64,000 nucleotides of DNA, taken from NCBI GenBank assembly GCA_014805015.1, contig JAAUYQ010000093.1, positions 1 through 64,000 on the forward strand. Direction: 5' to 3'. The stretch comes from Clostridia bacterium. Its GTDB lineage: Bacteria; Bacillota; Clostridia; Christensenellales; Christensenellaceae. This document shows, one piece after another, positions 1-64,000 of this stretch. A program made the translations under genes and the position numbers. The first letter of the stretch is position 1. Every line of letters begins with the position of its first letter. The notes beneath the pieces were generated by a model. It had not been told where the DNA came from, did no database searches, and saw only the letters and a program-made list of their open reading frames with translations.

Positions 1-18
1 AGAAAACGGTTGCCGCAA

Positions 19-95
19 GGCCTGGTAGTTCAGTTGGTTAGAACGCTAGCCTGTCACGCTAGAGGTCGAGAGTTCGAGTCTCTTCCAGGTCGCCA
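19..95 (+). tRNA. tRNA-Asp (GTC)
   Basis: Full cloverleaf with a 7-bp acceptor stem, anticodon GTC in the loop, a T-arm with TTCGAGT and an encoded CCA end. First of five closely spaced tRNAs that probably form one transcript from a promoter left of the window. An identical copy lies on the minus strand at 31939-32015. Confidence 0.97.
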
Positions 96-125
96 TCTTG
101 TCTCTTCTGCTGGGAAGAGACACAT

Positions 126-201
126 GCCTCGGTAGCTCAGTCGGTAGAGCAAGGGACTGAAAATCCCTGTGTCGGTGGTTCGATTCCACTCTGAGGCACC
201 A
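126..201 (+). tRNA. tRNA-Phe (GAA)
   Basis: Acceptor GCCTCGG pairs with CTGAGGC. The anticodon loop reads CTGAAAA with anticodon GAA, and CCA is encoded. Second gene of the tRNA cluster. Confidence 0.97.
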
Positions 202-206
202 CAGTT

Positions 207-282
207 GCTGGTGTAGCTCAATTGGTAGAGCAGCTGATTTGTAATCAGCAGGTCGCGGGTTCGAGTCCCATCACCAGCTCCA
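207..282 (+). tRNA. tRNA-Thr (TGT)
   Basis: Acceptor GCTGGTG pairs with CACCAGC. The anticodon is TGT, flanked by T and A residues, and CCA is encoded. Only five bases separate it from the preceding tRNA-Phe. Confidence 0.97.
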
Positions 283-286
283 CTGA

Positions 287-371
<85 letters not shown>

Positions 372-376
372 GCAGT

Positions 377-463
377 GCGGATATGGCGGAATTGGTAGAC
401 GCGCTAGATTCAGGTTCTAGTGAGTGTACGCTCATGGAGGTTCAAGTCCTCTTATCCGCACCA
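377..463 (+). tRNA. tRNA-Leu (CAG)
   Basis: Class II tRNA with a long variable arm. Acceptor GCGGATA pairs with TATCCGC, the anticodon is CAG, and CCA is encoded. Last gene of the cluster, immediately before a terminator. Confidence 0.96.
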
Positions 464-466
464 AAT

Positions 467-499
467 AAAAGGAGCCGTTTCAAAGAAGCGGCTCCTTTT
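467..499 (+). terminator. Bidirectional rho-independent terminator
   Basis: An 11-bp stem, AAAAGGAGCCG / CGGCTCCTTTT, with a short TTC/GAA inner extension ends the tRNA operon. Because the stem is A-rich on one side and T-rich on the other, it can also serve the convergent glycosidase gene on the minus strand. Confidence 0.9.
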
Positions 500-520
500 G
501 CAGTTTGGGGGTGGACCTGG

Positions 521-2509
521 TCAGGAAGCGGGCAGGAACTTGAGCGTTAAGGCGGCCGGATCACTTAGCAGACGTGCCTCACGAACAAGGTCGGCGATAC
601 TGGGCTGAGAACCGCTGCCGGCGAAATCCGCGGCCGCCAGGTACGGTCCTGTAAGCGGCTGGCTGCCGTTGACAGCGCGGGCCACAGCGACGAGCTGCGC
701 GATCGTGATTCGTCCGGTGCCGAGTACGTCGCCCTGCACGATAACAGTATGCTCGGAGAGAACGGTGCCCTGCGGGCCGTGGACGATGAGGATGCAGCCG
801 GTTGAGACCGGGTCGTCCTCGGCGAGCACCTGACCGTTCCGCATGATTTCGGCTGTGCGGCCAGCGGCGCCGAACTGCGCGAGAGCCTGGCTGCAGGTCA
901 CGTGGTCTACGGCAGGTGCCGGCTGCTGCATATGAAAACGGGCAAATACGAACCGGCCGGACTCGCTCAGGGCGTCCTCAGTCCAGACAATATCCGGCGA
1001 GGTCCCGGGCCGGAGTGCTGCCGAAGATTCATCCTTGTCGCACAGAGACCAGTTGCACCAGCTGATCCCGCGCTGATCCATCCAGGACATCCATTCTTCG
1101 GAAGAGTCCAGGAATACGCCTCCCGAACCATCAGCGGCGGAGGTGCCCCATTCGGAGACGAACAGCGGGGCTCCCATGGCGAGTGCCCGGTCCGCTTTAT
1201 CGCGGAGCGCCTGATGATGCGTTCCGGCATAAAAGTGCAGGGTATACATGAGGTTGCTGCCAGACACCGGGTCGGCTGCCGCCTGATCCACATCCTGATC
1301 CCAGGTGGGAGAGCCGATGAGGATGACGCCCCTGCTGGAATGCGCGCGGATCACGCCTGTCATACGCTCGGCATATGGCTTTACGTCTCCGCTCCAGGTG
1401 ATGTTGCCGTTGGGTTCGTTGCAGATCTCGTAGAGCACGTTGGGTACGTCGGCGTACCTGGTGGACATAGAGTCAAAAAAGGCTGCTGCCGCATCTGCGT
1501 GCGTGAGGGGGTTTCCGTCCTGCAGGATGTGCCAGTCAATGATCACGTACATGTCGAGGGCAACAGCATTGTCGACGGCGCGGACGACACGCTCGGTCAT
1601 CTCCTGCGGATTCTGCATATAGCCGCCTTCCTCAACGTACATGGCGACCCGGAAGATGTTGGCGCTGCGGCTGGCGGTGTTCGCTATGGACTGCCGGTTG
1701 GTGTACTGCGGAAACCACTGGATTCCGTGTGAGCTCATGCCGGTCAGTACGACCGGCTGCCCATGTTCGTTCAGGAGCCGCGTTCCCTCGACCCGCAGCC
1801 AGCCGTTCTGCGAGACGCCGCCGGCTGCAGGACGCGAAGAAGCTGTGGGGACCGGCGCGGAAGTGCTGGGAGCAGTTGAAGGGGAGGCGTCGCCATCAGA
1901 AACCCGTGCAGCATTGTAGACCCACAGGCAGGCATCGCCGCGGGTAAGATCGGCCCGCGGAAAGAACGGCGTGCCGCTGCGATGGTCAAAGACGCCTTTT
2001 GCAAGACCGCCCAGCACACCGAAGTAGTAGCGCCCGCTGACTTCAGCAAAGTCGCTGATTCTGGCACTCTCGGCTGTATAGTCGTACTCAACGCCGCGGC
2101 CGAAATAAGCGGCCACGACGATATTGGCACCGAGTTCGCGGCTGATCGGGGAAGACGGGCTGCCCGGCTGGTCCGGCGGGATCTGATCCCAGTCAAACCA
2201 GCCGGCGTCGAGTGCAGCCTGCAGGTAGCCGGCGTCCGCCCCCTCGTAGCTGCCCGAAGTGGGCGCCACACGTTTCTGCATGCAGATCATCTTGACGTAG
2301 TCTTGAGCCGTGATCGGTTCGTCGGGACCGAACCGGTTCGGTGCAAGCGGCTGAATGCAGCCGGCGTCCACCAGCGCGGCAATTGCCTGTGCTTGCGGCG
2401 TGCCGGGCGGCACGTCTTCGAACGCTGACTCAGAAAGGGCCGTCTGCGCAGGCAGCGCCAGACAGATCAGGCAGCTTACGGCGAGCAGCAGTGCTGTTAT
2501 GGTTTTCAA
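521..2509 (-). CDS. Secreted GH5 glycoside hydrolase with SLH-like and degenerate dockerin-like modules
   Basis: Probable extracellular endoglucanase/mannanase-type enzyme of 662 residues. The TTG start is chosen because AAAGGAGG lies 8 bases upstream and a signal peptide follows at once (hydrophobic core about residues 5-22). Two SLH-like segments follow (about 30-80 and 150-205, with FEDVPPG and DFAEVSG openings), then a Ser/Pro/Thr linker and a GH5-type barrel at about 235-525. The acid/base Glu is in CNEP (E365) and the nucleophile Glu in SEWG (E453). The C-terminus (about 555-655) resembles a dockerin-associated module plus two dockerin-like repeats (GDVLGTGRI and ADFAGSG), but most Ca-binding Asp/Asn positions are replaced. 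Family assignment is by motif; the substrate is not determined. Confidence 0.82.
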   Translation of the reverse strand: MKTITALLLAVSCLICLALPAQTALSESAFEDVPPGTPQAQAIAALVDAGCIQPLAPNRFGPDEPITAQDYVKMICMQKRVAPTSGSYEGADAGYLQAALDAGWFDWDQIPPDQPGSPSSPISRELGANIVVAAYFGRGVEYDYTAESARISDFAEVSGRYYFGVLGGLAKGVFDHRSGTPFFPRADLTRGDACLWVYNAARVSDGDASPSTAPSTSAPVPTASSRPAAGGVSQNGWLRVEGTRLLNEHGQPVVLTGMSSHGIQWFPQYTNRQSIANTASRSANIFRVAMYVEEGGYMQNPQEMTERVVRAVDNAVALDMYVIIDWHILQDGNPLTHADAAAAFFDSMSTRYADVPNVLYEICNEPNGNITWSGDVKPYAERMTGVIRAHSSRGVILIGSPTWDQDVDQAAADPVSGSNLMYTLHFYAGTHHQALRDKADRALAMGAPLFVSEWGTSAADGSGGVFLDSSEEWMSWMDQRGISWCNWSLCDKDESSAALRPGTSPDIVWTEDALSESGRFVFARFHMQQPAPAVDHVTCSQALAQFGAAGRTAEIMRNGQVLAEDDPVSTGCILIVHGPQGTVLSEHTVIVQGDVLGTGRITIAQLVAVARAVNGSQPLTGPYLAAADFAGSGSQPSIADLVREARLLSDPAALTLKFLPAS

Positions 2510-2538
2510 ATCTGAGACCTCCTTTTGGTTTTGTCCCG

Positions 2539-2567
2539 AGTCTAGAGAGTTGTCTGGTGAATTGCAA
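2539..2567 (-). promoter_or_regulatory. Sigma-A-type promoter for the GH5 gene
   Basis: On the minus strand a -35 TTGCAA (2562-2567) and a -10 TAGACT (2539-2544) are separated by exactly 17 bases. The predicted start lies just upstream of the AAAGGAGG ribosome binding site of the glycosidase gene. Confidence 0.55.
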
Positions 2568-2632
2568 TTTAGAGCCGGAGCAATGCTCACTCTGCTTTGC
2601 TGAGCCCGACAGCCTAATCTGCAGGCAGGAAT

Positions 2633-3796
2633 ATGACGCATGATACTGTCCCGGAAACGAATACCGGGAACACGCAGACTGGACGGCGCAGGCCGCTCAC
2701 ATGGCGCCGTCTGGCGCTGCGCGCACTATGGCTTCTTCTATACCCGGCCGCATTCCTCAGCGTCAGCTTTGTGCGCTCGCGGCCTGGACTTGTCGAGAGT
2801 GTCTATTCGCAGGGCATTTATCCACCGCTCAGTGAGACGATCGGCGGCGCGTTCAGCATGTTTCCGTTTTCGTTTGCTGAGATGCTGGTGTACAGTATTG
2901 TGGCCTTTCTTGTATGGTTCGCTGCATCGAGTATCTCTCGGGCTGTGCGCCGCCGTCTGCCGCTGCGCCGTTTTCTTAACTCGCTCCTGATGATTCTTAT
3001 TGTGGGCGGCGCCGGCCTCAACGCTTTTTACTGGATGTGGGGATTCAATTACTTTCGCGTGCCGCTCCGAAACCGGCTGGGTATCGTGCAGACGGAGCGC
3101 ACACCGGAGCAGCTCGAGTCGCTCTGCCTGCTGCTGGCAGAGGCTGCCAACCGGACCCGGAGCGGCCTCGAGGAAAACAACGAAGGCATTTTCGTGTTCC
3201 AGGGCGGCCAGCGGGAAGCACTCAAGCTGATCCCGGCGGCATACGCGAACCTGGGGAAAATCCTGCCGCTGTTTGACCGCAGAGTGTACAGGCCGAAACC
3301 CGTGCTCGCTTCGGAACTGATGAGCTACGCCGGCATCTCCGGCATCTTCATTCCGTTTACAGAAGAGGCCAATGTAAACGTTGCGGATCCACCGCTGCTT
3401 GTCGGCTCATCAGCTGCACACGAGACAGCGCATTTCCTGGGAATCGCCAGTGAAGATGAGGCGAACTTCACGGCCTATCTGGCCTGCCTGGCGTCCGACA
3501 GCCCGGAACTGGAGTACTCGGGACTGATGCTGGCCCTGATTCACGCCGGCAATGCGCTGAGCCGCGTTGATCGGAGTGCCTATGCCGACCTGTGGAAAAG
3601 CTACAGCGATGCCGTTGTCCGCGACCTTGATCAGTACAATGCGTATCTGCAGTCACATCAGGGAGAGGTGGCGGAAACGGTGGACAAAGTGAATGACAAC
3701 TATCTCAAGGCAAACGGACAGGCAGCCGGCGTGGCAAGTTATGGTCAGATGGTGGATCTTCTGCTTGACTATTATGGGAGAGCGGCTGAACCGTAA
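2633..3796 (+). CDS. DUF3810-type membrane protein with zinc-protease-like HETAH motif
   Basis: A 387-residue protein with three predicted membrane segments near the N-terminus (about 26-46, 76-99 and 113-135) and a large following domain. That domain carries HETAH at 263-267 and a nearby EDEAN (about 274-278), the arrangement of an HExxH zinc metallopeptidase with a downstream Glu ligand. It matches my recollection of the DUF3810 family, whose function is unknown to me. The start is the ATG after GGCAGGA. It is divergent from the glycosidase and has no obvious operon partner downstream. Confidence 0.75.
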   Translation: MTHDTVPETNTGNTQTGRRRPLTWRRLALRALWLLLYPAAFLSVSFVRSRPGLVESVYSQGIYPPLSETIGGAFSMFPFSFAEMLVYSIVAFLVWFAASSISRAVRRRLPLRRFLNSLLMILIVGGAGLNAFYWMWGFNYFRVPLRNRLGIVQTERTPEQLESLCLLLAEAANRTRSGLEENNEGIFVFQGGQREALKLIPAAYANLGKILPLFDRRVYRPKPVLASELMSYAGISGIFIPFTEEANVNVADPPLLVGSSAAHETAHFLGIASEDEANFTAYLACLASDSPELEYSGLMLALIHAGNALSRVDRSAYADLWKSYSDAVVRDLDQYNAYLQSHQGEVAETVDKVNDNYLKANGQAAGVASYGQMVDLLLDYYGRAAEP

Positions 3797-3944
3797 CGAA
3801 CAAAGTTGCTGCGGGGCTGATCTGGAGAACGTGCTTTGCACATCCGTGGATACGGCAGAAATGCTGCAAACGGAACGGACTTCTGCCTGCCGCATAACAC
3901 GCCGGCAAATGGAATCCCATGGCCAGGTTCTGTCTGCAGTGTCA

Positions 3945-4003
3945 GTTTTCCACATAGAGATTCACGCATGGCTTCCCAAAAGTATTGAGCAGGTGTGGAA
4001 AAC
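3945..4003. repeat. Inverted repeat of DnaA-box-like sequence upstream of miaB
   Basis: GTTTTCCACA (3945-3954) and TGTGGAAAAC (3994-4003) are perfect 10-base inverted copies separated by 39 bases. Each contains TTTTCCACA, one base from the DnaA consensus TTATCCACA. They lie just upstream of the miaB promoter in an otherwise gene-free 256-base stretch. Confidence 0.6.
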
Positions 4004-4037
4004 TCCGACAGCGCAGACCATGGCCGAAATTTCTTTC

Positions 4038-4046
4038 TGATATAAT
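4038..4046 (+). promoter_or_regulatory. Extended -10 promoter directly in front of miaB
   Basis: TGATATAAT gives a TGn extended -10 followed by a perfect TATAAT (4041-4046). No convincing -35 is seen. Transcription would start at about 4052-4053, at or next to the miaB ATG. Confidence 0.6.
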
Positions 4047-4052
4047 AAAGCA

Positions 4053-5396
4053 ATGAACGAAAACACAGGATTGTCCCCAGAGGTCAGAGGACTGTATCAT
4101 GTCGTCTCGTACGGGTGTCAGATGAATGCACATGAGTCGGAAAAGATTGCCGGTCTGCTCGAGAAAGCGGGTTACGTGCCGACCTGCGAGCCGGCAGAGG
4201 CGGACGTTCTGGTGCTGAACACCTGCTGCGTCCGCGACAGCGCTGAGCAGCGCATCATCGGGCATATCGGCACACTGAAAAAATACAAGCAGCGGCGCCC
4301 GGACATGAAGATCGCAGTTGTGGGCTGCCTGACACAGCGGAGGGATGCTGCAGAGAGACTCGCCCGGACGTTCCCTTTTGTTGACATCATTCTCGGCACG
4401 CAGGATCTGTCTGCCCTGAGCACAGCGCTCGAAAGGATGGATCCGGTCCGTGACTGGCAGGAGACGAAGCATCTCAACGACGCGGTCGACGAACGCGACC
4501 GGCTGCCGGCAGTGCGGGCAGAGGGTCCGAGCGCCCAGATCAACATCATGTACGGATGCGACAATTTCTGCACATACTGCATTGTGCCGCACGTTCGCGG
4601 TCCCGAACGCTCGCGGGGGGCTGCGGCCGTGCTCGAGGAAGCGTGGCAGCTCGAGCAGGCAGGATACCGGGAAGTGCAGCTGCTGGGGCAGAATGTGAAC
4701 TCATACTGCAGCGAGGTGGACTTCTGCGGGCTGCTTGAGCGGCTGCTCGCGGAAACAGCCATTGACCGGATTCGTTTCATGACCAGTCATCCGAAGGATC
4801 TCTCAGACAGGCTCATCGAGCTGATCAGTCGGGAAAAGCGGCTCTGCTCGCACATTCACCTGCCGCTGCAGTCGGGATCCGATGCCGTTCTGCGCCGCAT
4901 GAACCGCCGCTACACGGCAGCGCAGTATCTGGATCTGGCCGACCGCATCCGGAGTGCTGTTCCGGACATTACACTGACCACAGATCTCATTGTGGGCTTC
5001 CCCGGAGAGACAGATGCAGATTTCGCAGAAACGCTCGCCATGGTTGAAAAGGTGCGGTTTGCTTCTGCCTATACGTTTGTCTATTCGCCCCGACGGGGCA
5101 CACCGGCAGCTGCGATGCCGAATCAGGTGTCCAAGGAAACCAAGAAACGGAGGATCATGAAGCTGATCGATCTGCAGCAGGCTGTAACGCATGAGCTGAA
5201 CCGGGAGCGGATCGGCCGGACGGAGCAGGTGCTTGTGACGGGTCTGGCAGCGCGCGGAACCGGCGATATGACCGGCCGGAGCGACGGGGGCCGGACGGTG
5301 AACTTTCCCGGACCGGAAAGCATGACGGGCCGTATTGTGCCGGTGCGGATCACAGACGCCAAAAGTTCCACCCTGTATGGGCAGCTGGAGGTCTGA
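4053..5396 (+). CDS. miaB: tRNA-2-methylthio-N6-dimethylallyladenosine synthase MiaB
   Basis: Radical-SAM methylthiotransferase that adds the 2-methylthio group to i6A37 of tRNAs reading UNN codons. The 447-residue protein has the N-terminal UPF0004 domain with the auxiliary-cluster cysteines C22, C58 and C92. The radical-SAM motif CxxxCxxC is C169, C173 and C176, and a C-terminal TRAM-like domain follows. The start ATG has no Shine-Dalgarno sequence and sits about 7 bases after the -10 box, so the message may be leaderless. It heads an operon with mutS two bases downstream, and miaA, which makes the substrate i6A, is in the same operon. Confidence 0.96.
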   Translation: MNENTGLSPEVRGLYHVVSYGCQMNAHESEKIAGLLEKAGYVPTCEPAEADVLVLNTCCVRDSAEQRIIGHIGTLKKYKQRRPDMKIAVVGCLTQRRDAAERLARTFPFVDIILGTQDLSALSTALERMDPVRDWQETKHLNDAVDERDRLPAVRAEGPSAQINIMYGCDNFCTYCIVPHVRGPERSRGAAAVLEEAWQLEQAGYREVQLLGQNVNSYCSEVDFCGLLERLLAETAIDRIRFMTSHPKDLSDRLIELISREKRLCSHIHLPLQSGSDAVLRRMNRRYTAAQYLDLADRIRSAVPDITLTTDLIVGFPGETDADFAETLAMVEKVRFASAYTFVYSPRRGTPAAAMPNQVSKETKKRRIMKLIDLQQAVTHELNRERIGRTEQVLVTGLAARGTGDMTGRSDGGRTVNFPGPESMTGRIVPVRITDAKSSTLYGQLEV

Positions 5397-5398
5397 GT

Positions 5399-7972
5399 AT
5401 GGCAGAACTGACACCGATGATGCGGCAGTATATGGACATCAAAGAACAGAATCGGGATGCCATCCTGATGTACAGACTGGGTGATTTCTACGAAATGTTC
5501 TTTGATGATGCCCAGACGGCTGCCCGCGAGCTTGACCTGGTGCTCACCGGCCGTGATTGCGGTCTGGAAGAACGGGCCCCTATGTGCGGCGTGCCGTACC
5601 ACGCCGTGGACAGCTATATCGGCCGGCTGGTCGATAAGGGTTACAAGGTCGCCGTCTGCGAGCAGCTTGAGGATCCCAAGACGGCAAAAGGCCTGGTGAA
5701 GCGCGGCATCACCCGGATCGTCACGGCTGGGACGCTCACTTCACCCGAGATGCTGAAAGAGGATGAGAACAACTACCTGATGGTCATTGCTGCGGACAAG
5801 GACACGTACGGGATCAGCTGGTGCGACGTCTCCACTGGGGAATTCAGCTATCAGGACAGACTGTCGCTGCGGGACCTGGCCAACGAGATTCTGCGGCTGC
5901 ATCCGCGGGAAGTTCTGATGACAGAGTCCCAGATCCGCACCCTGCCGCCGGAACTGGAGGCGGCATTCTCGGCAGCAGGTACGGTACGGACAGGAGCTCC
6001 GGACTGGCTCATCCGGGATCAGGGAGCGAGAGAGACCCTGGAACACCACTTTGCTGTCAGAAGTCTGGCGAGTTTTGACGCGAATGTGATGACACCGGGC
6101 CTGCGCGCGGCGGGAGCGCTCCTGGGGCATCTGCATGAAACGCAGAAGAATTCGCTCGCACACATCACGGCGCTGCGGCCGGTCAGGAGACAGTCTTTCA
6201 TGATGCTTGACGCCTCGGCTGTCCGGAACCTCGAGCTTGTGGAAACGATTGCCGAGGGGAAGCGCAGGGGTTCGCTGCTCTGGCTGCTCGACCGTACACG
6301 TACAGCAGCGGGTGGCCGGCTGCTGCGCCGCACTATTCTGGAGCCGCTCCTGCGCCGGGACGACATCAACCGCAGGCTCGATGCGGTGGAAACGCTGAAC
6401 AGGGATCCAGTGCTGCTTGGACAGATCCGGCAGGCTCTCGACGGTGTGCGGGATCTGGAACGGATACTCTCGAGGCTGGCGTACGGAACACTGGACGCGA
6501 GGGACGCTCTGGCTCTCAGACAGTCTTTTGCAGCACTCCCGGCGCTGAAAGATGCGGTAAGTGCAGCTCCCGGAACGGCACTTGCGGACCTCTGCGCCGA
6601 CCTGGATGTCATGGCGGATCTTCACAGCCTGCTTGACCGCGCGCTGCTTGACGAGGCCCCGCCATCGATAACAGATGGTAAGCTCCTGCGGAAAGGGTAT
6701 TCTGAAGAGCTTGACAGCCTGATTGAACTGGCTGATTCAGGCATGGAGAAGCTGGTGGAGCTGGAGACGAGGGAGAAGGAGAAAACAGGAATACGGACGC
6801 TCCGCGTCAAGTACAACCGGGTCTTCGGTTACTTTATTGAGGTTTCCAAAGGTGCTCTGGGGAGTGTGCCGGACTACTACCACCGCAAACAGACCCTGGC
6901 GAACGGTGAACGGTACGTGACGGACGAACTGAAAGCGCTCGAAGAATCCCTGCTGAGTGCCTCGGAGCGGCGCGCTGAGCTTGAGTACGCTCTGTTTCTC
7001 GAGATCCGGACTGTTCTCCGCGAGAACGTCGCGCGTATCCAGAAGACTGCCCGCGCTGCAGCGCAGCTGGACGTGCTGCAGTCACTTGCCCAGGCTGCTT
7101 ACGAGAATAACTATGTCCGGCCGCGGATCACAGACGACGGTGTTATCGACATCCGCGGCGGCCGGCATCCTGTTGTGGAAAAACTGGTCCGCCGCTCCTT
7201 TGTGCCAAACGATGCGTGTCTGGACGTTCGGGACAACCGCCTTCTCGTCATCACCGGACCCAACATGGCAGGCAAGAGCACCTTCATGCGCCAGACCGGA
7301 CTCATTGTCCTGATGGCGCACCTTGGAAGCTTCGTGCCGGCTGAGAGCGCCTCAGTCTGTCTTGTGGATCGCATTTTTACCCGTGTGGGGGCGTCGGACG
7401 ACCTGGCCTCCGGTCAGAGCACCTTTATGGTGGAAATGAATGAGCTTGCCGGGATCCTGCACAATGCGACCAGCCGCAGCCTGCTGATCCTCGACGAGAT
7501 CGGCCGCGGCACATCCACATCAGACGGCCTTGCCATAGCGCGGGCTTCTGCTGAATACATTCTGGACACGACTGGCGCCAAGGCACTGTTTGCAACCCAC
7601 TATCACGAGCTTATCTCGCTGGCAGAAGAACGCAGCGGTGCGCAGAACTACTCGGTTGCTGTGAAGGAGATCGGGCAGGACATTATCTTTCTGCATCACA
7701 TCGTTCCCGGCGGTACCGACCGTAGTTTCGGGATCGAGGTGGCGCGGCTTGCAGGGCTGCCCGCAGATGTCATTGCCCGTTCGCGGGAGATTCTGCGTCA
7801 GCTGCAGGGAGAGCCCATAAAAACGCTGGTGGATGCTGCTCCTGTACTGGGCGACTGCCCGGAAGCGCTTCAGAGAATCCTCGAAGTCAATCTGGACACC
7901 CTGGCGCCTCTTGAGGCGCTGAACCTGATCTACACTTTGAAACAGCAGCTGAAGGAAAGAGGCGAAAACTGA
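5399..7972 (+). CDS. mutS: DNA mismatch repair protein MutS
   Basis: Mismatch-recognition ATPase of 857 residues, normal for the family. The N-terminal mismatch-binding domain is recognisable (GDFYEMFFDDA, with the Phe-x-Glu of the FYE motif). The C-terminal ABC-type ATPase has Walker A GPNMAGKST at about 620 and the Walker B/D-loop region DEIGRGTSTSDG at about 699. The ATG lies two bases after the miaB stop and the mutL ATG follows within 4 bases, so the three genes are co-transcribed and probably translationally coupled. Confidence 0.98.
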   Translation: MAELTPMMRQYMDIKEQNRDAILMYRLGDFYEMFFDDAQTAARELDLVLTGRDCGLEERAPMCGVPYHAVDSYIGRLVDKGYKVAVCEQLEDPKTAKGLVKRGITRIVTAGTLTSPEMLKEDENNYLMVIAADKDTYGISWCDVSTGEFSYQDRLSLRDLANEILRLHPREVLMTESQIRTLPPELEAAFSAAGTVRTGAPDWLIRDQGARETLEHHFAVRSLASFDANVMTPGLRAAGALLGHLHETQKNSLAHITALRPVRRQSFMMLDASAVRNLELVETIAEGKRRGSLLWLLDRTRTAAGGRLLRRTILEPLLRRDDINRRLDAVETLNRDPVLLGQIRQALDGVRDLERILSRLAYGTLDARDALALRQSFAALPALKDAVSAAPGTALADLCADLDVMADLHSLLDRALLDEAPPSITDGKLLRKGYSEELDSLIELADSGMEKLVELETREKEKTGIRTLRVKYNRVFGYFIEVSKGALGSVPDYYHRKQTLANGERYVTDELKALEESLLSASERRAELEYALFLEIRTVLRENVARIQKTARAAAQLDVLQSLAQAAYENNYVRPRITDDGVIDIRGGRHPVVEKLVRRSFVPNDACLDVRDNRLLVITGPNMAGKSTFMRQTGLIVLMAHLGSFVPAESASVCLVDRIFTRVGASDDLASGQSTFMVEMNELAGILHNATSRSLLILDEIGRGTSTSDGLAIARASAEYILDTTGAKALFATHYHELISLAEERSGAQNYSVAVKEIGQDIIFLHHIVPGGTDRSFGIEVARLAGLPADVIARSREILRQLQGEPIKTLVDAAPVLGDCPEALQRILEVNLDTLAPLEALNLIYTLKQQLKERGEN

Positions 7973-7975
7973 GAG

Positions 7976-9796
7976 ATGTCCAAAATCTCACGGCTTCCGG
8001 AAAGCACATACAAAAGGATCGCTGCCGGTGAGGTGATCGTCGGTCCTGCAGCCGCAGTCAAGGAACTGATGGAGAATGCCCTCGATGCGGGTGCAACTTC
8101 CATCACGGTTGAAACAGTTGAGGGCGGCCGCGACCTGATTCGTGTAACAGACAACGGCTGCGGCATGAGTCCTGAGGACCTGGCAATTTGTGCCGACAAG
8201 CACGCGACGAGCAAAATCGGATCGTTTGAGGAAGTTTATGCGCTCACCAGTCTTGGGTTCCGCGGGGAAGCGCTCGCATCGATCGCAGAGGTTGCCAGGC
8301 TGACAATTTCCTCCCGTGAGCGCGGCGCTCCGACCGGGGCAGAGCTGTCCATTTCCGGCGGTGGAGAGCCGCAGATAACGGAAGCCGGTCTGCCGGAGGG
8401 CACAACCGTCCGGATCAACGATCTTTTCTACAACGTGCCGGCGCGCCGCAAATTTCTGAAGACGGCAGCCAGGGAAGCAGCTGCGGTCACGGAGACGGTG
8501 AGGCGGCTTATTCTGTCCCGGCCAGACGTCGCCATCAAATACATACGCAATAATCACATTGTCTACCAGACGCCCGGATCGGTCAGCCTGCGGCAGGCAG
8601 CGTCCTTGATCTATGGACCGGAAGCCCTGTCCAACATGGTCGACGTGTCCTTCCAGGGGCAGCACGCCAGCGTCTCCGGCATTGTCTCCAAACCGACCTA
8701 TATTTTCAAGACGCCGCAGCGCATGGAGTTCTATCTGAACGGACGTTCGGTGGAGTCCAAAGCCCTGCAGAAAGCTGTGATGCAGGGATATCAGGGCAGT
8801 ATCCTAAATGGACATCATCCGGCCTGCGTTCTCCATATTGAGACAGATCCCGGGGCAATAGACATCAACATTCACCCAGCAAAGCTCTCCGTGCTGCTTT
8901 TCCAGGAAGAGGACGTGGTGCGGGATGTGGCAAAGGCTGTTTCGGAAGCCGCGCTTGCCAAGGTTGAACCGCCGAAGCTGCGCCCTGCTTCCCAGCAGCC
9001 CGAGGCGGCAGATTATGATCAGCCGCTTCGTCAGCCAAACTTCTGGATGAACGTTTCTGCGGAAGAATACCGCGGGCGGGATGAGGCGATGCCGGATGAT
9101 GCCACAGCTCCGCCAGCGCTGCCGGCAGAAGAAGAAGAGGATGTCTACGCACCGCCGGATTTTTCGCTCAGAACCGGGCAGGAGGAACCGGAGCCTGTGC
9201 AGGAGCCTGCGGACCTGCGCACTCTGGAAGAATACAGCGTCCTGGGCACTGTGTTTGAGACCTATATTCTGTGCGAGGCAGGGGACGTGCTTTATCTGAT
9301 TGATCAGCATGCCGCGCAGGAGCGTCTGACCTACGAGAGTTTGCTTGACTGGCAGCAGGAAGGAGGACGGTTTGGGCAGCTCCTGCTGCTGCCGGTCATG
9401 AAGGTATTTTCGCAGCCGGATTATGATCTGCTGATGGAATACCGCAGTTTTCTGGAAACGCTGGGTATCCGCTTTGAGCCGTTCGGCGAACTGACGCTGC
9501 GTTTCGTCAGTTTCCCTGTGCAGGTCACCGGCAGCGAGACGGAAGCTTTTGTTGACTCGCTGCTTGAAGAACTGCGCGACCACGGAAGCGATTCTGTCGT
9601 TGCCCGGGACCGCATCATCACGCAAGCGTGCCGTCACAGCGTCAAGGCTGGGACGCCTCTGAATGACCAGGAAACGGCCCGCCTCGTCGGCGAGCTTGTC
9701 ACGTCCGAGGCAATCCCGCACTGTCCGCACGGGCGTCCAGTTGCCGTGGCTCTTACAAAAGCTGATCTGGAAAAAGGTTTCAAGCGCCGGGTATGA
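7976..9796 (+). CDS. mutL: DNA mismatch repair protein MutL (endonuclease type)
   Basis: 606 residues with the GHKL ATPase domain at the N-terminus (NALDAGATSITV, DNGCGM, GFRGEAL) and a C-terminal dimerisation/endonuclease domain. The metal-binding motif DQHAAQERLTYE starts at about residue 443. ACRHSVKAG and CPHGRP near the C-terminus complete the set expected for a nicking MutL in bacteria without MutH. The stop codon overlaps the miaA start by four bases. Confidence 0.97.
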   Translation: MSKISRLPESTYKRIAAGEVIVGPAAAVKELMENALDAGATSITVETVEGGRDLIRVTDNGCGMSPEDLAICADKHATSKIGSFEEVYALTSLGFRGEALASIAEVARLTISSRERGAPTGAELSISGGGEPQITEAGLPEGTTVRINDLFYNVPARRKFLKTAAREAAAVTETVRRLILSRPDVAIKYIRNNHIVYQTPGSVSLRQAASLIYGPEALSNMVDVSFQGQHASVSGIVSKPTYIFKTPQRMEFYLNGRSVESKALQKAVMQGYQGSILNGHHPACVLHIETDPGAIDINIHPAKLSVLLFQEEDVVRDVAKAVSEAALAKVEPPKLRPASQQPEAADYDQPLRQPNFWMNVSAEEYRGRDEAMPDDATAPPALPAEEEEDVYAPPDFSLRTGQEEPEPVQEPADLRTLEEYSVLGTVFETYILCEAGDVLYLIDQHAAQERLTYESLLDWQQEGGRFGQLLLLPVMKVFSQPDYDLLMEYRSFLETLGIRFEPFGELTLRFVSFPVQVTGSETEAFVDSLLEELRDHGSDSVVARDRIITQACRHSVKAGTPLNDQETARLVGELVTSEAIPHCPHGRPVAVALTKADLEKGFKRRV

Positions 9797-10725
9797 GCAG
9801 ACCGAAGATTCTTGTGATTGTCGGACCGACGGCATCCGGAAAATCGGAGCTTGCGCTCAGTCTGGCCCGCGAGGCGGGCGGTGAGATCATATCTGCGGAC
9901 TCAATGCAGGTGTACCGCGGCCTGGACATTGGCACAGCGAAGCCTTCGCAGAGCGAGCGGCGCGAGGTGCCGCATCATATGATCGACATAGTGGACCCAG
10001 AGGAGCCGTACTCGGCGGGCCGTTTTCAGGTTGAGGCTGGACAGGCGATCCGCGAGTCGGTCTCCCGTGGTGCTCTGCCCATTGTGGCAGGCGGCAGCGG
10101 ACTGTACGTCAACACCATCACATATGGTCTCGATCTGGCGGTGCGGCCGCAGGCAGACCTGGAGATGCGCCGGCAGCTTGAGGAGCTCGAACCGGAAGAA
10201 CTCTACAGCCGGCTGCTTGCGGCAGATCCCGGGGCAGCGCAGCGCATCCATCCGCACAATGTCATCCGCGTGCGCCGGGCGCTGGAGATCGCGCAGGTCC
10301 GCAGCAGCAAATCCTATGATTTTGAGCGCATGCAGCCGGAATTTGATCCGCTTATCCTCGGTATCTCCTGGCCGCGCAGCGAGCTGTATGCGCGGATCAA
10401 CGACCGGACGGACGCGATGTTTGCACAGGGTCTTGCAGACGAGGTGCGCAGCCTGTATGCGAGCTACGGTCCGGAGCCCGTTTCGATGCAGGCCATTGGC
10501 TATAAAGAGATCATCGCGTATCTGGAAGGTCGCGTCCAGACCCTGGATGAAGCCGCAGATCTGATCAGGCGCAACACACGCCGGTTTGCTAAGAGGCAGC
10601 TCACCTGGTTCCGGCGCGACCCGCGAATTCACTGGCTCGAGCCCTCAGAGAGCCTGGACAGGGCGCGGGAGCTGCTCCGCAGGCACAGAACGGAAGGGAA
10701 TGAAGCTTCGTGTCAGACAGTCTGA
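9793..10725 (+). CDS. miaA: tRNA dimethylallyltransferase MiaA
   Basis: Transfers the dimethylallyl group to A37 of tRNAs, making the substrate of MiaB. 310 residues with the P-loop GPTASGKSE at the N-terminus and the family signature DSMQVYRGLDIGTAKP. Its ATG overlaps the mutL stop (ATGA-type). It overlaps the next gene by 16 bases. The usual hfq neighbour found after miaA in many Firmicutes is absent. Confidence 0.97.
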   Translation: MSRPKILVIVGPTASGKSELALSLAREAGGEIISADSMQVYRGLDIGTAKPSQSERREVPHHMIDIVDPEEPYSAGRFQVEAGQAIRESVSRGALPIVAGGSGLYVNTITYGLDLAVRPQADLEMRRQLEELEPEELYSRLLAADPGAAQRIHPHNVIRVRRALEIAQVRSSKSYDFERMQPEFDPLILGISWPRSELYARINDRTDAMFAQGLADEVRSLYASYGPEPVSMQAIGYKEIIAYLEGRVQTLDEAADLIRRNTRRFAKRQLTWFRRDPRIHWLEPSESLDRARELLRRHRTEGNEASCQTV

Positions 10726-12005
10726 AATCATACCTCACAGAGTCTTTTGGCGTATCGCCGGACAGTTATGACTGGGTTGCAGCCAGTGCCGAACGGCTTT
10801 CTGACGCGTTCAGGCAGATCGACAGGCGGGCAGCGCTGCTGCAGGCAAAAGTGCTGAAAGCGTTCCAGAAACAGGAAGTGGCATCGCGGCATTTCAGCGG
10901 CTCTACCGGCTATGGCTACGGAGATGAAGGGCGTGACAAGCTGTCTGCTGTTTATGCCGACGTCTTCGGTGCAGATGCAGCGATTGTCTCGCCGCTGATG
11001 ATGAGCGGCACGCACGCCATTGCCGAAGCGCTTTTCGGGATCCTGCGTCCTGGCGACACAGTGCTGTACATCACCGGCGAGCCTTATGATACGCTGCGGC
11101 CTGTCATCCAGGGCGGGCCCGGTTCGCTGGCAGATTTCGGAGTCAGATCCCGCTCTGCGTCCCTGCTTGAGAACGGCTTCGTGGACCTTGACCGCACGTT
11201 TGCGGAACTGAGAAAAGATCCTGCAATCCGAATGGTCTATCTGCAGCGGTCGACAGGATATGATCTGCGGCCCGCCTTCACAGCAGCAGAACTCGGAGAG
11301 GCAATCCGGGCGGTGAAAGAGCAGTACCCAGATGTGATCTGTATGGTCGACAACTGCTATGGCGAGTTCGTCTGTGACCAGGAACCGACAGCGCTGGGAG
11401 CCGATATGATTGCCGGGTCCCTGATCAAGAACCCTGGCGGTGGTCTGGCCCCGACGGGCGGCTACATTGCCGGAAGGGAGGACCTCATAAGACTGGTTGG
11501 CGGCCGCTACTCAGCGCCTGGTGTGGGAACAGAGATCGGATCGTACGTTCCAGGCTACCAGGCATTCTATCAGGGCCTTTTTCTTGCTCCGCACACTGTG
11601 GCGCAGGCTCTCAAGGGTGTTCTGCTCGCTGCAGACGTGTTCGCACAGCTCGGGTTTGAAGTTTCTCCGACTCCGGATGCAGTGCGGGGTGATATCACGC
11701 AGACAATCATCTTCAACGATCCCGGTGCCCTGACGGCCTTCGTGCGGGGAGTACAGCAGGCTGCACCGGTGGATTCGCATGTGGTTCCGTGCCCATGGGA
11801 CATGCCAGGATACGACGATCCCGTCATCATGGCTGCAGGAACCTTTGTCCAGGGAGCTTCGCTCGAATACACAGCGGATGGTCCCATGCGTCCGCCGTAT
11901 GCGGCCTACCTGCAGGGCGGTCTTACCTACGAGCACGCCTTCATCGCGACTGTACTCGGCTCAGCGGCGCTTGAGCACGATCAGAACCATGCTGCCGGCA
12001 GCTGA
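10710..12005 (+). CDS. PLP-dependent methionine-gamma-lyase-family (YnbB/aluminium-resistance-type) protein
   Basis: A 431-residue fold-type-I PLP enzyme of the Cys/Met-metabolism superfamily. The Schiff-base lysine is probably in SLIKNPGGGLAPTGGY. Family members are annotated as aluminium-resistance or methionine-gamma-lyase-like proteins, and the true substrate is not clear. The start is a GTG with GGAAGGGA about 12 bases upstream, inside the end of miaA. Location downstream of miaA matches the conserved mutSL-miaA-(hfq)-ynbB order of Firmicutes, which supports the assignment. Confidence 0.85.
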   Translation: MSDSLKSYLTESFGVSPDSYDWVAASAERLSDAFRQIDRRAALLQAKVLKAFQKQEVASRHFSGSTGYGYGDEGRDKLSAVYADVFGADAAIVSPLMMSGTHAIAEALFGILRPGDTVLYITGEPYDTLRPVIQGGPGSLADFGVRSRSASLLENGFVDLDRTFAELRKDPAIRMVYLQRSTGYDLRPAFTAAELGEAIRAVKEQYPDVICMVDNCYGEFVCDQEPTALGADMIAGSLIKNPGGGLAPTGGYIAGREDLIRLVGGRYSAPGVGTEIGSYVPGYQAFYQGLFLAPHTVAQALKGVLLAADVFAQLGFEVSPTPDAVRGDITQTIIFNDPGALTAFVRGVQQAAPVDSHVVPCPWDMPGYDDPVIMAAGTFVQGASLEYTADGPMRPPYAAYLQGGLTYEHAFIATVLGSAALEHDQNHAAGS

Positions 12006-12278
12006 GACGGGACGTGGCAGACACAGCGGATACATAGCCGGCCGAAGGCTGCGGAGATTTACAAAGTGGGTTAGCTGCAGCGCTGTGTTTTTGGCGTTAT
12101 GCCTCTGAGATGCAGAGCTGCTTTTGCCATAGAGGCGATCTGTTGCAGGAGAGGGAAGTGAACCGGCATGGGGATTTGGTTGCCACGTCAGCGTAAACGC
12201 TGCATTTCACGGTGGCAATGCAAAAGTCTGCACACGCAGGCAACGCAGGCAATGTCTGGGCCCTTACTGTTTTTTCTC
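12006..12278. other. Gene-free spacer before the toxin-antitoxin locus
   Basis: No ORF with family resemblance is seen. The stretch holds a small interrupted inverted repeat, TTGCCAC (12180-12186) / GTGGCAA (12212-12218), enclosing a second one, AGCGT / ACGCT. It also holds a tandem 9-base repeat CGCAGGCAA at about 12235-12252. No clear terminator for the preceding gene is visible. Confidence 0.4.
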
Positions 12279-12307
12279 TTGACGATGTGCAAAAAGTCCA
12301 GTACAAT
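12279..12307 (+). promoter_or_regulatory. Sigma-A-type promoter of the ToxI-like antitoxin RNA
   Basis: -35 TTGACG (12279-12284) and -10 TACAAT (12302-12307) are separated by exactly 17 bases. The predicted start at about 12314 lies directly in front of the first 37-base repeat, as expected for a type III antitoxin RNA. Confidence 0.8.
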
Positions 12308-12316
12308 ATATCAAAC

Positions 12317-12390
12317 AGCGGAGATTCCCTGCCATATAGTGGGAAGCGAAAAAAGCGGAGATTCCCTGCCATACAGTGGGAAGCGAAAAA
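12317..12390 (+). repeat. Two tandem 37-bp antitoxin repeats
   Basis: Unit 1 is 12317-12353 and unit 2 is 12354-12390. They differ at one position (CCATATAGT against CCATACAGT) and abut directly, so this is not a CRISPR with spacers. Three bases of a third unit (AGC) follow before the terminator stem. Confidence 0.95.
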
Positions 12391-12393
12391 AGC

Positions 12394-12423
12394 AAGAGGA
12401 GGCATTTGCTTCCTCTTTTTTTT
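12394..12423 (+). terminator. Terminator between antitoxin repeats and toxin gene
   Basis: Stem AAGAGGA (12394-12400) / TCCTCTT (12411-12417) with a run of eight T ending at 12423. In type III loci this attenuator lets most transcripts stop after the antitoxin and a minority read into the toxin. The toxin's GGAG ribosome binding site follows immediately at 12424-12427. Confidence 0.88.
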
Positions 12424-12433
12424 GGAGTGTGAA

Positions 12434-12703
12434 ATGGAGTTACGACTGTTCAGGATACGGGATGACTATATCAGTCATCTGCGAGCATACGATTCTCACG
12501 TCATGATGAACAAATCAGGCCGACCGTATGTCGGTGTGGTCTTCGATATCGGCACGTGCTGCTACTTTGCGCCGCTGACTTCGCCAAAGTCTAAGCACGC
12601 CAAGATGTGTAATTCCATAGATTTCATTAAGATTGCACGTGGACGCTACGGTGCCATCTGCTTGAATAATATGATTCCTGACACCATGGATCTTGTACAG
12701 TAA
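12434..12703 (+). CDS. ToxN/AbiQ-family type III toxin, N-terminal part ending at an in-frame TAA
   Basis: The 89 residues match my recollection of the ToxN/AbiQ endoribonuclease family. They open with a ...DDYISHLRAYDSHV segment, then RPYVGVVFDIG, the core motif FAPLTSPKSKH (TSPK at 49-52, near the active site in ToxN), an IDFIKI strand and NNMIPD. GGAG lies 6 bases before the ATG. The known family is about 170-200 residues long, and the reading frame continues after the TAA with matching sequence, so this is half a toxin. The locus lies directly behind the antitoxin repeats and terminator. The region looks less GC-rich than its neighbours, suggesting acquisition. Activity as read is doubtful. 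Confidence 0.85.
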   Translation: MELRLFRIRDDYISHLRAYDSHVMMNKSGRPYVGVVFDIGTCCYFAPLTSPKSKHAKMCNSIDFIKIARGRYGAICLNNMIPDTMDLVQ

Positions 12704-13165
12704 ATAGTCTTCAAAGAGGAACCGCCAGCTTATGGTCGTCTGCTTCAGAACCAGGTGCTCTGGATCCGCGAAAACAAAAATAAGCAGAAAATCATGACCT
12801 CTGCCGCTAAGCTGCATGCTCTGCTGCTGCGAGACAGTGATGAACGCTTCAACCAGCATGAACGGGCAATACGCAGGCGAAGCTGCAACCTGAAACTGCT
12901 GGAAGAAGCGCTCCTCGAGTTTTCCAGGCGGAACCCGGAGACCCCGGAAATGCCGGACGAAACTGATCCCATGGAGCCAGACGGACCTGAAGCGGAAATG
13001 ACAGAGCGGAATACGCTCGGCGGACTGAAGGCAGGTAGGGCGTCGCAGTGCGGGCACCCGACTGCGACGCTGCATGAAAACGAAGGAGAACAAACTGCAC
13101 CAGTCAGTCTGTTCAAAGCAACGAATGAGTCGACAGAAGAACCCAGGGACAGCCAGTCGGAATGA
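12704..13165 (+). pseudogene. C-terminal remainder of the ToxN-like toxin gene, same frame after the stop
   Basis: Directly after the TAA the same frame stays open for 153 codons. It encodes YGRLLQNQVLWIRENK, a helical stretch, and CNLKLLEEALLEF, which correspond to the C-terminal half of ToxN/CptN-type toxins. No frameshift is needed: replacing the single TAA with a sense codon restores a continuous protein. About 70 further residues, acidic and Pro/Glu/Ser-rich, have no counterpart that I recognise in ToxN. The final TGA overlaps the ATG of the primase-helicase gene. Possible internal starts are a GTG at 12755 and an ATG at 12794, neither with a convincing Shine-Dalgarno sequence. Confidence 0.7.
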
Positions 13166-16077
13166 GAAAGCATAGGTGCACAGTGGAGACAGGAGCAATC
13201 GTTAACAGCAAAGCCCGCATCCAGGACAGAATGTACGAGTTTGTGAAACTGGTCGACCGTCTCGACGCTGACGAACCTGTTGTCATCTGCCGGGCAGCGG
13301 ACGGCTCGCTGGGCGCCTGCTCGAAGCGCCAGTGGGACCAGAGCGTCGTGAAACCTGCAGAGCACGCATCTGGTCCTGTCAGCACGGAGAGCAGCGTCGC
13401 CGAAAAGATTGCCCTGTTCCGGTCCTATTTTCGCGGCCGCACGGACGTATATGCGAAACGGTTCTTCTCAGCCGAGACTGGACGGAGCGGATATACACCG
13501 GTGTGCAGGAATGAATGGCGCAAGGGCGTCTGCGACAAGAAGAGCACCCGCTGCGCGGCCTGCAGAAACCGTCAGTTCGTGCCGCTCCGCTCTGCGGCGC
13601 TTGTCGAGCATCTTCGGGGTACGGATGAATACGGCCGGGACGTCGTCGGCCTGTATCCGCTCCTTGCGGACGGATCAGCGTATTTCCTGGCTGCTGACTT
13701 TGACAAGACGGAGTGGAAGCTCGACGCAGCTGCTTACCGCAGCGCCTGCATATCTCTGGGCCTGACGCCGGCCGTGGAGCGGTCGCGCTCAGGTCAGGGC
13801 GCGCATGTGTGGCTCTTTTTTGATACTCCGATACCGGCCGGGAAAGCCCGCCAGCTCGGTGAACTGCTGCTGCATAAGGCGATGGACTTGCGGCCGGAGC
13901 TGTCGTTTGATTCCTTTGATCGGCTTTTCCCTTCTCAGGACACCGTCCCGAAAGGCGGCTTCGGGAATCTCATTGCGCTGCCATTCCAGGGACAGGCCCA
14001 GGCAGATGGAAATTCACTCTTTGTAGACGAAAACTACAATCAGTACGAAGACCAGTGGGCTTTTCTCTCTACGGTGCCCAAGATAACCGGCCGGCAGCTC
14101 GAAGCACTGCTGGCGGAGCAGGCGCTGTCCAGCCTGCAGCCGACAGCTGTGAACCGGGAACCGGCTCCTCCAGGATACACCGAAGAGCTCGCGGTTCTTG
14201 ATGGCAGCATGCTCCGTATTCCGAAGCAGGGTCTGCCCCGGGAACTGATCGCCGATCTGCGGCGAATCGGCACTTTCCCCAATCCGGAATTCTATAAAAA
14301 GCAGGCTATGCGGCTGTCTGTCTACGGCATTCCGCGGGTTATCGACTGCACGGAGGCCGATGAGAAATACCTGGCGCTGCCGCGCGGGTGCAGAGCCGAG
14401 CTTGCAGAGTATCTGCGCGAACGGGGAATTCGGAACACGTGGCACGACGAGCGGAACAGCGGCCGGGAAATTGACGTGACTTTTACCGGGACGCTGCGGG
14501 AAGAGCAGGCAGAAGCGGCCAGAAAACTGCTCGAACATGATACCGGCGTCCTCGCGGCAGCCACAGCATTCGGCAAAACTGTGGTTGCGGCATACATTAT
14601 GGCACAGTGCAGAGTGAACACTCTCATTCTGGTACCGTCCACTGCGCTGCTTGAACAGTGGAAAGGTGCACTCACGCGTTTCCTGGACATACGGGAAACG
14701 ACGGAGGTCCCGCCAGGTCTGGGCTGCAGGCGGCGCCTCGAGGTGATCGGCCAGCTCGGCGGCGGCAGACACACCAATGCCGGAATCATTGATATTGCTG
14801 TTATGCAGTCGCTGCTGGAAGGCCCGGAGAAGAAGGCCAAAAGTCTGGTGGGCGAGTATGGTCTGGTTATCTGCGACGAGTGCCACCATGTACCGGCTGT
14901 TACGTTCGAACGAGTACTCCGGGGTGTGCGGGCCCGGCGGATCTACGGGCTTTCCGCCACGCCCGCAAGGGCTGACGGTCTGCAGAAGATCATCTTCATG
15001 CAGTGCGGTCCAGTGCGCTTCGACATCGACGCGCGGCAGATGGCAGCTTCCCAGGACTTCAGGCGCATCATGCTGCCACGGTTCACCAGGGCAAGAGTCG
15101 CACCCGGGACGACGATCCAGGATATGCACGCAGCACTTTGTGCGAATGCCGACCGCAATGAGCTGATTCTGCGTGATGCAGCTGAGCTGAGCGCGGCCGG
15201 ACGGACACTGATGCTTCTGACGTCCCGCCGGGAACATGCCGCCTTCCTGGCAGAGGAACTCGCAGACAGGACAGAAGCGCAGGTATTCCTGCTGCTGGGA
15301 TCGGATCCTGTATCTGCCAGACGGGAGAAATTACGGACACTGCGCGCGGCGGATCCTGAGGAACCGCTGATTATCGTCTCCACAAACCGGTATGCAGGGG
15401 AAGGCTTTGATCTGCCGCATCTGGACACGCTGCTGCTCACAGCCCCGTTTTCCTGGAAGGGCACGCTCGCGCAGAATGCCGGCCGGCTGCATCGGGACTA
15501 TCCCGGAAAAAAGGACGTCCGCATTTATGATTACGTGGACCTGTATGTACCGGCGGCAGAACGGATGTTCGCCAAACGGCGTGCGGAGTACACCCGGCAG
15601 GGATATGAGATTGAGCCGGGTCTGAGGGAAAGCCGGGCCTGCGCCACCTATAGTGGTCCACAGTTCCTGGAACCGTTTGCCGCGGATCTGCGCGCGGCCG
15701 CGCAGGAGATCTATGTCTGTTCAAACGAAACAGACCCTGGTCATCTGGCGGAACTTGGCGCACTGCTCGCAGAGCAGCGGAAGGCAGGAGTAAATGTTCG
15801 CGTAAGACTGGGCGGCTCGAGCACAGAAAGCAGCGGGGAAGCGATGCTGCAGCAGCTGGGCATAGAAGCGGAGACAGACCCGGCAGTGACGTACTCGGCT
15901 GCGGTCATCGACCGGCAGATTGTCTGGTACGGCAGCATGAGCCTGCTCGGCTCGACGGATGGCGATCTGCTGCGCTTTGAAAGCAGGGATGCAGCCGGCG
16001 AATTCCTTGATCTTGAGCTCAACGAGGCAGAATCAGGGGAGAGATGGGAGCAGCTTTCCCTGGACAAGCGGATCTGA
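13162..16077 (+). CDS. TOTE-type archaeo-eukaryotic primase + SF2 helicase + degenerate PLD-like protein
   Basis: A 971-residue multidomain protein. Cysteines C115, C124, C131 and C134 form a probable zinc-binding element. A primase-like domain (about 160-300) has AADFD (D179, D181) and the SGQGAHVW histidine motif (H215), then FDSFDRLFPSQDTVPKGGFG. An SF2 helicase follows, with Walker A ATAFGKT (467-473), DECH (572-575), SAT (598-600) and motif VI QNAGRLHR (771-778). The C-terminus (about 835-950) resembles a PLD nuclease domain (IDRQIVWYGSMSLLG), but the HxK of the HKD motif is replaced by TYS. The architecture fits the family described in TOTE biological-conflict systems, so a role in defence is inferred. 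The ATG overlaps the toxin frame's stop; an ATG at 13231 is an alternative start. Confidence 0.85.
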   Translation: MRKHRCTVETGAIVNSKARIQDRMYEFVKLVDRLDADEPVVICRAADGSLGACSKRQWDQSVVKPAEHASGPVSTESSVAEKIALFRSYFRGRTDVYAKRFFSAETGRSGYTPVCRNEWRKGVCDKKSTRCAACRNRQFVPLRSAALVEHLRGTDEYGRDVVGLYPLLADGSAYFLAADFDKTEWKLDAAAYRSACISLGLTPAVERSRSGQGAHVWLFFDTPIPAGKARQLGELLLHKAMDLRPELSFDSFDRLFPSQDTVPKGGFGNLIALPFQGQAQADGNSLFVDENYNQYEDQWAFLSTVPKITGRQLEALLAEQALSSLQPTAVNREPAPPGYTEELAVLDGSMLRIPKQGLPRELIADLRRIGTFPNPEFYKKQAMRLSVYGIPRVIDCTEADEKYLALPRGCRAELAEYLRERGIRNTWHDERNSGREIDVTFTGTLREEQAEAARKLLEHDTGVLAAATAFGKTVVAAYIMAQCRVNTLILVPSTALLEQWKGALTRFLDIRETTEVPPGLGCRRRLEVIGQLGGGRHTNAGIIDIAVMQSLLEGPEKKAKSLVGEYGLVICDECHHVPAVTFERVLRGVRARRIYGLSATPARADGLQKIIFMQCGPVRFDIDARQMAASQDFRRIMLPRFTRARVAPGTTIQDMHAALCANADRNELILRDAAELSAAGRTLMLLTSRREHAAFLAEELADRTEAQVFLLLGSDPVSARREKLRTLRAADPEEPLIIVSTNRYAGEGFDLPHLDTLLLTAPFSWKGTLAQNAGRLHRDYPGKKDVRIYDYVDLYVPAAERMFAKRRAEYTRQGYEIEPGLRESRACATYSGPQFLEPFAADLRAAAQEIYVCSNETDPGHLAELGALLAEQRKAGVNVRVRLGGSSTESSGEAMLQQLGIEAETDPAVTYSAAVIDRQIVWYGSMSLLGSTDGDLLRFESRDAAGEFLDLELNEAESGERWEQLSLDKRI

Positions 16078-16145
16078 ATGGCCGCAGAAAGATGGCAGGC
16101 GGCAGCGAAGGCCGCCCTGGGCTCTCCTGCGTAAAAAGACACGAA

Positions 16146-16180
16146 AGACCTCCTGTCCGGGCGGTTGAGGCAGGAGGTCT
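16146..16180 (-). terminator. Terminator-like hairpin after the integrase gene
   Basis: AGACCTCCTG (16146-16155) pairs with CAGGAGGTCT (16171-16180). On the minus strand it is followed by a T-rich stretch, so it suits the integrase transcript; it also lies after the helicase gene on the plus strand. The surrounding 16078-16259 has no gene. Confidence 0.6.
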
Positions 16181-16259
16181 GTATCGGTCCCCGCCGGATC
16201 GCAGGCTTCTGAAGCCGCATCCCGTGAAGAGCAGCAGTCAGGCTGGGAGGCTGGACGCG

Positions 16260-17330
16260 TCAGCTGTGCTCCCGGCGGCGGATCTTCACTGCCCGGGAGG
16301 CCAGGCGCCGGTTCTCATCGCTCTGGGCCGCATAATGACGGCGGGTGGTGTTGACATCTTTGTGACCCAGAACGTCTGCGACCAGGTAAATGTCTCCGGT
16401 CTCACCGTACAGCATTGTACCGAACGTGCTGCGCAGTTTGTGCGGAGAAATGCGCTTCAGGGGTGCTGCCAGCTTCGCATATTTCTTGACCATATTCTCG
16501 ACAGAACGCACCGACATACGTTTATCCTGCAGAGACAGAAAAAGCGGATAGCCTGCTGTGCTGGTGCCGCGCAGTTTCCGTTCACTGAGGTAGTCCTGCA
16601 GGGTCTGCCGCGTCTCCTCGTCGAAATACAGCACGACGCGGCTGCCGCCCTTACGGGTGACGGCAAAACTCAGATTCCCAAAATCCACATCTTCTATATT
16701 GATCCCGACCAGCTCAGAGACCCGGATGCCTGTCGTAAGAAAGAGCGTTAGGATGGCAAGATCTCTTTTGACTGTTTTTTTGTGGTAACGCAGCTGCTGC
16801 GCTGTCAGACCCTCGCCTTTTTCCACGATGTCGAGCAGGTCAGCCACTTCGTCCGGCTCCAGCCGCACGATCGGCTTTTCGTGCTGCTTCGGCGTTTCCA
16901 AAAGCTGACAGACGTTTTCCCGGATAATGCCTTTTTTGTAGTAGTACTTGAAGAATGAACGCAGACAGGCCACTTTACGACTCTTGCCGCGCTCACCGTT
17001 CTCAATGAATGTGTCATCTGCCGCAGCATACATGTTGAGATAATCCAGAAACTGGTAGAGATCATCCACCGTGATCTCCGCCAGATTTTCCGGCTGTATG
17101 TCCCGCACGCTGCGGCCGCTGAACGCCGGAATCTCTTCTGTCAGAAACCGGAAAAAGATCTTCAGGTCCCGGGCATAGTTAAGACGTGTCAGAATTGTCG
17201 TCGTGTTTTCCATCGCCACAAAGTAGCGGGCAGCAAACGCGGGCAGCTCTTTGATGAGCTCCCGGAGCTGCAGAAGGGATTTCTCGTAGCGTTCCTGTTC
17301 ATAGCGTTCAAAGTGCGGCTGCTCGCTCAA
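16260..17330 (-). CDS. Tyrosine recombinase / phage-type integrase
   Basis: 356 residues with an N-terminal SAM-like core-binding domain (about 30-145) and a C-terminal catalytic domain. The complete active-site set is visible: R203 (TGIRVSEL), K227 (TRKGG), H297 and R300 (SPHKLR), H323 (LGHKDVNTT) and Y333 (RRHYA). It is convergent to the primase-helicase gene and may be the integrase of the island. An alternative is that it is a resident XerC-like recombinase, since a gene of this kind sits near mutSL-miaA or lexA in some Clostridia. No transposase or phage genes adjoin it. Confidence 0.9.
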   Translation of the reverse strand: MSEQPHFERYEQERYEKSLLQLRELIKELPAFAARYFVAMENTTTILTRLNYARDLKIFFRFLTEEIPAFSGRSVRDIQPENLAEITVDDLYQFLDYLNMYAAADDTFIENGERGKSRKVACLRSFFKYYYKKGIIRENVCQLLETPKQHEKPIVRLEPDEVADLLDIVEKGEGLTAQQLRYHKKTVKRDLAILTLFLTTGIRVSELVGINIEDVDFGNLSFAVTRKGGSRVVLYFDEETRQTLQDYLSERKLRGTSTAGYPLFLSLQDKRMSVRSVENMVKKYAKLAAPLKRISPHKLRSTFGTMLYGETGDIYLVADVLGHKDVNTTRRHYAAQSDENRRLASRAVKIRRREHS

Positions 17331-17425
17331 TACTGAATCCTCCTGTAGACGGAAGGCCCGCCGGCCGGGGCAGCATCATTGTGCGCATGGCTTAAAGACG
17401 GACCTTCCATGGGCTGTGTATGGTA

Positions 17426-17459
17426 AACTATTCGCAAAACTTGTCTTTTGCGAATAGTT
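17426..17459. repeat. Perfect 14-bp inverted repeat between proC and the integrase gene
   Basis: AACTATTCGCAAAA (17426-17439) and its exact reverse complement (17446-17459) flank a 6-base spacer. It lies between the end of proC and the start of the integrase gene, both on the minus strand. It could be the proC terminator, but the T-run after it is only three bases. A recombinase or regulator binding site is the alternative. Confidence 0.75.
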
Positions 17460-17464
17460 GTATG

Positions 17465-18262
17465 TCACTGCCCCGGCGTCTCGGAAAGCTCATCGGCACG
17501 CTGCGATGCGGCTTCCACAGCCCAGGCTGCGGCTTCCGCTGTCTGGGTCTCTTCCAGCTCGAGTACGCCGGCTGCGGTCGTGCCGCCCGGAGTCGCAACC
17601 GCAGCAATCAGTTCTTCCGGACTTTTGTCTGTAGCCAGTGCCATACAGCCGGCACCCTTGAGCGTCTGGGCTGCCAGAGCCCGTGCGGCCTCGTACGGCA
17701 GACCCAGGCGCCTGGCTCCGGAGATCATGCCTTCCAGCAGCACGTACGCATAGGCCGGACCGCTGCCGGACAGTCCGGTGACAACGTTGAAATGCTCTTC
17801 GCTGACCGGAACCACCGTGCCCAGCATCCCCAGAACTGCGAGCGCCTGCGCTGACTCGGCTTCCGTAAGGTCGTTCGGCTCGGCATACGCAATGGCGGCT
17901 TCATTAAGTGAAGCCGCCAGATTCGGCATGATCCGCAGAACATGCGCGCCGCAGGCTTTGCGGACGCTGCCGGAAGACATGCCGGCCACAGCAGAAAGAA
18001 CAACACGACCAGTCCCCGGCAGGCTGTCAAGAACCGCTGGCGCGTCCACTGGACGCACGCAAACAAAAATGAGTCCGCACTCACCAGCCAGCTCTGTCAG
18101 AGCGGCCTTGTCCGCGTCCGGAAAGACCTCAAGACGGGCCTCGTCCACGTCACAGATCCGGATATCTGCTGCTGGGACCTGGCCGGCCCGTCTGAGGCCT
18201 TCAAGCAGCGCTGTGCCGAGATGTCCCATTCCTACTATTCCGATCTTTGGTCCAGAATACAT
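17465..18262 (-). CDS. proC: Pyrroline-5-carboxylate reductase
   Basis: Catalyses the last step of proline synthesis, the NAD(P)H-dependent reduction of pyrroline-5-carboxylate. 265 residues, normal length. The Rossmann motif GIVGMGHLGTALL is at the N-terminus. The C-terminal dimer/active-site region has GLSGSGPAYAY and the family signature around VATPGGTTAAGV. AAGGA lies ahead of the ATG. It is divergent from the tRNA-Trp gene, with a 58-base intergenic promoter region. Confidence 0.95.
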   Translation of the reverse strand: MYSGPKIGIVGMGHLGTALLEGLRRAGQVPAADIRICDVDEARLEVFPDADKAALTELAGECGLIFVCVRPVDAPAVLDSLPGTGRVVLSAVAGMSSGSVRKACGAHVLRIMPNLAASLNEAAIAYAEPNDLTEAESAQALAVLGMLGTVVPVSEEHFNVVTGLSGSGPAYAYVLLEGMISGARRLGLPYEAARALAAQTLKGAGCMALATDKSPEELIAAVATPGGTTAAGVLELEETQTAEAAAWAVEAASQRADELSETPGQ

Positions 18263-18277
18263 ACAGTCTTCCTTTCA

Positions 18278-18307
18278 TTGACAAACCTGACGTCGGGCGC
18301 GTATAAT
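18278..18307 (+). promoter_or_regulatory. Consensus promoter of tRNA-Trp
   Basis: -35 TTGACA (18278-18283) and -10 TATAAT (18302-18307) are both perfect consensus with an 18-base spacer. The predicted start lies 6-7 bases before the tRNA. Confidence 0.88.
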
Positions 18308-18320
18308 CGACAGGACGCCT

Positions 18321-18396
18321 AGGGGAGTAGCTCAATTGGCAGAGTGGCGGTCTCCAAAACCGTAGGTCGCAGGTTCGACCCCTGTCTCCCCTGCCA
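18321..18396 (+). tRNA. tRNA-Trp (CCA)
   Basis: Acceptor AGGGGAG pairs with CTCCCCT, the anticodon is CCA and the CCA end is encoded. Single-gene transcript with its own promoter and terminator. Confidence 0.97.
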
Positions 18397-18397
18397 G

Positions 18398-20023
18398 TTA
18401 CAAGGCAGCATCTGTATTCGAAGCAGATGCTGCTTTTTTATATGCCTGCCGAAGCTGCTCTGATACAGAAGCCCTCCGGGCGACGGCGGCGTCGTCTCCG
18501 TCCGCAAGCAGCATAGCGAGCACCTCACCAAGATCAGCATTTTGAAGATATGCCCTGGCTGCATCCTCAACGAGCTGGTTCTCAAGACCCTTCCTGCGAT
18601 CGCGGATCTCCGTCTGACGTGCCGACGCGATCAGATCCTCCAGGGACTCCCGGAGAGCACCCATCAGGATTTCCACAGGGAGACTTCTGCCTTCTGCCCG
18701 GAGCCGCGAAAGCCACGTGCGGCTCTCTTCCGCGTCCCGATGCAGGGCCAGAGCCTCCGCCTGACGTGCCGTTCTGTTGGTGATGAGCATCAGGCAGCCC
18801 AGCTTTTCCGTATGCCGGTACACGGCCTCCTGATCGGTTTTCCAGCCTCCGTGCCCGTCGGCGTGGAGGAATTGCCGGCGCAGCGCCCGGGCCCGGCAGT
18901 TGAGGTCGTCTGCCGACGTTCCTTCCTCCAGCAGCCTGCATAGCTGCCTGAGCTGCTTCTCAAAGCGCGAAGCTGCTGCTGCGCGCTCCTGGGCCGACAC
19001 ATAGATGTGCAGCCACAGCTCGGCCTCAGCCTCAGAGCAGAGCTGCAGGGTACCGTTTGAGCGCAGAGGAAAGGTCCAGGTCTGCATGCTCCCTGTGTCT
19101 GTCTGCGGTTCACGCCGTGCCAGCGCAGTCTCGGCCAGCAGCCGCTCGCCGCAGGCAGAGGAAAGGTCCAGCGGACAGATAAAGGCCAGACTGTGACGTT
19201 CCAGTTCAACGATGCCGTCCACGGATTCAATCGGGTCCTCCAGGTAGACCTGCTGGGCCAGCAGCTCCCCCGCACCGATGTTTTCCCAGACGGCATCGAC
19301 GCCGGCGGCCAGCGAGAGCATGTCGGGCAGATCCCGCACGCCAAGCAGATGATCGCCGCTGCGAAAGAACACGCTGCCGTGTTCGCCCCCCACAGCAATG
19401 AGGGCCAGCGGCGAGTCCGCGTGTTGCAGCAGACGGATACGCAGCAGCGCTGCCATAAGACCACGCGCTTTGAGCACATGTTCTCTGAGCATTTCCAGCC
19501 CAGAAGCTTCTGCGGGAGACTGCCGGTCGCCGCTTTGCACGAGGAACGCTTCCCAGAGCGCGTCGAGCAGCGGCTGCGCCTGAGAAGGCGGCAGGCACAG
19601 CTCTGCCGCTCGGCCAATCCCGCTCAGCTGCTCTGCATAGCCGCGCAGCTCTAGAGAAGTCAGCGTCTCTGCGTTTCTGTCTGATCCAGGCCGGGCGCTG
19701 ACCTCGCGGGCTTTGTCTGATTCGGCTCCGGCCGGTTCCGCTGCCAGCGTGCAGTCCTGCTGGTGCCCTACATTCTCGGGCGGCACCGGCTGTGCTGCAG
19801 TCATGGCCACGGTTTCGTCAGCTGCCGCTCCGGCCGGACTCCCGGTAGGCACAATATCGCTCTCTCCTGCGCGGCGCTTTCCAATGAGACGGTTGGAGAC
19901 AACCACAGTCTTCTTTTTGTCGCGGTCATACTGATAGATACGCTCATAGATATACGTGTCCCCGTTTTTCTGTTTGACCTCTGCTGTCCGCGTGATCTGC
20001 TTGCCTGTGTACTGTCGGCCCAT
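18398..20023 (-). CDS. Degenerate IS4-type transposase-derived protein
   Basis: 541 residues if started at the ATG before GRQYTGKQ (AGGAG upstream); a longer 554-residue reading is possible. The N-terminus (NGDTYIYERIYQYD ... VSNRLIGKR ... SDIVPT) and the C-terminal part (ELWLHIYVS, then LGCLMLITNRTARQAEALALHRDAEES) follow the layout of a Clostridia DDE transposase family that I recall. The expected first catalytic Asp segment reads ALIAVGGEHGS and the C-terminal Glu region is weakly kept, so transposition activity is unlikely. Despite this the frame is intact and its composition is like its neighbours, suggesting a retained, domesticated protein. The last codons overlap the tRNA-Trp terminator. 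Homology is by eye only. Confidence 0.55.
   Translation of the reverse strand: MGRQYTGKQITRTAEVKQKNGDTYIYERIYQYDRDKKKTVVVSNRLIGKRRAGESDIVPTGSPAGAAADETVAMTAAQPVPPENVGHQQDCTLAAEPAGAESDKAREVSARPGSDRNAETLTSLELRGYAEQLSGIGRAAELCLPPSQAQPLLDALWEAFLVQSGDRQSPAEASGLEMLREHVLKARGLMAALLRIRLLQHADSPLALIAVGGEHGSVFFRSGDHLLGVRDLPDMLSLAAGVDAVWENIGAGELLAQQVYLEDPIESVDGIVELERHSLAFICPLDLSSACGERLLAETALARREPQTDTGSMQTWTFPLRSNGTLQLCSEAEAELWLHIYVSAQERAAAASRFEKQLRQLCRLLEEGTSADDLNCRARALRRQFLHADGHGGWKTDQEAVYRHTEKLGCLMLITNRTARQAEALALHRDAEESRTWLSRLRAEGRSLPVEILMGALRESLEDLIASARQTEIRDRRKGLENQLVEDAARAYLQNADLGEVLAMLLADGDDAAVARRASVSEQLRQAYKKAASASNTDAAL
18405..18439 (+). terminator. Rho-independent terminator of tRNA-Trp
   Basis: GCAGCATCTG (18405-18414) / CAGATGCTGC (18424-18433) followed by six T. 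The hairpin lies within the 3' end of the opposing transposase-derived gene and supplies its last codons. Confidence 0.92.
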
Positions 20024-20083
20024 ATCCCTGAAAGACTCCTCTGCAAACCGGTTGCACAGCACCCTGGCGGCACTGTGTCATTT

Positions 20084-20288
20084 CGCTGTACTAAAACGGC
20101 GCATCAGTGTAGTGCAGCGAACGCGTACTCCTCCTCGGTAAACGCTAGACTAAACGATGGCCCAGACCTCATCTTCAATCGCTGCACTACACGCGTGCGG
20201 TACGCGCGATGCAGCCTTCCACATAGCTAGTGCAGCGTTTCGGCGCTTTCCGGCCTGGCTGCGAAACCGCTCAAACTGTGGTACAGCG
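20084..20288. repeat. Cluster of five TAGTGCAGCG-like 10-mers
   Basis: Copies are at 20084-20093 (minus, one base off), 20110-20119 (plus, exact), 20180-20189 (minus, exact), 20228-20237 (plus, exact) and 20279-20288 (plus, two bases off). The second and third extend to a perfect 14-base inverted pair, 20107-20120 and 20179-20192. They fill the 277-base gap upstream of the transposase-derived gene, which contains no ORF of interest. They may be binding sites for that protein or remnants of transposon ends. Confidence 0.65.
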
Positions 20289-20300
20289 AATTCTTTCCGC

Positions 20301-21026
20301 TTATACATGCACGGCTCCGAGCACCTGCCCGATCGGATCCCGGAGGATCAGATCGGCCTGGCTGTCAAACGGCGTCGGATCCCGGTTGATCAGGACCAGA
20401 TTGCGTCCCCGGAAGTACTGCAGCAGGCCTGCGGCCGGGTACACGGCCAGTGAAGTTCCTCCGACGATCATTGTATCTGCATCGCGGATCGCCTGGACTG
20501 CCCCGCTCACCACTGCGTCGTCCAGCGCTTCCTCATAGAGGACCACATCCGGTTTCACGACTCCACCGCAGGCATCACAGCGAGGCACCCCGTCGTGTTC
20601 GGCCACGTATTCCGGACCGAACGGCTTGCCGCACTGCATGCAGTAGTTGCGCATGATCGAACCGTGAAGTTCATATACTTTGCGGCTTCCGGCTTTCTGG
20701 TGGAGACCATCAATATTCTGCGTGACCACGCCGGTCAGTTTTCCCTTCTGCTCCAGCTCGGCCAGCTTTTTGTGCGCTGCGTTCGGTTCTGCATCCAGGA
20801 TCAGCATTTTGTCCCGGTAAAACCGGTAAAAGTCCTCTGGGTGCGTGCGGAAATAACTGTGGCTCAGCATGGTTTCCGGAGGAACCGAGTATTGCTGATT
20901 GTACAGGCCGTCTGTGCTGCGGAAATCGGGCAGCCCGCTCTCTGTGGAGACGCCTGCTCCGCCGAAAAACACGATACGGTCTGATTCGTCTATGATCTGC
21001 TGCAGCTTTTGCTGATCGCTGTTCAC
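20301..21026 (-). CDS. NAD-dependent protein deacylase, sirtuin family
   Basis: 241 residues, a typical bacterial Sir2/CobB size. NAD-binding motifs GGAGVSTESGLPDFRS and TQNIDGLHQKAG are present, the catalytic His is in ELHGS, and four cysteines (CMQC and CDAC) form the zinc site. GGTSLAVYPAA is the second nucleotide-binding stretch. It starts at a GTG that overlaps the cinA stop, so the two are translationally coupled, and the NAD-recycling CinA neighbour is functionally consistent. Confidence 0.94.
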   Translation of the reverse strand: MNSDQQKLQQIIDESDRIVFFGGAGVSTESGLPDFRSTDGLYNQQYSVPPETMLSHSYFRTHPEDFYRFYRDKMLILDAEPNAAHKKLAELEQKGKLTGVVTQNIDGLHQKAGSRKVYELHGSIMRNYCMQCGKPFGPEYVAEHDGVPRCDACGGVVKPDVVLYEEALDDAVVSGAVQAIRDADTMIVGGTSLAVYPAAGLLQYFRGRNLVLINRDPTPFDSQADLILRDPIGQVLGAVHV

Positions 21027-22279
21027 GCCTTGTCCCCTTTCTTCAGCAGACGCAGGACGGCAGCCATCACATTCAGCGCCGTCAGGTGCCGGATCTGGCT
21101 GCGGGCATCCACGTCGCGTATGTCAAAGCCCAGCCGGATGATTCTGGTCTGTCCCAGTCCGGCAATACCAACAAAAACCGTACCGACAGGTGCTTCCGGC
21201 GTCCCACCGGCCGGACCGGCAAACCCGGTGGTGGAAACGCCGATGTCGGCTCCGGCCAGTTCCCTCACATGATGAGCCATCTCACCGGCCGTCTGCCGCG
21301 AGACCGCACCAAAAGCATCCAGTGTGGTCGGTGCAACACCGAGAACTTTCGCTTTCATGCTGTCTGAGTAGGTACAGACACCCAGCGCAAATACGGCGCT
21401 TGCACCCGGCACCTGCGTAATCCGCTCCGATACAAGTCCTCCGGTGAGGCTTTCCGCGGTCGCGATCGTCATAGACCGCTCTTCCAGCTCGTGCACCAGC
21501 ACAGTCTGCAGGTTCGGTACATCAACGCCGTAGACGTAAGCGCCAAGAATTTCGTATATGGTGCCGATCACCGGCCGCATCGCCTCCTCACACTGCTCAG
21601 GGCTCTGGCCCCGCGCTGTCACCCGCAGCTCCACTTCACCGTTTTTTGCATATGGTGCCAGGGTAGGATTGCTGGCTGCAAACAGGGCTGCCGGCAGATC
21701 CTGCTCCAGCTGCGCCTCGCCGATTCCGAAGAGACGGATGCAGTGCGATCGGATTGTGCCGTCCAGTTCCGAGCGCAGATAAGGCACAATCTGGGAGCTG
21801 AACATTGGCTCCATTTCGCGCGGCGGCCCCGGAAGAAGGATGGCTGTTCTTCCATCCTGCCGAATCGCAAGCCCGGGTGCTGTCCCGTTCTGATTGGGAA
21901 ACACACGGGCGCCTTGCGGCACCATGGCCTGCTTTGCACTCTCGGCTGTGCAGAGAATGCCTGCACGGGCGAGCCGCGCAGCAATTGCCCCCGCAATGGC
22001 GGGATCCTCTGCCAGCGGCAGCCCGAAGTATTCTGCAGTCACTTCCTTGGTCAGATCATCTCCGGTGGGTCCCAGCCCGCCAGTCAGGATAACCAGGTCC
22101 GAACGGCTGAACGCTGCCTCCAGAGCTGTGCTCAGCCTCTCCCGGTTGTCTCCGACGACGACCTGATAGTAGACACTGATGCCCAGATCCGCCAGGCCGC
22201 GGGCAGCATACGCCGCATCTGTGTTTACGATCTGCCCGAGGAGCAGCTCTGTACCAACGCTGATAATCTCTCCAGTCAT
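21023..22279 (-). CDS. cinA: CinA-family competence/damage-inducible protein
   Basis: About 418 residues with an N-terminal molybdopterin-binding-like domain (EIISVGTELLLGQIVNTD, LTGGLGPTGDD) and a C-terminal nicotinamide-nucleotide amidohydrolase domain (TAESLTGGLVSERIT, STTGFAGPAGGTPEAPVG). The enzyme returns NMN to NaMN in pyridine-nucleotide recycling. The ATG before TGEIISVG is used because the family begins there. Upstream GTG codons at about 22285 (GAGG 6 bases before it) and 22309 are alternatives. It overlaps the sirtuin start. Confidence 0.92.
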   Translation of the reverse strand: MTGEIISVGTELLLGQIVNTDAAYAARGLADLGISVYYQVVVGDNRERLSTALEAAFSRSDLVILTGGLGPTGDDLTKEVTAEYFGLPLAEDPAIAGAIAARLARAGILCTAESAKQAMVPQGARVFPNQNGTAPGLAIRQDGRTAILLPGPPREMEPMFSSQIVPYLRSELDGTIRSHCIRLFGIGEAQLEQDLPAALFAASNPTLAPYAKNGEVELRVTARGQSPEQCEEAMRPVIGTIYEILGAYVYGVDVPNLQTVLVHELEERSMTIATAESLTGGLVSERITQVPGASAVFALGVCTYSDSMKAKVLGVAPTTLDAFGAVSRQTAGEMAHHVRELAGADIGVSTTGFAGPAGGTPEAPVGTVFVGIAGLGQTRIIRLGFDIRDVDARSQIRHLTALNVMAAVLRLLKKGDKA

Positions 22280-22320
22280 GTTCACAGGCAGCCTCGGGGC
22301 TACCTTCACCTCTCCTTCGA

Positions 22321-23247
22321 TTATTCCGTGCGGCCCAGCACAAGCTGTCCGAACTTGCGCGCAAGTCCTTTTTTGTAGGCCCGATGTCTCGTCAATAGGC
22401 GCAGCCGCTGAAAAAAGCCTGCCGACCCCAAGTCTGCATACTGCCCGAGAAAGTCCTGCTGCGATGCGCTCAGGATGTCAGTGTAGCAGCGCAGGAAGCA
22501 TCCGGCCGTCCGGTAAGTCTGCTGCAGGCTGCGCCGCCCCTCTCCGCTCGCTAGCCGGCTGGCCGCGTACCCTGCGCTGCGTACGTTGCTTGCTCCCACA
22601 ACGTTGCTGCCGTGCTGCCGGTAGAGCACCGTCGCATCCTTCAGGTAGCTGATCTCACCAAATGCGCTGGCCGTCAGGGCCAGCCACCAGTCATACATGA
22701 CCGGTTCGTCCGGTACTCGGACCATGTCGCGCAGCGCCTTATTCATCAGAATTGTACACCCCGTCACATTGTTCTGTACAACCAGCCTGGGCAGTGTCCG
22801 GAACCTGGGATCCAGGTTCTCATAATGCATGAAGGAATGACTGAGACACCGCAGGTCCGCATCAACGACTTCGAGGTCAGTATGCACCAGGATCGGCCGC
22901 AGCGGGTCCTGCTCTTCCAGCCGCTGCATTTCCCTGAGCGAGAGCCGTATCTTGTCCCGGGCCCAGATATCATCCTGGTCGCAGAACATGGCATAGTCTC
23001 CCTGGCTCAGTCCAAGCAGCCGGTAGAAATTTCCGGAAGGGTCCCCTGTGTGTCCGGCTTGCGGCTCCAGCTTAAGCTTTCCGGGATGCTTGCCGGCAAA
23101 AGCCGTGAGCACACTGGTTGTTTCATCGGTCGAACCGTCGTCGAGGGCCCGGATCGTGAAGTTCTGATATGTCTGCTGTGCCAGAGAGCTGAGCAGATCC
23201 GGCAGAAAGCGGGCTCCGTTGTACGTGGCGAGCAGTATGTCGATCAT
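22321..23247 (-). CDS. Family 2 glycosyltransferase
   Basis: 308 residues. The GT-A fold is recognisable from the opening IDILLATYNGARFL, the nucleotide-binding ALDDGSTDET and the metal-binding acidic region FCDQDDIW. The C-terminal part resembles rhamnosyltransferase-like GT2 enzymes used for cell-surface polysaccharides, but donor and acceptor cannot be told. It stands alone between cinA and rubrerythrin and has no polysaccharide cluster beside it. Confidence 0.88.
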   Translation of the reverse strand: MIDILLATYNGARFLPDLLSSLAQQTYQNFTIRALDDGSTDETTSVLTAFAGKHPGKLKLEPQAGHTGDPSGNFYRLLGLSQGDYAMFCDQDDIWARDKIRLSLREMQRLEEQDPLRPILVHTDLEVVDADLRCLSHSFMHYENLDPRFRTLPRLVVQNNVTGCTILMNKALRDMVRVPDEPVMYDWWLALTASAFGEISYLKDATVLYRQHGSNVVGASNVRSAGYAASRLASGEGRRSLQQTYRTAGCFLRCYTDILSASQQDFLGQYADLGSAGFFQRLRLLTRHRAYKKGLARKFGQLVLGRTE

Positions 23248-23264
23248 TTGGTCACCTGCAAGAC

Positions 23265-23290
23265 AAAGGCTCCCGTCTCCGGGAGCCTTT
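23265..23290 (-). terminator. Terminator after rubrerythrin
   Basis: AAAGGCTCCC (23265-23274) / GGGAGCCTTT (23281-23290), a 10-bp stem with a 6-base loop, lies 27 bases past the rubrerythrin stop. The downstream T-run on the minus strand is short (TTTGTCTT). Confidence 0.75.
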
Positions 23291-23317
23291 GATATTTACT
23301 TGATGCTGCCGCAGAAC

Positions 23318-23863
23318 TCAGTAGTTCTCGCAGGCAATCTGGAAATCTGCCTGTGGATTGCCGCAGACCGGGCACTTCTCCGGTGCCGCCTTGGTCTTCT
23401 GCAGATGACCACACTTCATGCACTGCCACAGAACAGGCTCGGGACGCTCAAAGACCTGGTTGTTTTTGATATTGTCTATCAGCTGCTGGTAGCGCTGCAT
23501 GTGGGAAATCTCGATGGCCCCAACGCCTTCCATCTGGCGCGCGATCTCGTCGAATCCTTCTGCCTTGGCAACCTTGGCCCATTCCGGATACTGTGACTCT
23601 CCCTCATACTGCTCTTCGGCAGCCGCACTCTCCAGGTTCTCGAGTGTATGCGGAATCTGGTCGTTCGGGTTGAGCCACTTCAGCCACATATGAGCGTGTT
23701 CGTTCTCATTGGACGCCGTTTCATTAAAGATGTCCATGATCTGCTTGTATCCGTCTTTACGGGCCTGCCCTGCATAGATCTCGTATTCAACGCAGGCAGT
23801 GCACTCCTTGGCGAGGGCTTCTTTGAGATTCTTTTCAGTCTGCGATCCTCTAAGTTCCGGCAT
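23318..23863 (-). CDS. Rubrerythrin
   Basis: Non-heme di-iron peroxidase that protects anaerobes from hydrogen peroxide. 181 residues. The N-terminal four-helix domain carries ExxY-type ligands (ACVEYEIYA, NENEHAHMW, EISHMQRY). The C-terminal rubredoxin-like domain has paired cysteines CMKCGH and CPVCGNP. AGGAGG precedes the ATG. Monocistronic by its flanking terminator and gap. Confidence 0.96.
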   Translation of the reverse strand: MPELRGSQTEKNLKEALAKECTACVEYEIYAGQARKDGYKQIMDIFNETASNENEHAHMWLKWLNPNDQIPHTLENLESAAAEEQYEGESQYPEWAKVAKAEGFDEIARQMEGVGAIEISHMQRYQQLIDNIKNNQVFERPEPVLWQCMKCGHLQKTKAAPEKCPVCGNPQADFQIACENY

Positions 23864-23959
23864 CTTCAGCCTCCTGTTCTGAGTATAGGAACCAGTGGGG
23901 ACGTTCCTTGTCCCTCTCAGCTTATAGGTACCCGACCGCGGCGGGGCGCAAACGCTCCC

Positions 23960-25402
23960 TCAGAACTGGATGCCCACTTCTTCTGTGAGAATCTCGCTCT
24001 GCCTTTCAAGAACGGGCCGTACCTCATGCCGCAGAAATGCTTCCACCTGCTCGCTGGCAAGGCCTGTGAAGCCGGCCGGATCAAGCAGATCGCGGATCTC
24101 CTGTTCCTGGATGCGGAAAACGGGATCGTTGGCAATCCAGTAGATCAGCGGATTCTCCCCGCCCTGTTCTTCCATCTGAGATGCCGCCTGACGGGACAGC
24201 TGCCGCAGATGCTCATGTGCCTCCTGGCGGTCTGCTCCCCGCTTGACTGCTTCCATGAGAATGGTTTCGGTCGCCATGAAGGGGAGTTCCTTCTTGAGCC
24301 GTTTAGCAATCACTCGCTCGTGCACAGCAATTCCGGAGGCCACATTGATGTATAAATTCAGCATGGCGTCCACAGCCAGAAACACCTGCGGGATGACCAG
24401 ACGGCGGTTCGAGCTGTCGTCGAGAGTGCGCTCAAGCCACTGTGTCGCGGCAGTCTGGGCTGGACTGGAGGCAAGTGAAATGACGTAGCGTGACAGCCCG
24501 CAGATGCGCTCACACCGCATTGGGTTGCGCTTGTAGGCCATCGCCGAAGAACCGATCTGTTTGTCCTCAAAAGGTTCCTCGAGCTCTTTCATGTGCTGCA
24601 GAAGACGCATGTCTGTACCGAATTTGCCGGCGCTCTCGGCAATTCCCTCGAGCGCGTTGATGACGATCGAATCGAACTTGCGCGGGTAGGTCTGCCCGGC
24701 CACCGGAAACACGTTGAGGTAACCGACCTTGTTGACAACGCGCCGCTCGAGCTCAAGCACCTTTTCGGCATCGCCGTCAAACAGCGCCAGGAAACTCGCC
24801 TGCGTCCCGGTTGCCCCTTTCAGGCCCCGCAGCATGTAGTTGCTCCTGAGCGAAGCAATCTGCGCCCTGTCCATCAGCAGGTCCTGTATCCAGAGTGTCG
24901 CCCGTTTTCCGACTGTGGTAGGCTGTGCGGCCTGAAAATGAGTAAAAGCCAGCGTCGGCAGGTCCTTATAACGCTCGGCAAACGAAGCGAGAGCAGAAAT
25001 CAGCGCGACCAGCTTGCCGTCAAGCAGTTCGAGAGCCTTGTCCATGATAATGAGGTCGGTATTGTCGCCGACAAAGCAGCTGGTCGCACCGAGATGAATA
25101 ATGGGGGCTGCCGCCGGAGCCTGAAGTCCGTAAGCATATACGTGACTCATCACGTCATGCCGTACGACATGCTCGCGCTCCTCCGCCTGCTCATAGTTGA
25201 TATTGTCAGCATTGTCGCGGAGCTGCTGGATCTGCTCATCCGTAATCGGCAGCCCCATTTCTTTTTCCGCTTCCGCCAGCGCTATCCAAAGCCGCCGCCA
25301 CGTCCGGAATTTCATCTCATCGGAAAAGAGATAGCTCATCTCCGTACCTGCGTACCTGAGGGCCAGGGGGTCCCGGTATGCTTTTCTGTCGTCTCCGTCC
25401 AT
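23960..25402 (-). CDS. purB: Adenylosuccinate lyase
   Basis: Cleaves adenylosuccinate and SAICAR in purine synthesis. 480 residues. The fumarase/aspartase-superfamily signature GSSAMAYKRNPMRCE is intact, and HLGATS and TTVGKRATLW are present. GGGAGGAGG lies ahead of the ATG. It follows rny on the minus strand after a strong terminator, so it probably has its own promoter. Confidence 0.96.
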   Translation of the reverse strand: MDGDDRKAYRDPLALRYAGTEMSYLFSDEMKFRTWRRLWIALAEAEKEMGLPITDEQIQQLRDNADNINYEQAEEREHVVRHDVMSHVYAYGLQAPAAAPIIHLGATSCFVGDNTDLIIMDKALELLDGKLVALISALASFAERYKDLPTLAFTHFQAAQPTTVGKRATLWIQDLLMDRAQIASLRSNYMLRGLKGATGTQASFLALFDGDAEKVLELERRVVNKVGYLNVFPVAGQTYPRKFDSIVINALEGIAESAGKFGTDMRLLQHMKELEEPFEDKQIGSSAMAYKRNPMRCERICGLSRYVISLASSPAQTAATQWLERTLDDSSNRRLVIPQVFLAVDAMLNLYINVASGIAVHERVIAKRLKKELPFMATETILMEAVKRGADRQEAHEHLRQLSRQAASQMEEQGGENPLIYWIANDPVFRIQEQEIRDLLDPAGFTGLASEQVEAFLRHEVRPVLERQSEILTEEVGIQF

Positions 25403-25455
25403 CTTTCTGCCTCCTCCCGCCGAGGCAGAGGGCCTCGGTCCGTTGATGCGTTCAA

Positions 25456-25483
25456 AAAAGGAAGCGGGGGTCCGCTTCCTTTT
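25456..25483 (-). terminator. Terminator after rny
   Basis: Stem AAAAGGAAGCGG / CCGCTTCCTTTT with a very short loop. On the minus strand it is followed by further T residues, and it lies 8 bases past the rny stop. Confidence 0.88.
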
Positions 25484-25490
25484 CTGCCGC

Positions 25491-27032
25491 TTATTTTGCG
25501 TAGTCCACTGCCCGCGTCTCCCTGATCACGTTCACTTTGATCTGTCCGGGATAGTCGAGCTCGTTCTCTATTCGTTTCACGATTTTTCGTGCAATGAGGT
25601 TCGTACCTGCGTCGTCGACATCTTCAGGTCTGACAATAATCCTGAGTTCGCGTCCCGCCTGAATAGCATAGGACTTTTCAACTCCCTCAAAAGAGTTTGC
25701 GATTTCTTCCAGTTGCTCAAGGCGCTTGATGTAGTTATCGAGGGATTCCCTCCGGGCGCCCGGCCTGGCAGCCGATACTGCGTCCGCTGCCTGCACCAGC
25801 ACTGCCTCCACTGTTTTGGGCTCGACGTCTCCGTGATGCGCCGCCACTGCGTTGACAACTTCTGCGCTTTCCTTGTATTTCTTCGCCAGGTCCGCGCCGA
25901 TCTGGACGTGCGGTCCCTCCACCTCGTGGTCGACTGCTTTGCCAAGATCGTGCAGAAGGCCGGCCCGCTTGGCCAGCTTGACGTTCGCACCGATCTCAGC
26001 AGCCATCAGGGCAGCCAGATGCGCCACTTCCATGGAGTGCTTCAGTACATTCTGACCGTAACTCGAGCGGAAATGCAGCCGGCCGAGCAGTTTGACGATC
26101 TCCGGATGCAGCGAATGGATTCCGACATCAAAGACGGCCTGCTCCCCTGCTTCCTTGATCCTGTTGTCCACCTCTTTCTGCGCTTTGTGGACCATCTCCT
26201 CAATGCGCGCCGGATGAATCCTTCCGTCCACTATCAGTTTCTCGAGCGCCAGCCGTGCCACTTCCCGGCGGACTGGATCAAAACCCGAGAGCACCACTGC
26301 CTCCGGTGTATCATCTATGATCAGGTCAATGCCCGTAGCCGTCTCCAGCGTCCGGATATTCCGGCCTTCCCTGCCGATGATTCTGCCCTTCATCTCATCG
26401 TTGGGCAGGTTCACGACAGACACGGTGGTCTCCGCAACATGATCGGCAGCGCACTTCTGGATGGCGAGAGACAGGATGTCGCGGGCCCGACGGTCCGCCT
26501 CGTCCCTGGCGCGCTGTTCAATATCCCGCACCATGACAGCCATGTCGTGACTGGTTTCGCTTTCCACCTGCTCAAGCAGCAGGCTGCGGGCCTCGTCCAC
26601 TGTCAGGTTGGCAATCTGCTCCAGCTTTTCCAGCTGCTGCGTCTGCAGTGCGGCAAGCTCTTCCCTGGTCTTGGCAACCTCCTTGACCCGGCGGTCGAGC
26701 TGCTCCTCTTTGTGCGTGACATTGTCCAGCTTATGGTCCAGCGTTTCCTCCCGCTGGATCAGCCGTTTCTCTGTCCGGTTGAACTCGCTGCGTCGTTCCT
26801 TGGTTTCTCTGTCGAATTCGCTACGCAGTTTGTGGACCTCTTCCTGTGCTTCAAGGACAGTCTCCTTCTTGATGACTTCAGCCCGTTTCTGGGCATCATC
26901 AATCAGCTTGCTGACCGTGTCCTCTGCGCGCCCGATCTTCGCTTCAGCAATGTTCTGCCGCACTCGGTATCCGGCAAACAGCCCGCCGAGCAGGCAGGCT
27001 GCGCCGACCAGGATCGGGATCAGAAAATCCAC
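25491..27032 (-). CDS. rny: Ribonuclease Y
   Basis: Membrane-anchored endoribonuclease that starts bulk mRNA decay in Firmicutes. 513 residues: an N-terminal membrane segment (about 3-21), a long charged coiled coil (about 30-190), a KH domain ([15 protein letters not shown]) and an HD domain ([13 protein letters not shown]). It starts with GTG, with GGAGGTGA 9 bases upstream. The RNase Y / type III toxin pairing in one window is coincidental as far as the sequence shows. Confidence 0.97.
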
Positions 27033-27138
27033 CGCGCAAATTCACCTCCACTTCTATAGTAGGGATACTCTGTTATAGGTATTTTCAAGATGCGGTGTCC
27101 GGCCAGCCTGATTGCAGGCTGTACCAGGCACATCAAAA

Positions 27139-27170
27139 CAGCAGACGGTCTGGAGAAGACCAGTCTGCTG
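27139..27170 (-). terminator. Terminator after the BaiN-like flavoprotein gene
   Basis: CAGCAGAC plus GGTCT pairs with AGACC plus GTCTGCTG around a 5-base loop with one bulge. A TTTT run follows on the minus strand. The rest of 27033-27272 shows nothing else of note. Confidence 0.75.
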
Positions 27171-27272
27171 GGCTCTTCAAGTACAGACGCACCCGAAGCC
27201 GCACTCACCTACAGATTGTATCACTGTCTTGAAAGTCCCGCAACTGCCGCCTAAATCCGGGGCTGTGGATGC

Positions 27273-28529
27273 TCAGTTCTGCGGGCCTGCTGCCGCAGCG
27301 CAGTACGCAGCTGCCGATCTGCCGGCGTCCCAGCCGGTGGAAAACGCTATCTGCAGATTGTAACCTCCGGTCATGGCGGAGACATCTATCATCTCCCCAG
27401 CAAAGAAAAGGCCAGGCACCAGTCTGCTCTCCATTGTTTTGGGGTTGATTTCGCTGACTGGGATCCCGCCGCTGGTGATGATTGCCTCAGACACGGGCCG
27501 CAGACTGGTGATCCGGATCTGCAGACCTTTGATGGCAACGGCCAGCCGGCGGCGCTGCTCGCGGCTGAGCTGGTTCATGCGCTGCCGCGGTGCTGTATCT
27601 GCCTGTTCGCAGACCGGCCCAGTCAGCCGTCTGGGCATCAGACCCTCAAGCACTGTCCGCACTTCTTTATTTGGCTCCCGGCTGCCCAGATCAACAATAC
27701 GCCGCTCGAGTTCTTCCTGGGACAGACGCGGTTTCAGGTCGATGATGCCGGTGAGTGGATACCCAGCCCCCGCCGGTACGGCACAGCTCGCCCGGAATAC
27801 TGCCGGACCGGAGACGCCGAACCGTGTGAAAAGCAGCTCACCCTCTTCCCGCGCCAGGACACGGCCGCCTTCAAGCAGCGTGAAATCGATGCCCTTCAGT
27901 GTCAGTCCTGAGAGAGCCCGTAGATCCTGCATATCTGACTCAAAGCCGACGAGCGCAGCCTGCAGCGGAATGATGCTGTGACCTGCTGTCTTGGCCATGG
28001 CAAAGCCGTCTCCTGTCGAACCGGTGGACGGATACGACAGACCGCCGGCAGCAAGCACGACGCTCCGCGACCGGTACGGTTCTGCCGTTGTCCGGACGAG
28101 AAAGCCGTCTGAACGGCGTATCAGGGCGGTGGCTGCCGTTTCCGTTTCGATCTGCACGCCCGCTTCCTTCAGGGCGCGCCGGAAGGTCTTCGTCACGTCG
28201 CTTGCTCGGTCTGTGATGGGAAACATCCGGCCGCTGTCTTCTTCCTTCAGCCGCAGACCGTGCGAAGCCAGAAACTGCTCAAGATCGTCCGGACTGAAAC
28301 GGTGCAGGGATCCCAGCACAAACTTGGGATTACGCCAGATCTTTGCCTGGAACCCCGCAGTATCAGCGCGGTTCGTGACATTGCACCGGCCGCGTCCTGT
28401 AAGGTTGAGTTTCATACCCAGTTTGGCATTCTTTTCAAGCAGTATGACCGAAGCCCCGTTCTCGGCTGCGGCAACTGCGGCAGCCATGCCGGCGGGTCCG
28501 CCGCCAATCACAATAACATCAGTTGTCAT
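27273..28529 (-). CDS. HI0933/YhiN (BaiN-like) flavoprotein, NAD(P)/FAD-dependent oxidoreductase
   Basis: About 418 residues. The FAD-binding motif VIVIGGGPAGMAAAVAAAE is at the N-terminus, the family stretch LNLTGRGRCNVTN follows, and the C-terminus has GLFFAGEMIDVSAMTGGYNLQ. Members are widespread and include BaiN of bile-acid metabolism, but most have no known substrate, so no specific reaction is claimed. The ATG is chosen at the start of the FAD motif, with GAGG upstream. It overlaps the end of the RpiR-type regulator by 11 bases. Confidence 0.88.
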   Translation of the reverse strand: MTTDVIVIGGGPAGMAAAVAAAENGASVILLEKNAKLGMKLNLTGRGRCNVTNRADTAGFQAKIWRNPKFVLGSLHRFSPDDLEQFLASHGLRLKEEDSGRMFPITDRASDVTKTFRRALKEAGVQIETETAATALIRRSDGFLVRTTAEPYRSRSVVLAAGGLSYPSTGSTGDGFAMAKTAGHSIIPLQAALVGFESDMQDLRALSGLTLKGIDFTLLEGGRVLAREEGELLFTRFGVSGPAVFRASCAVPAGAGYPLTGIIDLKPRLSQEELERRIVDLGSREPNKEVRTVLEGLMPRRLTGPVCEQADTAPRQRMNQLSREQRRRLAVAIKGLQIRITSLRPVSEAIITSGGIPVSEINPKTMESRLVPGLFFAGEMIDVSAMTGGYNLQIAFSTGWDAGRSAAAYCAAAAGPQN

Positions 28530-29400
28530 CCAGGTGATCCTCGTCTCTGGGGGCGTACACTTCGTGGTCCCGCCACAGCCCCTCCAGCTGCTCAAAATTG
28601 GAGAAAAGCTGGGCGCGGCGGCGCAGTCCCAGTCTGATAATGAGCACATTGATCAAGGCAAGCGGAGCAACAAAAGAGTCCACAAAGGAATTCATGTAGC
28701 TCTTGGCTGTCAGCGCGTAATCGCAAAGAAGGGCCGGAGGTGAAGTATAATGATCAGTAATTGCTACGGTTGCCGCGCCGCTGCCGCGTACGTGACGCAG
28801 CAGGCTCAGTGTCTGCCGTGCGTAGCGCGGAAAGCAGACCGCGACAACACAGTCCTGGGTGTCGGCGCCCAGTGTCTGCGCATAGAGATCCGAGCCGTCG
28901 AAGCGGATCACCCGCACATTGTCCATCATGTAGCGCAGATAGTAATCGAGAAACTCAACAAGCGGCCGCGAGGACCGCGCGCCTACCAGGTAAAGTCTCC
29001 GAGCGGAATTCATAACGTGCACCACGGCATCAATCAGTACAGCCGAGTTCTGCTGCGCGGTTATCCGCAGGTTATTGATGTCTGTCTTGAACGAGGACCG
29101 CACGATCGCTTCAGCTGGAAGACCATCCATCATGTTGAGCCGCTCAACGGTTGTCATCTTTGTCTGCAGGTTATCCTGCAGTTCCTTGACCAGGCCTGGG
29201 AAGCCGCTGCAGCCGATCGTATAGGCGAACCGAACGATCGTCGGAGCGCTGACAGCGGTGCGCTCGCTGAGTTCGCTCAGGGACATGCAGGAGGCCTCCC
29301 GGTAATGGAGCAGCAGATAATCCGCAAGGCGCTTCTGCTGCCGCGTAAAAGTGTCATAGCGCAGGGTCAGCCGGTCAAGAAGCTGCATTCCCGTGTCCAT
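28519..29400 (-). CDS. MurR/RpiR-family transcriptional regulator
   Basis: About 293 residues: an N-terminal HTH of the RpiR type (QKRLADYLLLHYREASCMSLSELSE, TIVRFAYTIG) and a C-terminal SIS sugar-phosphate-binding domain (RLYLVGARSSRPLVEFLDYYLRY). Family members respond to phosphosugars. No sugar-metabolism gene adjoins it; it sits between surE and a flavoprotein, with start and stop overlapping both, so its target is not evident. The ATG overlaps the surE TGA by one base. Confidence 0.88.
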   Translation of the reverse strand: MDTGMQLLDRLTLRYDTFTRQQKRLADYLLLHYREASCMSLSELSERTAVSAPTIVRFAYTIGCSGFPGLVKELQDNLQTKMTTVERLNMMDGLPAEAIVRSSFKTDINNLRITAQQNSAVLIDAVVHVMNSARRLYLVGARSSRPLVEFLDYYLRYMMDNVRVIRFDGSDLYAQTLGADTQDCVVAVCFPRYARQTLSLLRHVRGSGAATVAITDHYTSPPALLCDYALTAKSYMNSFVDSFVAPLALINVLIIRLGLRRRAQLFSNFEQLEGLWRDHEVYAPRDEDHLDDN

Positions 29401-30215
29401 CAGGCCGCGCTGCGCACGGGGCCGTCCAGACCGTCCAGGGCACCGGCAAGCCCGGACATCACGTCGGCGGCTGTCGCGTTCCAGAGCAGCGGGGTCACTG
29501 TAATGAAACCCTGGTCGGACCACCAGACGTCTGTCTGGTGCACTTCGTTGTAGTCTGTCTCGTTCTTGACAGCGCAGACCCAGTAGTACTGCCGCCCGAA
29601 CGGATCATCCTGTTTCCGGAAGACAGTGTCGTACACGCTGATTCCCTGCTCACAGACGCGGATGCAGGGACCCTGCGCACGGAGTTCCCAGGGAAAGTTC
29701 ACATTCATGATCCAGCGTGAACCCATGAGGGAGAGCGGCGCCCCTTCCACAATCACGGCTGCCATGGACGCCGCCTGGTCAAACCGCCCGGCCCTGTCCG
29801 CGCCCTGGTCCCCGGGGGCTACGCACAGGGAGAAGGCGACAGCCGGCACTCCACACACAGCCCCCTCGAGAGCTGCATGTACCGTACCGGAATAGGATAT
29901 ATCGGTTCCTAGATTCGCGCCGTTGTTAATGCCGGCCACAACCAGGTCAAACGGAGTCCCGGAAAGCGGTCCGAGGCCGATGCGCACGCAGTCGACCGGC
30001 GTGCCGTTCACCGCGTACAGCGTAAGGCCCGGAACCTCTTCTCTCGTCACTTCCCGCACTGTGAGCGGTCTGTCCAGTGTCAGCGAATGGCTCGCCGCGC
30101 TGCGCTCGCGGTCCGGGGCCACGACTGTCACTGTGTGGCGCCGGGACAGCGCTGCCGCCAGCTTCAGGATGCCTGGTGCGTGAACACCATCGTCGTTCGT
30201 CAGCAGTATATGCAT
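29400..30215 (-). CDS. surE: 5'-nucleotidase SurE
   Basis: Metal-dependent nucleoside monophosphatase. 271 residues with the N-terminal signature ILLTNDDGVHAPGI (metal-binding Asp pair), APDRERSAASHS, and GINNGANLGTDISYSGTVHAA. AGAGGA lies about 10 bases before the ATG. It is in a run of minus-strand genes downstream of the hydrogenase-associated ATPase. Confidence 0.95.
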   Translation of the reverse strand: MHILLTNDDGVHAPGILKLAAALSRRHTVTVVAPDRERSAASHSLTLDRPLTVREVTREEVPGLTLYAVNGTPVDCVRIGLGPLSGTPFDLVVAGINNGANLGTDISYSGTVHAALEGAVCGVPAVAFSLCVAPGDQGADRAGRFDQAASMAAVIVEGAPLSLMGSRWIMNVNFPWELRAQGPCIRVCEQGISVYDTVFRKQDDPFGRQYYWVCAVKNETDYNEVHQTDVWWSDQGFITVTPLLWNATAADVMSGLAGALDGLDGPVRSAA

Positions 30216-30228
30216 AGGTGCCGTCCTC

Positions 30229-30777
30229 TCATAGGTCCGCTAATTCCGGCGGAAACATTTCCTGCAGCCGTTCATTGATCCAGCCTGCTGCATCCGGCTC
30301 GTCCAGGCGCAGAGCCGGCATCAGGCGGCGCAGGTCGCGGGTATCCAGAACACTTCTGCGTCCCGGCATGCGCCCCTCCACCCGAAAGCTGCGCACCGGA
30401 TTGCAGAACATAACAAGACGGACCGTGCCGGCGAAATCCCCGATCGGCGGACGGTCCGGGTGTGAGAATCTGTATAAAGCAGCAACCTGCGTACCTGCTC
30501 CTTCCCGCGAGCAGATCCTGAGCCGGCCGCCGGCACGCTCTGCGCCGGCCTGTGTAAGGGCAAGCCCCAGACTGATCCGTCTGCCTGGTCGCCCGGAAAC
30601 AAAGGGATCCGCAGCCTTTCTGAGCAGGTCCCTGGTCATGCCGCATCCATTGTCGGCGATGCTCAGAACGACCCTGTCGGCAGGCGGATCAACAGTCAGC
30701 CGCAGGCTGATGCTCTGCGCATCGGCAAGCAGAGCGTTCTCGACCAGGTCGAGAAGATGGAGGGAAATCTCCCTCAT
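30229..30777 (-). CDS. Histidine-kinase-like ATPase (hydrogenase-cluster type)
   Basis: 182 residues with a GHKL ATP-binding fold: N-box LLDLVENALLADA, G1 IADNGCGM, and a glycine-rich region RRISLGLALT. No histidine phosphoacceptor domain is present. Proteins of this form sit next to the NuoE-like subunit of NADH-linked [FeFe]-hydrogenases in Clostridia, exactly as here, and may act as anti-sigma-like or sensory partners. It starts 6 bases after the NuoE-like stop. Confidence 0.8.
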   Translation of the reverse strand: MREISLHLLDLVENALLADAQSISLRLTVDPPADRVVLSIADNGCGMTRDLLRKAADPFVSGRPGRRISLGLALTQAGAERAGGRLRICSREGAGTQVAALYRFSHPDRPPIGDFAGTVRLVMFCNPVRSFRVEGRMPGRRSVLDTRDLRRLMPALRLDEPDAAGWINERLQEMFPPELADL

Positions 30778-30783
30778 ATTCTC

Positions 30784-31269
30784 TCAGGCGCTTTGCGCCC
30801 GGTAGATGTTCAGGATACCGGCCACATCGTCCGGTTTCAGACGGCCGTAAACCTGGTCATCAATCATAATGACCGGAGCAAGCCCGCAACATCCCAGGCA
30901 GCGCGTCGCTTCAAGGGTGAACAGACCGTCGCCGCTGGTCGATCCCGGTTCGATCCCAAGCTCACGTGTGAGCGCGCTGAGAATGCCGTCTGATTTCTTC
31001 ACGTAGCAGGCCGTTCCCATGCAGACTCCAATGACATGCTGTCCCTTGGGCTCAAGCGCGAACTGCGAGTAGAAGGTCGCCACCCCGTAGATCTCTGTCA
31101 TTGGAATATTCATGCGTTCAGAAATGAATTCCTGGACTTCAAAGGTGAGCGCACCGAATATGTCCTGCGCTTTCTGCATGACCGGCATCAGCGGGCCTGG
31201 GTGGTCAAGCATGCCGTCTATATAGGTTCCGAGTTCCTCGAACTGCTGTTCTCTGCTGACTGCACTCAT
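30784..31269 (-). CDS. NuoE-like [2Fe-2S] thioredoxin-fold subunit of NAD-linked hydrogenase (HydC type)
   Basis: 161 residues. An N-terminal helical region carries the NuoE signature YGVATFYSQF. A thioredoxin-like domain ligates one [2Fe-2S] cluster with CMGTAC and CLGCCG; the cysteine spacing is intact. In bifurcating hydrogenases this subunit joins HydB and HydA, which here are encoded 25 kb away at 55.8-59.4 kb, so the complex is encoded from two loci. No strong ribosome binding site is visible. Confidence 0.9.
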   Translation of the reverse strand: MSAVSREQQFEELGTYIDGMLDHPGPLMPVMQKAQDIFGALTFEVQEFISERMNIPMTEIYGVATFYSQFALEPKGQHVIGVCMGTACYVKKSDGILSALTRELGIEPGSTSGDGLFTLEATRCLGCCGLAPVIMIDDQVYGRLKPDDVAGILNIYRAQSA

Positions 31270-31361
31270 TGATTTTCTATCTTACAGCGGTAAATACCGC
31301 ATTCTCCTTTCTGATGACTGTCCTGGTTCAGAGCGGCCGGAAGGAGGCTCTGCCTGCGGTC

Positions 31362-31703
31362 TCACCCGCAGACTCCGGCCTCGCGCAGGTCCCCGCAGAG
31401 ACAGAAGGCTGTTTTTTCCGTTGCAAAAACCGGCATGCCTTCTGCTTCCGCCCGCGCAAGCGTAGCACTGGGCACGACCGTGCCCCCGACCACGATCACG
31501 CCGGCCAGATCATGCCGGCAGGCAATGCCGATGACAGCCAGATGCGTCTGCACCGTGATCCAGAGCAGACCTTCCCTGCCCTCGGCAAGGACCATACTGA
31601 GAAGATCGCAGACAATCGCCCCTCGCACAGCCCTGTTCCGGACCGGAAGGTGCGTCAGCTGTCTGAAACCGCATCTTTCGGCCAGACCGTCCACAGTTAT
31701 CAT
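31362..31703 (-). CDS. DRTGG-domain protein
   Basis: 113 residues covering one DRTGG-like domain (GAIVCDLLSMVLA, WITVQTHLAVIGIA, AGVIVVGG). Single-domain proteins of this type are regularly found in clostridial hydrogenase gene clusters beside NuoE- and HATPase-type proteins. Their function is not established. The ATG preceded by GGGAG is used; an upstream extension would run into the tRNA terminator. Confidence 0.75.
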   Translation of the reverse strand: MITVDGLAERCGFRQLTHLPVRNRAVRGAIVCDLLSMVLAEGREGLLWITVQTHLAVIGIACRHDLAGVIVVGGTVVPSATLARAEAEGMPVFATEKTAFCLCGDLREAGVCG

Positions 31704-31753
31704 GCGGCTTCTCCCTGCCTGCCGCTCCAGGCAGGCGTGCTCAAAATACAACA

Positions 31754-31780
31754 AAACCGCTGACCATGAAGCAGCGGTTT
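31754..31780 (-). terminator. Terminator of the minus-strand tRNA operon
   Basis: AAACCGCTG (31754-31762) / CAGCGGTTT (31772-31780). On the minus strand the stem ends in TTTTGTTGT, directly after tRNA-Cys. Confidence 0.9.
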
Positions 31781-31782
31781 AA

Positions 31783-31856
31783 TGGAGGCGCCACCCAGAT
31801 TTGAACTGGGGGTAAAGGATTTGCAGTCCTCTGCCTTACCACTTGGCTATGGCGCC
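31783..31856 (-). tRNA. tRNA-Cys (GCA)
   Basis: Minus-strand acceptor GGCGCCA pairs perfectly with TGGCGCC. The anticodon is GCA and CCA is encoded. Last gene of the operon. Confidence 0.97.
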
Positions 31857-31859
31857 CAG

Positions 31860-31934
31860 TGGAGCGGAAGACGGGATTCGAACCCGCGACATTCGCCTTG
31901 GCAAGGCGACACTCTACCACTGAGTCACTCCCGC
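31860..31934 (-). tRNA. tRNA-Gly (GCC)
   Basis: Minus-strand acceptor GCGGGAG pairs with CTTCCGC with one wobble and one A-T. The anticodon is GCC and CCA is encoded. Confidence 0.97.
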
Positions 31935-31938
31935 AAAA

Positions 31939-32015
31939 TGGCGACCTGGAAGAGACTCGAACTCTCGACCTCTAGCGTGACAGGCTAGCGTTCTAACCAA
32001 CTGAACTACCAGGCC
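31939..32015 (-). tRNA. tRNA-Asp (GTC), second copy
   Basis: Identical over all 77 bases to the tRNA-Asp at 19-95 in the other cluster. Confidence 0.98.
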
Positions 32016-32020
32016 ATGCT

Positions 32021-32096
32021 TGGTGGGAACAACAGGGCTCGAACCTGTGACCCCCTGCTTGTAAGGCAGGTGCTCTCCCAGCTGAGCTATGCTCCC
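32021..32096 (-). tRNA. tRNA-Val (TAC)
   Basis: Minus-strand acceptor GGGAGCA pairs with TGTTCCC with one wobble. The anticodon is TAC and CCA is encoded. First gene of the operon, about 30 bases after its promoter. Confidence 0.97.
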
Positions 32097-32125
32097 ACGC
32101 CGTTCCGCGAAACGGAACGCAATCA

Positions 32126-32154
32126 ATTGTAGCGGCTTGAGATCCGAATGTCAA
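32126..32154 (-). promoter_or_regulatory. Promoter of the Val-Asp-Gly-Cys tRNA operon
   Basis: On the minus strand TTGACA (32149-32154) and TACAAT (32126-32131) are separated by 17 bases. The -35 box lies only 6 bases past the hisIE stop codon. Confidence 0.88.
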
Positions 32155-32160
32155 ACAGCA

Positions 32161-32787
32161 TCAGGACTGGCTGCCGCGCCGGCTGCGAAGTTCACTGAGC
32201 ACTTCTTCAAAACCCAGTTCCTTTTCCTCAAGCAGCACCAGCAGATGATAGAGCAGGTCAGCCGTCTCGTAGCGGAGTTCCCCCGTGCCGTCATTCTTGG
32301 CCGCGATAATGACCTCCGAGGATTCCTCACCCACTTTTTTCAGAATCTTGTCGATTCCCTTCTCAAAAAGATAGTTTGTATAGGAACCCTCTTTCGGGTG
32401 CTCGCGCCGTTCGTGGATCACATCCCGGAGCCGGAACAGGATCTCCGGATCCGGACAGTCAGCTTCCCCTTCCTGCAGAGACGAGAAAAAGCAGCTCCGG
32501 CTGCCGGTGTGGCAGGCGGGACCCGTCTGTTCAACCAGCAGCAGCAGTGCGTCACGGTCGCAATCGAGCCGGACCGAGACAACGCGCTGCGTGTGGCCGG
32601 ATGTCTCTCCTTTTTTCCACAGGCTGTCCCGGCTGCGCGAATGGTAGTGGGCCCACCCTGTCTCCAGTGTCTTCTCCACTGCCTCCTGATCCATGTAGGC
32701 CAGCATGAGGACCTCGCCTGTATGCACGTCCTGGGCAATGGCCGGCACCAGTCCGCCCTGCTTTTCAAAGTCAATTCGGTTTTCCAT
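32161..32787 (-). CDS. hisIE: Bifunctional phosphoribosyl-AMP cyclohydrolase / phosphoribosyl-ATP pyrophosphatase HisIE
   Basis: Steps 2 and 3 of histidine synthesis in one 208-residue polypeptide. The N-terminal HisI domain has [21 protein letters not shown] and the zinc cysteines near [11 protein letters not shown]. The C-terminal HisE domain has [12 protein letters not shown] and [14 protein letters not shown]. Last gene of the his operon; no terminator separates it from the tRNA operon promoter. Confidence 0.96.
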
Positions 32788-32810
32788 TGGTCATCCCTCC
32801 CATCGTGCTC

Positions 32811-33575
32811 TCAGCAAACCGGCCGTACCGGAATCCCGCAGTCCGCAAGATAGCGCTTCAGTTCCGGAATCGGCAGAATCCCGTAATGAAAAAGCGAGGC
32901 AGCAAGCACAGCGCTGGCGTCTGCTTCTTCGATGACATCGCGGAAATGCTCCCTGGTTCCGGCGCCGCCGGAGGCGATCACAGGAACAGAAACAGCGCCG
33001 GATACGGCCTTTGTCAGCGCAATATCGAAACCAGCCCGTGTTCCGTCCGCGTCCATGCTCGTCAGCAGGATTTCGCCGGCGCCCCGCCGGCAGGCCTCTT
33101 TCGCCCAGGCAATCGCATCCATGCCGGTCGGCTCGCGCCCTCCGCAAAGGTACACCTCCCAGCCCCCGGCCGCAGTGCGTTTGGCGTCTATGGCCACGAC
33201 CACGCACTGTCTGCCAAACCGTTCGGCTGCCTCATCGATCAGATCTGGGTTGCGCACGGCCGCACTGTTTACGGAAATCTTGTCCGCACCGCTGCCGAGC
33301 AGCCGCCGGAAGTCCTCGACAGTCCGGATGCCCCCGCCCACCGTCAGCGGGATGAAAACCTCACTGGCAGTCTTCTCGACGATATCGACGATTGTGTCCC
33401 GGTTGTCACTCGACGCAGTGATATCCAGGAACACAATCTCGTCTGCTCCCTGGGCATTGTAGAACGCCGCGCTCTCGGCCGGATCTCCGGCATCGATCAG
33501 ATTCACAAACTGTACGCCCTTGACAACCCGGCCGCCGCTGACGTCCAGGCAGGGAACGATTCTGCGGGTCAGCAT
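32811..33575 (-). CDS. hisF: Imidazole glycerol phosphate synthase subunit HisF
   Basis: Cyclase subunit that works with HisH to make imidazole-glycerol phosphate and AICAR. 254-residue TIM barrel with [18 protein letters not shown] at the N-terminus (catalytic Asp in CLDV), LTVGGGIRT and the phosphate loops VIASGGAGT. It overlaps hisA by 7 bases. Confidence 0.97.
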
Positions 33576-34282
33576 GGTTCCGCGCAGCGCACAGCCTCCG
33601 CGAGGCTGAACGCGCCGTCAAGCAGGGCCCGGCCGATAATCAGGCCGCCGGCCCCCGCCTCACGCATAGCCTCAACGTCACCGAGCGAGGAGATGCCGCC
33701 GGACCCTACAATATTCGCGCGTACTTCGGCGGCCAGGCGGGCCGTCATGTCTGTGTCCGGACCGGACATCATGCCGTCGCGTGCAATGTCTGTATAGATG
33801 ATCACAGAAACGCCCTCTCCGCTCAGGTGCCGGGCCATCTCCAGCGCATCCACATCAGACTGCGCCGTCCAGCCGTGCAGTGCCAGCCGTCCCCGCCGCG
33901 CGTCCAGGCCGGCCGCAATCCGGCCGCCATAGTTATCCACAGCCCATCGCACCAGCTCCGGGTTTTCCACAGCGGCTGTACCCAGAATGACCCTGGATAC
34001 GCCGCGGTCAAGATACCGGCGGATCTGTTCCCGCGAGCGGATTCCGCCCCCGACCTGCACCGGCAGTCCGGTTTCGTGGACGATTGCCGCAATGATCTCG
34101 CTGTTGTCCCCGGTGCCGAAGGCGCCGTCGAGATCAACCACATGAAGCCAGGCAGCGCCTTCCCGCTGGTAGCGCGCAGCAACTTCTGCCGGTCGGCCGT
34201 AATCGGTCGCGGCGTCCGGTTCCCCTTTGCGCAGACGCACGCACCGACCGTCCCTGATATCAACTGCCGGATAGATGATCAT
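33569..34282 (-). CDS. hisA: ProFAR isomerase HisA
   Basis: 237-residue TIM barrel. [17 protein letters not shown] opens the protein, with the catalytic Asp at position 8. [11 protein letters not shown] and the second catalytic Asp in YTDIARDGM are present. The start lies 23 bases inside the end of hisH. The coding strand contains several DnaA-box-like 9-mers (see findings). Confidence 0.96.
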
Positions 34283-34922
34283 AGTTATCCACGCCTCCGC
34301 CTCGTTTATCCACAGGTTGCGTCAGAAAATGCTCCAGGACCAGCAGGCCGGCACGGCCGCTTTTTTCCGGATGAAACTGCGTTCCCCAGATATGGTCCCG
34401 CTGCAGGGCGCACACAAACGGATATCCGTACGTGCAACTGGCAGCGGCAAAAGCCGGAGGCACACAGTCCGCATGGTACGAGTGCACAAAGTACATATAG
34501 CTGTCCGGGAGGTTATCCACAAAAGAATCTGGTGCGGCTCCGATGCTGTTCCATCCTATGTGCGGAATGCGCAGGCCCTGCGTCTTCGGTCTGGAAAACG
34601 GCACGACGCGGCCGGGTATCAGACCGAGTCCCTCAAAATGACCGAATTCCAGGCTCTCCTCAAGCAGCAGCTGCATTCCCAGGCAGATACCTAGCAGCGG
34701 CGTGCCGCCGGCAGCTGCTGCCGTGACCGCAGTATCGAGGCCCAGGCGGTGAAGCCGCGCGACTGCATCCCCGAACGCGCCGACGCCGGGCAGGATGAGG
34801 CGGTCAGCCCTGGCGACTGTCTCTGGATTGCCGGAGATAACGGCATCGCAGCCGAGCGCCTGCACTGCCTGCTGCACGCTGCGCAGATTTCCCATGCCGT
34901 AGTCGGCTATGACCACTCTCAT
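34260..34922 (-). CDS. hisH: Imidazole glycerol phosphate synthase glutaminase subunit HisH
   Basis: 220-residue class I glutamine amidotransferase. The nucleophile Cys is in LLGICLGMQLL, the His-x-Glu of the triad in GTQFHPEKS, and the oxyanion strand PGVGAF is near residue 50. It overlaps hisB by 4 bases and hisA by 23 bases. The last residues ([10 protein letters not shown]) extend past the usual end of the family and are encoded in the overlap. Confidence 0.96.
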   Translation of the reverse strand: MRVVIADYGMGNLRSVQQAVQALGCDAVISGNPETVARADRLILPGVGAFGDAVARLHRLGLDTAVTAAAAGGTPLLGICLGMQLLLEESLEFGHFEGLGLIPGRVVPFSRPKTQGLRIPHIGWNSIGAAPDSFVDNLPDSYMYFVHSYHADCVPPAFAAASCTYGYPFVCALQRDHIWGTQFHPEKSGRAGLLVLEHFLTQPVDKRGGGVDNYDHLSGS

Positions 34923-35497
34923 AGCATACCTTTGCTGCTGAGGACGCCGCGGCCGGTGAGCTCAGCTGCCTGCCGCAATGCATGGGCGAAAGACTTGAAC
35001 AGCGCTTCCACCATATGGTGGACGTTGGCGCCGTACAGGATTTCCATGTGCAGCGTCAGGCCGGCATTCATCGCGACTGCCCGGAAGAATTCCTCGCAGA
35101 GCTCGGCGTCAAAGGCACCGAGGCGCACTTTTGGGATGGTTCCCCGGAAGACAAAAAATGGTCGGCCGCTGATGTCCAGGTGCGTCACGGCCAGCGTTTC
35201 GTCCATCGGAATAAACATCGTGGCGTAGCGGCGGATGCCGCTGCGGTTACCGAGTGCCTGAGCCAGGGCCTGCCCGATCACAATGCCGCAATCCTCCACC
35301 GTATGGTGGCCGTCGACCTCAAGGTCACCGTCGCAGGCAAGGTGCAGCTGCATCCCCCCGTGCGTGCCGAGCTGAGCCAGCATGTGATCAAAAAAACCGA
35401 TGCCGGTGTCCGTTTTGGCACTGGCGGGGCCGTCGAGATCCAGTTCAATGCGGATCGATGTTTCCGCCGTCGTCCGCTGCCATCTGCTGCTGCGCAT
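34919..35497 (-). CDS. hisB: Imidazoleglycerol-phosphate dehydratase HisB
   Basis: 192-residue monofunctional IGPD. The manganese-binding repeats DGHHTVEDCG and NVHHMVEALFK are intact, and TGIGFFDHML is near residue 35. The phosphatase domain seen in enterobacterial HisB is absent, as is normal in Firmicutes. Confidence 0.97.
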   Translation of the reverse strand: MRSSRWQRTTAETSIRIELDLDGPASAKTDTGIGFFDHMLAQLGTHGGMQLHLACDGDLEVDGHHTVEDCGIVIGQALAQALGNRSGIRRYATMFIPMDETLAVTHLDISGRPFFVFRGTIPKVRLGAFDAELCEEFFRAVAMNAGLTLHMEILYGANVHHMVEALFKSFAHALRQAAELTGRGVLSSKGML

Positions 35498-35508
35498 ATC
35501 GGCTCCTT

Positions 35509-36825
35509 TCAGTCGCAGCTCTCAGGCTGCGGTTCGGAAGGAGCCGCAGACCGCAGCTCAGCACTGCGGGCATGGGCTTCCAGACCCTCTGTGCGGGCAA
35601 ACAGTGCAATTTTGGCCGCTTCCTGCGCCATCGCTTCCCGCGTGAAGTATATCACGCTCGATTTTTTTTGGAAATTGTCCACATTGAGGGGCGAAGCGAA
35701 CCGTGCTGTGCCGTTCGTCGGCAGAACATGGTTCGTCCCTGCAAAGTAGTCGCCAAGCGGCTCCGGCGAATACGGACCGAGGAAAATGGATCCGGCGTTG
35801 CGGATATCAAAGAGGAGCTTCTCCGGATCTGCCGTCAGCACTTCCAGGTGCTCCGGAGCAATGGCATTCACCACCCGCACTCCCTCGTCGAGATCGTCGC
35901 AGACAATAACCGTGCCGAACGACTCCAGGGAGCTTCTTGCAATGTCCCGCCGCGGCAGTGTGGACAGCTGCTGCTCCACTTCCTTGTCCACAGCCCGGGC
36001 CAGGTCCGCGCTGTCGGTGACCAGGACGGAGGCGGCCAGGACATCGTGTTCGGCCTGCGAGAGCAGGTCGGCGGCTGCCAGGCCGGCCGCCGCTTTTCCG
36101 TCAGCCAGAATGCAGATCTCCGACGGTCCTGCGATCATGTCGATCCCGACACGGCCGTACAGAAGCCGCTTGGCGAGTGCCACGTAGATGTTGCCGGGAC
36201 CGGCGATCACGTCTGCTTTGGGCACGGAGGCCGTGCCGAAGGCAAAGGCGGCTACGGCCTGCGCACCGCCAATCTTATAGATGGCATCCGCACCGGCCAC
36301 ATGCGCCGCCACGACAGTAACGGGGTTGATGCTGCCGCCGCGGGCGGGAGTGCCCACGCAGACGGTCTCCACGCCGGCACACTTGGCCGGAACAATATTC
36401 ATGAGGACGCTCGAAGGATACGCCGCCGTGCCGCCCGGCACATAGACAGCCGCGGTTGCCACAGGAATATAGAGCTGCCCAAGAAAAGAACCATCCGGCC
36501 GCTCGATAAACCAGTTTTCGCGCTTCTGATGGCGATGGAACGCTTCGATGTTTGCTGCCGCCTCGACGAGCAGCTGCCGAACTTCTTTGGGCACTTCGCT
36601 GTATGCCTGCTCAATTTCCTGCTCGCTGACCCGGATGTTTTCGGTCGTGATATCAAAATCGTCAAACTTCCGGGTATAGCTGAACAGGGCTTCGTCACCC
36701 TCGTGCTCGACAGCCTCCAGGATGCGGCGCACCAGGTGCTCCTCCTCCGGATGGCGCGCCTGGGCGCGCCTTGCCAGCCGCTCCTTCCAGGCAGCCGTGT
36801 CCTGCGCCGGTATGATCTTCAGCAT
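35509..36825 (-). CDS. hisD: Histidinol dehydrogenase HisD
   Basis: Catalyses the last two oxidations to histidine. 438 residues with the family signature region DMIAGPSEICILAD, GTASVPKADVIAGPGNIYVA, and zinc-site residues toward the C-terminus (SPEPLGDYFAGTNHVLPT). It overlaps hisG by 7 bases. Confidence 0.97.
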   Translation of the reverse strand: MLKIIPAQDTAAWKERLARRAQARHPEEEHLVRRILEAVEHEGDEALFSYTRKFDDFDITTENIRVSEQEIEQAYSEVPKEVRQLLVEAAANIEAFHRHQKRENWFIERPDGSFLGQLYIPVATAAVYVPGGTAAYPSSVLMNIVPAKCAGVETVCVGTPARGGSINPVTVVAAHVAGADAIYKIGGAQAVAAFAFGTASVPKADVIAGPGNIYVALAKRLLYGRVGIDMIAGPSEICILADGKAAAGLAAADLLSQAEHDVLAASVLVTDSADLARAVDKEVEQQLSTLPRRDIARSSLESFGTVIVCDDLDEGVRVVNAIAPEHLEVLTADPEKLLFDIRNAGSIFLGPYSPEPLGDYFAGTNHVLPTNGTARFASPLNVDNFQKKSSVIYFTREAMAQEAAKIALFARTEGLEAHARSAELRSAAPSEPQPESCD

Positions 36826-37454
36826 TCTTGTGTCCTCACTGCTTCCCTGAGTTTTTCAATCAACGGCGTGATCTGGCCGCGCTTTGCCTTGAGACTTACC
36901 CTGTTGACCACAAGCCGCGCGGAGATGTCCATGACCTCAGCCGTAATCTGCAGCCCATTTTCGCGGATCGTGGAGCCGCTCTCAACGATATCGACGATGA
37001 CATCGGAGAGCCCGACAACCGGAGCCAGCTCGATGCTGCCGTGCAGTTTGATGATCTCTATGTCCTCTTCCCGGTCGCCATAGTACATGCCGGCAATCCG
37101 CGGGTACTTGGTTGCAACCCGCAGGGCCTGACCGGCCGGTCTGCCGCTCTCGCTGCCGCAGGATGCCACGCACATGCGGCAGCGGCCGCATCGCAGATCA
37201 AGCATTTCATACAGCGGCAGTCCGGCTTCGAGCAACGTGTCCTTGCCGGCAACGCCCATGTCGGCCGTGCCGCGGTGGACATAGACCGGAACGTCCCCTG
37301 GCTTGACGAGCAGAAAGCGGATGTCTGTTGCCGGGTCCGTAAAGACCAGCCGGCGCGAGTCTTCCAGAATATCGGCAGTCTGCACGCCGCACGCGGCAAA
37401 CAGCTTCGCTGCGTGCCTGGCCAGCCGGCCTTTGGGCAGTGCGATTGTCAGCAT
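36819..37454 (-). CDS. hisG: ATP phosphoribosyltransferase HisG (short form)
   Basis: First and committed enzyme of the pathway. 211 residues, so it lacks the C-terminal regulatory domain and needs HisZ, which is encoded immediately upstream. LTIALPKGRLA opens the protein and GVAGKDTLLE follows. The C-terminal phosphoribosyl loop region is ESGSTIRENGL. Overlaps both neighbours by 7 bases. Confidence 0.96.
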   Translation of the reverse strand: MLTIALPKGRLARHAAKLFAACGVQTADILEDSRRLVFTDPATDIRFLLVKPGDVPVYVHRGTADMGVAGKDTLLEAGLPLYEMLDLRCGRCRMCVASCGSESGRPAGQALRVATKYPRIAGMYYGDREEDIEIIKLHGSIELAPVVGLSDVIVDIVESGSTIRENGLQITAEVMDISARLVVNRVSLKAKRGQITPLIEKLREAVRTQEC

Positions 37455-38599
37455 AGCAGTTCCTCAATTTCCGGGCCGTTCCAGTCGAGAGCATCCGCGG
37501 GTGCCTGTGGCCCGGCCAGGACAACCCGCCTGCCCCGCGACCGCAGGCGCCGGGCCAGCGCTGCCGCCTGCCCCGCCTCGTCCGCCTCGAAACGGAGCAT
37601 CAGCGGCCGCTCTGCAGGTTCTGATTCCATTCCGAGTGCCCGCATCAGCCGCGTGAGGCGGATCGCGAATCCGGTGGCCGGCGCTTCGCAGCCGAACTCG
37701 CCCAGCAGCCCGTCATAGCGGCCGCCTGACAGCACAGGCCGTCCGATGTCAGAAGCGAGACCACGGAAGATGAGACCCGAGTAGTACTGGAAATCATGCA
37801 GCAGGCCGAGATCCACAGAGATGTAGCTGGTCATGCCGTAAGCCTCAAGGACCTTCAGGACACTGCGCAGGTTGTCTAACGCCTCGCGGCACATGTCGCT
37901 GTCTCCGGAGGCCCGGTCGAGCGCTTCCGCTCCGCCGAAGAGCCCCGGCAGCTCCAGCAGCGCCTGCTTTGTCTGCCCACTGAGCTGCAGCCGGGATAAT
38001 GTGTACTCAAGTTCAACGCTGTTTTTATCGTTGATCAGGTGCCGGATCTGCTCACGCTGTCTTTCACTCAGGTCCGTGCCGGCCAGCAGGCCGCGAAAAT
38101 ACGCCACCTGCCCGATCTCAATACTGAAAGATTCAAGTCCGAGACTGCGCAGCGATTCGATGGCAAGCGCAACTGTCTCGGCATCCGCATAGGTACCGTC
38201 CGCTCCGATAAGCTCTACACCTGCCTGGGCACTCTCTACCTGCTCGCCGGGACGGCGCAGGCCGTACACGTTGCCCATGTAGAAGAGCCGCAGCGGTTCC
38301 GGTGACGGCAGCAGTTTTGTTGCCGACATGCGCGCGATCGGCCCGGTCACGTCCGGTCTCAGGGCCAGGATGCGTCCCTGCCGGTCAAAGAATTTGACTA
38401 TTTCTTCCTGCACGTAGGGCACCGCGTCATGTGTGAACACGTCGTAGTGCTCAAAGACCGGCGTTTCGATCTCATCGTAGCCGGCACGCTCAAATACTCC
38501 GCGGAGTACCGCCTCCAGCGACCGCTTATGACGGCAGGCAGCCGGCAGGTAGTCCTGTGTGCCCGCAGGTGCATGCCGCTTGAGTGAATCGTCCTGCAA
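37448..38599 (-). CDS. hisZ: ATP phosphoribosyltransferase regulatory subunit HisZ
   Basis: 383-residue HisRS paralogue without aminoacylation activity that activates and gives feedback control to short HisG. The class II synthetase core is recognisable (GTQDYLPAACRHKR, ETPVFEHYDVF, LRPDVTGPIAR). The start is a TTG with AAGGAGGAG upstream that begins right at the recG stop. First his gene, only 11 bases after recG. Confidence 0.93.
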   Translation of the reverse strand: MQDDSLKRHAPAGTQDYLPAACRHKRSLEAVLRGVFERAGYDEIETPVFEHYDVFTHDAVPYVQEEIVKFFDRQGRILALRPDVTGPIARMSATKLLPSPEPLRLFYMGNVYGLRRPGEQVESAQAGVELIGADGTYADAETVALAIESLRSLGLESFSIEIGQVAYFRGLLAGTDLSERQREQIRHLINDKNSVELEYTLSRLQLSGQTKQALLELPGLFGGAEALDRASGDSDMCREALDNLRSVLKVLEAYGMTSYISVDLGLLHDFQYYSGLIFRGLASDIGRPVLSGGRYDGLLGEFGCEAPATGFAIRLTRLMRALGMESEPAERPLMLRFEADEAGQAAALARRLRSRGRRVVLAGPQAPADALDWNGPEIEELLC

Positions 38600-38610
38600 A
38601 GTCTCCTCCT

Positions 38611-40638
<2,028 letters not shown>

Positions 40639-40673
40639 AGCGAAAGAGCCGGGTGTTCCCGGCCCTGTGCGTG

Positions 40674-42308
40674 TTACTCAGCTGAAACAATGTAGTCATA
40701 GACCGGCTGGCCGCCGTAGAGCAGATCGATATCTATATCCGGATGCTCTTTCGCCGCCTCCGCCCGCACTCTTTCCGCATCTTCCGGCGTCACATCGCTG
40801 CCATGATAGATTGTGACCAGCTCGGTTTCCTCCGGTATGTCTGCCAGCAGCTTGGCCACCACGGACTCGAAGCGGTGTCCGGAACTGACGATCTTCCCGT
40901 CGTGCAGCCCGATTACTTCCCCTTTCCGCACCTCGGCTCCCTTGAAGAGGGCATCACGTACGGCATGCGTGACCTGGCCGCTCCAGACAGCCTCGCTGGC
41001 AGCGCGCATCTTCTCCACATTCGTCTCTGCCGACGCCTCCGGATCATAGGCAATCGCCGCTGCCACACCTTCCGGCAGCGTGGTCGTCTTGATGACCGTC
41101 ACATCCTGATCCACCAGCTTGGCGGCCTGTTCCGCCGCCAGGACAATATTCTTGTTGTTCGGCAGCACGATGACATGCTTGGCCCGCGTGGCCCGGATTG
41201 CCCTGGCAATCTCGTCGGCAGACGGGTTCAGCGACTGACCGCCGTTCACAAAGCTCTTGACCTGGCAGTCCTCAAACACCGCGGTAAAACCTTCCCCGTT
41301 CGCGATCGCCGTCACAGCCACTTCGGCTTCCGGCTTGTCGCTTGCCGCACCGTCATCCAGTTCGCGGTGCTGCTCGCGCATATTGTCTATCTTGACCGAT
41401 GAGAGTTCCCCGAGCTGCAGGGCACTGTTGAGCGCTGTTCCAGGCGTGTTCGTATGAACGTGCACCTTGAGCAGGTCGGTATCGCCGACCACGATGACGC
41501 AGTCTCCTATCGTGGAGAGTTTTTCCCGGAACTTGTTGATGTCACGCGTGCGGATCTGCGGGTACATATGCCGCACGAAGAACTCTGTGCAGTATCCGAA
41601 CTCGATCTCCCGGTCGCAGGCTCCGACATCGGTAAATGTCTTGGGTTTCTCGGCAGCGAGAAGTTCACTCGCGTCAAGCTCACGGCCCTCGACCGCTGCC
41701 TGAAAGCCGGACAGCACCGCCATCAGGCCGGCTCCGCCTGCGTCCACAACGCCGGCTTCCTTCAGAACCGGCAGCATTTCCTGCGTGCGGCTGAGCGATT
41801 CGTTTCCCTTCTTATTTATGTAGGCCAGCAGACCCTCGAAATCGTCGTACTTATCCGCATAAGTGCGGGCAGCCTTGGCCACATCGGCTGCCACGGTCAG
41901 AATAGTCCCTTCCTTCGGACGCATCACGGCGTTGTAGGCAAGCTCTGTTCCCTTTTCAATCCCTTGCACAAAAGCCTCTACGTCATATCCGTCCTGCCCG
42001 TCGTTCTGCAGGGCGCTGACAAAGCCCGCCATCAGCTGCGAGAGGATGACCCCCGAGTTTCCCCTGGCCCCCCGGAGGGCCCCGGCGCTCATGGCAGTAA
42101 GGATCTTCCGGAGATCCGGATCCGGATCTCCGATCTGCGCCACTTCACGCGCCGCTGCCGCTGCGGTCATACCCATGTTCGTTCCGGTGTCCCCGTCCGG
42201 AACCGGAAAGATGTTGAGCGCATTGAGCGTTTCTTTGTTTCGATCCAGCATGGCCGCCCCGGAGGCCGCCATCGATTTCCACTGCTTCCCGTTGAGCGTT
42301 TTTGTCAA
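40674..42308 (-). CDS. fakA: DAK2-domain fatty acid kinase-type protein FakA/YloV
   Basis: 544 residues. The N-terminal DAK2 (DhaL) nucleotide-binding domain has NIFPVPDGDTGTNMGMT and GARGNSGVILSQ. A middle domain and a C-terminal DegV-like/EDD-related region follow. In S. aureus FakA phosphorylates fatty acids bound by FakB (DegV). Starts at TTG with GGGAG about 10 bases upstream. The asp23-fakA-recG order is conserved in Firmicutes. Confidence 0.92.
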   Translation of the reverse strand: MTKTLNGKQWKSMAASGAAMLDRNKETLNALNIFPVPDGDTGTNMGMTAAAAAREVAQIGDPDPDLRKILTAMSAGALRGARGNSGVILSQLMAGFVSALQNDGQDGYDVEAFVQGIEKGTELAYNAVMRPKEGTILTVAADVAKAARTYADKYDDFEGLLAYINKKGNESLSRTQEMLPVLKEAGVVDAGGAGLMAVLSGFQAAVEGRELDASELLAAEKPKTFTDVGACDREIEFGYCTEFFVRHMYPQIRTRDINKFREKLSTIGDCVIVVGDTDLLKVHVHTNTPGTALNSALQLGELSSVKIDNMREQHRELDDGAASDKPEAEVAVTAIANGEGFTAVFEDCQVKSFVNGGQSLNPSADEIARAIRATRAKHVIVLPNNKNIVLAAEQAAKLVDQDVTVIKTTTLPEGVAAAIAYDPEASAETNVEKMRAASEAVWSGQVTHAVRDALFKGAEVRKGEVIGLHDGKIVSSGHRFESVVAKLLADIPEETELVTIYHGSDVTPEDAERVRAEAAKEHPDIDIDLLYGGQPVYDYIVSAE

Positions 42309-42319
42309 GACAGTTCTCC

Positions 42320-42676
42320 CTACAGCTGGATTCCCTGCACGACAATGTCGACCGATTTGACCTTCAGGCCGGTATCGTTCTCCACATTATACTTCACCTT
42401 GTCGATGACATTCTCCGCCACCGCTGCCAGCGAGACGCCGTACTTTACGGTCACATAGAGCTTGATCGAAACCATGTCCGAACCGTCTGTTACCACCTCG
42501 ACGCCCTTGCTCGTGCCGCCGTCGTTCTTGAAGATGCTCGTGATACCCTCTCCGACGTTCTTCTGGGCCATTCCCACAAGCCCGTAGCACTCTGCAGCGC
42601 TCTGACCGGCTATGAAGGCGATGACGCTGTCGGCGTAGGTGACCTTCCCGTATTCGTTGGTAACTGTTGCGCTCAT
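42320..42676 (-). CDS. Asp23/Gls24-family envelope stress protein
   Basis: 118 residues matching the Asp23 (YloU) family: GKVTYADSVIAFIAGQSAAECYGLVGM followed in phase by ISIKLYVTVKYG-type strands and the VKSVDIVVQGI end. The ATG is chosen because GGGAGGA lies 8 bases upstream; a longer reading lacks support. First gene of the asp23-fakA-recG-his transcript. Confidence 0.93.
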   Translation of the reverse strand: MSATVTNEYGKVTYADSVIAFIAGQSAAECYGLVGMAQKNVGEGITSIFKNDGGTSKGVEVVTDGSDMVSIKLYVTVKYGVSLAAVAENVIDKVKYNVENDTGLKVKSVDIVVQGIQL

Positions 42677-42814
42677 TCTCAATCCTCCCGCCTGTCGGCG
42701 TTCATCGTTCCGGCCCCGGTCTTTTCCTGCCGCGGCCAACCTTGATTCGCGGAGTCTTGCGCTGCCCAGTAGAGGGCGCGCCGGACTGCTCCCGGGCAGT
42801 CCTTGACGGTTACT

Positions 42815-42843
42815 ATTCTATCCGAACCTATGCATTGATTCAA
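42815..42843 (-). promoter_or_regulatory. Promoter for asp23-fakA-recG
   Basis: On the minus strand TTGAAT (42838-42843) and TAGAAT (42815-42820) are separated by 17 bases. It may also drive the his genes, since no terminator is seen after recG. Confidence 0.65.
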
Positions 42844-42877
42844 GCATAGCTCGTTGCTCGGCCACGCCTGGCAGGTC

Positions 42878-42906
42878 TTGTCAGAAAAGCGCGGCTGTGC
42901 TAGACT
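42878..42906 (+). promoter_or_regulatory. Promoter for rpmB
   Basis: TTGTCA (42878-42883) and TAGACT (42901-42906) with a 17-base spacer, about 35 bases before the rpmB start. It is divergent from the asp23 promoter. Confidence 0.65.
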
Positions 42907-42942
42907 GGGAATGTTCGAAACTGTGGCAGAGGAGGTGTTTGT

Positions 42943-43134
42943 ATGGCCAGGTATTGTGAAGTGTGCGGTAAAGGGATCTCTGCGGGCAACCAGGTGAGCC
43001 ACTCGCACAGAAAAACGCGCCGGATTTGGGCGCCCAACGTGCAGCGTGTACGTGTACTGGAGAACGGTACACCCAAACGCAAATATGTCTGCACCCGCTG
43101 CCTTCGTTCAGGAAAAGTGGAACGCAACGTGTAA
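42943..43134 (+). CDS. rpmB: 50S ribosomal protein L28
   Basis: 63 residues. It opens with MARYCEVCGKGISAGNQVSHSHR and carries KRKYVCTRCL, so the paired CxxC cysteines of the zinc-binding form are intact. GAGGAGGTG lies about 6 bases before the ATG. Monocistronic between its own promoter and terminator, and divergent from asp23, as in other Firmicutes. Confidence 0.98.
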   Translation: MARYCEVCGKGISAGNQVSHSHRKTRRIWAPNVQRVRVLENGTPKRKYVCTRCLRSGKVERNV

Positions 43135-43146
43135 CTGCCGAGACGG

Positions 43147-43172
43147 ACGCCTTCACCGAAGGCGTTTTTTTT
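43147..43172 (+). terminator. Terminator after rpmB
   Basis: ACGCCTTC / GAAGGCGT with a 3-base loop and a run of eight T. Confidence 0.93.
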
Positions 43173-43178
43173 ATGCTC

Positions 43179-43811
43179 TCAGACGGAAAAGCTGCGGACA
43201 AGAAAGACGGGCCCCCGCGTCTCGAGAGTGAACACGTCGCCGGTCGTCACATTACTGACGCCGCGGGCCGTATCTGAATGCAGCTTAAGCTCCCGGAGCG
43301 GGTAGCGCAGTCCGCTGGCGCTCACAGTGGCCGCCTCCCCGGCCGGGAGAATGGAAACAGTCTCGCCGGGCGCCGCCGGGAAACTGCCGCAGCCGTCGAC
43401 GATGCGGACCGACTGCATGGAGTCCTGGATCTCGGCACTCACGCCGCGGGATCTGAACCATCGCAGAACGGCCAGGTTGCCGAGAAGGTGATCCACACGT
43501 CCGCCTGTGGCGCCGAGAATGACCACATCTTCCGCCCCCCGCTCAAACACGGTCCGGGCCGCCAGTTCCAGATCCGTCTCGTCCTTTTCGCGCGGCACTT
43601 TCACCACTTCAGCGCCCAGAGCCCGGATCTGATCTGCCGTTCTCTCTGCAGCGCTGTCCAGGTCTCCGATCAGCAGATCCGGAACAAGGCCCGCTGCAAG
43701 GAAAGCCTCCGCTCCCCGGTCCGCGGCGACACAAAGCTCGCAGTCTTCGCAGATTCTGCTGAGTAGCTCCGGCCGCGGCGGCGCGCCTCCGGCGACAATC
43801 AGGGCTTTCAC
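43179..43811 (-). CDS. thiN: Thiamine diphosphokinase
   Basis: Makes thiamine diphosphate from thiamine and ATP. 210 residues with CVAADRGAEAFLAAGLVPDLLIGDLDS, DETDLELA and GATGGRVDHLLGN, the signature regions of the TPK catalytic domain; SNVTTGDVFTLET is in the C-terminal thiamine-binding part. It overlaps rpe by 4 bases in the conserved prpC-prkC-rsgA-rpe-thiN order. Confidence 0.95.
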   Translation of the reverse strand: MKALIVAGGAPPRPELLSRICEDCELCVAADRGAEAFLAAGLVPDLLIGDLDSAAERTADQIRALGAEVVKVPREKDETDLELAARTVFERGAEDVVILGATGGRVDHLLGNLAVLRWFRSRGVSAEIQDSMQSVRIVDGCGSFPAAPGETVSILPAGEAATVSASGLRYPLRELKLHSDTARGVSNVTTGDVFTLETRGPVFLVRSFSV

Positions 43812-44452
43812 TGCGCCTCCCGCAGTGCCAGCACGGCCTGTGCAGGGTCCGGCGCGCCGAAAACTGCGCTGCCGGCAACGAGCACGTCCGCACCTGCACC
43901 GGCGAGCAGCGCGGCTGTCTTGGGCGTCACACCTCCGTCCACTTCCAGCTCCACTGCCCGGGGACCGATCATGTCCCGCACAATCCGCACTTTCGGCAGC
44001 ACAGCCGGGATCAGTTTCTGACCTCCGAAGCCCGGATTGACTGTCATCAGCAGCACCAGGTCGACATCATCGAGCAAAAAAGGCAGTGCGTCCGGCGGTG
44101 TGCCGGGGTTGAGGACCAGTCCGGCCCGGCAGCCGCAGGACCGGATGAGACTGAGTGCGCGCTGTACATGCCGCTCAGCCTCTAAGTGAATGGAGATGAT
44201 ATCTGCTCCGGCCGCTGCAAACTCCTCGATGTACCTGGAAGGTTCCTCAATCATCAGGTGCACATCGAGCGGCACGCTGGTGGTACGGCGCAGATCACGG
44301 ATCATCTTGGGACCGAAGGTGATATTGGGGACAAACCGTCCGTCCATCACGTCGCAGTGAATGTAGTCGGCCCCCGCCTCCTCAGCGAGACGGACGCCAG
44401 CTTCCATCCGGGCAAAGTCCGCAGACAGGATCGAAGGTGCAATTTTGACCAT
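43808..44452 (-). CDS. rpe: Ribulose-phosphate 3-epimerase
   Basis: Pentose-phosphate pathway epimerase. 214-residue TIM barrel: APSILSADFARM, HCDVMDGRFVPNITFGP, MTVNPGFGGQK and VDGGVTPKTA contain the expected metal-binding His/Asp residues and phosphate loops. GGAG precedes the ATG. Confidence 0.97.
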   Translation of the reverse strand: MVKIAPSILSADFARMEAGVRLAEEAGADYIHCDVMDGRFVPNITFGPKMIRDLRRTTSVPLDVHLMIEEPSRYIEEFAAAGADIISIHLEAERHVQRALSLIRSCGCRAGLVLNPGTPPDALPFLLDDVDLVLLMTVNPGFGGQKLIPAVLPKVRIVRDMIGPRAVELEVDGGVTPKTAALLAGAGADVLVAGSAVFGAPDPAQAVLALREAQ

Positions 44453-44469
44453 ACAGCATTCTCCGTTTT

Positions 44470-45291
44470 CTACAGGCTTCCCTGTCCTTCATCGAGTAGC
44501 TTCAGGTAGCGCTCGTACCGCCCCCGTTCAATTGCCCCTGCCTCCACAGCAGCTTTGACGGCACAGTCCGGCTCCCTGTCGTGCCGGCAGCTGTCGAAAC
44601 GGCACCTGCCGGCGTATGGCGCAAACTCCGGATAGAACTCCGCGAGCGGTCTGTCGACCTCCTCCGGGGATGCCAGCACCGAGAAGCCCGGCGTATCGAT
44701 CAGCGCCAGATCGTATGCAGGGATATCGATGATCTCCACAGACCGCGTCGTGTGGCGTCCGCGGTCTGTTTTGCGGCTGAGGCCGCCTGTTTCCCGCACA
44801 TTGCTGCCGGCCAGACAATTGAGAAGCGACGACTTGCCGACGGCCGATTGGCCTGTCAGGCATACTGTCCTGCCTCTCATCGCCTCCGCCAGGTCCCTGA
44901 CGCCGTCTCCGGTCTGCGCAGAGACCAGATACACATCGGCTGCATCTCTGTATTCGCGTCCGAGCTCCGCCGCAAGCTCCGGCCAGGCATCGGTCTTGTT
45001 GATGATCACAGCCGGGGCAATTGCCTGCCGGCGGGCCTCGGCGAGCAGTTTGTCGCACAGTAGCAGGTCGCTGCGCGGCTTGCGGGGGCTGAGAACAACG
45101 GCAAGCATGTCCACATTGGCTGCCCGCGGCCTTGTCAGCTCGTTGCGGCGCGGCAGAATCTGCGTGACCAGCGCTGTCGCTCCTTCGGCTTCTTTTTCCA
45201 GGGTCACGTAGTCCCCGACCAGCGGCTTGATGCCTTCAAGACGAAAGCGGCCGCAGGCCCGGCTCTCCTGCATTCCCGTCTCTGTCTCCAC
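44470..45291 (-). CDS. rsgA: Ribosome small subunit-dependent GTPase RsgA (start uncertain)
   Basis: Circularly permuted GTPase that assists 30S maturation. An OB domain is at the N-terminus, then G4 INKTD, G1 GQSAVGKSSLLN, G3 DTPGF, and a C-terminal zinc knuckle (CRFDSC, H, C). As bounded by the first ordinary start codon, a GTG, it has 273 residues and no ribosome binding site. The family's N-terminal sequence is encoded upstream in the same frame: IKKAVGGFYY follows GGAAGG and begins at an ATC at 45319-45321, with no ATG, GTG or TTG before the prkC stop. The true start may therefore be non-canonical. Confidence 0.9.
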   Translation of the reverse strand: METETGMQESRACGRFRLEGIKPLVGDYVTLEKEAEGATALVTQILPRRNELTRPRAANVDMLAVVLSPRKPRSDLLLCDKLLAEARRQAIAPAVIINKTDAWPELAAELGREYRDAADVYLVSAQTGDGVRDLAEAMRGRTVCLTGQSAVGKSSLLNCLAGSNVRETGGLSRKTDRGRHTTRSVEIIDIPAYDLALIDTPGFSVLASPEEVDRPLAEFYPEFAPYAGRCRFDSCRHDREPDCAVKAAVEAGAIERGRYERYLKLLDEGQGSL

Positions 45292-45336
45292 ATAGTAGAA
45301 ACCGCCGACTGCCTTTTTGATCCTGCCTTCCGTGGG

Positions 45337-47214
45337 TCAGTCCACCCTTTCCAGTTCTACGTGCCGGCTCTGCAGCGGCACGTCGTCCACGTACACGACC
45401 AGTTCAGCCTGTACAGTGGGAGTATCTGCATCAACCGACAGCGGCGAGAGTTCAATCTGATGCGTGCCCTCCTCAACGAGCGTGTCGGCAACAATACTGC
45501 AGACGGGCACCGAATCCACTTCCCCGACAATACCAACCTGCACTGAAGTCTGATCCCGGTCAGCACGGACTGCCACCTCGCCGGTATATATGTAGTCCGG
45601 ATAGTCATATGCCCAGTAATGCAGCGAAACCGGCTTGCTGCTCATGAGTTCCGAACCGCTTTCCGGATCCTGGCTGTACACTTCACCGCTCAGCGAACCG
45701 CCGTAGCCTTCGTCGTCCATCTCGTAGAGCTTTACCTCCGAGAAGCCCGAATCCGTGAGCATGCTGAGCGCGTCCGGCAGCGGCTGTCCGGTCACATCCG
45801 GTACTGTGATGAGGTATCCCTCAGTCGAAACTTTGACAGTCAGGACCACATCCGTGGCGGCAGCGATGTCGGCTCCGGCCGGCGGCGACTGCTCAAGTAC
45901 ATATCCGATGGAGATCTCACCCTCCGGTTCCTCCACAATCGTTGCCGTGAGGCCCGCGCTGCGCAGGATCTGTTTGGCCCGGTCGACAGGCATATTGGTT
46001 ACGGACGGCATTTTCTGGGCGCCGACGCCCTGACTCACGTAGAGAACGACGTCGGTGCCGGCAGCCGCGGATTTGCCGTACTCCGGGCTCTGCCGGATTA
46101 CCTCGCCGGCGGCACGGTCGGAATTCTCTTCGATGACCCGCACATGGAATCCGGCATCCGTGAGAATCGTGCTCGCCTCTGTGCTTGTTTCGCCGACCAC
46201 CTGCGGCACAAGCATCTGCGCGCGGACCTGCCCGCGGATAAAGCCCCAGATGCCGAAGACAACGGCAAGGGTCAGGCCGGCAAAGACCGCAGCCCAGCGG
46301 GCCACCTTCGCCAGCCGCCTTCGCGGCCGGGCTGCCTGGGCGCCCTGCGCGTGCTGCTTTGACCGTTTGCTTTCCGTGTACTTGACATACTCACCGTCGG
46401 GGTCCGACAGGGCCCGCGCCAGATCCTCGTACATGTTGAAGGCCGTCTTGTAGCGGAAGTGCTTGTCTTTCTGCGTTGCCTTCTGCACAATCCGGTTCAG
46501 GCTCATCGGCACATCTGTCAGCTCCGGGGTCGGCTCATTAATGTGCTTGAGTGCGATGGCGACAGACGAGTCAGCATCAAACGGCACCGTTCCCGTCAGC
46601 ATCTCATAGAGCAGCACGCCGAGCGAATAGATGTCCGTCCGCTTGTCGACGCGTTCGCCTTTCGCCTGTTCCGGCGAAAAGTAATGCACCGAACCCATCA
46701 CGGCGCTTTCCTCACTCGTGATCGTGTTCGAAGCCATGTTCCGGGCGATGCCGAAGTCCGCTATATATGGCTCACCGCTCTCATCGATCATGACATTGTG
46801 CGGCTTGATGTCCCGGTGAATGAACCCCTTGACATGCGCATACTCAAGAGCCAGGCACAGTTTCTTGGCCACAGAGACGACATACTTGGGAGGAAGTGGT
46901 CCTTCGGCTGTGATCAGCTGCTTGAGGGTGCGGCCGTTGATGAGCTCCATCACGATGAAGTAGCGGTCGCCGTCAAGGCCGGCATCAAAAGCGCGGATAA
47001 TATTGGCATGTCTGAGTTTCAGGGACGCCTGGACTTCCTTCTTGAAGCGCTGCACGAACTCGTAGTTTTTCGTAAGTTCCTTTTTCAGGATCTTGACTGC
47101 CACGATCTGCTGCGTTTTTTCATCGAGAGCGCGGTAGATGTGCGCTGAGCCGCCGGACGCGATTTTCTCGAGCAGGCGGTAGCGGCCCGCAAGCAGATTG
47201 TCTCTCTCGGCCAT
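45337..47214 (-). CDS. prkC: PASTA-domain serine/threonine protein kinase (PrkC/PknB type)
   Basis: Membrane kinase that senses muropeptides or cell-wall state. 625 residues. The kinase domain (about 10-275) has Lys41 in AVKILK, HRDIKPHN at 133-140 and DFG at 153-155. A basic juxtamembrane stretch, one membrane segment (about 307-325) and three extracellular PASTA repeats (about 333-535) follow, then a C-terminal extension of about 90 residues. The start overlaps the prpC stop, so kinase and phosphatase are coupled. Confidence 0.96.
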   Translation of the reverse strand: MAERDNLLAGRYRLLEKIASGGSAHIYRALDEKTQQIVAVKILKKELTKNYEFVQRFKKEVQASLKLRHANIIRAFDAGLDGDRYFIVMELINGRTLKQLITAEGPLPPKYVVSVAKKLCLALEYAHVKGFIHRDIKPHNVMIDESGEPYIADFGIARNMASNTITSEESAVMGSVHYFSPEQAKGERVDKRTDIYSLGVLLYEMLTGTVPFDADSSVAIALKHINEPTPELTDVPMSLNRIVQKATQKDKHFRYKTAFNMYEDLARALSDPDGEYVKYTESKRSKQHAQGAQAARPRRRLAKVARWAAVFAGLTLAVVFGIWGFIRGQVRAQMLVPQVVGETSTEASTILTDAGFHVRVIEENSDRAAGEVIRQSPEYGKSAAAGTDVVLYVSQGVGAQKMPSVTNMPVDRAKQILRSAGLTATIVEEPEGEISIGYVLEQSPPAGADIAAATDVVLTVKVSTEGYLITVPDVTGQPLPDALSMLTDSGFSEVKLYEMDDEGYGGSLSGEVYSQDPESGSELMSSKPVSLHYWAYDYPDYIYTGEVAVRADRDQTSVQVGIVGEVDSVPVCSIVADTLVEEGTHQIELSPLSVDADTPTVQAELVVYVDDVPLQSRHVELERVD

Positions 47215-47942
47215 CAGGCCTTCCCATCCGGATTCTCAGCAACAATGACCGAAATATTGTCACGTCCGCCCTGCTCGAGGGCAAAGTCGAGCAGCCGCTG
47301 GGCAATTTCGGGCGCTGAATCGCCGCTGGCTAGCTCTGCAAGCAGATGGTCCCGGTCGGCGTACGCAGTGAGACCGTCCGAACAGAGCAGGAGCAGATCT
47401 CCCGGCATCCACTGCTCCTTGTAGATGTCGACCTGCAGCGGGGACGTGCCGAGGGCCCTTGTGATCACATTGCGGAACGGGAAGTCCGCAGCCGCCTCCG
47501 CGCGGATGGCTCCGGTATCAATCAGCTTCTGGACGTAGGTGTGATCGCGCGTAATCTTCTTGAGCCCGCCGTTCTTTGCCAGATAGGCACTTGAATCGCC
47601 CACGTGGCCCACAGTGAGGGAGCGATCCTCCATGTAGGCAAACGTCAGTGTTGTCCCCATGCCGCTGTGCTCGGGATGTGCAGCCATGTGCTGCAGAATC
47701 TGGTCATTTGCATACTGGAAGGCATCCACGATCTGATCTTCGTCGAGCGATTCACACCCGAGGCGCTCGATATACTCGCGGATAGCCGCAGCCGCGACGG
47801 AAGATGCAACTTCCCCGGCGGCATGTCCGCCCATCCCGTCCGCAACCAGCGCGTAGCGGGGCATCTCCCCGGCTGCGATCAGAACGGTGTCCTCATTTGT
47901 CGACCGGACATTCCCTACGTGCGTTAAACCTGTGACTATCAT
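47214..47942 (-). CDS. prpC: PP2C-type protein phosphatase (PrpC/Stp)
   Basis: Partner phosphatase of PrkC. 242 residues with PPM motifs VRSTNEDTVLI, VADGMGGHAAGEVAS, TVGHVGDSSAYL, LLLCSDGLTAY and GGRDNISVIV, which supply the metal-binding aspartates. Located directly upstream of prkC. Confidence 0.96.
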   Translation of the reverse strand: MIVTGLTHVGNVRSTNEDTVLIAAGEMPRYALVADGMGGHAAGEVASSVAAAAIREYIERLGCESLDEDQIVDAFQYANDQILQHMAAHPEHSGMGTTLTFAYMEDRSLTVGHVGDSSAYLAKNGGLKKITRDHTYVQKLIDTGAIRAEAAADFPFRNVITRALGTSPLQVDIYKEQWMPGDLLLLCSDGLTAYADRDHLLAELASGDSAPEIAQRLLDFALEQGGRDNISVIVAENPDGKA

Positions 47943-47959
47943 TCGTATACGGCCAAGAC

Positions 47960-47984
47960 AGCCTGCTTTCCAGGGAAGCAGGCT
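47960..47984 (-). terminator. Terminator-like hairpin between the TPR gene and prpC
   Basis: AGCCTGCTTTCC and GGGAAGCAGGCT pair as a 12-bp stem with one wobble and almost no loop. The T-run after it on the minus strand is poor (TGTCTT), so terminator function is uncertain. The flanking 47943-48053 has no gene. Confidence 0.5.
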
Positions 47985-48053
47985 GCCGTCCTCCTTCTAA
48001 TTGCTTTCTGCGTCCATACGCGCGGACACCTGGTGCGCCTTTGTATGCCGCCG

Positions 48054-49715
48054 TCAGGAAAGGATCGCATCGATGCAGTTCTGAACCTCTGCAAGCGGTG
48101 CGCCGCACTGTCTGGCGGTTTCCTCAAGGCTGAGCGGCGTTCCGGCGCTGCCTGCGGCCACCCACAGTGCTGCAGCTGCAGAGGCTGCCGGCTCCCGCAG
48201 GGCCGCTCTGCCTGCAGACTGTCGGAGCAGAGCGGCCGCTCCCTCCCCGGCATCCGGCCGCTCCAGCTGAACCGCAACCTCCCGCGCGAGCTCTGCCGCC
48301 CGGTCCGGATCCGGTGCAGCAGAGCTGCCGCCATCTTCCCAGGCTACCATGTTGAGCTCCCCGCCGAGGCTTACCGGCAGAGGCCCGGTTACATCCATCG
48401 CGGCCAGGTGCGCTCCTATCTCCTGCTTGAGGGTGTCCGGCAGCGTCCGCATCAGCAGGAAGCCGCGCAGCATCTCCTCGGCCTTCCGGTCGCCGAATCC
48501 TTGGATGAGAGCCAGGCAGGCCAGACGAACATTCTCATCCCCGTGCTTGACCATCCACAGAAGCAGCTGTTCGAAGTCAGCGTCGTCCTGCCAGCGGCTG
48601 TAGAGATCTGTGTTGTCGAGGCGCAGATACTCGTTCAGTCTGCTGTGCAGTCTGAGGGTCTCCTCGGACGGCAGCGCATAGACATAGCTGAGCTGCGGAA
48701 GAGGAGCGTCATCCCGCAGCGCCTGATTAAGAAGCTGCAGGTAGTAGTCGGCCACAATCCGGGACTCCTCAATCCGCCGCACTTCAGTGAGCAGCTGCAC
48801 CGCCTGCGTGCCGCGGCCAGTATTACAGGCTGCCACGGCCTCACTGAAGAGACTCTGCACATTGCGCTGACACAGGCTGTTATATGCATGCATATGGCGG
48901 TAAGCCCGGTCATGCTGGCCAAGCTCGCAGAACAGCGCAGCAATCTGAAACCGTTTCTCGTCGCTGCCGGGGCTGATGCTGTCGAGCAGATCCAGATAGG
49001 GCACCGCTTCCTCGGCACGCCCTGAACCGCTCAGAAAAGTCGCCATATTGCAGATTGCCGGGACGTTTTCCGGTTCATTTGCCAGCACCTGCCGCGTCAG
49101 CTCAAGCGCTTTGTCTGTCTGGCCGAGACCGTAGCAGGCCATGGCAAGATTATTACGCACGTAAGGCGTACCTGCCTGAGAGGCTGGAACGGCCTGCAGG
49201 ATCTGGCAGGCCCGGTCGAAACGGCCGCTGTCCATGTGCCGCACTGCCTGCACGACCTGAAGCTGGGCCTCATGCTCACTGGCGTCGGTAAAGAAGCCGA
49301 GCGCACCGTCCTGTTCTGCACCGAGAAAGGCCAGCATCTCCCGGACCTTGGAGGCGTGAGGGCCGCGGGGCGCCAGGTGGAGGTAATCCTTGAAGGCATT
49401 CTGCGCGCCGGCGTAATCACCGCAGGAGATCAGGATGGATCCCAGCAGGAAAGTGCATTCCGGCTCCAGTTCTTTTTCTGTGCCGGCAACAGTAAAAAGC
49501 CAGCGCAGAGCCTCATCATACTGGTGCACTTCCGAGAGTGCATCTGCGAGCAGCAGACGGGCCGCGCCAAGGGCCGGAGCCAGCCGCAGCGCTGTGCGGG
49601 CATTTTCGATAGCGCCGGGAAAGTCGCCGTTCTCTAGCGCCCGCCGTCCGGCTGAGAGACAGCTTTCTGCGGACTGAGAAGAGCCGGCGGCATCGGTCTG
49701 CGTCTCATCCGCCAT
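48054..49715 (-). CDS. Tetratricopeptide-repeat protein
   Basis: About 553 residues when started at the ATG before ADETQTD. At least six TPR-like helical pairs are visible from about 14 to 300 (AGRRALENGDFPGAIENARTA and AACNTGRGTQAVQLL types). A less repetitive Ala-rich C-terminal part follows, ending in an HTH-like or cyclin-like segment (PLSLEETARQCGAPLAEVQ). No signal peptide or membrane segment is seen, so a cytoplasmic scaffold or partner-binding role is likely, but the function is not recognised. The start overlaps the hslO end by 11 bases. Confidence 0.75.
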   Translation of the reverse strand: MADETQTDAAGSSQSAESCLSAGRRALENGDFPGAIENARTALRLAPALGAARLLLADALSEVHQYDEALRWLFTVAGTEKELEPECTFLLGSILISCGDYAGAQNAFKDYLHLAPRGPHASKVREMLAFLGAEQDGALGFFTDASEHEAQLQVVQAVRHMDSGRFDRACQILQAVPASQAGTPYVRNNLAMACYGLGQTDKALELTRQVLANEPENVPAICNMATFLSGSGRAEEAVPYLDLLDSISPGSDEKRFQIAALFCELGQHDRAYRHMHAYNSLCQRNVQSLFSEAVAACNTGRGTQAVQLLTEVRRIEESRIVADYYLQLLNQALRDDAPLPQLSYVYALPSEETLRLHSRLNEYLRLDNTDLYSRWQDDADFEQLLLWMVKHGDENVRLACLALIQGFGDRKAEEMLRGFLLMRTLPDTLKQEIGAHLAAMDVTGPLPVSLGGELNMVAWEDGGSSAAPDPDRAAELAREVAVQLERPDAGEGAAALLRQSAGRAALREPAASAAAALWVAAGSAGTPLSLEETARQCGAPLAEVQNCIDAILS

Positions 49716-50637
49716 TCGGTTCCCCTTCCGTGCCGGCAGACGGCTGCTCTGGCGCGCTCGCATGAGAACGGATCTCCTCCAGTTCGCCCGCGTCGAAATT
49801 GTACTTCTTGTTGCAGAAACTGCACACGATTTCAGTGCCGCCGTCCTCCTCGATCATTTTGGTCAGCTCTTCCGGACCGAGCGTCGCCAGCACGCCGGCG
49901 AAGCGTTCCTTGGAGCAGTCACAGACCAGCCGCGGCTGCCGCCGCTCCAGAATGGTCAGATCCATGCCAGCAAAGATGCGGTCCATAACCTTGTCAATAT
50001 CCTCGCTCATCAGATACATCGGGAAATTGCTGATTTCTCCGATACGGTTTTCGATTTCCGTCAGCATTTCCTCGCTGCAGCCGGGCATCGGCTTGATCGT
50101 GATGCCGCCGGCATTGATCACGCTCATGTCTGTCTCCAGCCAAGTGTTTACGAATACGACAGAAGGCTGCTGCTCGCTCTGCAGGTAGTATGCAGCAATA
50201 TCTTCACCGATTTCGCCGCTTACAAGCGGCGTCCGGCCCACATATGGCTCGCGCAGCCCGAGGTCCTTGGACACAGTAACAAAGCCGTCCGTTCCGACTG
50301 CGCCGGCTATGTTGAACCCCGGCTTGTCCCCCGGAGGCACGTCAACGCCGGGGTCTCCGACATACGCTTTCATCTCCAGCTCGGCATTTCCGACCACAAT
50401 GATGTTGCCGACTGGTCCACCGCCGTTGATCATCAGCGTCAGCCTGTCGGTATCGTTCTTGAGCGTCGCGCACATCATGACGGCCGCAGCCAGGGCGCGG
50501 CCGAGAATGATCGTGGCAATCGGGGATGCATCGTGCGTCTGGCGGATCTCCTCGACGAGACGCGAGATGTCGCAGGCGTAGACGGCCATATCCTCACCGA
50601 TCAGACCTTGCAGCAGAATATCGTTGTCTTTCTTCAT
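49705..50637 (-). CDS. hslO: Redox-regulated chaperone Hsp33
   Basis: 310 residues. The N-terminal chaperone domain has INGGGPVGNIIVVG, and the C-terminal redox switch has the four zinc cysteines CDC and CSFC in the family order. A further acidic tail of about 25 residues follows (EQPSAGTEGEPNGG). AAAGGAG lies upstream of the ATG. It overlaps the TPR gene downstream. Confidence 0.95.
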   Translation of the reverse strand: MKKDNDILLQGLIGEDMAVYACDISRLVEEIRQTHDASPIATIILGRALAAAVMMCATLKNDTDRLTLMINGGGPVGNIIVVGNAELEMKAYVGDPGVDVPPGDKPGFNIAGAVGTDGFVTVSKDLGLREPYVGRTPLVSGEIGEDIAAYYLQSEQQPSVVFVNTWLETDMSVINAGGITIKPMPGCSEEMLTEIENRIGEISNFPMYLMSEDIDKVMDRIFAGMDLTILERRQPRLVCDCSKERFAGVLATLGPEELTKMIEEDGGTEIVCSFCNKKYNFDAGELEEIRSHASAPEQPSAGTEGEPNGG

Positions 50638-50640
50638 AAA

Positions 50641-51387
50641 CTAGCTCCTTTTAACTGCACGGAATTCAATCCGCTCACAGTCTGCCTGCGGCGGATGCTC
50701 TGTGCCGAAAGCAAAGGCCTCCACTCCTGTGAAGCCGGCGGTGCCGAGGGCCCGGCGGATCTCCTCTTCGCTCCAGCCGCGGATGAGGTGCACTTCATCA
50801 AACCGGTGGTATGTTTCTCCGTCCTCCCGGCTGAACACTGTCAGGGTCATTTCCAGCAGTGCCGTCTGCTCGTCGTAATGATTCTGCCAGAACAGTGTCT
50901 GATTCTCGCCGTCGTCATAGTAGAATTCATTGCCGAGCACATGCTGCAGGCGGTAGACCGTGGAGATGTCAAACAGCAGCACGCCGCCATCACGTAGGTT
51001 CGCGGCTGCAGCGTCCAGGAATCTCTTCAGCTCCTCCGGCGTCGTCAGATAATTGACTGCATCTAGTCCGCACACTGCCGCATCAACCGGGCGCACCAGG
51101 CGGAACTCAGTCATATCGCAGCAGGCCAGCTGATAGGGTCTTCCCAGTGGCCGCAGTTTGTCTGCCGCCTGCGCCAGCATCCCTTCGGCCCGGTCAACAC
51201 CGATCACAGTATGTCCCCGCCGCAGGAACTCCTGGGTAAGGCGGCCGCTGCCGCATGCATACTCAAGCAGGGACAGCGGTCCTGGTCCTGGAAGCAGCTT
51301 GATCAGGTACTCGGCCCACTCTGCTCCCGGGACATCATAAAGCAGCTCATCGTATACTTCGCTCAGTTTGTTGTAATCCGTACTCAT
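50641..51387 (-). CDS. Class I SAM-dependent methyltransferase
   Basis: 248 residues with the SAM-binding motif LLEYACGSGRLTQEFLRRGH, an acidic motif II region (GVDRAEGMLAQA) and CCDMTEF. The C-terminal half is of the kind seen in small-molecule or protein methyltransferases of Clostridia, and the substrate cannot be read from sequence. It overlaps the amidohydrolase stop by 4 bases and precedes hslO. Confidence 0.88.
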   Translation of the reverse strand: MSTDYNKLSEVYDELLYDVPGAEWAEYLIKLLPGPGPLSLLEYACGSGRLTQEFLRRGHTVIGVDRAEGMLAQAADKLRPLGRPYQLACCDMTEFRLVRPVDAAVCGLDAVNYLTTPEELKRFLDAAAANLRDGGVLLFDISTVYRLQHVLGNEFYYDDGENQTLFWQNHYDEQTALLEMTLTVFSREDGETYHRFDEVHLIRGWSEEEIRRALGTAGFTGVEAFAFGTEHPPQADCERIEFRAVKRS

Positions 51388-52553
51388 GAAGCCTCGTCCT
51401 GAGGGAAGCCGGTGACCCGCAGGTAATACTCCACCCCAGTTTCCAGCACGCGCTCATCAAAACTGAAACGGCTGCTGTGCAGGGGCTCATGCCAGCTGCT
51501 GCTGCCCGTGCCGAGAAAGGCAAAAAAGGCCGGCATAACCTGCTGGTAGAAGGAAAAATCCTCACTGATCATGACCCGGTCCGGCGTGACCCATTCGTCG
51601 GGCGCAAAGCACCGCTCCACCCTTGCAAAGAGTTCCTCCGGATTGACGACCGGCGGATAGGAGGCTGCCTCGGTCATTTCAGTCCTGACTCCGTACATGG
51701 TCTCGAGTCCCTTGAGGAGTTCGCCGGTCCGCCTGGCAATCAGGGCCTGCACCTCGGCCGAGTAAGCACGCACTGTTCCCTCGAGCCGCAGCTCACCGCA
51801 GATAATATTGCGGGCACTGCCGCCCTCGACGCGCCCTACTGTGAACAGAGCCGCCTGCTCTGGATCGACACTGCGGGATACGATGGTCTGAATGGCTCCG
51901 ATGAGCTGCGCCCCGGCTACTATGGCATCGGTTCCGTCCTGGGGGCGGGCCCCATGACAGCTGCGGCCCAGAATGCGGATATCGACTTCGCGCACGCCGG
52001 CCATGAGCGGACCGCTCCGCAGGCCAAGCATTCCTTCCTCAATAAAGGGCCACAGGTGTAGACCGTACAGTGCTTCCGGAGAAGGATCCTGCAGGGCACC
52101 GGCCTCAAGCAGAGGTGCGGCCCCGCCGGTCGTCTCTTCTGCCGGCTGGAACAGAAATACGTAGTTGGTGTCGAGCCGGCTGCGCGCAGCACTGACAATC
52201 TGTGCGGTCAGAAGCGCGATGGCCATGTGTCCGTCATGCCCGCAGGCATGCATCCTGCCAGGGTGCTCCGAGGCGAACGGCAGTCCGGTCTGCTCACTGA
52301 CCGGCAGAGCATCCATATCCGCCCGGATGGCGACTGTGCGGCGGGCGCCGGGTGCCAGGAAAACAGCCTTTACACCCGTCCCAAGATAGATCTCCAGTCT
52401 GTCCGGATGCATGGCTTCAAGACGTACCGCGACGTACTCACTGGTCTTGAATTCCTCAAACGCCGTCTCCGGGATGCGGTGCAGATCGCGGCGCATACCG
52501 CGCAGCTCCTCTGCCTTTTCTGCAATACATTTTCTTACTCTCATTGCGCTCAC
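51384..52553 (-). CDS. M20-family amidohydrolase
   Basis: 389 residues of the amidohydrolase/hippuricase group of peptidase family M20. RRDLHRIPETAFEE, RADMDALPV, HACGHDGHMA (metal ligands), FLFQPAEETTGGA and GARPQDGTDAI-type motifs are all visible. Substrates in the family include N-acyl amino acids, hippurate and N-acetyl-diaminopimelate. The divergent lysine/DAP genes make a role in that pathway possible, but this is inference. Starts at GTG; an ATG three codons later is an alternative. Confidence 0.92.
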   Translation of the reverse strand: MSAMRVRKCIAEKAEELRGMRRDLHRIPETAFEEFKTSEYVAVRLEAMHPDRLEIYLGTGVKAVFLAPGARRTVAIRADMDALPVSEQTGLPFASEHPGRMHACGHDGHMAIALLTAQIVSAARSRLDTNYVFLFQPAEETTGGAAPLLEAGALQDPSPEALYGLHLWPFIEEGMLGLRSGPLMAGVREVDIRILGRSCHGARPQDGTDAIVAGAQLIGAIQTIVSRSVDPEQAALFTVGRVEGGSARNIICGELRLEGTVRAYSAEVQALIARRTGELLKGLETMYGVRTEMTEAASYPPVVNPEELFARVERCFAPDEWVTPDRVMISEDFSFYQQVMPAFFAFLGTGSSSWHEPLHSSRFSFDERVLETGVEYYLRVTGFPQDEAS

Positions 52554-52595
52554 GCTTCATCATACCACGCCCGCCTCAGGCAGGTACAGGATCTG

Positions 52596-52625
52596 TTGGA
52601 CCTCCCCCGGCTGCTCTGCTATAAT
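52596..52625 (+). promoter_or_regulatory. Promoter of the lysine riboswitch-asd-dapA-dapB operon
   Basis: TTGGAC (52596-52601) and a perfect TATAAT (52620-52625) with an 18-base spacer. The predicted start at about 52632 coincides with the first base pairs of the riboswitch P1 stem. Confidence 0.82.
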
Positions 52626-52630
52626 TCGTC

Positions 52631-52814
52631 CTGGAAATCCGTCAGAGGTGCGCCTCGTGATCAGTACGCTGCGTCAGGTTCCGGCCATGAACCGCACACC
52701 GCAGCTGAAAGGCACCGGCGCCGAAGGACAGGTCGCAGCCGGCTTCCTGCTCCTGGGCGGACGGTCAACAGCCGTCCGACTGTCATGATCCATGGTGCGC
52801 TGCAGAATTTCCGG
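52631..52814 (+). promoter_or_regulatory. Lysine riboswitch (L-box) aptamer
   Basis: P1 forms from CTGGAAAT (52631-52638) and ATTTCCGG (52807-52814). Conserved L-box elements appear in order: AGAGGTGCG at 52644-52652, ATCAGTA, AAAGGCACCGGCGCCGAAG at about 52708-52726, and a long hairpin GGACGGTC / GCCGTCC followed by ACTGTCATG. These correspond to the B. subtilis lysC leader elements known to me. Upstream of asd-dapA-dapB, a lysine-responsive off-switch is the expected logic. The element fills most of the 463-base gap between the divergent genes. Confidence 0.85.
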
Positions 52815-52815
52815 C

Positions 52816-52840
52816 GGCGGCATATGAGGCCGCCATTTTT
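52816..52840 (+). terminator. Riboswitch expression-platform terminator
   Basis: GGCGGC (52816-52821) / GCCGCC (52829-52834) with a 7-base loop and an ATTTTT tail, starting two bases after the P1 stem. Lysine binding would favour P1 and termination. Confidence 0.82.
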
Positions 52841-53016
52841 CGTTTGCGGACAACTGGGACCCGGCGTGTCTGGTTCCCTGCGCCCGGCCCCGCCGCTGCG
52901 GTCTGCCGGGCGGATACGGCTCCTGCTCCCGGCTTCCGGCGGCGGAGACAGACAAGAGAAAAGGAGTATGCGGCATCTGGCAGCTGCCCGCGGGCGCAAA
53001 GCCGCCTGGCCGCGAA

Positions 53017-54042
53017 ATGATGAAAGAATACAATATCGCCGTGGTCGGCGCAACTGGTATGGTCGGCAGGAAATTCCTCCAGGTTCTCGAGGAGAGGAAA
53101 CTGCCGGCTGCAAGCTACCGCCTGCTCGCCAGCCGGCGCAGTGCTGGCCGGGAGGTGGAATTTATGGGCCGCACCTACGAGATCGAGGAGCTGAACGAGC
53201 ACAGCTTCGACGACGGCAGGACGGATATTGCCCTGTTCTCGGCCGGAGCCGGCGTCAGCAGCCGCTTTGCTCCGATCGCTGCCGAGAATGGCGCTCTCGT
53301 GATCGACAATTCGAGCGCCTGGCGTATGCATGAAGACGTTCCCCTGGTTGTGCCGGAAGTGAACCCGCAGGACATCGCTGAGCACAAAGGCATCATCGCC
53401 AACCCTAACTGTTCCACCATACAGGCCGTGGTCGCTCTGAAGCCGCTGCATGACCGATACGGCATTGAGCGGGTGGTCTATTCCACCTACCAGGCTGTCT
53501 CCGGAGCGGGCATGGGCGGCTACCGGGATCTTGAAAACGGCATCAGCGGTGATCCGCCGGAGAAATTCCCCTACCCGATTTTCGGCAACATCCTGCCGCA
53601 GATCGATGTTTTTGACGAGGACGGCTACACAAAAGAAGAGCTCAAAATGATCAACGAGACCCGCAAGATCCTTGGGGATCCCGGCATGCGGATTACAGCG
53701 ACCACCGCCAGGGTGCCTGTCTACTATGGTCACAGCGAATCGGTCAATGCCGAGCTGAAAAAGCCGTTCGAACTCGACGAGCTCGTGCAGCTGCTGCGCA
53801 GCGCGCCGGGCCTTGTCGTGCAGGATGAAACGGAATCGGGCAGCGCGGCCGGGACCTATCCGATGCCGCTCACGGCAGCCGGCCGCGACGAGGTTTTCGT
53901 GGGGCGCATCCGTCGCGACCGGTCTGTCCCGAACGGCGTCAATCTCTGGGTCGTGGCCGACAACATCCGCAAAGGCGCGGCGACCAACGCTGTGCAGATA
54001 GCTGAGGAGTGGATCAAGATGCAGAGCGGAGACAGAGCATGA
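53017..54042 (+). CDS. asd: Aspartate-semialdehyde dehydrogenase
   Basis: Second enzyme of the aspartate pathway. 341 residues with the NADP-binding GATGMVGRKFL, the catalytic cysteine in NPNCSTIQ, and GAGMGGYRDL. Two adjacent ATGs (53017 and 53020) lack a nearby Shine-Dalgarno sequence. A strong AAAAGGAG lies about 45 bases upstream, ahead of an out-of-frame ATG, so folding of the intervening GC-rich segment may matter for initiation. First gene of the riboswitch-controlled operon. Confidence 0.96.
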   Translation: MMKEYNIAVVGATGMVGRKFLQVLEERKLPAASYRLLASRRSAGREVEFMGRTYEIEELNEHSFDDGRTDIALFSAGAGVSSRFAPIAAENGALVIDNSSAWRMHEDVPLVVPEVNPQDIAEHKGIIANPNCSTIQAVVALKPLHDRYGIERVVYSTYQAVSGAGMGGYRDLENGISGDPPEKFPYPIFGNILPQIDVFDEDGYTKEELKMINETRKILGDPGMRITATTARVPVYYGHSESVNAELKKPFELDELVQLLRSAPGLVVQDETESGSAAGTYPMPLTAAGRDEVFVGRIRRDRSVPNGVNLWVVADNIRKGAATNAVQIAEEWIKMQSGDRA

Positions 54043-54923
54043 TTTTTACAGGTTCCGCTGTCGCCCTGGCAACTCCGTTCACGGACGACGGCATCAACTT
54101 CGCGACGCTGGAGCGCCTGCTTGAATTCCAGATCGAAGGCGGCACCGATGCCATTCTGGTCCTGGGAACGACCGGCGAGCCTGCCACCATGTCGCCGGAA
54201 GAAAAAGACGAACTGCTGCGCTTCGTTTTCCGCAGAGTTGACGGACGCACGCCCCTGATTGTCGGGGTTGGAGGCAACAATACACGCGCTGCAGCCGAAA
54301 GCGCGGCCCGCGCCCGCGATATGGGTGCCGCCGCGGTGCTGGCGGTGACTCCCTACTACAATAAATGCAGTCAGGACGGCCTCATCCGGCACTTCACCAC
54401 GATCGCAGACGCCGGCAGGCTTCCCGTCATCGTCTACAACGTGCCGGGTCGTACTGCTGTCAATATCAGCGCGGCACAGTTCAGTGAACTGCTGCTCCAT
54501 CCACATATCGAGGCAATCAAGGAAGCGAGCGGCGACATCTCGCAGGTAGCTGACATGGCGCACGCCGCCCAGGGCCGGGGCGCCGTCTACAGCGGCAATG
54601 ATGACCAGATTGTGCCCGTCCTTTCGCTTGGCGGCTCAGGTGTCATTTCCGTGGCCGCCAACCTGATGCCGGGGTACGTGCATGACATGGTCGACAGCTA
54701 CCAGAACGGCAGCCACGAGACAGCCCGCCGCATGCAGCTTGAGCTCAATCCGCTGGTCCGGGCCCTCTTCTCAGAAGTCAACCCGATTCCCGTGAAAACG
54801 GCGCTGTCGCTGATGGGATTCGACATGGGCGATGTACGGCTGCCGCTGACACCGCTGGCGGAGGACAAGACCCGCGAGCTGCAGAAGGAAATGGAGGTGT
54901 TTGGTCTTCTGGACCAGTTCTGA
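54039..54923 (+). CDS. dapA: 4-hydroxy-tetrahydrodipicolinate synthase
   Basis: 294-residue TIM barrel. VLGTTGEPATMSPEEK contains the pyruvate carboxylate-binding GTTGE. The Schiff-base lysine lies in AIKEASGD, and YNVPGRT holds the catalytic Tyr. The ATG overlapping the asd stop is used because GGAG precedes it; an upstream reading of ten more residues lies within asd. Confidence 0.96.
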   Translation: MIFTGSAVALATPFTDDGINFATLERLLEFQIEGGTDAILVLGTTGEPATMSPEEKDELLRFVFRRVDGRTPLIVGVGGNNTRAAAESAARARDMGAAAVLAVTPYYNKCSQDGLIRHFTTIADAGRLPVIVYNVPGRTAVNISAAQFSELLLHPHIEAIKEASGDISQVADMAHAAQGRGAVYSGNDDQIVPVLSLGGSGVISVAANLMPGYVHDMVDSYQNGSHETARRMQLELNPLVRALFSEVNPIPVKTALSLMGFDMGDVRLPLTPLAEDKTRELQKEMEVFGLLDQF

Positions 54924-54924
54924 T

Positions 54925-55707
54925 ATGGTAAAGGTGATTCTGGCCGGTGTGCTTGGCAAAATGGGCCGTACGGTTAGCAGCCGGGCTGCCGAGACGGAGG
55001 GTGTGCAGATCGTGGCCGGGGTGGATATACAGGAAGATCCGGACTACAGTCCCGGTTTCCCCATCTATCCCAGCTTCAGCGACGTGAAGGAAAGCGCTGA
55101 TGTCGTGATTGATTTCTCGTCCCCGGCGCTGCTCGGCAGTCTGCTTCATTTCTGCCGCGAGCGCGGCCTTGGAGCGGTCATAGCCGCAACCGGCTACGGT
55201 GATGCCGACCGCGCCTCCATCCACGCTGCTTCACAGGAAATCCCTGTCTTTTTCTCAGCCAATCTTTCCGTCGGGGTAAATCTGCTCCGTTATCTGGCGC
55301 GCGAAGCAGCCCGCATTCTGGGAACTTCGAGCGACATCGAAATTGTGGAACGGCATCATAATCAAAAAGTGGACGCGCCGAGCGGCACCGCGCTTGCCCT
55401 CGCGGATGCCGTGCAGGAAGAACTTCCCGGGAGCATGGAAGTCGTCTATGCGCGCCATGAACGGCACGAGAAAAGGGCGCCGAACGAAATCGGCATTCAT
55501 TCAGTTCGCGGAGGCTCTATTGTCGGCGACCACGACGTCATGTTCATCCGTCCGGACGAAGAGGTTGTCCTGACGCACCGGGCCTACAGCAAGAAGATTT
55601 TTGCTGACGGGGCTCTGCAGGCTGCGGTCTTCCTGGCCAAGCAGGCGCCGGGCATGTATGACATGGGCAATCTGATCGAGGACCGTGATCTGCTCGGAAC
55701 AGACTGA
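54925..55707 (+). CDS. dapB: 4-hydroxy-tetrahydrodipicolinate reductase
   Basis: 260 residues. NAD(P)-binding GVLGKMGRTV is near the N-terminus, DFSSPAL follows, and the catalytic ERHHNQKVDAPSGTA is present. The ATG lies three bases after the dapA stop region. With asd and dapA it gives the first lysine-specific steps; later dap genes and lysA are not in this window. Confidence 0.96.
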   Translation: MVKVILAGVLGKMGRTVSSRAAETEGVQIVAGVDIQEDPDYSPGFPIYPSFSDVKESADVVIDFSSPALLGSLLHFCRERGLGAVIAATGYGDADRASIHAASQEIPVFFSANLSVGVNLLRYLAREAARILGTSSDIEIVERHHNQKVDAPSGTALALADAVQEELPGSMEVVYARHERHEKRAPNEIGIHSVRGGSIVGDHDVMFIRPDEEVVLTHRAYSKKIFADGALQAAVFLAKQAPGMYDMGNLIEDRDLLGTD

Positions 55708-55729
55708 CGGTCCGGGGAACAAGGCCAAA

Positions 55730-55774
55730 AAAAGAGCAGGAAGGTCAGCATTTCGGCTGTCTCCCTGCTCTTTT
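55730..55774. terminator. Bidirectional terminator between dapB and hydA
   Basis: AAAAGAGCAGG (55730-55740) pairs with CCTGCTCTTTT (55764-55774). A smaller stem of the GTCAGC/GCTGTC type lies within the loop. T-rich on both strands, so it serves both convergent operons. Confidence 0.88.
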
Positions 55775-55788
55775 CGTTTTACGGCCGC

Positions 55789-57543
55789 TCAGGCATGCGC
55801 GCCGCCCTTCGGGAACTTTTCTTTCGGTTCATAGAAAGTATGCAGAAGTTCATGCGCCTTATGGCTGTTCGGTTCGCCGAGGTATTCTTCGTAGAGTGCC
55901 TGAATCTTCGGGTTCTGATGCGATTTACGCAATACCTTCTCCCGGTCTTCGTCATACTGAGAAGCCGCCCGGACCACACGGGGATCCCGCTCGTTGCGAA
56001 TGTAGGCCGGGACAAAGGGCTGACCGCCGCCGTTTACGCAGCCTCCGGGACAGGCCATGATTTCGATGAAATCATAGTGCTTCTCGCCGGATCTCACCAG
56101 TTCAAGCAGTTTGCGGGCATTGCCGAGGCCATGGGCCACAGCCACGTTCAGCTCGTGCTCGCCGATCTTCACGGAAGCTTCCTTGATGCCCTCGATGCCG
56201 CGGACCTCCTGGAAATCGATCTTCTGCAGGTCCTCACCGGCCAGCACGTCGGCAACAGTGCGCAGCGCCGCCTCCATCACGCCGCCCGTTACGCCGAAAA
56301 TGACGCCCGCACCAGTGGATTCTCCGAGGAACTCATCGAAGTCCTCGTCCGGCAGACTCGCAAAATCGATATTGGCGTCCTTGATCATCTGCGCGAGTTC
56401 GCGGACTGTCAGGACAGCGTCCACGTCCCGGACCTCTTCGGTGCCCTGGCCGTCCCGGTCCTTTTCGTACTTCTTGGCTGTACACGGCATGACAGAGACC
56501 ATGAAGATGTCCTTGGGGTCGATTCCCTGCTGCTCTGCATAGTAGCTCTTGACGATCGCACCGAGCATCTGATGCGGCGATTTACAGGACGACAGATTAT
56601 CGATCATGTCCGGATAGAAAGTTTCGCAGAATTTGACCCAGCCCGGTGAACAGGACGTGATCATCGGCAGCGTTCCGCCCTCCTCGAGACGGTGGATCAG
56701 CTCGTGCCCTTCTTCCATGATCGTCAGATCCGCGCCGAAGTCTGTATCAAACACGCGGTCAAAGTGCAGCCGTCGAAGCGCCGCTGCGAGCTTGCCGGTA
56801 ACGCGGGTGCCCATTGGCATGCCGAATTCCTCACCCAGCGAAGTCCGCACAGCCGGGGCCGGCTGCACAATGACGTGCTTCGTCGGATCATTCAGCGCTG
56901 CCCAGACTTCATCGGCATTGCTTTTTTCCGTCAGTGCACCAACCGGACAGCTGGCTATGCACTGGCCGCAGTTCACACACGGCACGTCTGCCAGCGATTT
57001 ACCCCAGACCGGTTCCACAATAGTGTGGAAGCCGCGCTGCGTCTCTCCAATCGCACCGACGGTCTGAACGCGGTCGCACACGGACACGCAGCGCTTACAG
57101 AGAACGCACTTGTTCGGATCACGTACAACACTCGGTGAATGCAGGTCCAGGGGATGACGCAGCCGCTCCCCGTCATAGGTGATGCTGCGGATACCAAACT
57201 CCTCCGCCATGCGCTGCAGTTCACACGTCCGGTTGCGCGAGCACATCAGACACTCACGGTCATGATTCGACAGGATCAGCTCCAGGATCGTCTTTCTGGT
57301 CTCGCGCACCTTGTTATTGTTCGTTGAGACCTCCATGCCTTCGCTCACGGGCAGCACACACGCTGCCTGGAGGGCCGCATTGCCCTTGACCTCCACCAGA
57401 CACATGCGGCAGGCGCCGATCTCATTGATGTCTTTCAGGAAACAGAGCGTCGGAATGTGCACGTGCGCCTGGCGGGCGGCCTCGAGCACTGTGGTATCTT
57501 CCGGGACCTCTACCTTGATCCCGTCTATTGTCAGTGTAACCAT
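55789..57543 (-). CDS. hydA: NADH-dependent [FeFe]-hydrogenase catalytic subunit HydA
   Basis: 584 residues. An N-terminal [2Fe-2S] domain (C34, C45, C48, C62), the His-Cys3 cluster (H94, C98, C101, C107) and two [4Fe-4S] motifs (CVLCKRCVSVC, CVNCGQCIASC) precede the H-cluster domain. H-cluster motifs are TSCSPGW (C298), MPCTAKK (C354) and ACPGGCVNGGGQP. The first reads TSCSPGW rather than TSCCPGW, a variant that I associate with the NAD-linked class. AAAGGGG precedes the ATG. Encoded after HydB, it should form a bifurcating or NADH-linked complex with HydB and the NuoE-like protein. Confidence 0.95.
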   Translation of the reverse strand: MVTLTIDGIKVEVPEDTTVLEAARQAHVHIPTLCFLKDINEIGACRMCLVEVKGNAALQAACVLPVSEGMEVSTNNNKVRETRKTILELILSNHDRECLMCSRNRTCELQRMAEEFGIRSITYDGERLRHPLDLHSPSVVRDPNKCVLCKRCVSVCDRVQTVGAIGETQRGFHTIVEPVWGKSLADVPCVNCGQCIASCPVGALTEKSNADEVWAALNDPTKHVIVQPAPAVRTSLGEEFGMPMGTRVTGKLAAALRRLHFDRVFDTDFGADLTIMEEGHELIHRLEEGGTLPMITSCSPGWVKFCETFYPDMIDNLSSCKSPHQMLGAIVKSYYAEQQGIDPKDIFMVSVMPCTAKKYEKDRDGQGTEEVRDVDAVLTVRELAQMIKDANIDFASLPDEDFDEFLGESTGAGVIFGVTGGVMEAALRTVADVLAGEDLQKIDFQEVRGIEGIKEASVKIGEHELNVAVAHGLGNARKLLELVRSGEKHYDFIEIMACPGGCVNGGGQPFVPAYIRNERDPRVVRAASQYDEDREKVLRKSHQNPKIQALYEEYLGEPNSHKAHELLHTFYEPKEKFPKGGAHA

Positions 57544-57557
57544 CTGCTTGCCCCTTT

Positions 57558-59354
57558 CTAATGCCTGACGGCGCCGAAGCGGCACGCTTTCTCGCAGGCG
57601 CCGCACGTGATGCACTTGTCCGCATCAATATGGTAAGGATGCTTGCGTTCTCCGGAAATGGCCGAGACCGGGCAGGCACGGGCGCAGGCGCCGCAGCCGA
57701 CACATTTGTCTTCATCGATGCTGTAAGCGATCAGATCCTGGCACACGCCCGCCGGACAGCGCTTGTCGTAAATATGCGACTCGTATTCGTCGCGGAAATA
57801 GCGTATTGTGGACAGAACCGGATTTGGTGCTGTCTTCCCCAGACCACAGAGGGAGCCGGCCTTGATGCTCTCGCCGAGAGCCTCGAGTTTTTCAATGTCT
57901 CCGGGCTCACCTTTGCCGGCTGTGATCCGCTCGAGGATTTCCAGCATGCGCTTGGTGCCGATTCGGCAGGCAGCGCACTTGCCGCAGGACTCGTCGACTG
58001 TGAAATCCAGGAAGAATTTGGCCACGTCGACCATACAGTTGTCCTCGTCCATCACGATGAGACCACCGGAGCCCATCATTGAACCGATCGACTGCAGGTT
58101 GTCGTAGTCGATCTCAAGATCGAGGTGCTCAGCCGGAATGCAGCCGCCGGAAGGTCCGCCGGTCTGGGCAGCCTTGAATTTTTTGCCGTCCGGGATACCG
58201 CCGCCGATCTCGTAGATAACCTCGCGCAGCGTTGTTCCCATCGGGATCTCCACCAGGCCCGTGTTGACAATCTTGCCGCCCAGGGCGAAAACCTTCGTCC
58301 CTTTCGATTTCTCGGTGCCCATCGATGCGAACCATTCCGGCCCGTTCAGGATAATCTGCGGTATGTTTGCAAACGTCTCGACGTTGTTGACAATCGTCGG
58401 CTTGCCGAACAGACCTTTGTTCGCTGGGAACGGCGGCTTCGGCCGCGGCTGACCGCGGCGTCCCTCGATGGACTCCATCAGCGCGGTCTCTTCCCCGCAG
58501 ACAAAGGCCCCGGCACCGAGACGGATCTCGATATCGAAATCAAAACCCGAACCGAAGATGTCCTTGCCGAGCAGGCCGTACTCCCGCGCCTGATTGATCG
58601 CGATCTCCAGTCTCTTGACAGCGATCGGATACTCGGCGCGAACATAGATATAGCCCTGGTTGGCGCCAATGGCATAGCCGGCAATCGCCATTGCCTCAAG
58701 CACACTGTGCGGATCGCCCTCAAGCACAGAGCGGTCCATGAAGGCGCCGGGGTCACCCTCATCTGCATTGCATATCACGTACTTCTGGTCACCTTTCGCG
58801 TTGTGACCAAACTGCCATTTTACGCCCGTCGGGAAACCGCCGCCGCCGCGTCCGCGCAGACCACTGGCCTTCATGAGATCAATCACTTCCTGCGGCTCCA
58901 TGTTGGTCAGCACCTCGCCAAGCGCCCGGTAGCCGTCGTAGGCGATGTACTCATCAATCTGCTCCGGATCAATGCGGCCGCAGTTGCGCAGCGCGACCCG
59001 GTGCTGCTTTTTGTAGAAATCGATCTCGTCGAGCGTGGTCTCAATATCATTCCGCTCTTCATCCTTATGCAGGAGCCTCTCAACTACCCGGCCTTTCAGC
59101 AGATGCTCCTCCACAATCTCCGGTACGTCCTCCGCTTTGAGCCGGCTGTAGAATGCCGCTTCCGGATAGACGATCACAATCGGCCCTGCCTCGCACAGAC
59201 CGAAACAGCCCGTGCGCACTACTTTTATCTCATCGCTCAGGCCATTCTTTTCCAGTTCCTGTTCAAACGCACTGATCACTTCGCCAGAACCCGACGACGT
59301 GCAGCCCGTCCCGCCGCAAACCAGGACGTGGGTACGATATGCATCCAAATTCAT
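57558..59354 (-). CDS. NuoF-like flavoprotein subunit HydB of NAD-linked hydrogenase
   Basis: About 598 residues. An N-terminal thioredoxin-like [2Fe-2S] domain (VCGGTGCTSSGS, GCFGLCEAGP) precedes the NuoF core. The core has GLRGRGGGGFPTGVKW for FMN/NADH, CNADEGDPGAFMDR, and the ESCGKCAACRIGTKRM cluster site. Two C-terminal [4Fe-4S] motifs follow (CVGCGACARACP, CITCGACEKAC). The ATG is chosen with AAGGAGG 5 bases upstream. It binds NAD(H) and FMN, the electron entry of the hydrogenase complex. Confidence 0.95.
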   Translation of the reverse strand: MNLDAYRTHVLVCGGTGCTSSGSGEVISAFEQELEKNGLSDEIKVVRTGCFGLCEAGPIVIVYPEAAFYSRLKAEDVPEIVEEHLLKGRVVERLLHKDEERNDIETTLDEIDFYKKQHRVALRNCGRIDPEQIDEYIAYDGYRALGEVLTNMEPQEVIDLMKASGLRGRGGGGFPTGVKWQFGHNAKGDQKYVICNADEGDPGAFMDRSVLEGDPHSVLEAMAIAGYAIGANQGYIYVRAEYPIAVKRLEIAINQAREYGLLGKDIFGSGFDFDIEIRLGAGAFVCGEETALMESIEGRRGQPRPKPPFPANKGLFGKPTIVNNVETFANIPQIILNGPEWFASMGTEKSKGTKVFALGGKIVNTGLVEIPMGTTLREVIYEIGGGIPDGKKFKAAQTGGPSGGCIPAEHLDLEIDYDNLQSIGSMMGSGGLIVMDEDNCMVDVAKFFLDFTVDESCGKCAACRIGTKRMLEILERITAGKGEPGDIEKLEALGESIKAGSLCGLGKTAPNPVLSTIRYFRDEYESHIYDKRCPAGVCQDLIAYSIDEDKCVGCGACARACPVSAISGERKHPYHIDADKCITCGACEKACRFGAVRH

Positions 59355-59361
59355 TGCCTCC

Positions 59362-59739
59362 TTACGAATTCTGCCGCTCGTAAAAGCTGAGGGTGTACTC
59401 CTCGACCGGCTCTCCGCCAACGAGACTCTCTTCCACGATGCGCGGCACCATCTCCGGCTGCACATGCACGTACGTGATTATCTCGCGTCCCGGCAGTTCC
59501 ACTTCCACGACAGGCTCGAGACCGCCGCGGCTGACTGCTCCGCTCTGCGAGACCACCACATCGCTGAGCCCGCGGTCCGAAACCTCGTCCACCACAGCCC
59601 GCAGCACCGTCCTGGCTCCGGCGGCTATGCCGCTGGTTGCCATCCCGACCACCACTCTCTTGGCGGCGCCCTTGTCCCGAAGCTCCACCTGACGGCGCGC
59701 ACGCTCGCGGATTGCAGCCAGCTCCTCCAGTGATTTCAT
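59362..59739 (-). CDS. Ferredoxin-like (thioredoxin-fold) hydrogenase accessory subunit lacking all cysteines
   Basis: 125 residues whose C-terminal 85 follow the [2Fe-2S] thioredoxin-like domain found beside HydB in Clostridia. RVVVGMATSGIAAGARTVL, then VVVSQSGAVSRGGLEPVVEV and YVHVQPEMV are the landmark segments. Where the family normally has cluster cysteines, it has Ser, Ala, Gly and other residues, and no cysteine occurs anywhere. The cluster is therefore lost, though the fold and position in the operon are kept. TTGGAGGATGA precedes the ATG. The role is unknown; structural is likely. Confidence 0.78.
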   Translation of the reverse strand: MKSLEELAAIRERARRQVELRDKGAAKRVVVGMATSGIAAGARTVLRAVVDEVSDRGLSDVVVSQSGAVSRGGLEPVVEVELPGREIITYVHVQPEMVPRIVEESLVGGEPVEEYTLSFYERQNS

Positions 59740-59811
59740 TTCATCCTCCAATACGCCGCCCTTGACGGCCTCATTCCTGCAGCAGCTCCTGTCTGCCGCG
59801 CTCCCCGCCTC

Positions 59812-59846
59812 AAAAAAAAGAGCTGCATACCCAGCGGCTGCAGCTC
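59812..59846 (-). terminator. Terminator after ispH-rpsA
   Basis: GAGCTGCA (59820-59827) / TGCAGCTC (59839-59846). On the minus strand it is followed by eight T. It lies 15 bases past the stop codon and separates the ispH group from the hydrogenase genes. Confidence 0.93.
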
Positions 59847-59860
59847 CTCTGCTTTTCCGG

Positions 59861-62113
59861 TCAGTCTTCTTTTGCTTCTTCTGCCTTGCCGAAAGCATCT
59901 GCGACAGAAACCGTCACATTCTGCACCGGCGGAAGCTTGTAATCATAGCCGCCGCGGTCATAATCCGAACCGCGGTCCGAATTCCCGCCGCCGCGCCGCT
60001 CGCGCCTCTCACGCGGCGGCCGCGAGTCCTCCATCAGAGCCCGCAGGCTCAGGCTGATCCGCTTCTTGGCCGGATCCACATCCAGGATCTTCGCTGTCAC
60101 TTTGTCACCGATGTGGAGTTCCTCCTCCACCCGCTCCAGACGGCGCGTTGTCACCTGGGAAATGTGAATCAGGCCGTCGATCGTCGGTTCAAGCGACACA
60201 AACGCACCAAAGGGCATGATGCGCACCACAGTGCCTTCCACAGTGTCCCCCTTGATATACTTTTCCGGGACAAGATCCCACGGCTTCGGCTGCAGCTGCT
60301 TGAGACCGAGCGAGATGCGGTGACGTTCCGGATCCACGTTCAGAATCAGAACCTCAACCTCCTGCCCGACGCTGAGCACATCCTGCGGATGCTTGACTTT
60401 CGTCCAGGAGATATCCGTCACATGCAGCAGACCGTCCACACCGCCGATATCCACAAACGCACCGAAGTCCGTGAGGCGTTTCACCTTGCCGGTAACCTTG
60501 TCGCCCTTGTGGAATGTATCGTAGAGCCGTTTTTCCTCTTCCTCGCGCCGCTTCTGCAGTACCTTTTTGTGCGAGAGGACAAACCGGCGCTGACGGCGGT
60601 CCACTTCGATCATATTGACTTCCAGATCCTGGCCGACAAACTGCGTCAGATCCTCCACATACTTGAGAGAAAGCTGAGAAGCCGGAATGAATGCGTCATA
60701 TCCTTCCAGTTTCGCGAGAACGCCGCCCTTGACAACCTTGTCCACCTTCACGGTGTAGATCTGGTCCTCATCCATGCTGTCAAGCAGTTCTTTCCACTTC
60801 AGCTTGGACTCAATTGACTTGCGGGAGAGCACGACATTCCCTTCGCCGTCATTCAGCGTCAGGACCTCCGCCTCAATCTCATCGCCCTCTTTGAAGAGCT
60901 CCAGCGGATTGGCGTCGCCGGTCGGCGTCAGGTTCTCCCGGCGGAGAATGCCGTCCGACTTGTAGCCTATGTTAACGCAGATCTCATTTTCGGAAACTTG
61001 GACAACAGTACCAGTAACGATCTGCCCTCTCTTGATGAACACGAAAGACTTCTCGATTTCCGCCATGAAGTCTTCGTCATCTGTCTTGGACGCGTCGTCG
61101 TCGGACTCTTCCTCCTCAGCGGCGACTGCAACAACCTCAGCGGCTGCGGGTTCCTCTGCAGCGGCTTCTGTTGTCTCTGCAGCTGCCTCCGTCACGGTGT
61201 CTGCTGCAGCGTCCACGGTTTCTGCCGCCACATCCGTCACTGTGGCAGCTTCCCCGTCCAAGACGACAGTGTCCTGTACGTTTTCCACTTCACTCATGCG
61301 TGCCTTTACCTCCCTGATTAACCAATCGGGCGTCGATGCGCCCGCAATTATTCCTATTATATCATGATCCTTGACTTTTTCAAGCAGCGGGTCATCCGGT
61401 CCGGCGACACGCAGAGCCGGAGTGCCTTCGGCAGTGCAGATGTCCCGAAGCTTGGCCGTGTTGGAACTGTGTCCACCGCCGATGACAATCATGAGGTCGC
61501 AGCTGCGGGCGAGCTGCTTCGCTTCCTCCTGACGGCGCTGTGTGGTATCGCAGATCGAGTCAAACACTTCGAGGTCGCTGCTGTCCACTGCGTCCACTAC
61601 TGCGGTGAACAGAGAGCGGGGCACCGTGGTCTGTGCGACAATCAGAGCCGGCCCGATCTGTCCGAGGCGCCGGGCCTGCTTGGGACTCTCGAGCACGCGG
61701 CACCCGCCACCGGCCCATCCACAGATTCCCTGCACCTCTGGGTGCGATGCTGCACCGACAACCAGAACCTGCCGGCCGGCCGCCTTCTGCACCCGGCGGT
61801 GAATTCTCCGAACAAAGGGGCAGGTCAGATCCAGGATCCGGGCTCCGGCCGCTTCCAGTTCCCGGTAGACTCCGGGAGCCACACCGTGCGAACGGACGGC
61901 AACTGTGACCGCCCCTCCGGGCGGCAGATCCGCGGCCGAATCAATAATCCTAACTCCTCTGTCCTGCAGGCCGCGCACAACATGTTCATTGTGGATAAGC
62001 TCTCCGAAGGTGAACAGAGGACTGTCCGAACCGGCCGCTTTCTCCACTGCGGAGACAGCCCGCCTGACGCCGAAGCAGAAGCCGGCCGTAGAAGCAGTGC
62101 GAATCTCTTTCAT
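59861..62113 (-). CDS. ispH: Fused 4-hydroxy-3-methylbut-2-enyl diphosphate reductase and ribosomal protein S1
   Basis: 750 residues. The N-terminal IspH domain (about 1-285) catalyses the last MEP-pathway step. It has cluster cysteines in GFCFGV (C13), DLTCPF and DSICDTT, and IGGGHSSNT. An Ala/Glu/Asp-rich linker (about 290-355) leads to four S1 RNA-binding repeats, the last two strongest (GKVKRLTDFGAFVDIGG, GTVVRIMPFGAFV), and a basic Arg/Gly tail. This fusion is known in Clostridia. The ATG before KEIRTASTAGFC overlaps the plsC stop. S1 is needed for translation initiation in many bacteria. Confidence 0.95.
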   Translation of the reverse strand: MKEIRTASTAGFCFGVRRAVSAVEKAAGSDSPLFTFGELIHNEHVVRGLQDRGVRIIDSAADLPPGGAVTVAVRSHGVAPGVYRELEAAGARILDLTCPFVRRIHRRVQKAAGRQVLVVGAASHPEVQGICGWAGGGCRVLESPKQARRLGQIGPALIVAQTTVPRSLFTAVVDAVDSSDLEVFDSICDTTQRRQEEAKQLARSCDLMIVIGGGHSSNTAKLRDICTAEGTPALRVAGPDDPLLEKVKDHDIIGIIAGASTPDWLIREVKARMSEVENVQDTVVLDGEAATVTDVAAETVDAAADTVTEAAAETTEAAAEEPAAAEVVAVAAEEEESDDDASKTDDEDFMAEIEKSFVFIKRGQIVTGTVVQVSENEICVNIGYKSDGILRRENLTPTGDANPLELFKEGDEIEAEVLTLNDGEGNVVLSRKSIESKLKWKELLDSMDEDQIYTVKVDKVVKGGVLAKLEGYDAFIPASQLSLKYVEDLTQFVGQDLEVNMIEVDRRQRRFVLSHKKVLQKRREEEEKRLYDTFHKGDKVTGKVKRLTDFGAFVDIGGVDGLLHVTDISWTKVKHPQDVLSVGQEVEVLILNVDPERHRISLGLKQLQPKPWDLVPEKYIKGDTVEGTVVRIMPFGAFVSLEPTIDGLIHISQVTTRRLERVEEELHIGDKVTAKILDVDPAKKRISLSLRALMEDSRPPRERRERRGGGNSDRGSDYDRGGYDYKLPPVQNVTVSVADAFGKAEEAKED

Positions 62114-62700
62114 GGCCGGCCTGCCAGATCCTGCATAGCCTTGTAGAGAACCTCGGTTGCTTTTTCCACCTGGACAGAATTGACCCGGCCCGGGAACATT
62201 TCTGTAAGGTTCACCGGGGAACCGTAGGTAATGCTGACCCGATGCCAAAGCTTGTACTTTCCCCGGATGTAGGCCGGCACGACCGGCACCCCGCTCCGCA
62301 GTGCCAGCAGTGCGGCACCTGCTTCGAACGGCTGCAGGCCCTCGTCCCGGGTGCGGGTGCCTTCCGGGAACATGCCCAGAATCTTACCCTCCCTGAGAGC
62401 CTTGATCGCAGTTTTTACGGCACCGATGTCGCCGCTGCCGCGGGAAATCGGAATAGCGTGCAGACGGGTCAGGAAAAAACGGGCCAGCGGATGCCGGAAC
62501 AGTTCTTCTTTGGCCAGATACCAGACCGGCCGGCCGCGGACACTCATTCCGAGCACAATTGGATCCCAGTTGCTGCGATGATTGCAGACAATCAGAAAGC
62601 CGCCCTTGATCCGCCGGCAGTTATCCGCCCCGCGGATCTTCAGGAAAAAGCTGAATTTCAGCACCAGGACAGCCAGCAGCCACGTAAAAGCGTAGATCAT
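62110..62700 (-). CDS. plsC: 1-acyl-sn-glycerol-3-phosphate acyltransferase
   Basis: Makes phosphatidic acid in phospholipid synthesis. 196 residues with an N-terminal hydrophobic segment (about 3-20). The catalytic HxxxxD motif is NHRSNWD, the acyl-acceptor motif is FPEGTRTR, and VPVVPAYIRG follows. It overlaps cmk by 4 bases and ispH by 4 bases. The cmk-plsC-ispH-rpsA order is conserved in Clostridia. Confidence 0.95.
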   Translation of the reverse strand: MIYAFTWLLAVLVLKFSFFLKIRGADNCRRIKGGFLIVCNHRSNWDPIVLGMSVRGRPVWYLAKEELFRHPLARFFLTRLHAIPISRGSGDIGAVKTAIKALREGKILGMFPEGTRTRDEGLQPFEAGAALLALRSGVPVVPAYIRGKYKLWHRVSITYGSPVNLTEMFPGRVNSVQVEKATEVLYKAMQDLAGRP

Positions 62701-63356
62701 GCTTGCCCCCGTACGATGCGCAGGATCTCTGCAGCAGCCTCCTGCTGAGACATGGCGGTCGTGTCGATCAGCACCTGATCCGGAGCCTGTCTGAGCGGTG
62801 CATACTCCCGGTGCATATCCTGCGCATCCCGGCGGCGGATCTCCGCTTCGATTTCCTCTTCGCTCACGTCCTGTCCAAGGCGCAGCAGATCACGCCGCCG
62901 GCGCTCCGCGCGGGCCCGCGGCGAAGCCGTCAGGTAAAACTTGTAGTCCGCGTCAGGCAGGACGTACGAACCAATATCGCGGCCGTCCATAATGATGTCG
63001 TAGCCGGCCGCCGTGCGCCGCTGCAGCTCAACAAGTTTATCGCGGACGCCTGGAAAGGCGGCGACGCTGCTTGCCTGCATCGCCGCCTCCGGTGAGCGGA
63101 TCCTGCCGGTCATATCCTGACCGTTGACGCAGACTTTCTGCGAGTCACCGTCGAATTCCACTTTCATCTCCACGGAAGGCAGAGCATCCGTGACCGCCGC
63201 CCCGTCTGCTGTGTCAATGCCGGCATCCGCAAGGGCGACACCAATTGCCCGGTACATGGCTCCCGTGTCGAGGTACTTGAAACCAAGCTGCGCTGCCACC
63301 TCCCTGGCCACCGTGCTCTTCCCCGCGCCGGCGGGTCCGTCGATCGCAATCTGCAT
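62697..63356 (-). CDS. cmk: Cytidylate kinase
   Basis: Phosphorylates CMP/dCMP. 219 residues: P-loop IDGPAGAGKSTVA, KYLDTGAMYRA, and the DGRDIGSYVLPDADYKFYLTA region with the CMP-binding residues. It overlaps plsC at its 3' end and follows ispA by 4 bases. Confidence 0.97.
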   Translation of the reverse strand: MQIAIDGPAGAGKSTVAREVAAQLGFKYLDTGAMYRAIGVALADAGIDTADGAAVTDALPSVEMKVEFDGDSQKVCVNGQDMTGRIRSPEAAMQASSVAAFPGVRDKLVELQRRTAAGYDIIMDGRDIGSYVLPDADYKFYLTASPRARAERRRRDLLRLGQDVSEEEIEAEIRRRDAQDMHREYAPLRQAPDQVLIDTTAMSQQEAAAEILRIVRGQA

Positions 63357-63360
63357 GACT

Positions 63361-64000
63361 TTACGTGTTCCTCCTCAGCATCCTCAGTGCGAGTTCCCGA
63401 AGCGGTCCGCCAGCCTCGCCGAGAGGCCGCAGGGCGTCCACTGCCTGCTGCGTGTTCTCTTCAGCCATCCGCCGTGACGCCTCCACTCCGAACAGCCGTG
63501 GAAAAGTGTATTTCTGGTCGCGCTCGTCCTTGCCCGGTGTTTTCCCCAGCTCTTCGCTGCTTCCCTCCACATCGAGAATGTCGTCTACAATCTGGAAAGC
63601 CACGCCGATATGCTCTCCAAAAGCGCGCACCATGTCAATATCTGTCCCTTTGGCACCTGCCAGCTCCGCACCCGAAACCAGGGAGGCCGTGATCATGTCG
63701 CCCGTCTTATGAGTGTGGATAAACCGCAGTTCATGCTCAGTGAGTTCGCGGCCATCGCTTTCGATGTCTGCCGACTGACCCGCCAGCATGCCCTGCACTC
63801 CGGCTCCTCTGGCTACGGTCCGCATGGCCCGCAGATGACGTTCTGCGTTATCCACATAACGCAGAGCATTGTCAATCATCACTGCATAAGCGGCACCCTG
63901 CAGTCCGTCGCCGGCCAGCACAGCAAAAGCCTCTCCGAACATGACATGACTCGTCGGACGTCCCCGGCGCAGCTCATCGTTGTCCATGGCGGGCAGGTCG
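63361..64000 (-). CDS. ispA: Polyprenyl/farnesyl diphosphate synthase, 5' part outside the window
   Basis: About 213 residues of the C-terminal two thirds are visible and the frame continues through the window edge (DLPAMDNDELRRGRPTSH, the first aspartate-rich motif region). The second DDxxD motif is FQIVDDILD, and HTHKTGDMI and GQSADIES are typical. Chain length is not certain, but the IspA-type short-chain enzyme is favoured by size. It joins IspH functionally in isoprenoid synthesis. The internal palindrome at 63843-63866 is described in the findings. Confidence 0.92.
   Translation of the reverse strand, partial: DLPAMDNDELRRGRPTSHVMFGEAFAVLAGDGLQGAAYAVMIDNALRYVDNAERHLRAMRTVARGAGVQGMLAGQSADIESDGRELTEHELRFIHTHKTGDMITASLVSGAELAGAKGTDIDMVRAFGEHIGVAFQIVDDILDVEGSSEELGKTPGKDERDQKYTFPRLFGVEASRRMAEENTQQAVDALRPLGEAGGPLRELALRMLRRNT

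What the first reader, a model, noticed from the sequence alone, without database searches (positions are those of the whole stretch)
12279..13165. Type III (ToxIN-like) toxin-antitoxin locus with a two-repeat antitoxin RNA
The sequence shows, in order, a near-consensus promoter, two abutting 37-base repeats with one mismatch, a terminator with eight T, a GGAG site and a gene encoding RPYVGVVFDIG...FAPLTSPKSKH...NNMIP. This order and these motifs match the ToxN/AbiQ/CptN type III family by established knowledge. Only about 2.1 repeats are present, near the low end of known systems. The repeat sequence is unlike any that I can name, so the antitoxin may be a new sequence variant.
Basis: partly seen in the sequence, partly recalled or inferred. 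Interest (0 to 1): 0.82.

Follow-up and report, generated by a model that had tools for sequence, protein, structure and literature searches.

The report
Broken ToxIN toxin-antitoxin locus
This is an ordinary bacterial type III toxin-antitoxin locus, an RNA antitoxin next to a toxin gene, brought in on a small DNA insertion, and its toxin gene is cut short by a stop codon, so it is probably a decaying relic.

Summary
In detail: promoter-like site, two 37-nt repeats, terminator, GGAG and a ToxN frame stand in the order stated. The frame matches Pfam ToxN_toxin (125.7 bits with the stop read as X; 88.1 and 27.6 bits for the parts before and after it) and PADLOC AbiQ. The repeats are not of a new kind: 76 of 98 ToxN relatives have a tandem array of period 34-41 upstream, and the window unit matches the nearest one at 29 of 37 positions. 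Stem 2 of the pseudoknot shows compensatory changes at four of four pairs in 14 chosen units.

What the finding does not say is that an in-frame TAA at 12701-12703, codon 90, ends the toxin before the residues matching Tyr110 and Gln117 of solved ToxN. This genome shows no other ToxN match. Broken ToxN alleles occur elsewhere too. The locus lies in a 4.25-kb insertion, with a primase-helicase gene, between genes that are neighbours in 8 of 9 relatives examined. No conserved link between ToxN and that helicase was found.

Verdict: a member of a known family, probably inactivated; low interest.

The parts
12006..16259 (.). 4.25-kb insertion between the Met-gamma-lyase gene and the XerS-like gene
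   Evidence: in 8 of 9 family relatives examined these two genes are direct convergent neighbours, 40-71 nt apart between BLAST-aligned ends; no convincing flanking direct repeat
12279..12307 (+). sigma-70-like promoter TTGACG-17-TACAAT
   Evidence: 10 of 12 matches, but 0.9 such sites expected by chance
12313..12349 (+). antitoxin RNA repeat unit 1
   Evidence: tandem score far above shuffles
12350..12386 (+). antitoxin RNA repeat unit 2
   Evidence: stem 2 pairs supported by compensatory changes in relatives
12387..12393 (+). start of a third, partial repeat (A-rich)
12394..12423 (+). intrinsic terminator between antitoxin and toxin
   Evidence: 10-pair hairpin, eight T
12424..12427 (+). GGAG ribosome-binding-like site
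   Evidence: read in sequence
12434..12703 (+). toxN, 5' part: 89 codons, then in-frame TAA at 12701-12703
   Evidence: Pfam PF13958 88.1 bits for 12434-12700; translation
12704..12916 (+). toxN, 3' part, same frame, after the stop; the frame stays open to 13165
   Evidence: 12704-13162 scores 27.6 bits to PF13958, profile positions 101-157
13162..16077 (+). neighbour in the insertion: archaeo-eukaryotic primase domain plus SF2 helicase, 971 aa
   Evidence: Pfam PF22548 307 bits, ResIII 71.8 bits; PADLOC PrimPol 279.7 bits

Best explanation
A horizontally acquired ToxIN-family type III toxin-antitoxin locus whose toxin gene has been inactivated. As such loci work (PMC5086642 passages; that the terminator is leaky is recalled), one promoter makes an RNA of tandem pseudoknot units, some transcription passes the terminator into toxN, ToxN cuts the precursor in A-rich stretches and is held inactive by the units. 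Here the toxin ends at residue 89, so that cycle is probably dead: the antitoxin RNA may still be made, but would stay an unprocessed two-unit RNA without a toxin. Shown: layout, homology, stop codon, insertion, covariation of stem 2 in relatives. Inferred: transcription, inactivity of the fragment, decay under relaxed selection.
For: PF13958 hits on both sides of the stop and 125.7 bits with X at the stop; PADLOC AbiQ 114.5 bits; solved ToxN/AbiQ 4ato, 7d8o, 2xd0, 4glk matched by sequence. 76 of 98 relatives with a tandem array within 500 nt upstream of toxN. Pseudoknot: in 14 of 66 units, chosen by me for a common register, 94.6% of cells pair against 84.8% in shuffles (0 of 500 reach it) and 4 of 4 pairs of stem 2 show changes on both sides; over the full set 44 of 66 units have a pseudoknot score reached by at most 5 of 100 mononucleotide shuffles, the window unit by 3 of 100. 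In-frame TAA. By the alignment and the residues named in PMC8860590 (passages), ToxN_Ec Thr52, Ser53 and Lys55 correspond to window T49, S50 and K52, before the stop, while Tyr110 and Gln117 correspond to Y100 and Q107, after it. The genome (97.8% complete) shows one ToxN match, this one. GC 46% at 12251-12750 against 60% for the window and the gene order of 8 of 9 relatives point to insertion.
Against: The 3' part still scores as ToxN (27.6 bits) and no frameshift is seen, so the stop is recent or possibly an assembly error; no reads were at hand. NCBIfam gives no match for the toxin; Rfam gives none for the RNA at gathering level and no ToxI-like family among 12 weak matches up to E = 10. 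Plain folding of the RNA is not clearly better than shuffles (z -1.38, 18 of 200; pseudoknots not modelled). In one search two other measures are weak: pairs with a change on both sides, 5 (25 of 500 shuffles reach it), and further pair types, 11 (423 of 500 reach it); in stem 1 only one of four pairs has a change on both sides. The third pair of stem 1 is an A-G mismatch in the window unless stem 1 takes a shifted register. 21 of 98 relatives showed no array by my threshold, 16 of them with a full 500 nt upstream. Catalytic Lys33 is Arg here, but Arg also in 90 of 91 relatives.
Confidence: 0.82

Rival explanations
1. Functional ToxIN: the stop is an assembly or sequencing error, or it is read through often enough to give active toxin.
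For: Both parts conserved in one frame, no second lesion seen. Three other genes (L028, which is the same as L179; L052; L077) also have a single internal stop in an otherwise open toxN.
Against: Split, frameshifted or decayed toxN alleles also occur (G719, G857 and G1031, G676, G1014), as expected for pseudogenes. The stops differ in codon (TAA, TGA) and, apart from L052 and L077, in place. Most relatives are open: 112 of 145 loci classed intact; of the 23 with a stop in the matched range, 14 show the gene's own end and 3 a stop at the start edge of the match.
Confidence: 0.13
2. Orphan antitoxin kept for its own sake: the RNA protects the cell from ToxN of incoming elements (anti-addiction).
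For: Repeats, promoter-like site and terminator look intact while toxN is not. Precursor ToxI can neutralise ToxN_Pa (PMC5086642, passages).
Against: Antitoxins of different systems do not cross-talk in the cases tested (same source, passages). No selection test possible: the best-ranked ToxN relative is 46% identical (L009), and the highest value seen is 54% over residues 6-107 (L028). One other nonsense allele, L077, has a single repeat unit.
Confidence: 0.08
3. ToxN and the primase-helicase form one compound defence operon; the frames overlap by ATGA at 13162-13165.
For: Both lie in the same insertion, same strand, overlapping frames.
Against: tblastn of the helicase against 101 ToxN-search loci finds its own copies and two weak hits at 22-24% identity (L065, L101). 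A ToxN profile over 55 helicase-search loci, 20 of them fetched regions of 3-12 kb, finds only the window's own gene; many flanks are short. GC differs (46% against 60%).
Confidence: 0.03

Closest known systems
ToxIN / AbiQ family of type III toxin-antitoxin systems (PF13958; solved 4ato, 7d8o, 2xd0, and AbiQ 4glk)
   Same: Order of parts, unit of 37 nt in 2.2 copies, the S-P-K-x-K-H stretch at the active site, repeat type shared with relatives
   Different: toxN stopped at codon 90; about 80 more codons open after the end of the ToxN match; two full units, where 36 of 76 relative arrays have 2.8 copies or more
ToxN loci of mostly uncultured Clostridia and Bacilli (L009-L088)
   Same: Toxin 36-54% identical in the matched part and the same repeat type
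   Different: Mostly open toxN; no close relative of the primase-helicase as neighbour

Membership tests
ToxIN type III toxin-antitoxin | ToxN-family toxin gene | tested here: met
   PF13958 125.7 bits with X at the stop, parts 88.1 and 27.6, cut-off 25
ToxIN type III toxin-antitoxin | tandem array of repeats of about 35 nt just upstream | tested here: met
ToxIN type III toxin-antitoxin | terminator between array and toxin gene | tested here: met
ToxIN type III toxin-antitoxin | repeat folds as H-type pseudoknot | tested here: inconclusive
   stem 2 well supported in relatives; window stem 1 has a mismatch or a shifted register; 3 of 100 shuffles score as well as the window unit
ToxIN type III toxin-antitoxin | intact toxin reading frame | tested here: not met
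   in-frame TAA at 12701-12703: a degraded member by descent, probably not a working system
ToxIN type III toxin-antitoxin | endoribonuclease activity neutralised by the RNA | not testable with these tools
   needs bench work
CptIN or TenpIN families | toxin of those families | not tested
   no comparison with CptN or TenpN sequences was made; the ToxN/AbiQ models matched well

The most novel reading that the evidence does not exclude
Some ToxN genes carry a single stop codon as a brake: a leaky stop in the stretch before the antitoxin-binding helix keeps toxin output very low, and conditions that raise read-through would arm it. The window, L052 and L077 have their stops in that stretch; L052 and L077 have them at the same alignment place with different codons, while an open relative of L077 exists at 83.6% DNA identity (L035).
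Probability: 0.04. Interest if true: 0.6.

Novelty: new member of a known kind. Interest (0 to 1): 0.15.

Why it matters
As it stands, little: one more ToxIN locus, useful as an example of how these systems enter small insertions and lose their toxin while the RNA part stays. If the antitoxin is still made, it is a natural case for asking whether orphan ToxI RNAs protect against other ToxIN carriers.

Tried and rejected
New antitoxin sequence class: rejected; nearest relative unit 29 of 37 identical, score 21 against a maximum of 15 for 2000 mononucleotide shuffles. Conserved ToxN plus primase-helicase operon: rejected as far as reach. Split toxin made from two separately started parts: considered; the first ATG, GTG or TTG in frame after the stop is GTG 12755, with no GGAG-like site that I can see, and it drops the residues before it. 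Rfam and NCBIfam gave nothing useful. DNA relatives on plasmids: none; exact 19-base repeat stretch in viral contigs: none; by protein, 106 plasmid records and 2 phage records, each under 60% identity. Direct repeats marking the insertion ends: none convincing. No tree and no structure prediction was run.

Rows dropped or changed: L003 was dropped from the 67 distinct units and L004 and L010 were re-registered by hand; the 14 units are my choice out of 66; the array of L030 was a run of N and was left out; the promoter count used the 71 arrays with at least 70 nt upstream, the window included. L072 had a full ToxN match but none, where whole frames were scanned.

Literature: a search for ToxN with truncated or pseudogene listed 9 papers, one for orphan antitoxin or anti-addiction with type III held 34 and listed 12; of these I saw the listings, and passages of PMC8860590. 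The general search held 30 and listed 20. Two searches for the TOTE conflict system found no paper.

Full report
What is there. The sequence at 12279-13165 holds the parts in the order described. The two repeat copies are 12313-12349 and 12350-12386, 35 of 37 identical in that register, 2.2 copies in all. Their tandem score is 37, against at most 12 in 60 mononucleotide shuffles of the region and 13 in the rest of the window. The terminator has 10 pairs and eight T. The promoter site scores 10 of 12, but about one such site is expected by chance in the stretch. In one search, 41 of 71 arrays (the window's among them) have a site of 9 or more within 75 nt upstream, against 24% of shuffles.

The toxin. 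The frame from 12434 runs 89 codons to TAA at 12701-12703 and then on in the same frame to 13165. Pfam ToxN_toxin matches 12434-12700 with 88.1 bits, 12704-13162 with 27.6 bits and the whole with X at the stop with 125.7 bits. PADLOC names it AbiQ, 114.5 bits; NCBIfam gives nothing. Four distinct solved ToxN/AbiQ sequences match. [quoted passage not shown] By the alignment (numbering of 7d8o worked out by me from the tag length) the window has R30, T49, S50 and K52 before the stop and Y100 and Q107 after it. In 91 relatives the serine and the lysine do not vary, and the arginine stands in 90. A product of 89 residues lacks the second half of the protein; that it is inactive is inference.

The antitoxin. 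Of 98 relatives, 76 have a tandem array of period 34-41 within 500 nt upstream; one has a run of N there, and 21 showed none, five of them with less than 500 nt upstream. The unit type is shared: A-run, GCGG or similar, a short arm, CC, AAG, the matching arm. The window unit is 29 of 37 identical to that of L014, score 21; the maximum of 2000 shuffles is 15. On 14 units that I chose out of 66 for a common register, 94.6% of cells pair, which 0 of 500 shuffles reach, and 4 of 4 pairs of stem 2 show changes on both sides; in stem 1 one of 4 does. Sliding the partners lowers pairing to 45-60%. Two other measures are weaker (25 and 423 of 500 shuffles reach them). On all 66 units, 44 score as a pseudoknot at a level reached by at most 5 of 100 mononucleotide shuffles each; the window unit by 3 of 100. 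In the family register the third pair of stem 1 is A-G in the window; a shifted stem 1 is possible. Ordinary folding of the window RNA is unremarkable (z -1.38). Rfam has no match. The number of units is in the known range: antiQ keeps working at 1.8 repeats, ToxI_Pa needs 2.5 (PMC5086642, passages; its section on the fold of the toxins read whole).

Broken toxins elsewhere. One search classed 145 loci (the window among them, some genes held twice): 112 intact, 23 with a stop inside the matched range, 8 short, 2 without a hit. Of the 23, 14 show the gene's own end, 3 a stop at the start edge of the match, 1 (L196) a stop near the C-terminus, and 5 an internal stop: the window (TAA), L052 (TGA), L077 (TAA), and L028 and L179 (TAA), which are the same gene. 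L052 and L077 stop at the same alignment place. Split, frameshifted or decayed copies were seen in G719, G857, G1031, G676 and G1014. The way of collecting favours nonsense over frameshift, because tblastn reads through stops. L028 and L052 keep three antitoxin units and L077 one, counted by eye. So a broken toxin beside a whole-looking antitoxin is not peculiar to this window. The window's genome has no second ToxN match, and the exact 16-base repeat core occurs only at its two places, with two more places at two mismatches.

The insertion. In the family, 14 relatives have the Met-gamma-lyase gene; I examined nine. In eight of nine the order is mutL, miaA (labels by eye), Met-gamma-lyase, then the XerS-like gene facing it, 40-71 nt apart between BLAST-aligned ends. 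In the ninth (L224) no XerS match was found in the stretch. The window has 4.25 kb there: GC 46% at 12251-12750, 60% in the primase-helicase, 60% for the window. Of 18 genomes of the family, only the window's has a full-length copy of that helicase. The primase family itself is common (37 of 398 genomes of the phylum, 36 over the cut-off), but a ToxN profile over 55 helicase-search loci, 20 of them fetched regions, finds only the window's own gene, and tblastn of the helicase over 101 ToxN-search loci finds only its own copies and two weak hits. Many flanks are short, so rare neighbours could be missed.

Conclusion. A ToxIN locus by descent, acquired, with its toxin most likely inactivated by a nonsense codon. 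The family membership is firm; that it works as a toxin-antitoxin system is not supported. That the stop is an assembly error cannot be excluded here, because no reads are held.

Noticed in passing
window 13162-16077: 971-aa protein with an archaeo-eukaryotic primase domain (PF22548, labelled TOTE conflict system) and an SF2 helicase; PADLOC PrimPol. It shares the insertion with ToxIN, and its start overlaps the end of the open frame after toxN by ATGA.
   Followed up: partly
L226 1901-2460, L227, L230: A diverged toxN broken by a frameshift at an A-run in L226 and L227, near a topoisomerase-like gene (label by eye), perhaps a conjugative element; L226 and L227, from two genera, are 99.8% identical over 4.4 kb. 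Two diverged repeat units stand upstream in L226 (by eye). Slippage at the A-run could be worth a look.
   Followed up: partly
L037, L060, L086: Two toxN genes in one locus.
   Followed up: no
L007 1432-1671: A toxN start in a genome of the same family, matching only about 40 profile positions; a transposase-like frame follows on the other strand (label by eye).
   Followed up: no
window 13040-13070: Inverted repeat with 10-nt arms inside the open frame after toxN, read by eye (below the minimum length); no T run follows.
   Followed up: no
window 52635-52810: Lysine riboswitch, 82.5 bits.
   Followed up: no
window 19-460 and 31786-32096: Two clusters of tRNA genes, five and four.
   Followed up: no

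What the first reader, a model, noticed from the sequence alone, without database searches (positions are those of the whole stretch)
12701..12703. Single in-frame TAA splits the ToxN-like toxin
The frame is open from 12434 to 13165 apart from one TAA, and both halves match the family on the two sides of it without any gap or frameshift. Codon 90 is thus the only defect. The options are a recent inactivating mutation, with the antitoxin kept, a sequencing error, or programmed readthrough. A toxin-dead, antitoxin-intact locus would be an anti-toxin immunity remnant.
Basis: partly seen in the sequence, partly recalled or inferred. Interest (0 to 1): 0.7.

Follow-up and report, generated by a model that had tools for sequence, protein, structure and literature searches.

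The report
Broken ToxN toxin beside intact antitoxin
A bacterial self-poisoning anti-phage module (type III toxin-antitoxin, ToxIN kind) has an intact RNA antitoxin but a toxin gene cut in half by one stop codon; this is most likely an ordinary, fairly young loss-of-function mutation.

Summary
The TAA at 12701-12703 is real in this sequence. It splits one reading frame whose two sides each match the ToxN family independently (8.9e-25 and 3.9e-6; 2.4e-36 joined). Upstream lies a complete ToxI-type antitoxin: sigma-70-like promoter, two 37-nt repeats that fit the family's pseudoknot, and a terminator. None of 22 related ToxN proteins stops at that column, and no suppressor tRNA was found among 44 tRNAs. 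The locus is therefore a toxIN module with a nonsense-disrupted toxin.

The family match ends near 12916-12930; the last ~80 codons of the 'open frame' are an unmatched tail that could be open by chance. The half behind the stop is also the weakest-scoring C half of 20 relatives, so some erosion may have followed.

The module and a TOTE-type primase-helicase gene form a 4.2-kb insert between two genes that are direct neighbours in seven related genomes. Broken ToxN genes occur elsewhere (at least three others seen). Programmed readthrough is unlikely, and an 'immunity remnant' is possible but has no positive evidence. A sequencing or consensus error cannot be excluded without reads. Low interest.

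The parts
12279..12307 (+). sigma-70-like promoter TTGACG-17-TACAAT in front of the antitoxin
   Evidence: 10 of 12 consensus matches; one such site in 11950-13300, about what chance gives, but placed as in other toxIN loci
12313..12349 (+). antitoxin RNA repeat 1 (ToxI-type, 37 nt)
   Evidence: aligned with relatives' repeats
12350..12386 (+). antitoxin RNA repeat 2 (95% identical to repeat 1); a partial third copy runs to 12393
   Evidence: all four stem-2 pairs of the pseudoknot kept
12394..12423 (+). intrinsic terminator between antitoxin and toxin
   Evidence: 10-pair stem, then T run
12424..12427 (+). Shine-Dalgarno GGAG, 6 nt before ATG 12434
   Evidence: read
12434..12703 (+). toxN 5' part: 89-aa ORF ending at the TAA
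   Evidence: PF13958 8.9e-25
12701..12703 (+). premature TAA at codon 90
   Evidence: column has sense codons in 22 of 22 relatives
12704..12925 (+). toxN 3' part, same frame, still recognisable as ToxN
   Evidence: PF13958 3.9e-6, profile 101-157; lowest C-half score of 20
12926..13165 (+). unmatched in-frame tail of ~80 codons; coding status doubtful
   Evidence: no family match, 3 of 6 frames open, open by chance 9%
13162..16077 (+). TOTE-type AEP primase / helicase gene, cargo of the same insert
   Evidence: PF22548 1.1e-91, ResIII 8.3e-20; PADLOC PrimPol
12006..16259 (.). insert carrying toxIN + TOTE between two genes that are neighbours in related genomes
   Evidence: miaA, PLP-enzyme gene and xerS-like gene adjacent in 7 same-family genomes

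Best explanation
This is a chromosomal type III toxin-antitoxin locus of the ToxIN/AbiQ kind. It was acquired with a TOTE-type primase-helicase gene as one small defence insert, and its toxin gene has since been inactivated by a nonsense mutation at codon 90. The promoter and terminator should still make the antitoxin RNA (inferred from sequence). The toxin message should give an 89-residue fragment. That fragment keeps the N-terminal region with the conserved 'PLTSPKxKH' motif, but lacks the segment aligned with the long helix and C-terminal core that fold the enzyme and bind the antitoxin (alignment shown; loss of function inferred). Because the toxin normally cuts its own antitoxin precursor, the RNA should stay unprocessed. 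The locus should then no longer trigger abortive infection, and losing the toxin would cost the cell nothing because only the antitoxin is left.
For: Independent, collinear ToxN matches on both sides of the stop. Complete toxIN anatomy upstream, with repeats fitting a covarying family pseudoknot (93% of cells paired, covariation 0.411 against 0.216 shuffled). A sense codon at this column in 22 of 22 relatives, with variable residues, so no sign of a conserved stop. No stop-reading anticodon among the tRNAs of the genome; TAA ends 3 of 18 confident genes in the window, so it works as a stop here. Only one ToxN in the genome. Comparable wrecks in the phylum: L002 truncated at profile position 41, L187 split by a frameshift, L185 lacking its N-terminus. 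Weakest C-half score of 20 relatives, as expected if constraint behind the stop is relaxed. Insert located by synteny.
Against: No reads and no second strain, so a consensus error at one base is not excluded. The low C-half score is only a rank of 1 in 20, and functional AbiQ-like L039 is nearly as skewed (C/N 0.29 against 0.28). The closest intact relatives are only 44-50% identical, so no dN/dS test was possible. The 89-aa fragment could have an activity of its own.
Confidence: 0.74

Rival explanations
1. Sequencing, assembly or population-consensus error: the living organism has an intact toxN, and the stop is an artefact of this 102-contig draft.
For: Draft genome; only one base is needed to make a stop; no frameshift or indel breaking the frame inside the toxin domain; antitoxin and both sides of the toxin look functional.
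Against: Single-base consensus errors are rare in ordinary short-read assemblies (general knowledge), and no other interrupted coding frame stood out in the 64 kb (coarse scan). The eroded C half and the missing canonical start of the neighbouring TOTE gene would need separate explanations.
Confidence: 0.13
2. Antitoxin-only immunity remnant: the toxin is dead but the antitoxin RNA is kept by selection because it neutralises incoming cognate ToxN toxins (anti-addiction) or blocks the abortive response of a cognate ToxIN.
For: Two full repeats with all stem-2 pairs intact; a published minimum of 1.8 repeats suffices for antiQ (PMC5086642); an incoming toxin could itself process the precursor; other broken ToxN loci kept no more than one repeat (L002, L187).
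Against: Recency explains the same pattern. Type III antitoxins are toxin-specific (PMC5086642) and no ToxN above 50% identity was found in the genomes, plasmids or phages searched, so no cognate threat is known.
Confidence: 0.07
3. Programmed or functional stop: either TAA readthrough yields a little full-length toxin, or the 89-aa N-terminal fragment is a product in its own right.
For: Frame intact behind the stop with a recognisable family match; the N half scores like those of intact relatives (113.8 bits) while the C half is the weakest.
Against: TAA is the tightest stop; no suppressor tRNA; no relative has a stop at this column; the fragment lacks almost half of a single-domain fold.
Confidence: 0.04

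Closest known systems
ToxIN / AbiQ subfamily of type III toxin-antitoxin systems (ToxN of Bacillus thuringiensis 4ato, ToxN of Pectobacterium 2xd0, AbiQ of Lactococcus 4glk; organism names of the entries from own knowledge)
   Same: Toxin family match over the full 159-position profile, best solved relative 4ato at 1.2e-13, PADLOC AbiQ 3.1e-34; promoter - tandem 37-nt repeats - terminator - toxin order; pseudoknot-like repeat shared with relatives.
   Different: Toxin ORF interrupted by TAA at codon 90; a frame tail of ~80 codons past the usual end; followed by a TOTE primase-helicase gene, which none of 84 other TOTE loci pairs with ToxN.
Decayed ToxN loci L002 (G009), L187 (G775), L185 (G440)
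   Same: ToxN gene broken by truncation, frameshift or N-terminal loss.
   Different: Those keep no more than about one antitoxin repeat; here two repeats, promoter and terminator are intact, suggesting a younger lesion.

Membership tests
Type III toxin-antitoxin, ToxIN/AbiQ | ToxN-family toxin sequence | tested here: met
   PF13958 2.4e-36 with the stop masked, each side significant alone; AbiQ model 3.1e-34
Type III toxin-antitoxin, ToxIN/AbiQ | Tandem short repeats (about 34-37 nt in the ToxIN family) upstream, as antitoxin RNA | tested here: met
   Two 37-nt copies, 2.2 in all
Type III toxin-antitoxin, ToxIN/AbiQ | Rho-independent terminator between repeats and toxin | tested here: met
   12394-12417 plus T run
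Type III toxin-antitoxin, ToxIN/AbiQ | Repeat RNA folds as a ToxI pseudoknot | tested here: met
   Stem 2 four of four pairs kept in both window repeats and covarying across the family; stem 1 two canonical pairs, the third being the A/G alternative also seen in other rows. Sequence evidence only
Type III toxin-antitoxin, ToxIN/AbiQ | Intact, translatable toxin ORF | tested here: not met
   TAA at codon 90; so a broken member, not a working one
Type III toxin-antitoxin, ToxIN/AbiQ | Endoribonuclease activity, antitoxin processing, phage abortive infection | not testable with these tools
   needs the bench
Programmed stop-codon readthrough gene | Stop conserved in relatives, suppressor tRNA or readthrough signal | tested here: not met
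   0 of 22 relatives; no suppressor among 44 tRNAs
Programmed stop-codon readthrough gene | Full-length product present | not testable with these tools
   needs proteomics
TOTE conflict system (neighbouring gene) | AEP-TOTE domain fused to a superfamily-2 helicase | tested here: met
   PF22548 1.1e-91, ResIII 8.3e-20
TOTE conflict system (neighbouring gene) | TPR, OB and TBP partner components | not tested
   no search for these partners was made; component list from PMC12458937

The most novel reading that the evidence does not exclude
The toxin is lost, but the antitoxin RNA is maintained by selection as a stand-alone immunity RNA that captures incoming ToxN toxins: a type III counterpart of the anti-addiction antitoxins proposed for type II systems.
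Probability: 0.06. Interest if true: 0.5.

Novelty: new member of a known kind. Interest (0 to 1): 0.2.

Why it matters
It adds one clear case of a type III toxin-antitoxin module losing its toxin while keeping a complete antitoxin, which is the first step such modules would take on the way to decay or to antitoxin-only immunity. It also places toxIN beside a TOTE-type primase-helicase gene in one insert. By itself it changes no general picture; its use is as a starting point for asking how often orphan ToxI RNAs persist.

Tried and rejected
Close relatives to read the ancestral codon: two collection scans with the toxin and the genus search found none; the genus holds only this genome, and the nearest ToxN proteins are 44-50% identical, so dN/dS was impossible. 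The E. coli population of a ToxIN plasmid was too small to give a rate of broken toxins (2 genomes). A recurrent break point was considered, because L187 also breaks near profile position 90, but it is a frameshift in a distant TenpN-like copy with one repeat. ATGA coupling of the toxN frame to the TOTE gene was considered and not relied on: the tail is doubtful as coding sequence, and the TOTE start is uncertain. Rfam gave no ToxI match at threshold or below it. No repeats marking the insert's ends were found.

Full report
Observation. The frame from ATG 12434 reads 89 codons to TAA 12701-12703 and is then open to TGA 13163-13165. The two sides match Pfam ToxN_toxin separately (8.9e-25, profile 2-88; 3.9e-6, profile 101-157) and together at 2.4e-36. 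Among solved structures the masked read-through protein is closest to ToxN 4ato (1.2e-13), then 7d8o, 2xd0 and AbiQ 4glk. The whole-genome search gives this as the only ToxN of a 2.70-Mb, 102-contig genome, with one TAA inside.

Limits of the open frame. The family match stops near residue 161-165. The following ~80 codons have no family match; three of the six frames are stop-free there, and the stretch stays open in 9% of dinucleotide shuffles. By contrast the 73 codons behind the stop that do match ToxN have family evidence. So the open frame to 13165 should not be read as a 243-residue toxin. Long C-terminal tails do exist in some relatives (L038, 290 aa), so a natural extension is not excluded.

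Antitoxin. A TTGACG-17-TACAAT promoter (12279-12307), two 37-nt repeats (12313-12386, 2.2 copies) and a 10-pair terminator (12394-12417) precede a GGAG ribosome site. This is the genetic layout that defines type III systems in the review PMC5086642. Aligned with repeats of related loci, a two-stem pseudoknot drawn by me pairs in 93% of cells with covariation 0.411 (shuffled mean 0.216; slid controls 0.16 or less). Both window repeats keep all four pairs of stem 2; the third position of stem 1 is the A/G alternative also present in other relatives. The structure was drawn from the sequences themselves, so the slid control favours it somewhat. According to PMC5086642, 1.8 repeats are enough for antiQ to work, while 2.5 were needed for ToxI of P. 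atrosepticum; two repeats are thus within the known range for this family.

What the stop does. The column carries a sense residue in all 22 relatives, of many kinds (I, V, P, A, Y, N, E, L, K, T, D), so nothing suggests a conserved stop. ARAGORN on the tRNA loci found no stop-reading anticodon among 44 tRNAs. TAA terminates 3 of 18 confident genes in the window, the rest mostly TGA. Readthrough is therefore unlikely. The 89-residue product keeps the 'PLTSPKSKH' region, whose T/S residues are the proposed nucleophile region in ToxN and AbiQ (PMC5086642). It lacks the segment aligned to the long helix that the review calls the main antitoxin-binding site. Loss of function is inferred, not shown.

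Age of the lesion. In leave-one-out profile scoring of 20 ToxN proteins, the window's N half is ordinary (113.8 bits), but its C half is the lowest (31.4 bits; others 34.7-65.4; C/N ratio 0.28 against 0.29-0.55). Conserved-column counts point the same way, within the range of intact distant members (4 of 14 mismatches in the C half). This is a weak sign (rank 1 of 20) that the half behind the stop has had relaxed constraint for a while. It sits badly with a pure sequencing error, but does not exclude one.

Other broken ToxN genes. In family, phylum and order surveys with the Pfam model, L002 (same family as the window's organism) ends at profile position 41, L187 is split by a frameshift, and L185 lacks its N-terminus; the first two retain about one antitoxin repeat and a terminator, and no repeats were seen in front of L185. 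Broken toxN loci are thus not rare, and the window's locus looks younger because its antitoxin is complete.

Surroundings. In seven same-family genomes the order mutL - miaA - PLP-enzyme gene - xerS-like recombinase (opposite strand) is unbroken, with about 60 bp between the last two; in the window 12006-16259 is inserted exactly there. The insert carries toxIN and a 971-aa TOTE-type primase-helicase (PF22548 1.1e-91). None of 84 other TOTE loci carries a ToxN nearby, so the pairing is probably a local defence-gene assembly rather than a conserved system. The TOTE gene's homologues L091 and L092 start 'MNRKAII', which aligns without gaps to 'VNSKARI' at 13201-13221; that V codon is not a start codon although AGGAG lies just before it. 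An ATG at 13162 or GTG at 13183 could serve instead. This may be a second lesion in the same insert.

Verdict. A ToxIN/AbiQ-type toxin-antitoxin locus whose toxin is interrupted by a real or apparent nonsense codon. Ordinary pseudogenisation of a defence gene is the best reading (0.74), consensus error the main rival (0.13). The immunity-remnant idea remains open but unsupported (0.07), and a functional stop is unlikely (0.04).

Noticed in passing
13162-13221: The TOTE primase-helicase gene has no start codon at the place where its close homologues (L091, L092) begin, although a Shine-Dalgarno-like AGGAG precedes it; upstream ATG 13162 (overlapping the TGA of the toxN frame) or GTG 13183 may be used.
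   Followed up: partly
12006-16259: toxIN + TOTE gene lie as one 4.2-kb insert between convergent genes that are direct neighbours in seven same-family genomes; no flanking repeats found.
   Followed up: partly
13038-13072: Strong perfect hairpin (GCGTCGCAGT ... ACTGCGACGC) inside the unmatched tail of the toxN frame, without a T run; folds at about -26 kcal/mol with flanks.
   Followed up: no
L187 (G775), around locus position 1731: A TenpN-like toxin broken by a frameshift close to the same profile position (~90) as the window's stop, with a single antitoxin repeat.
   Followed up: partly
52635-52810: Lysine riboswitch (RF00168, 82.5 bits).
   Followed up: no
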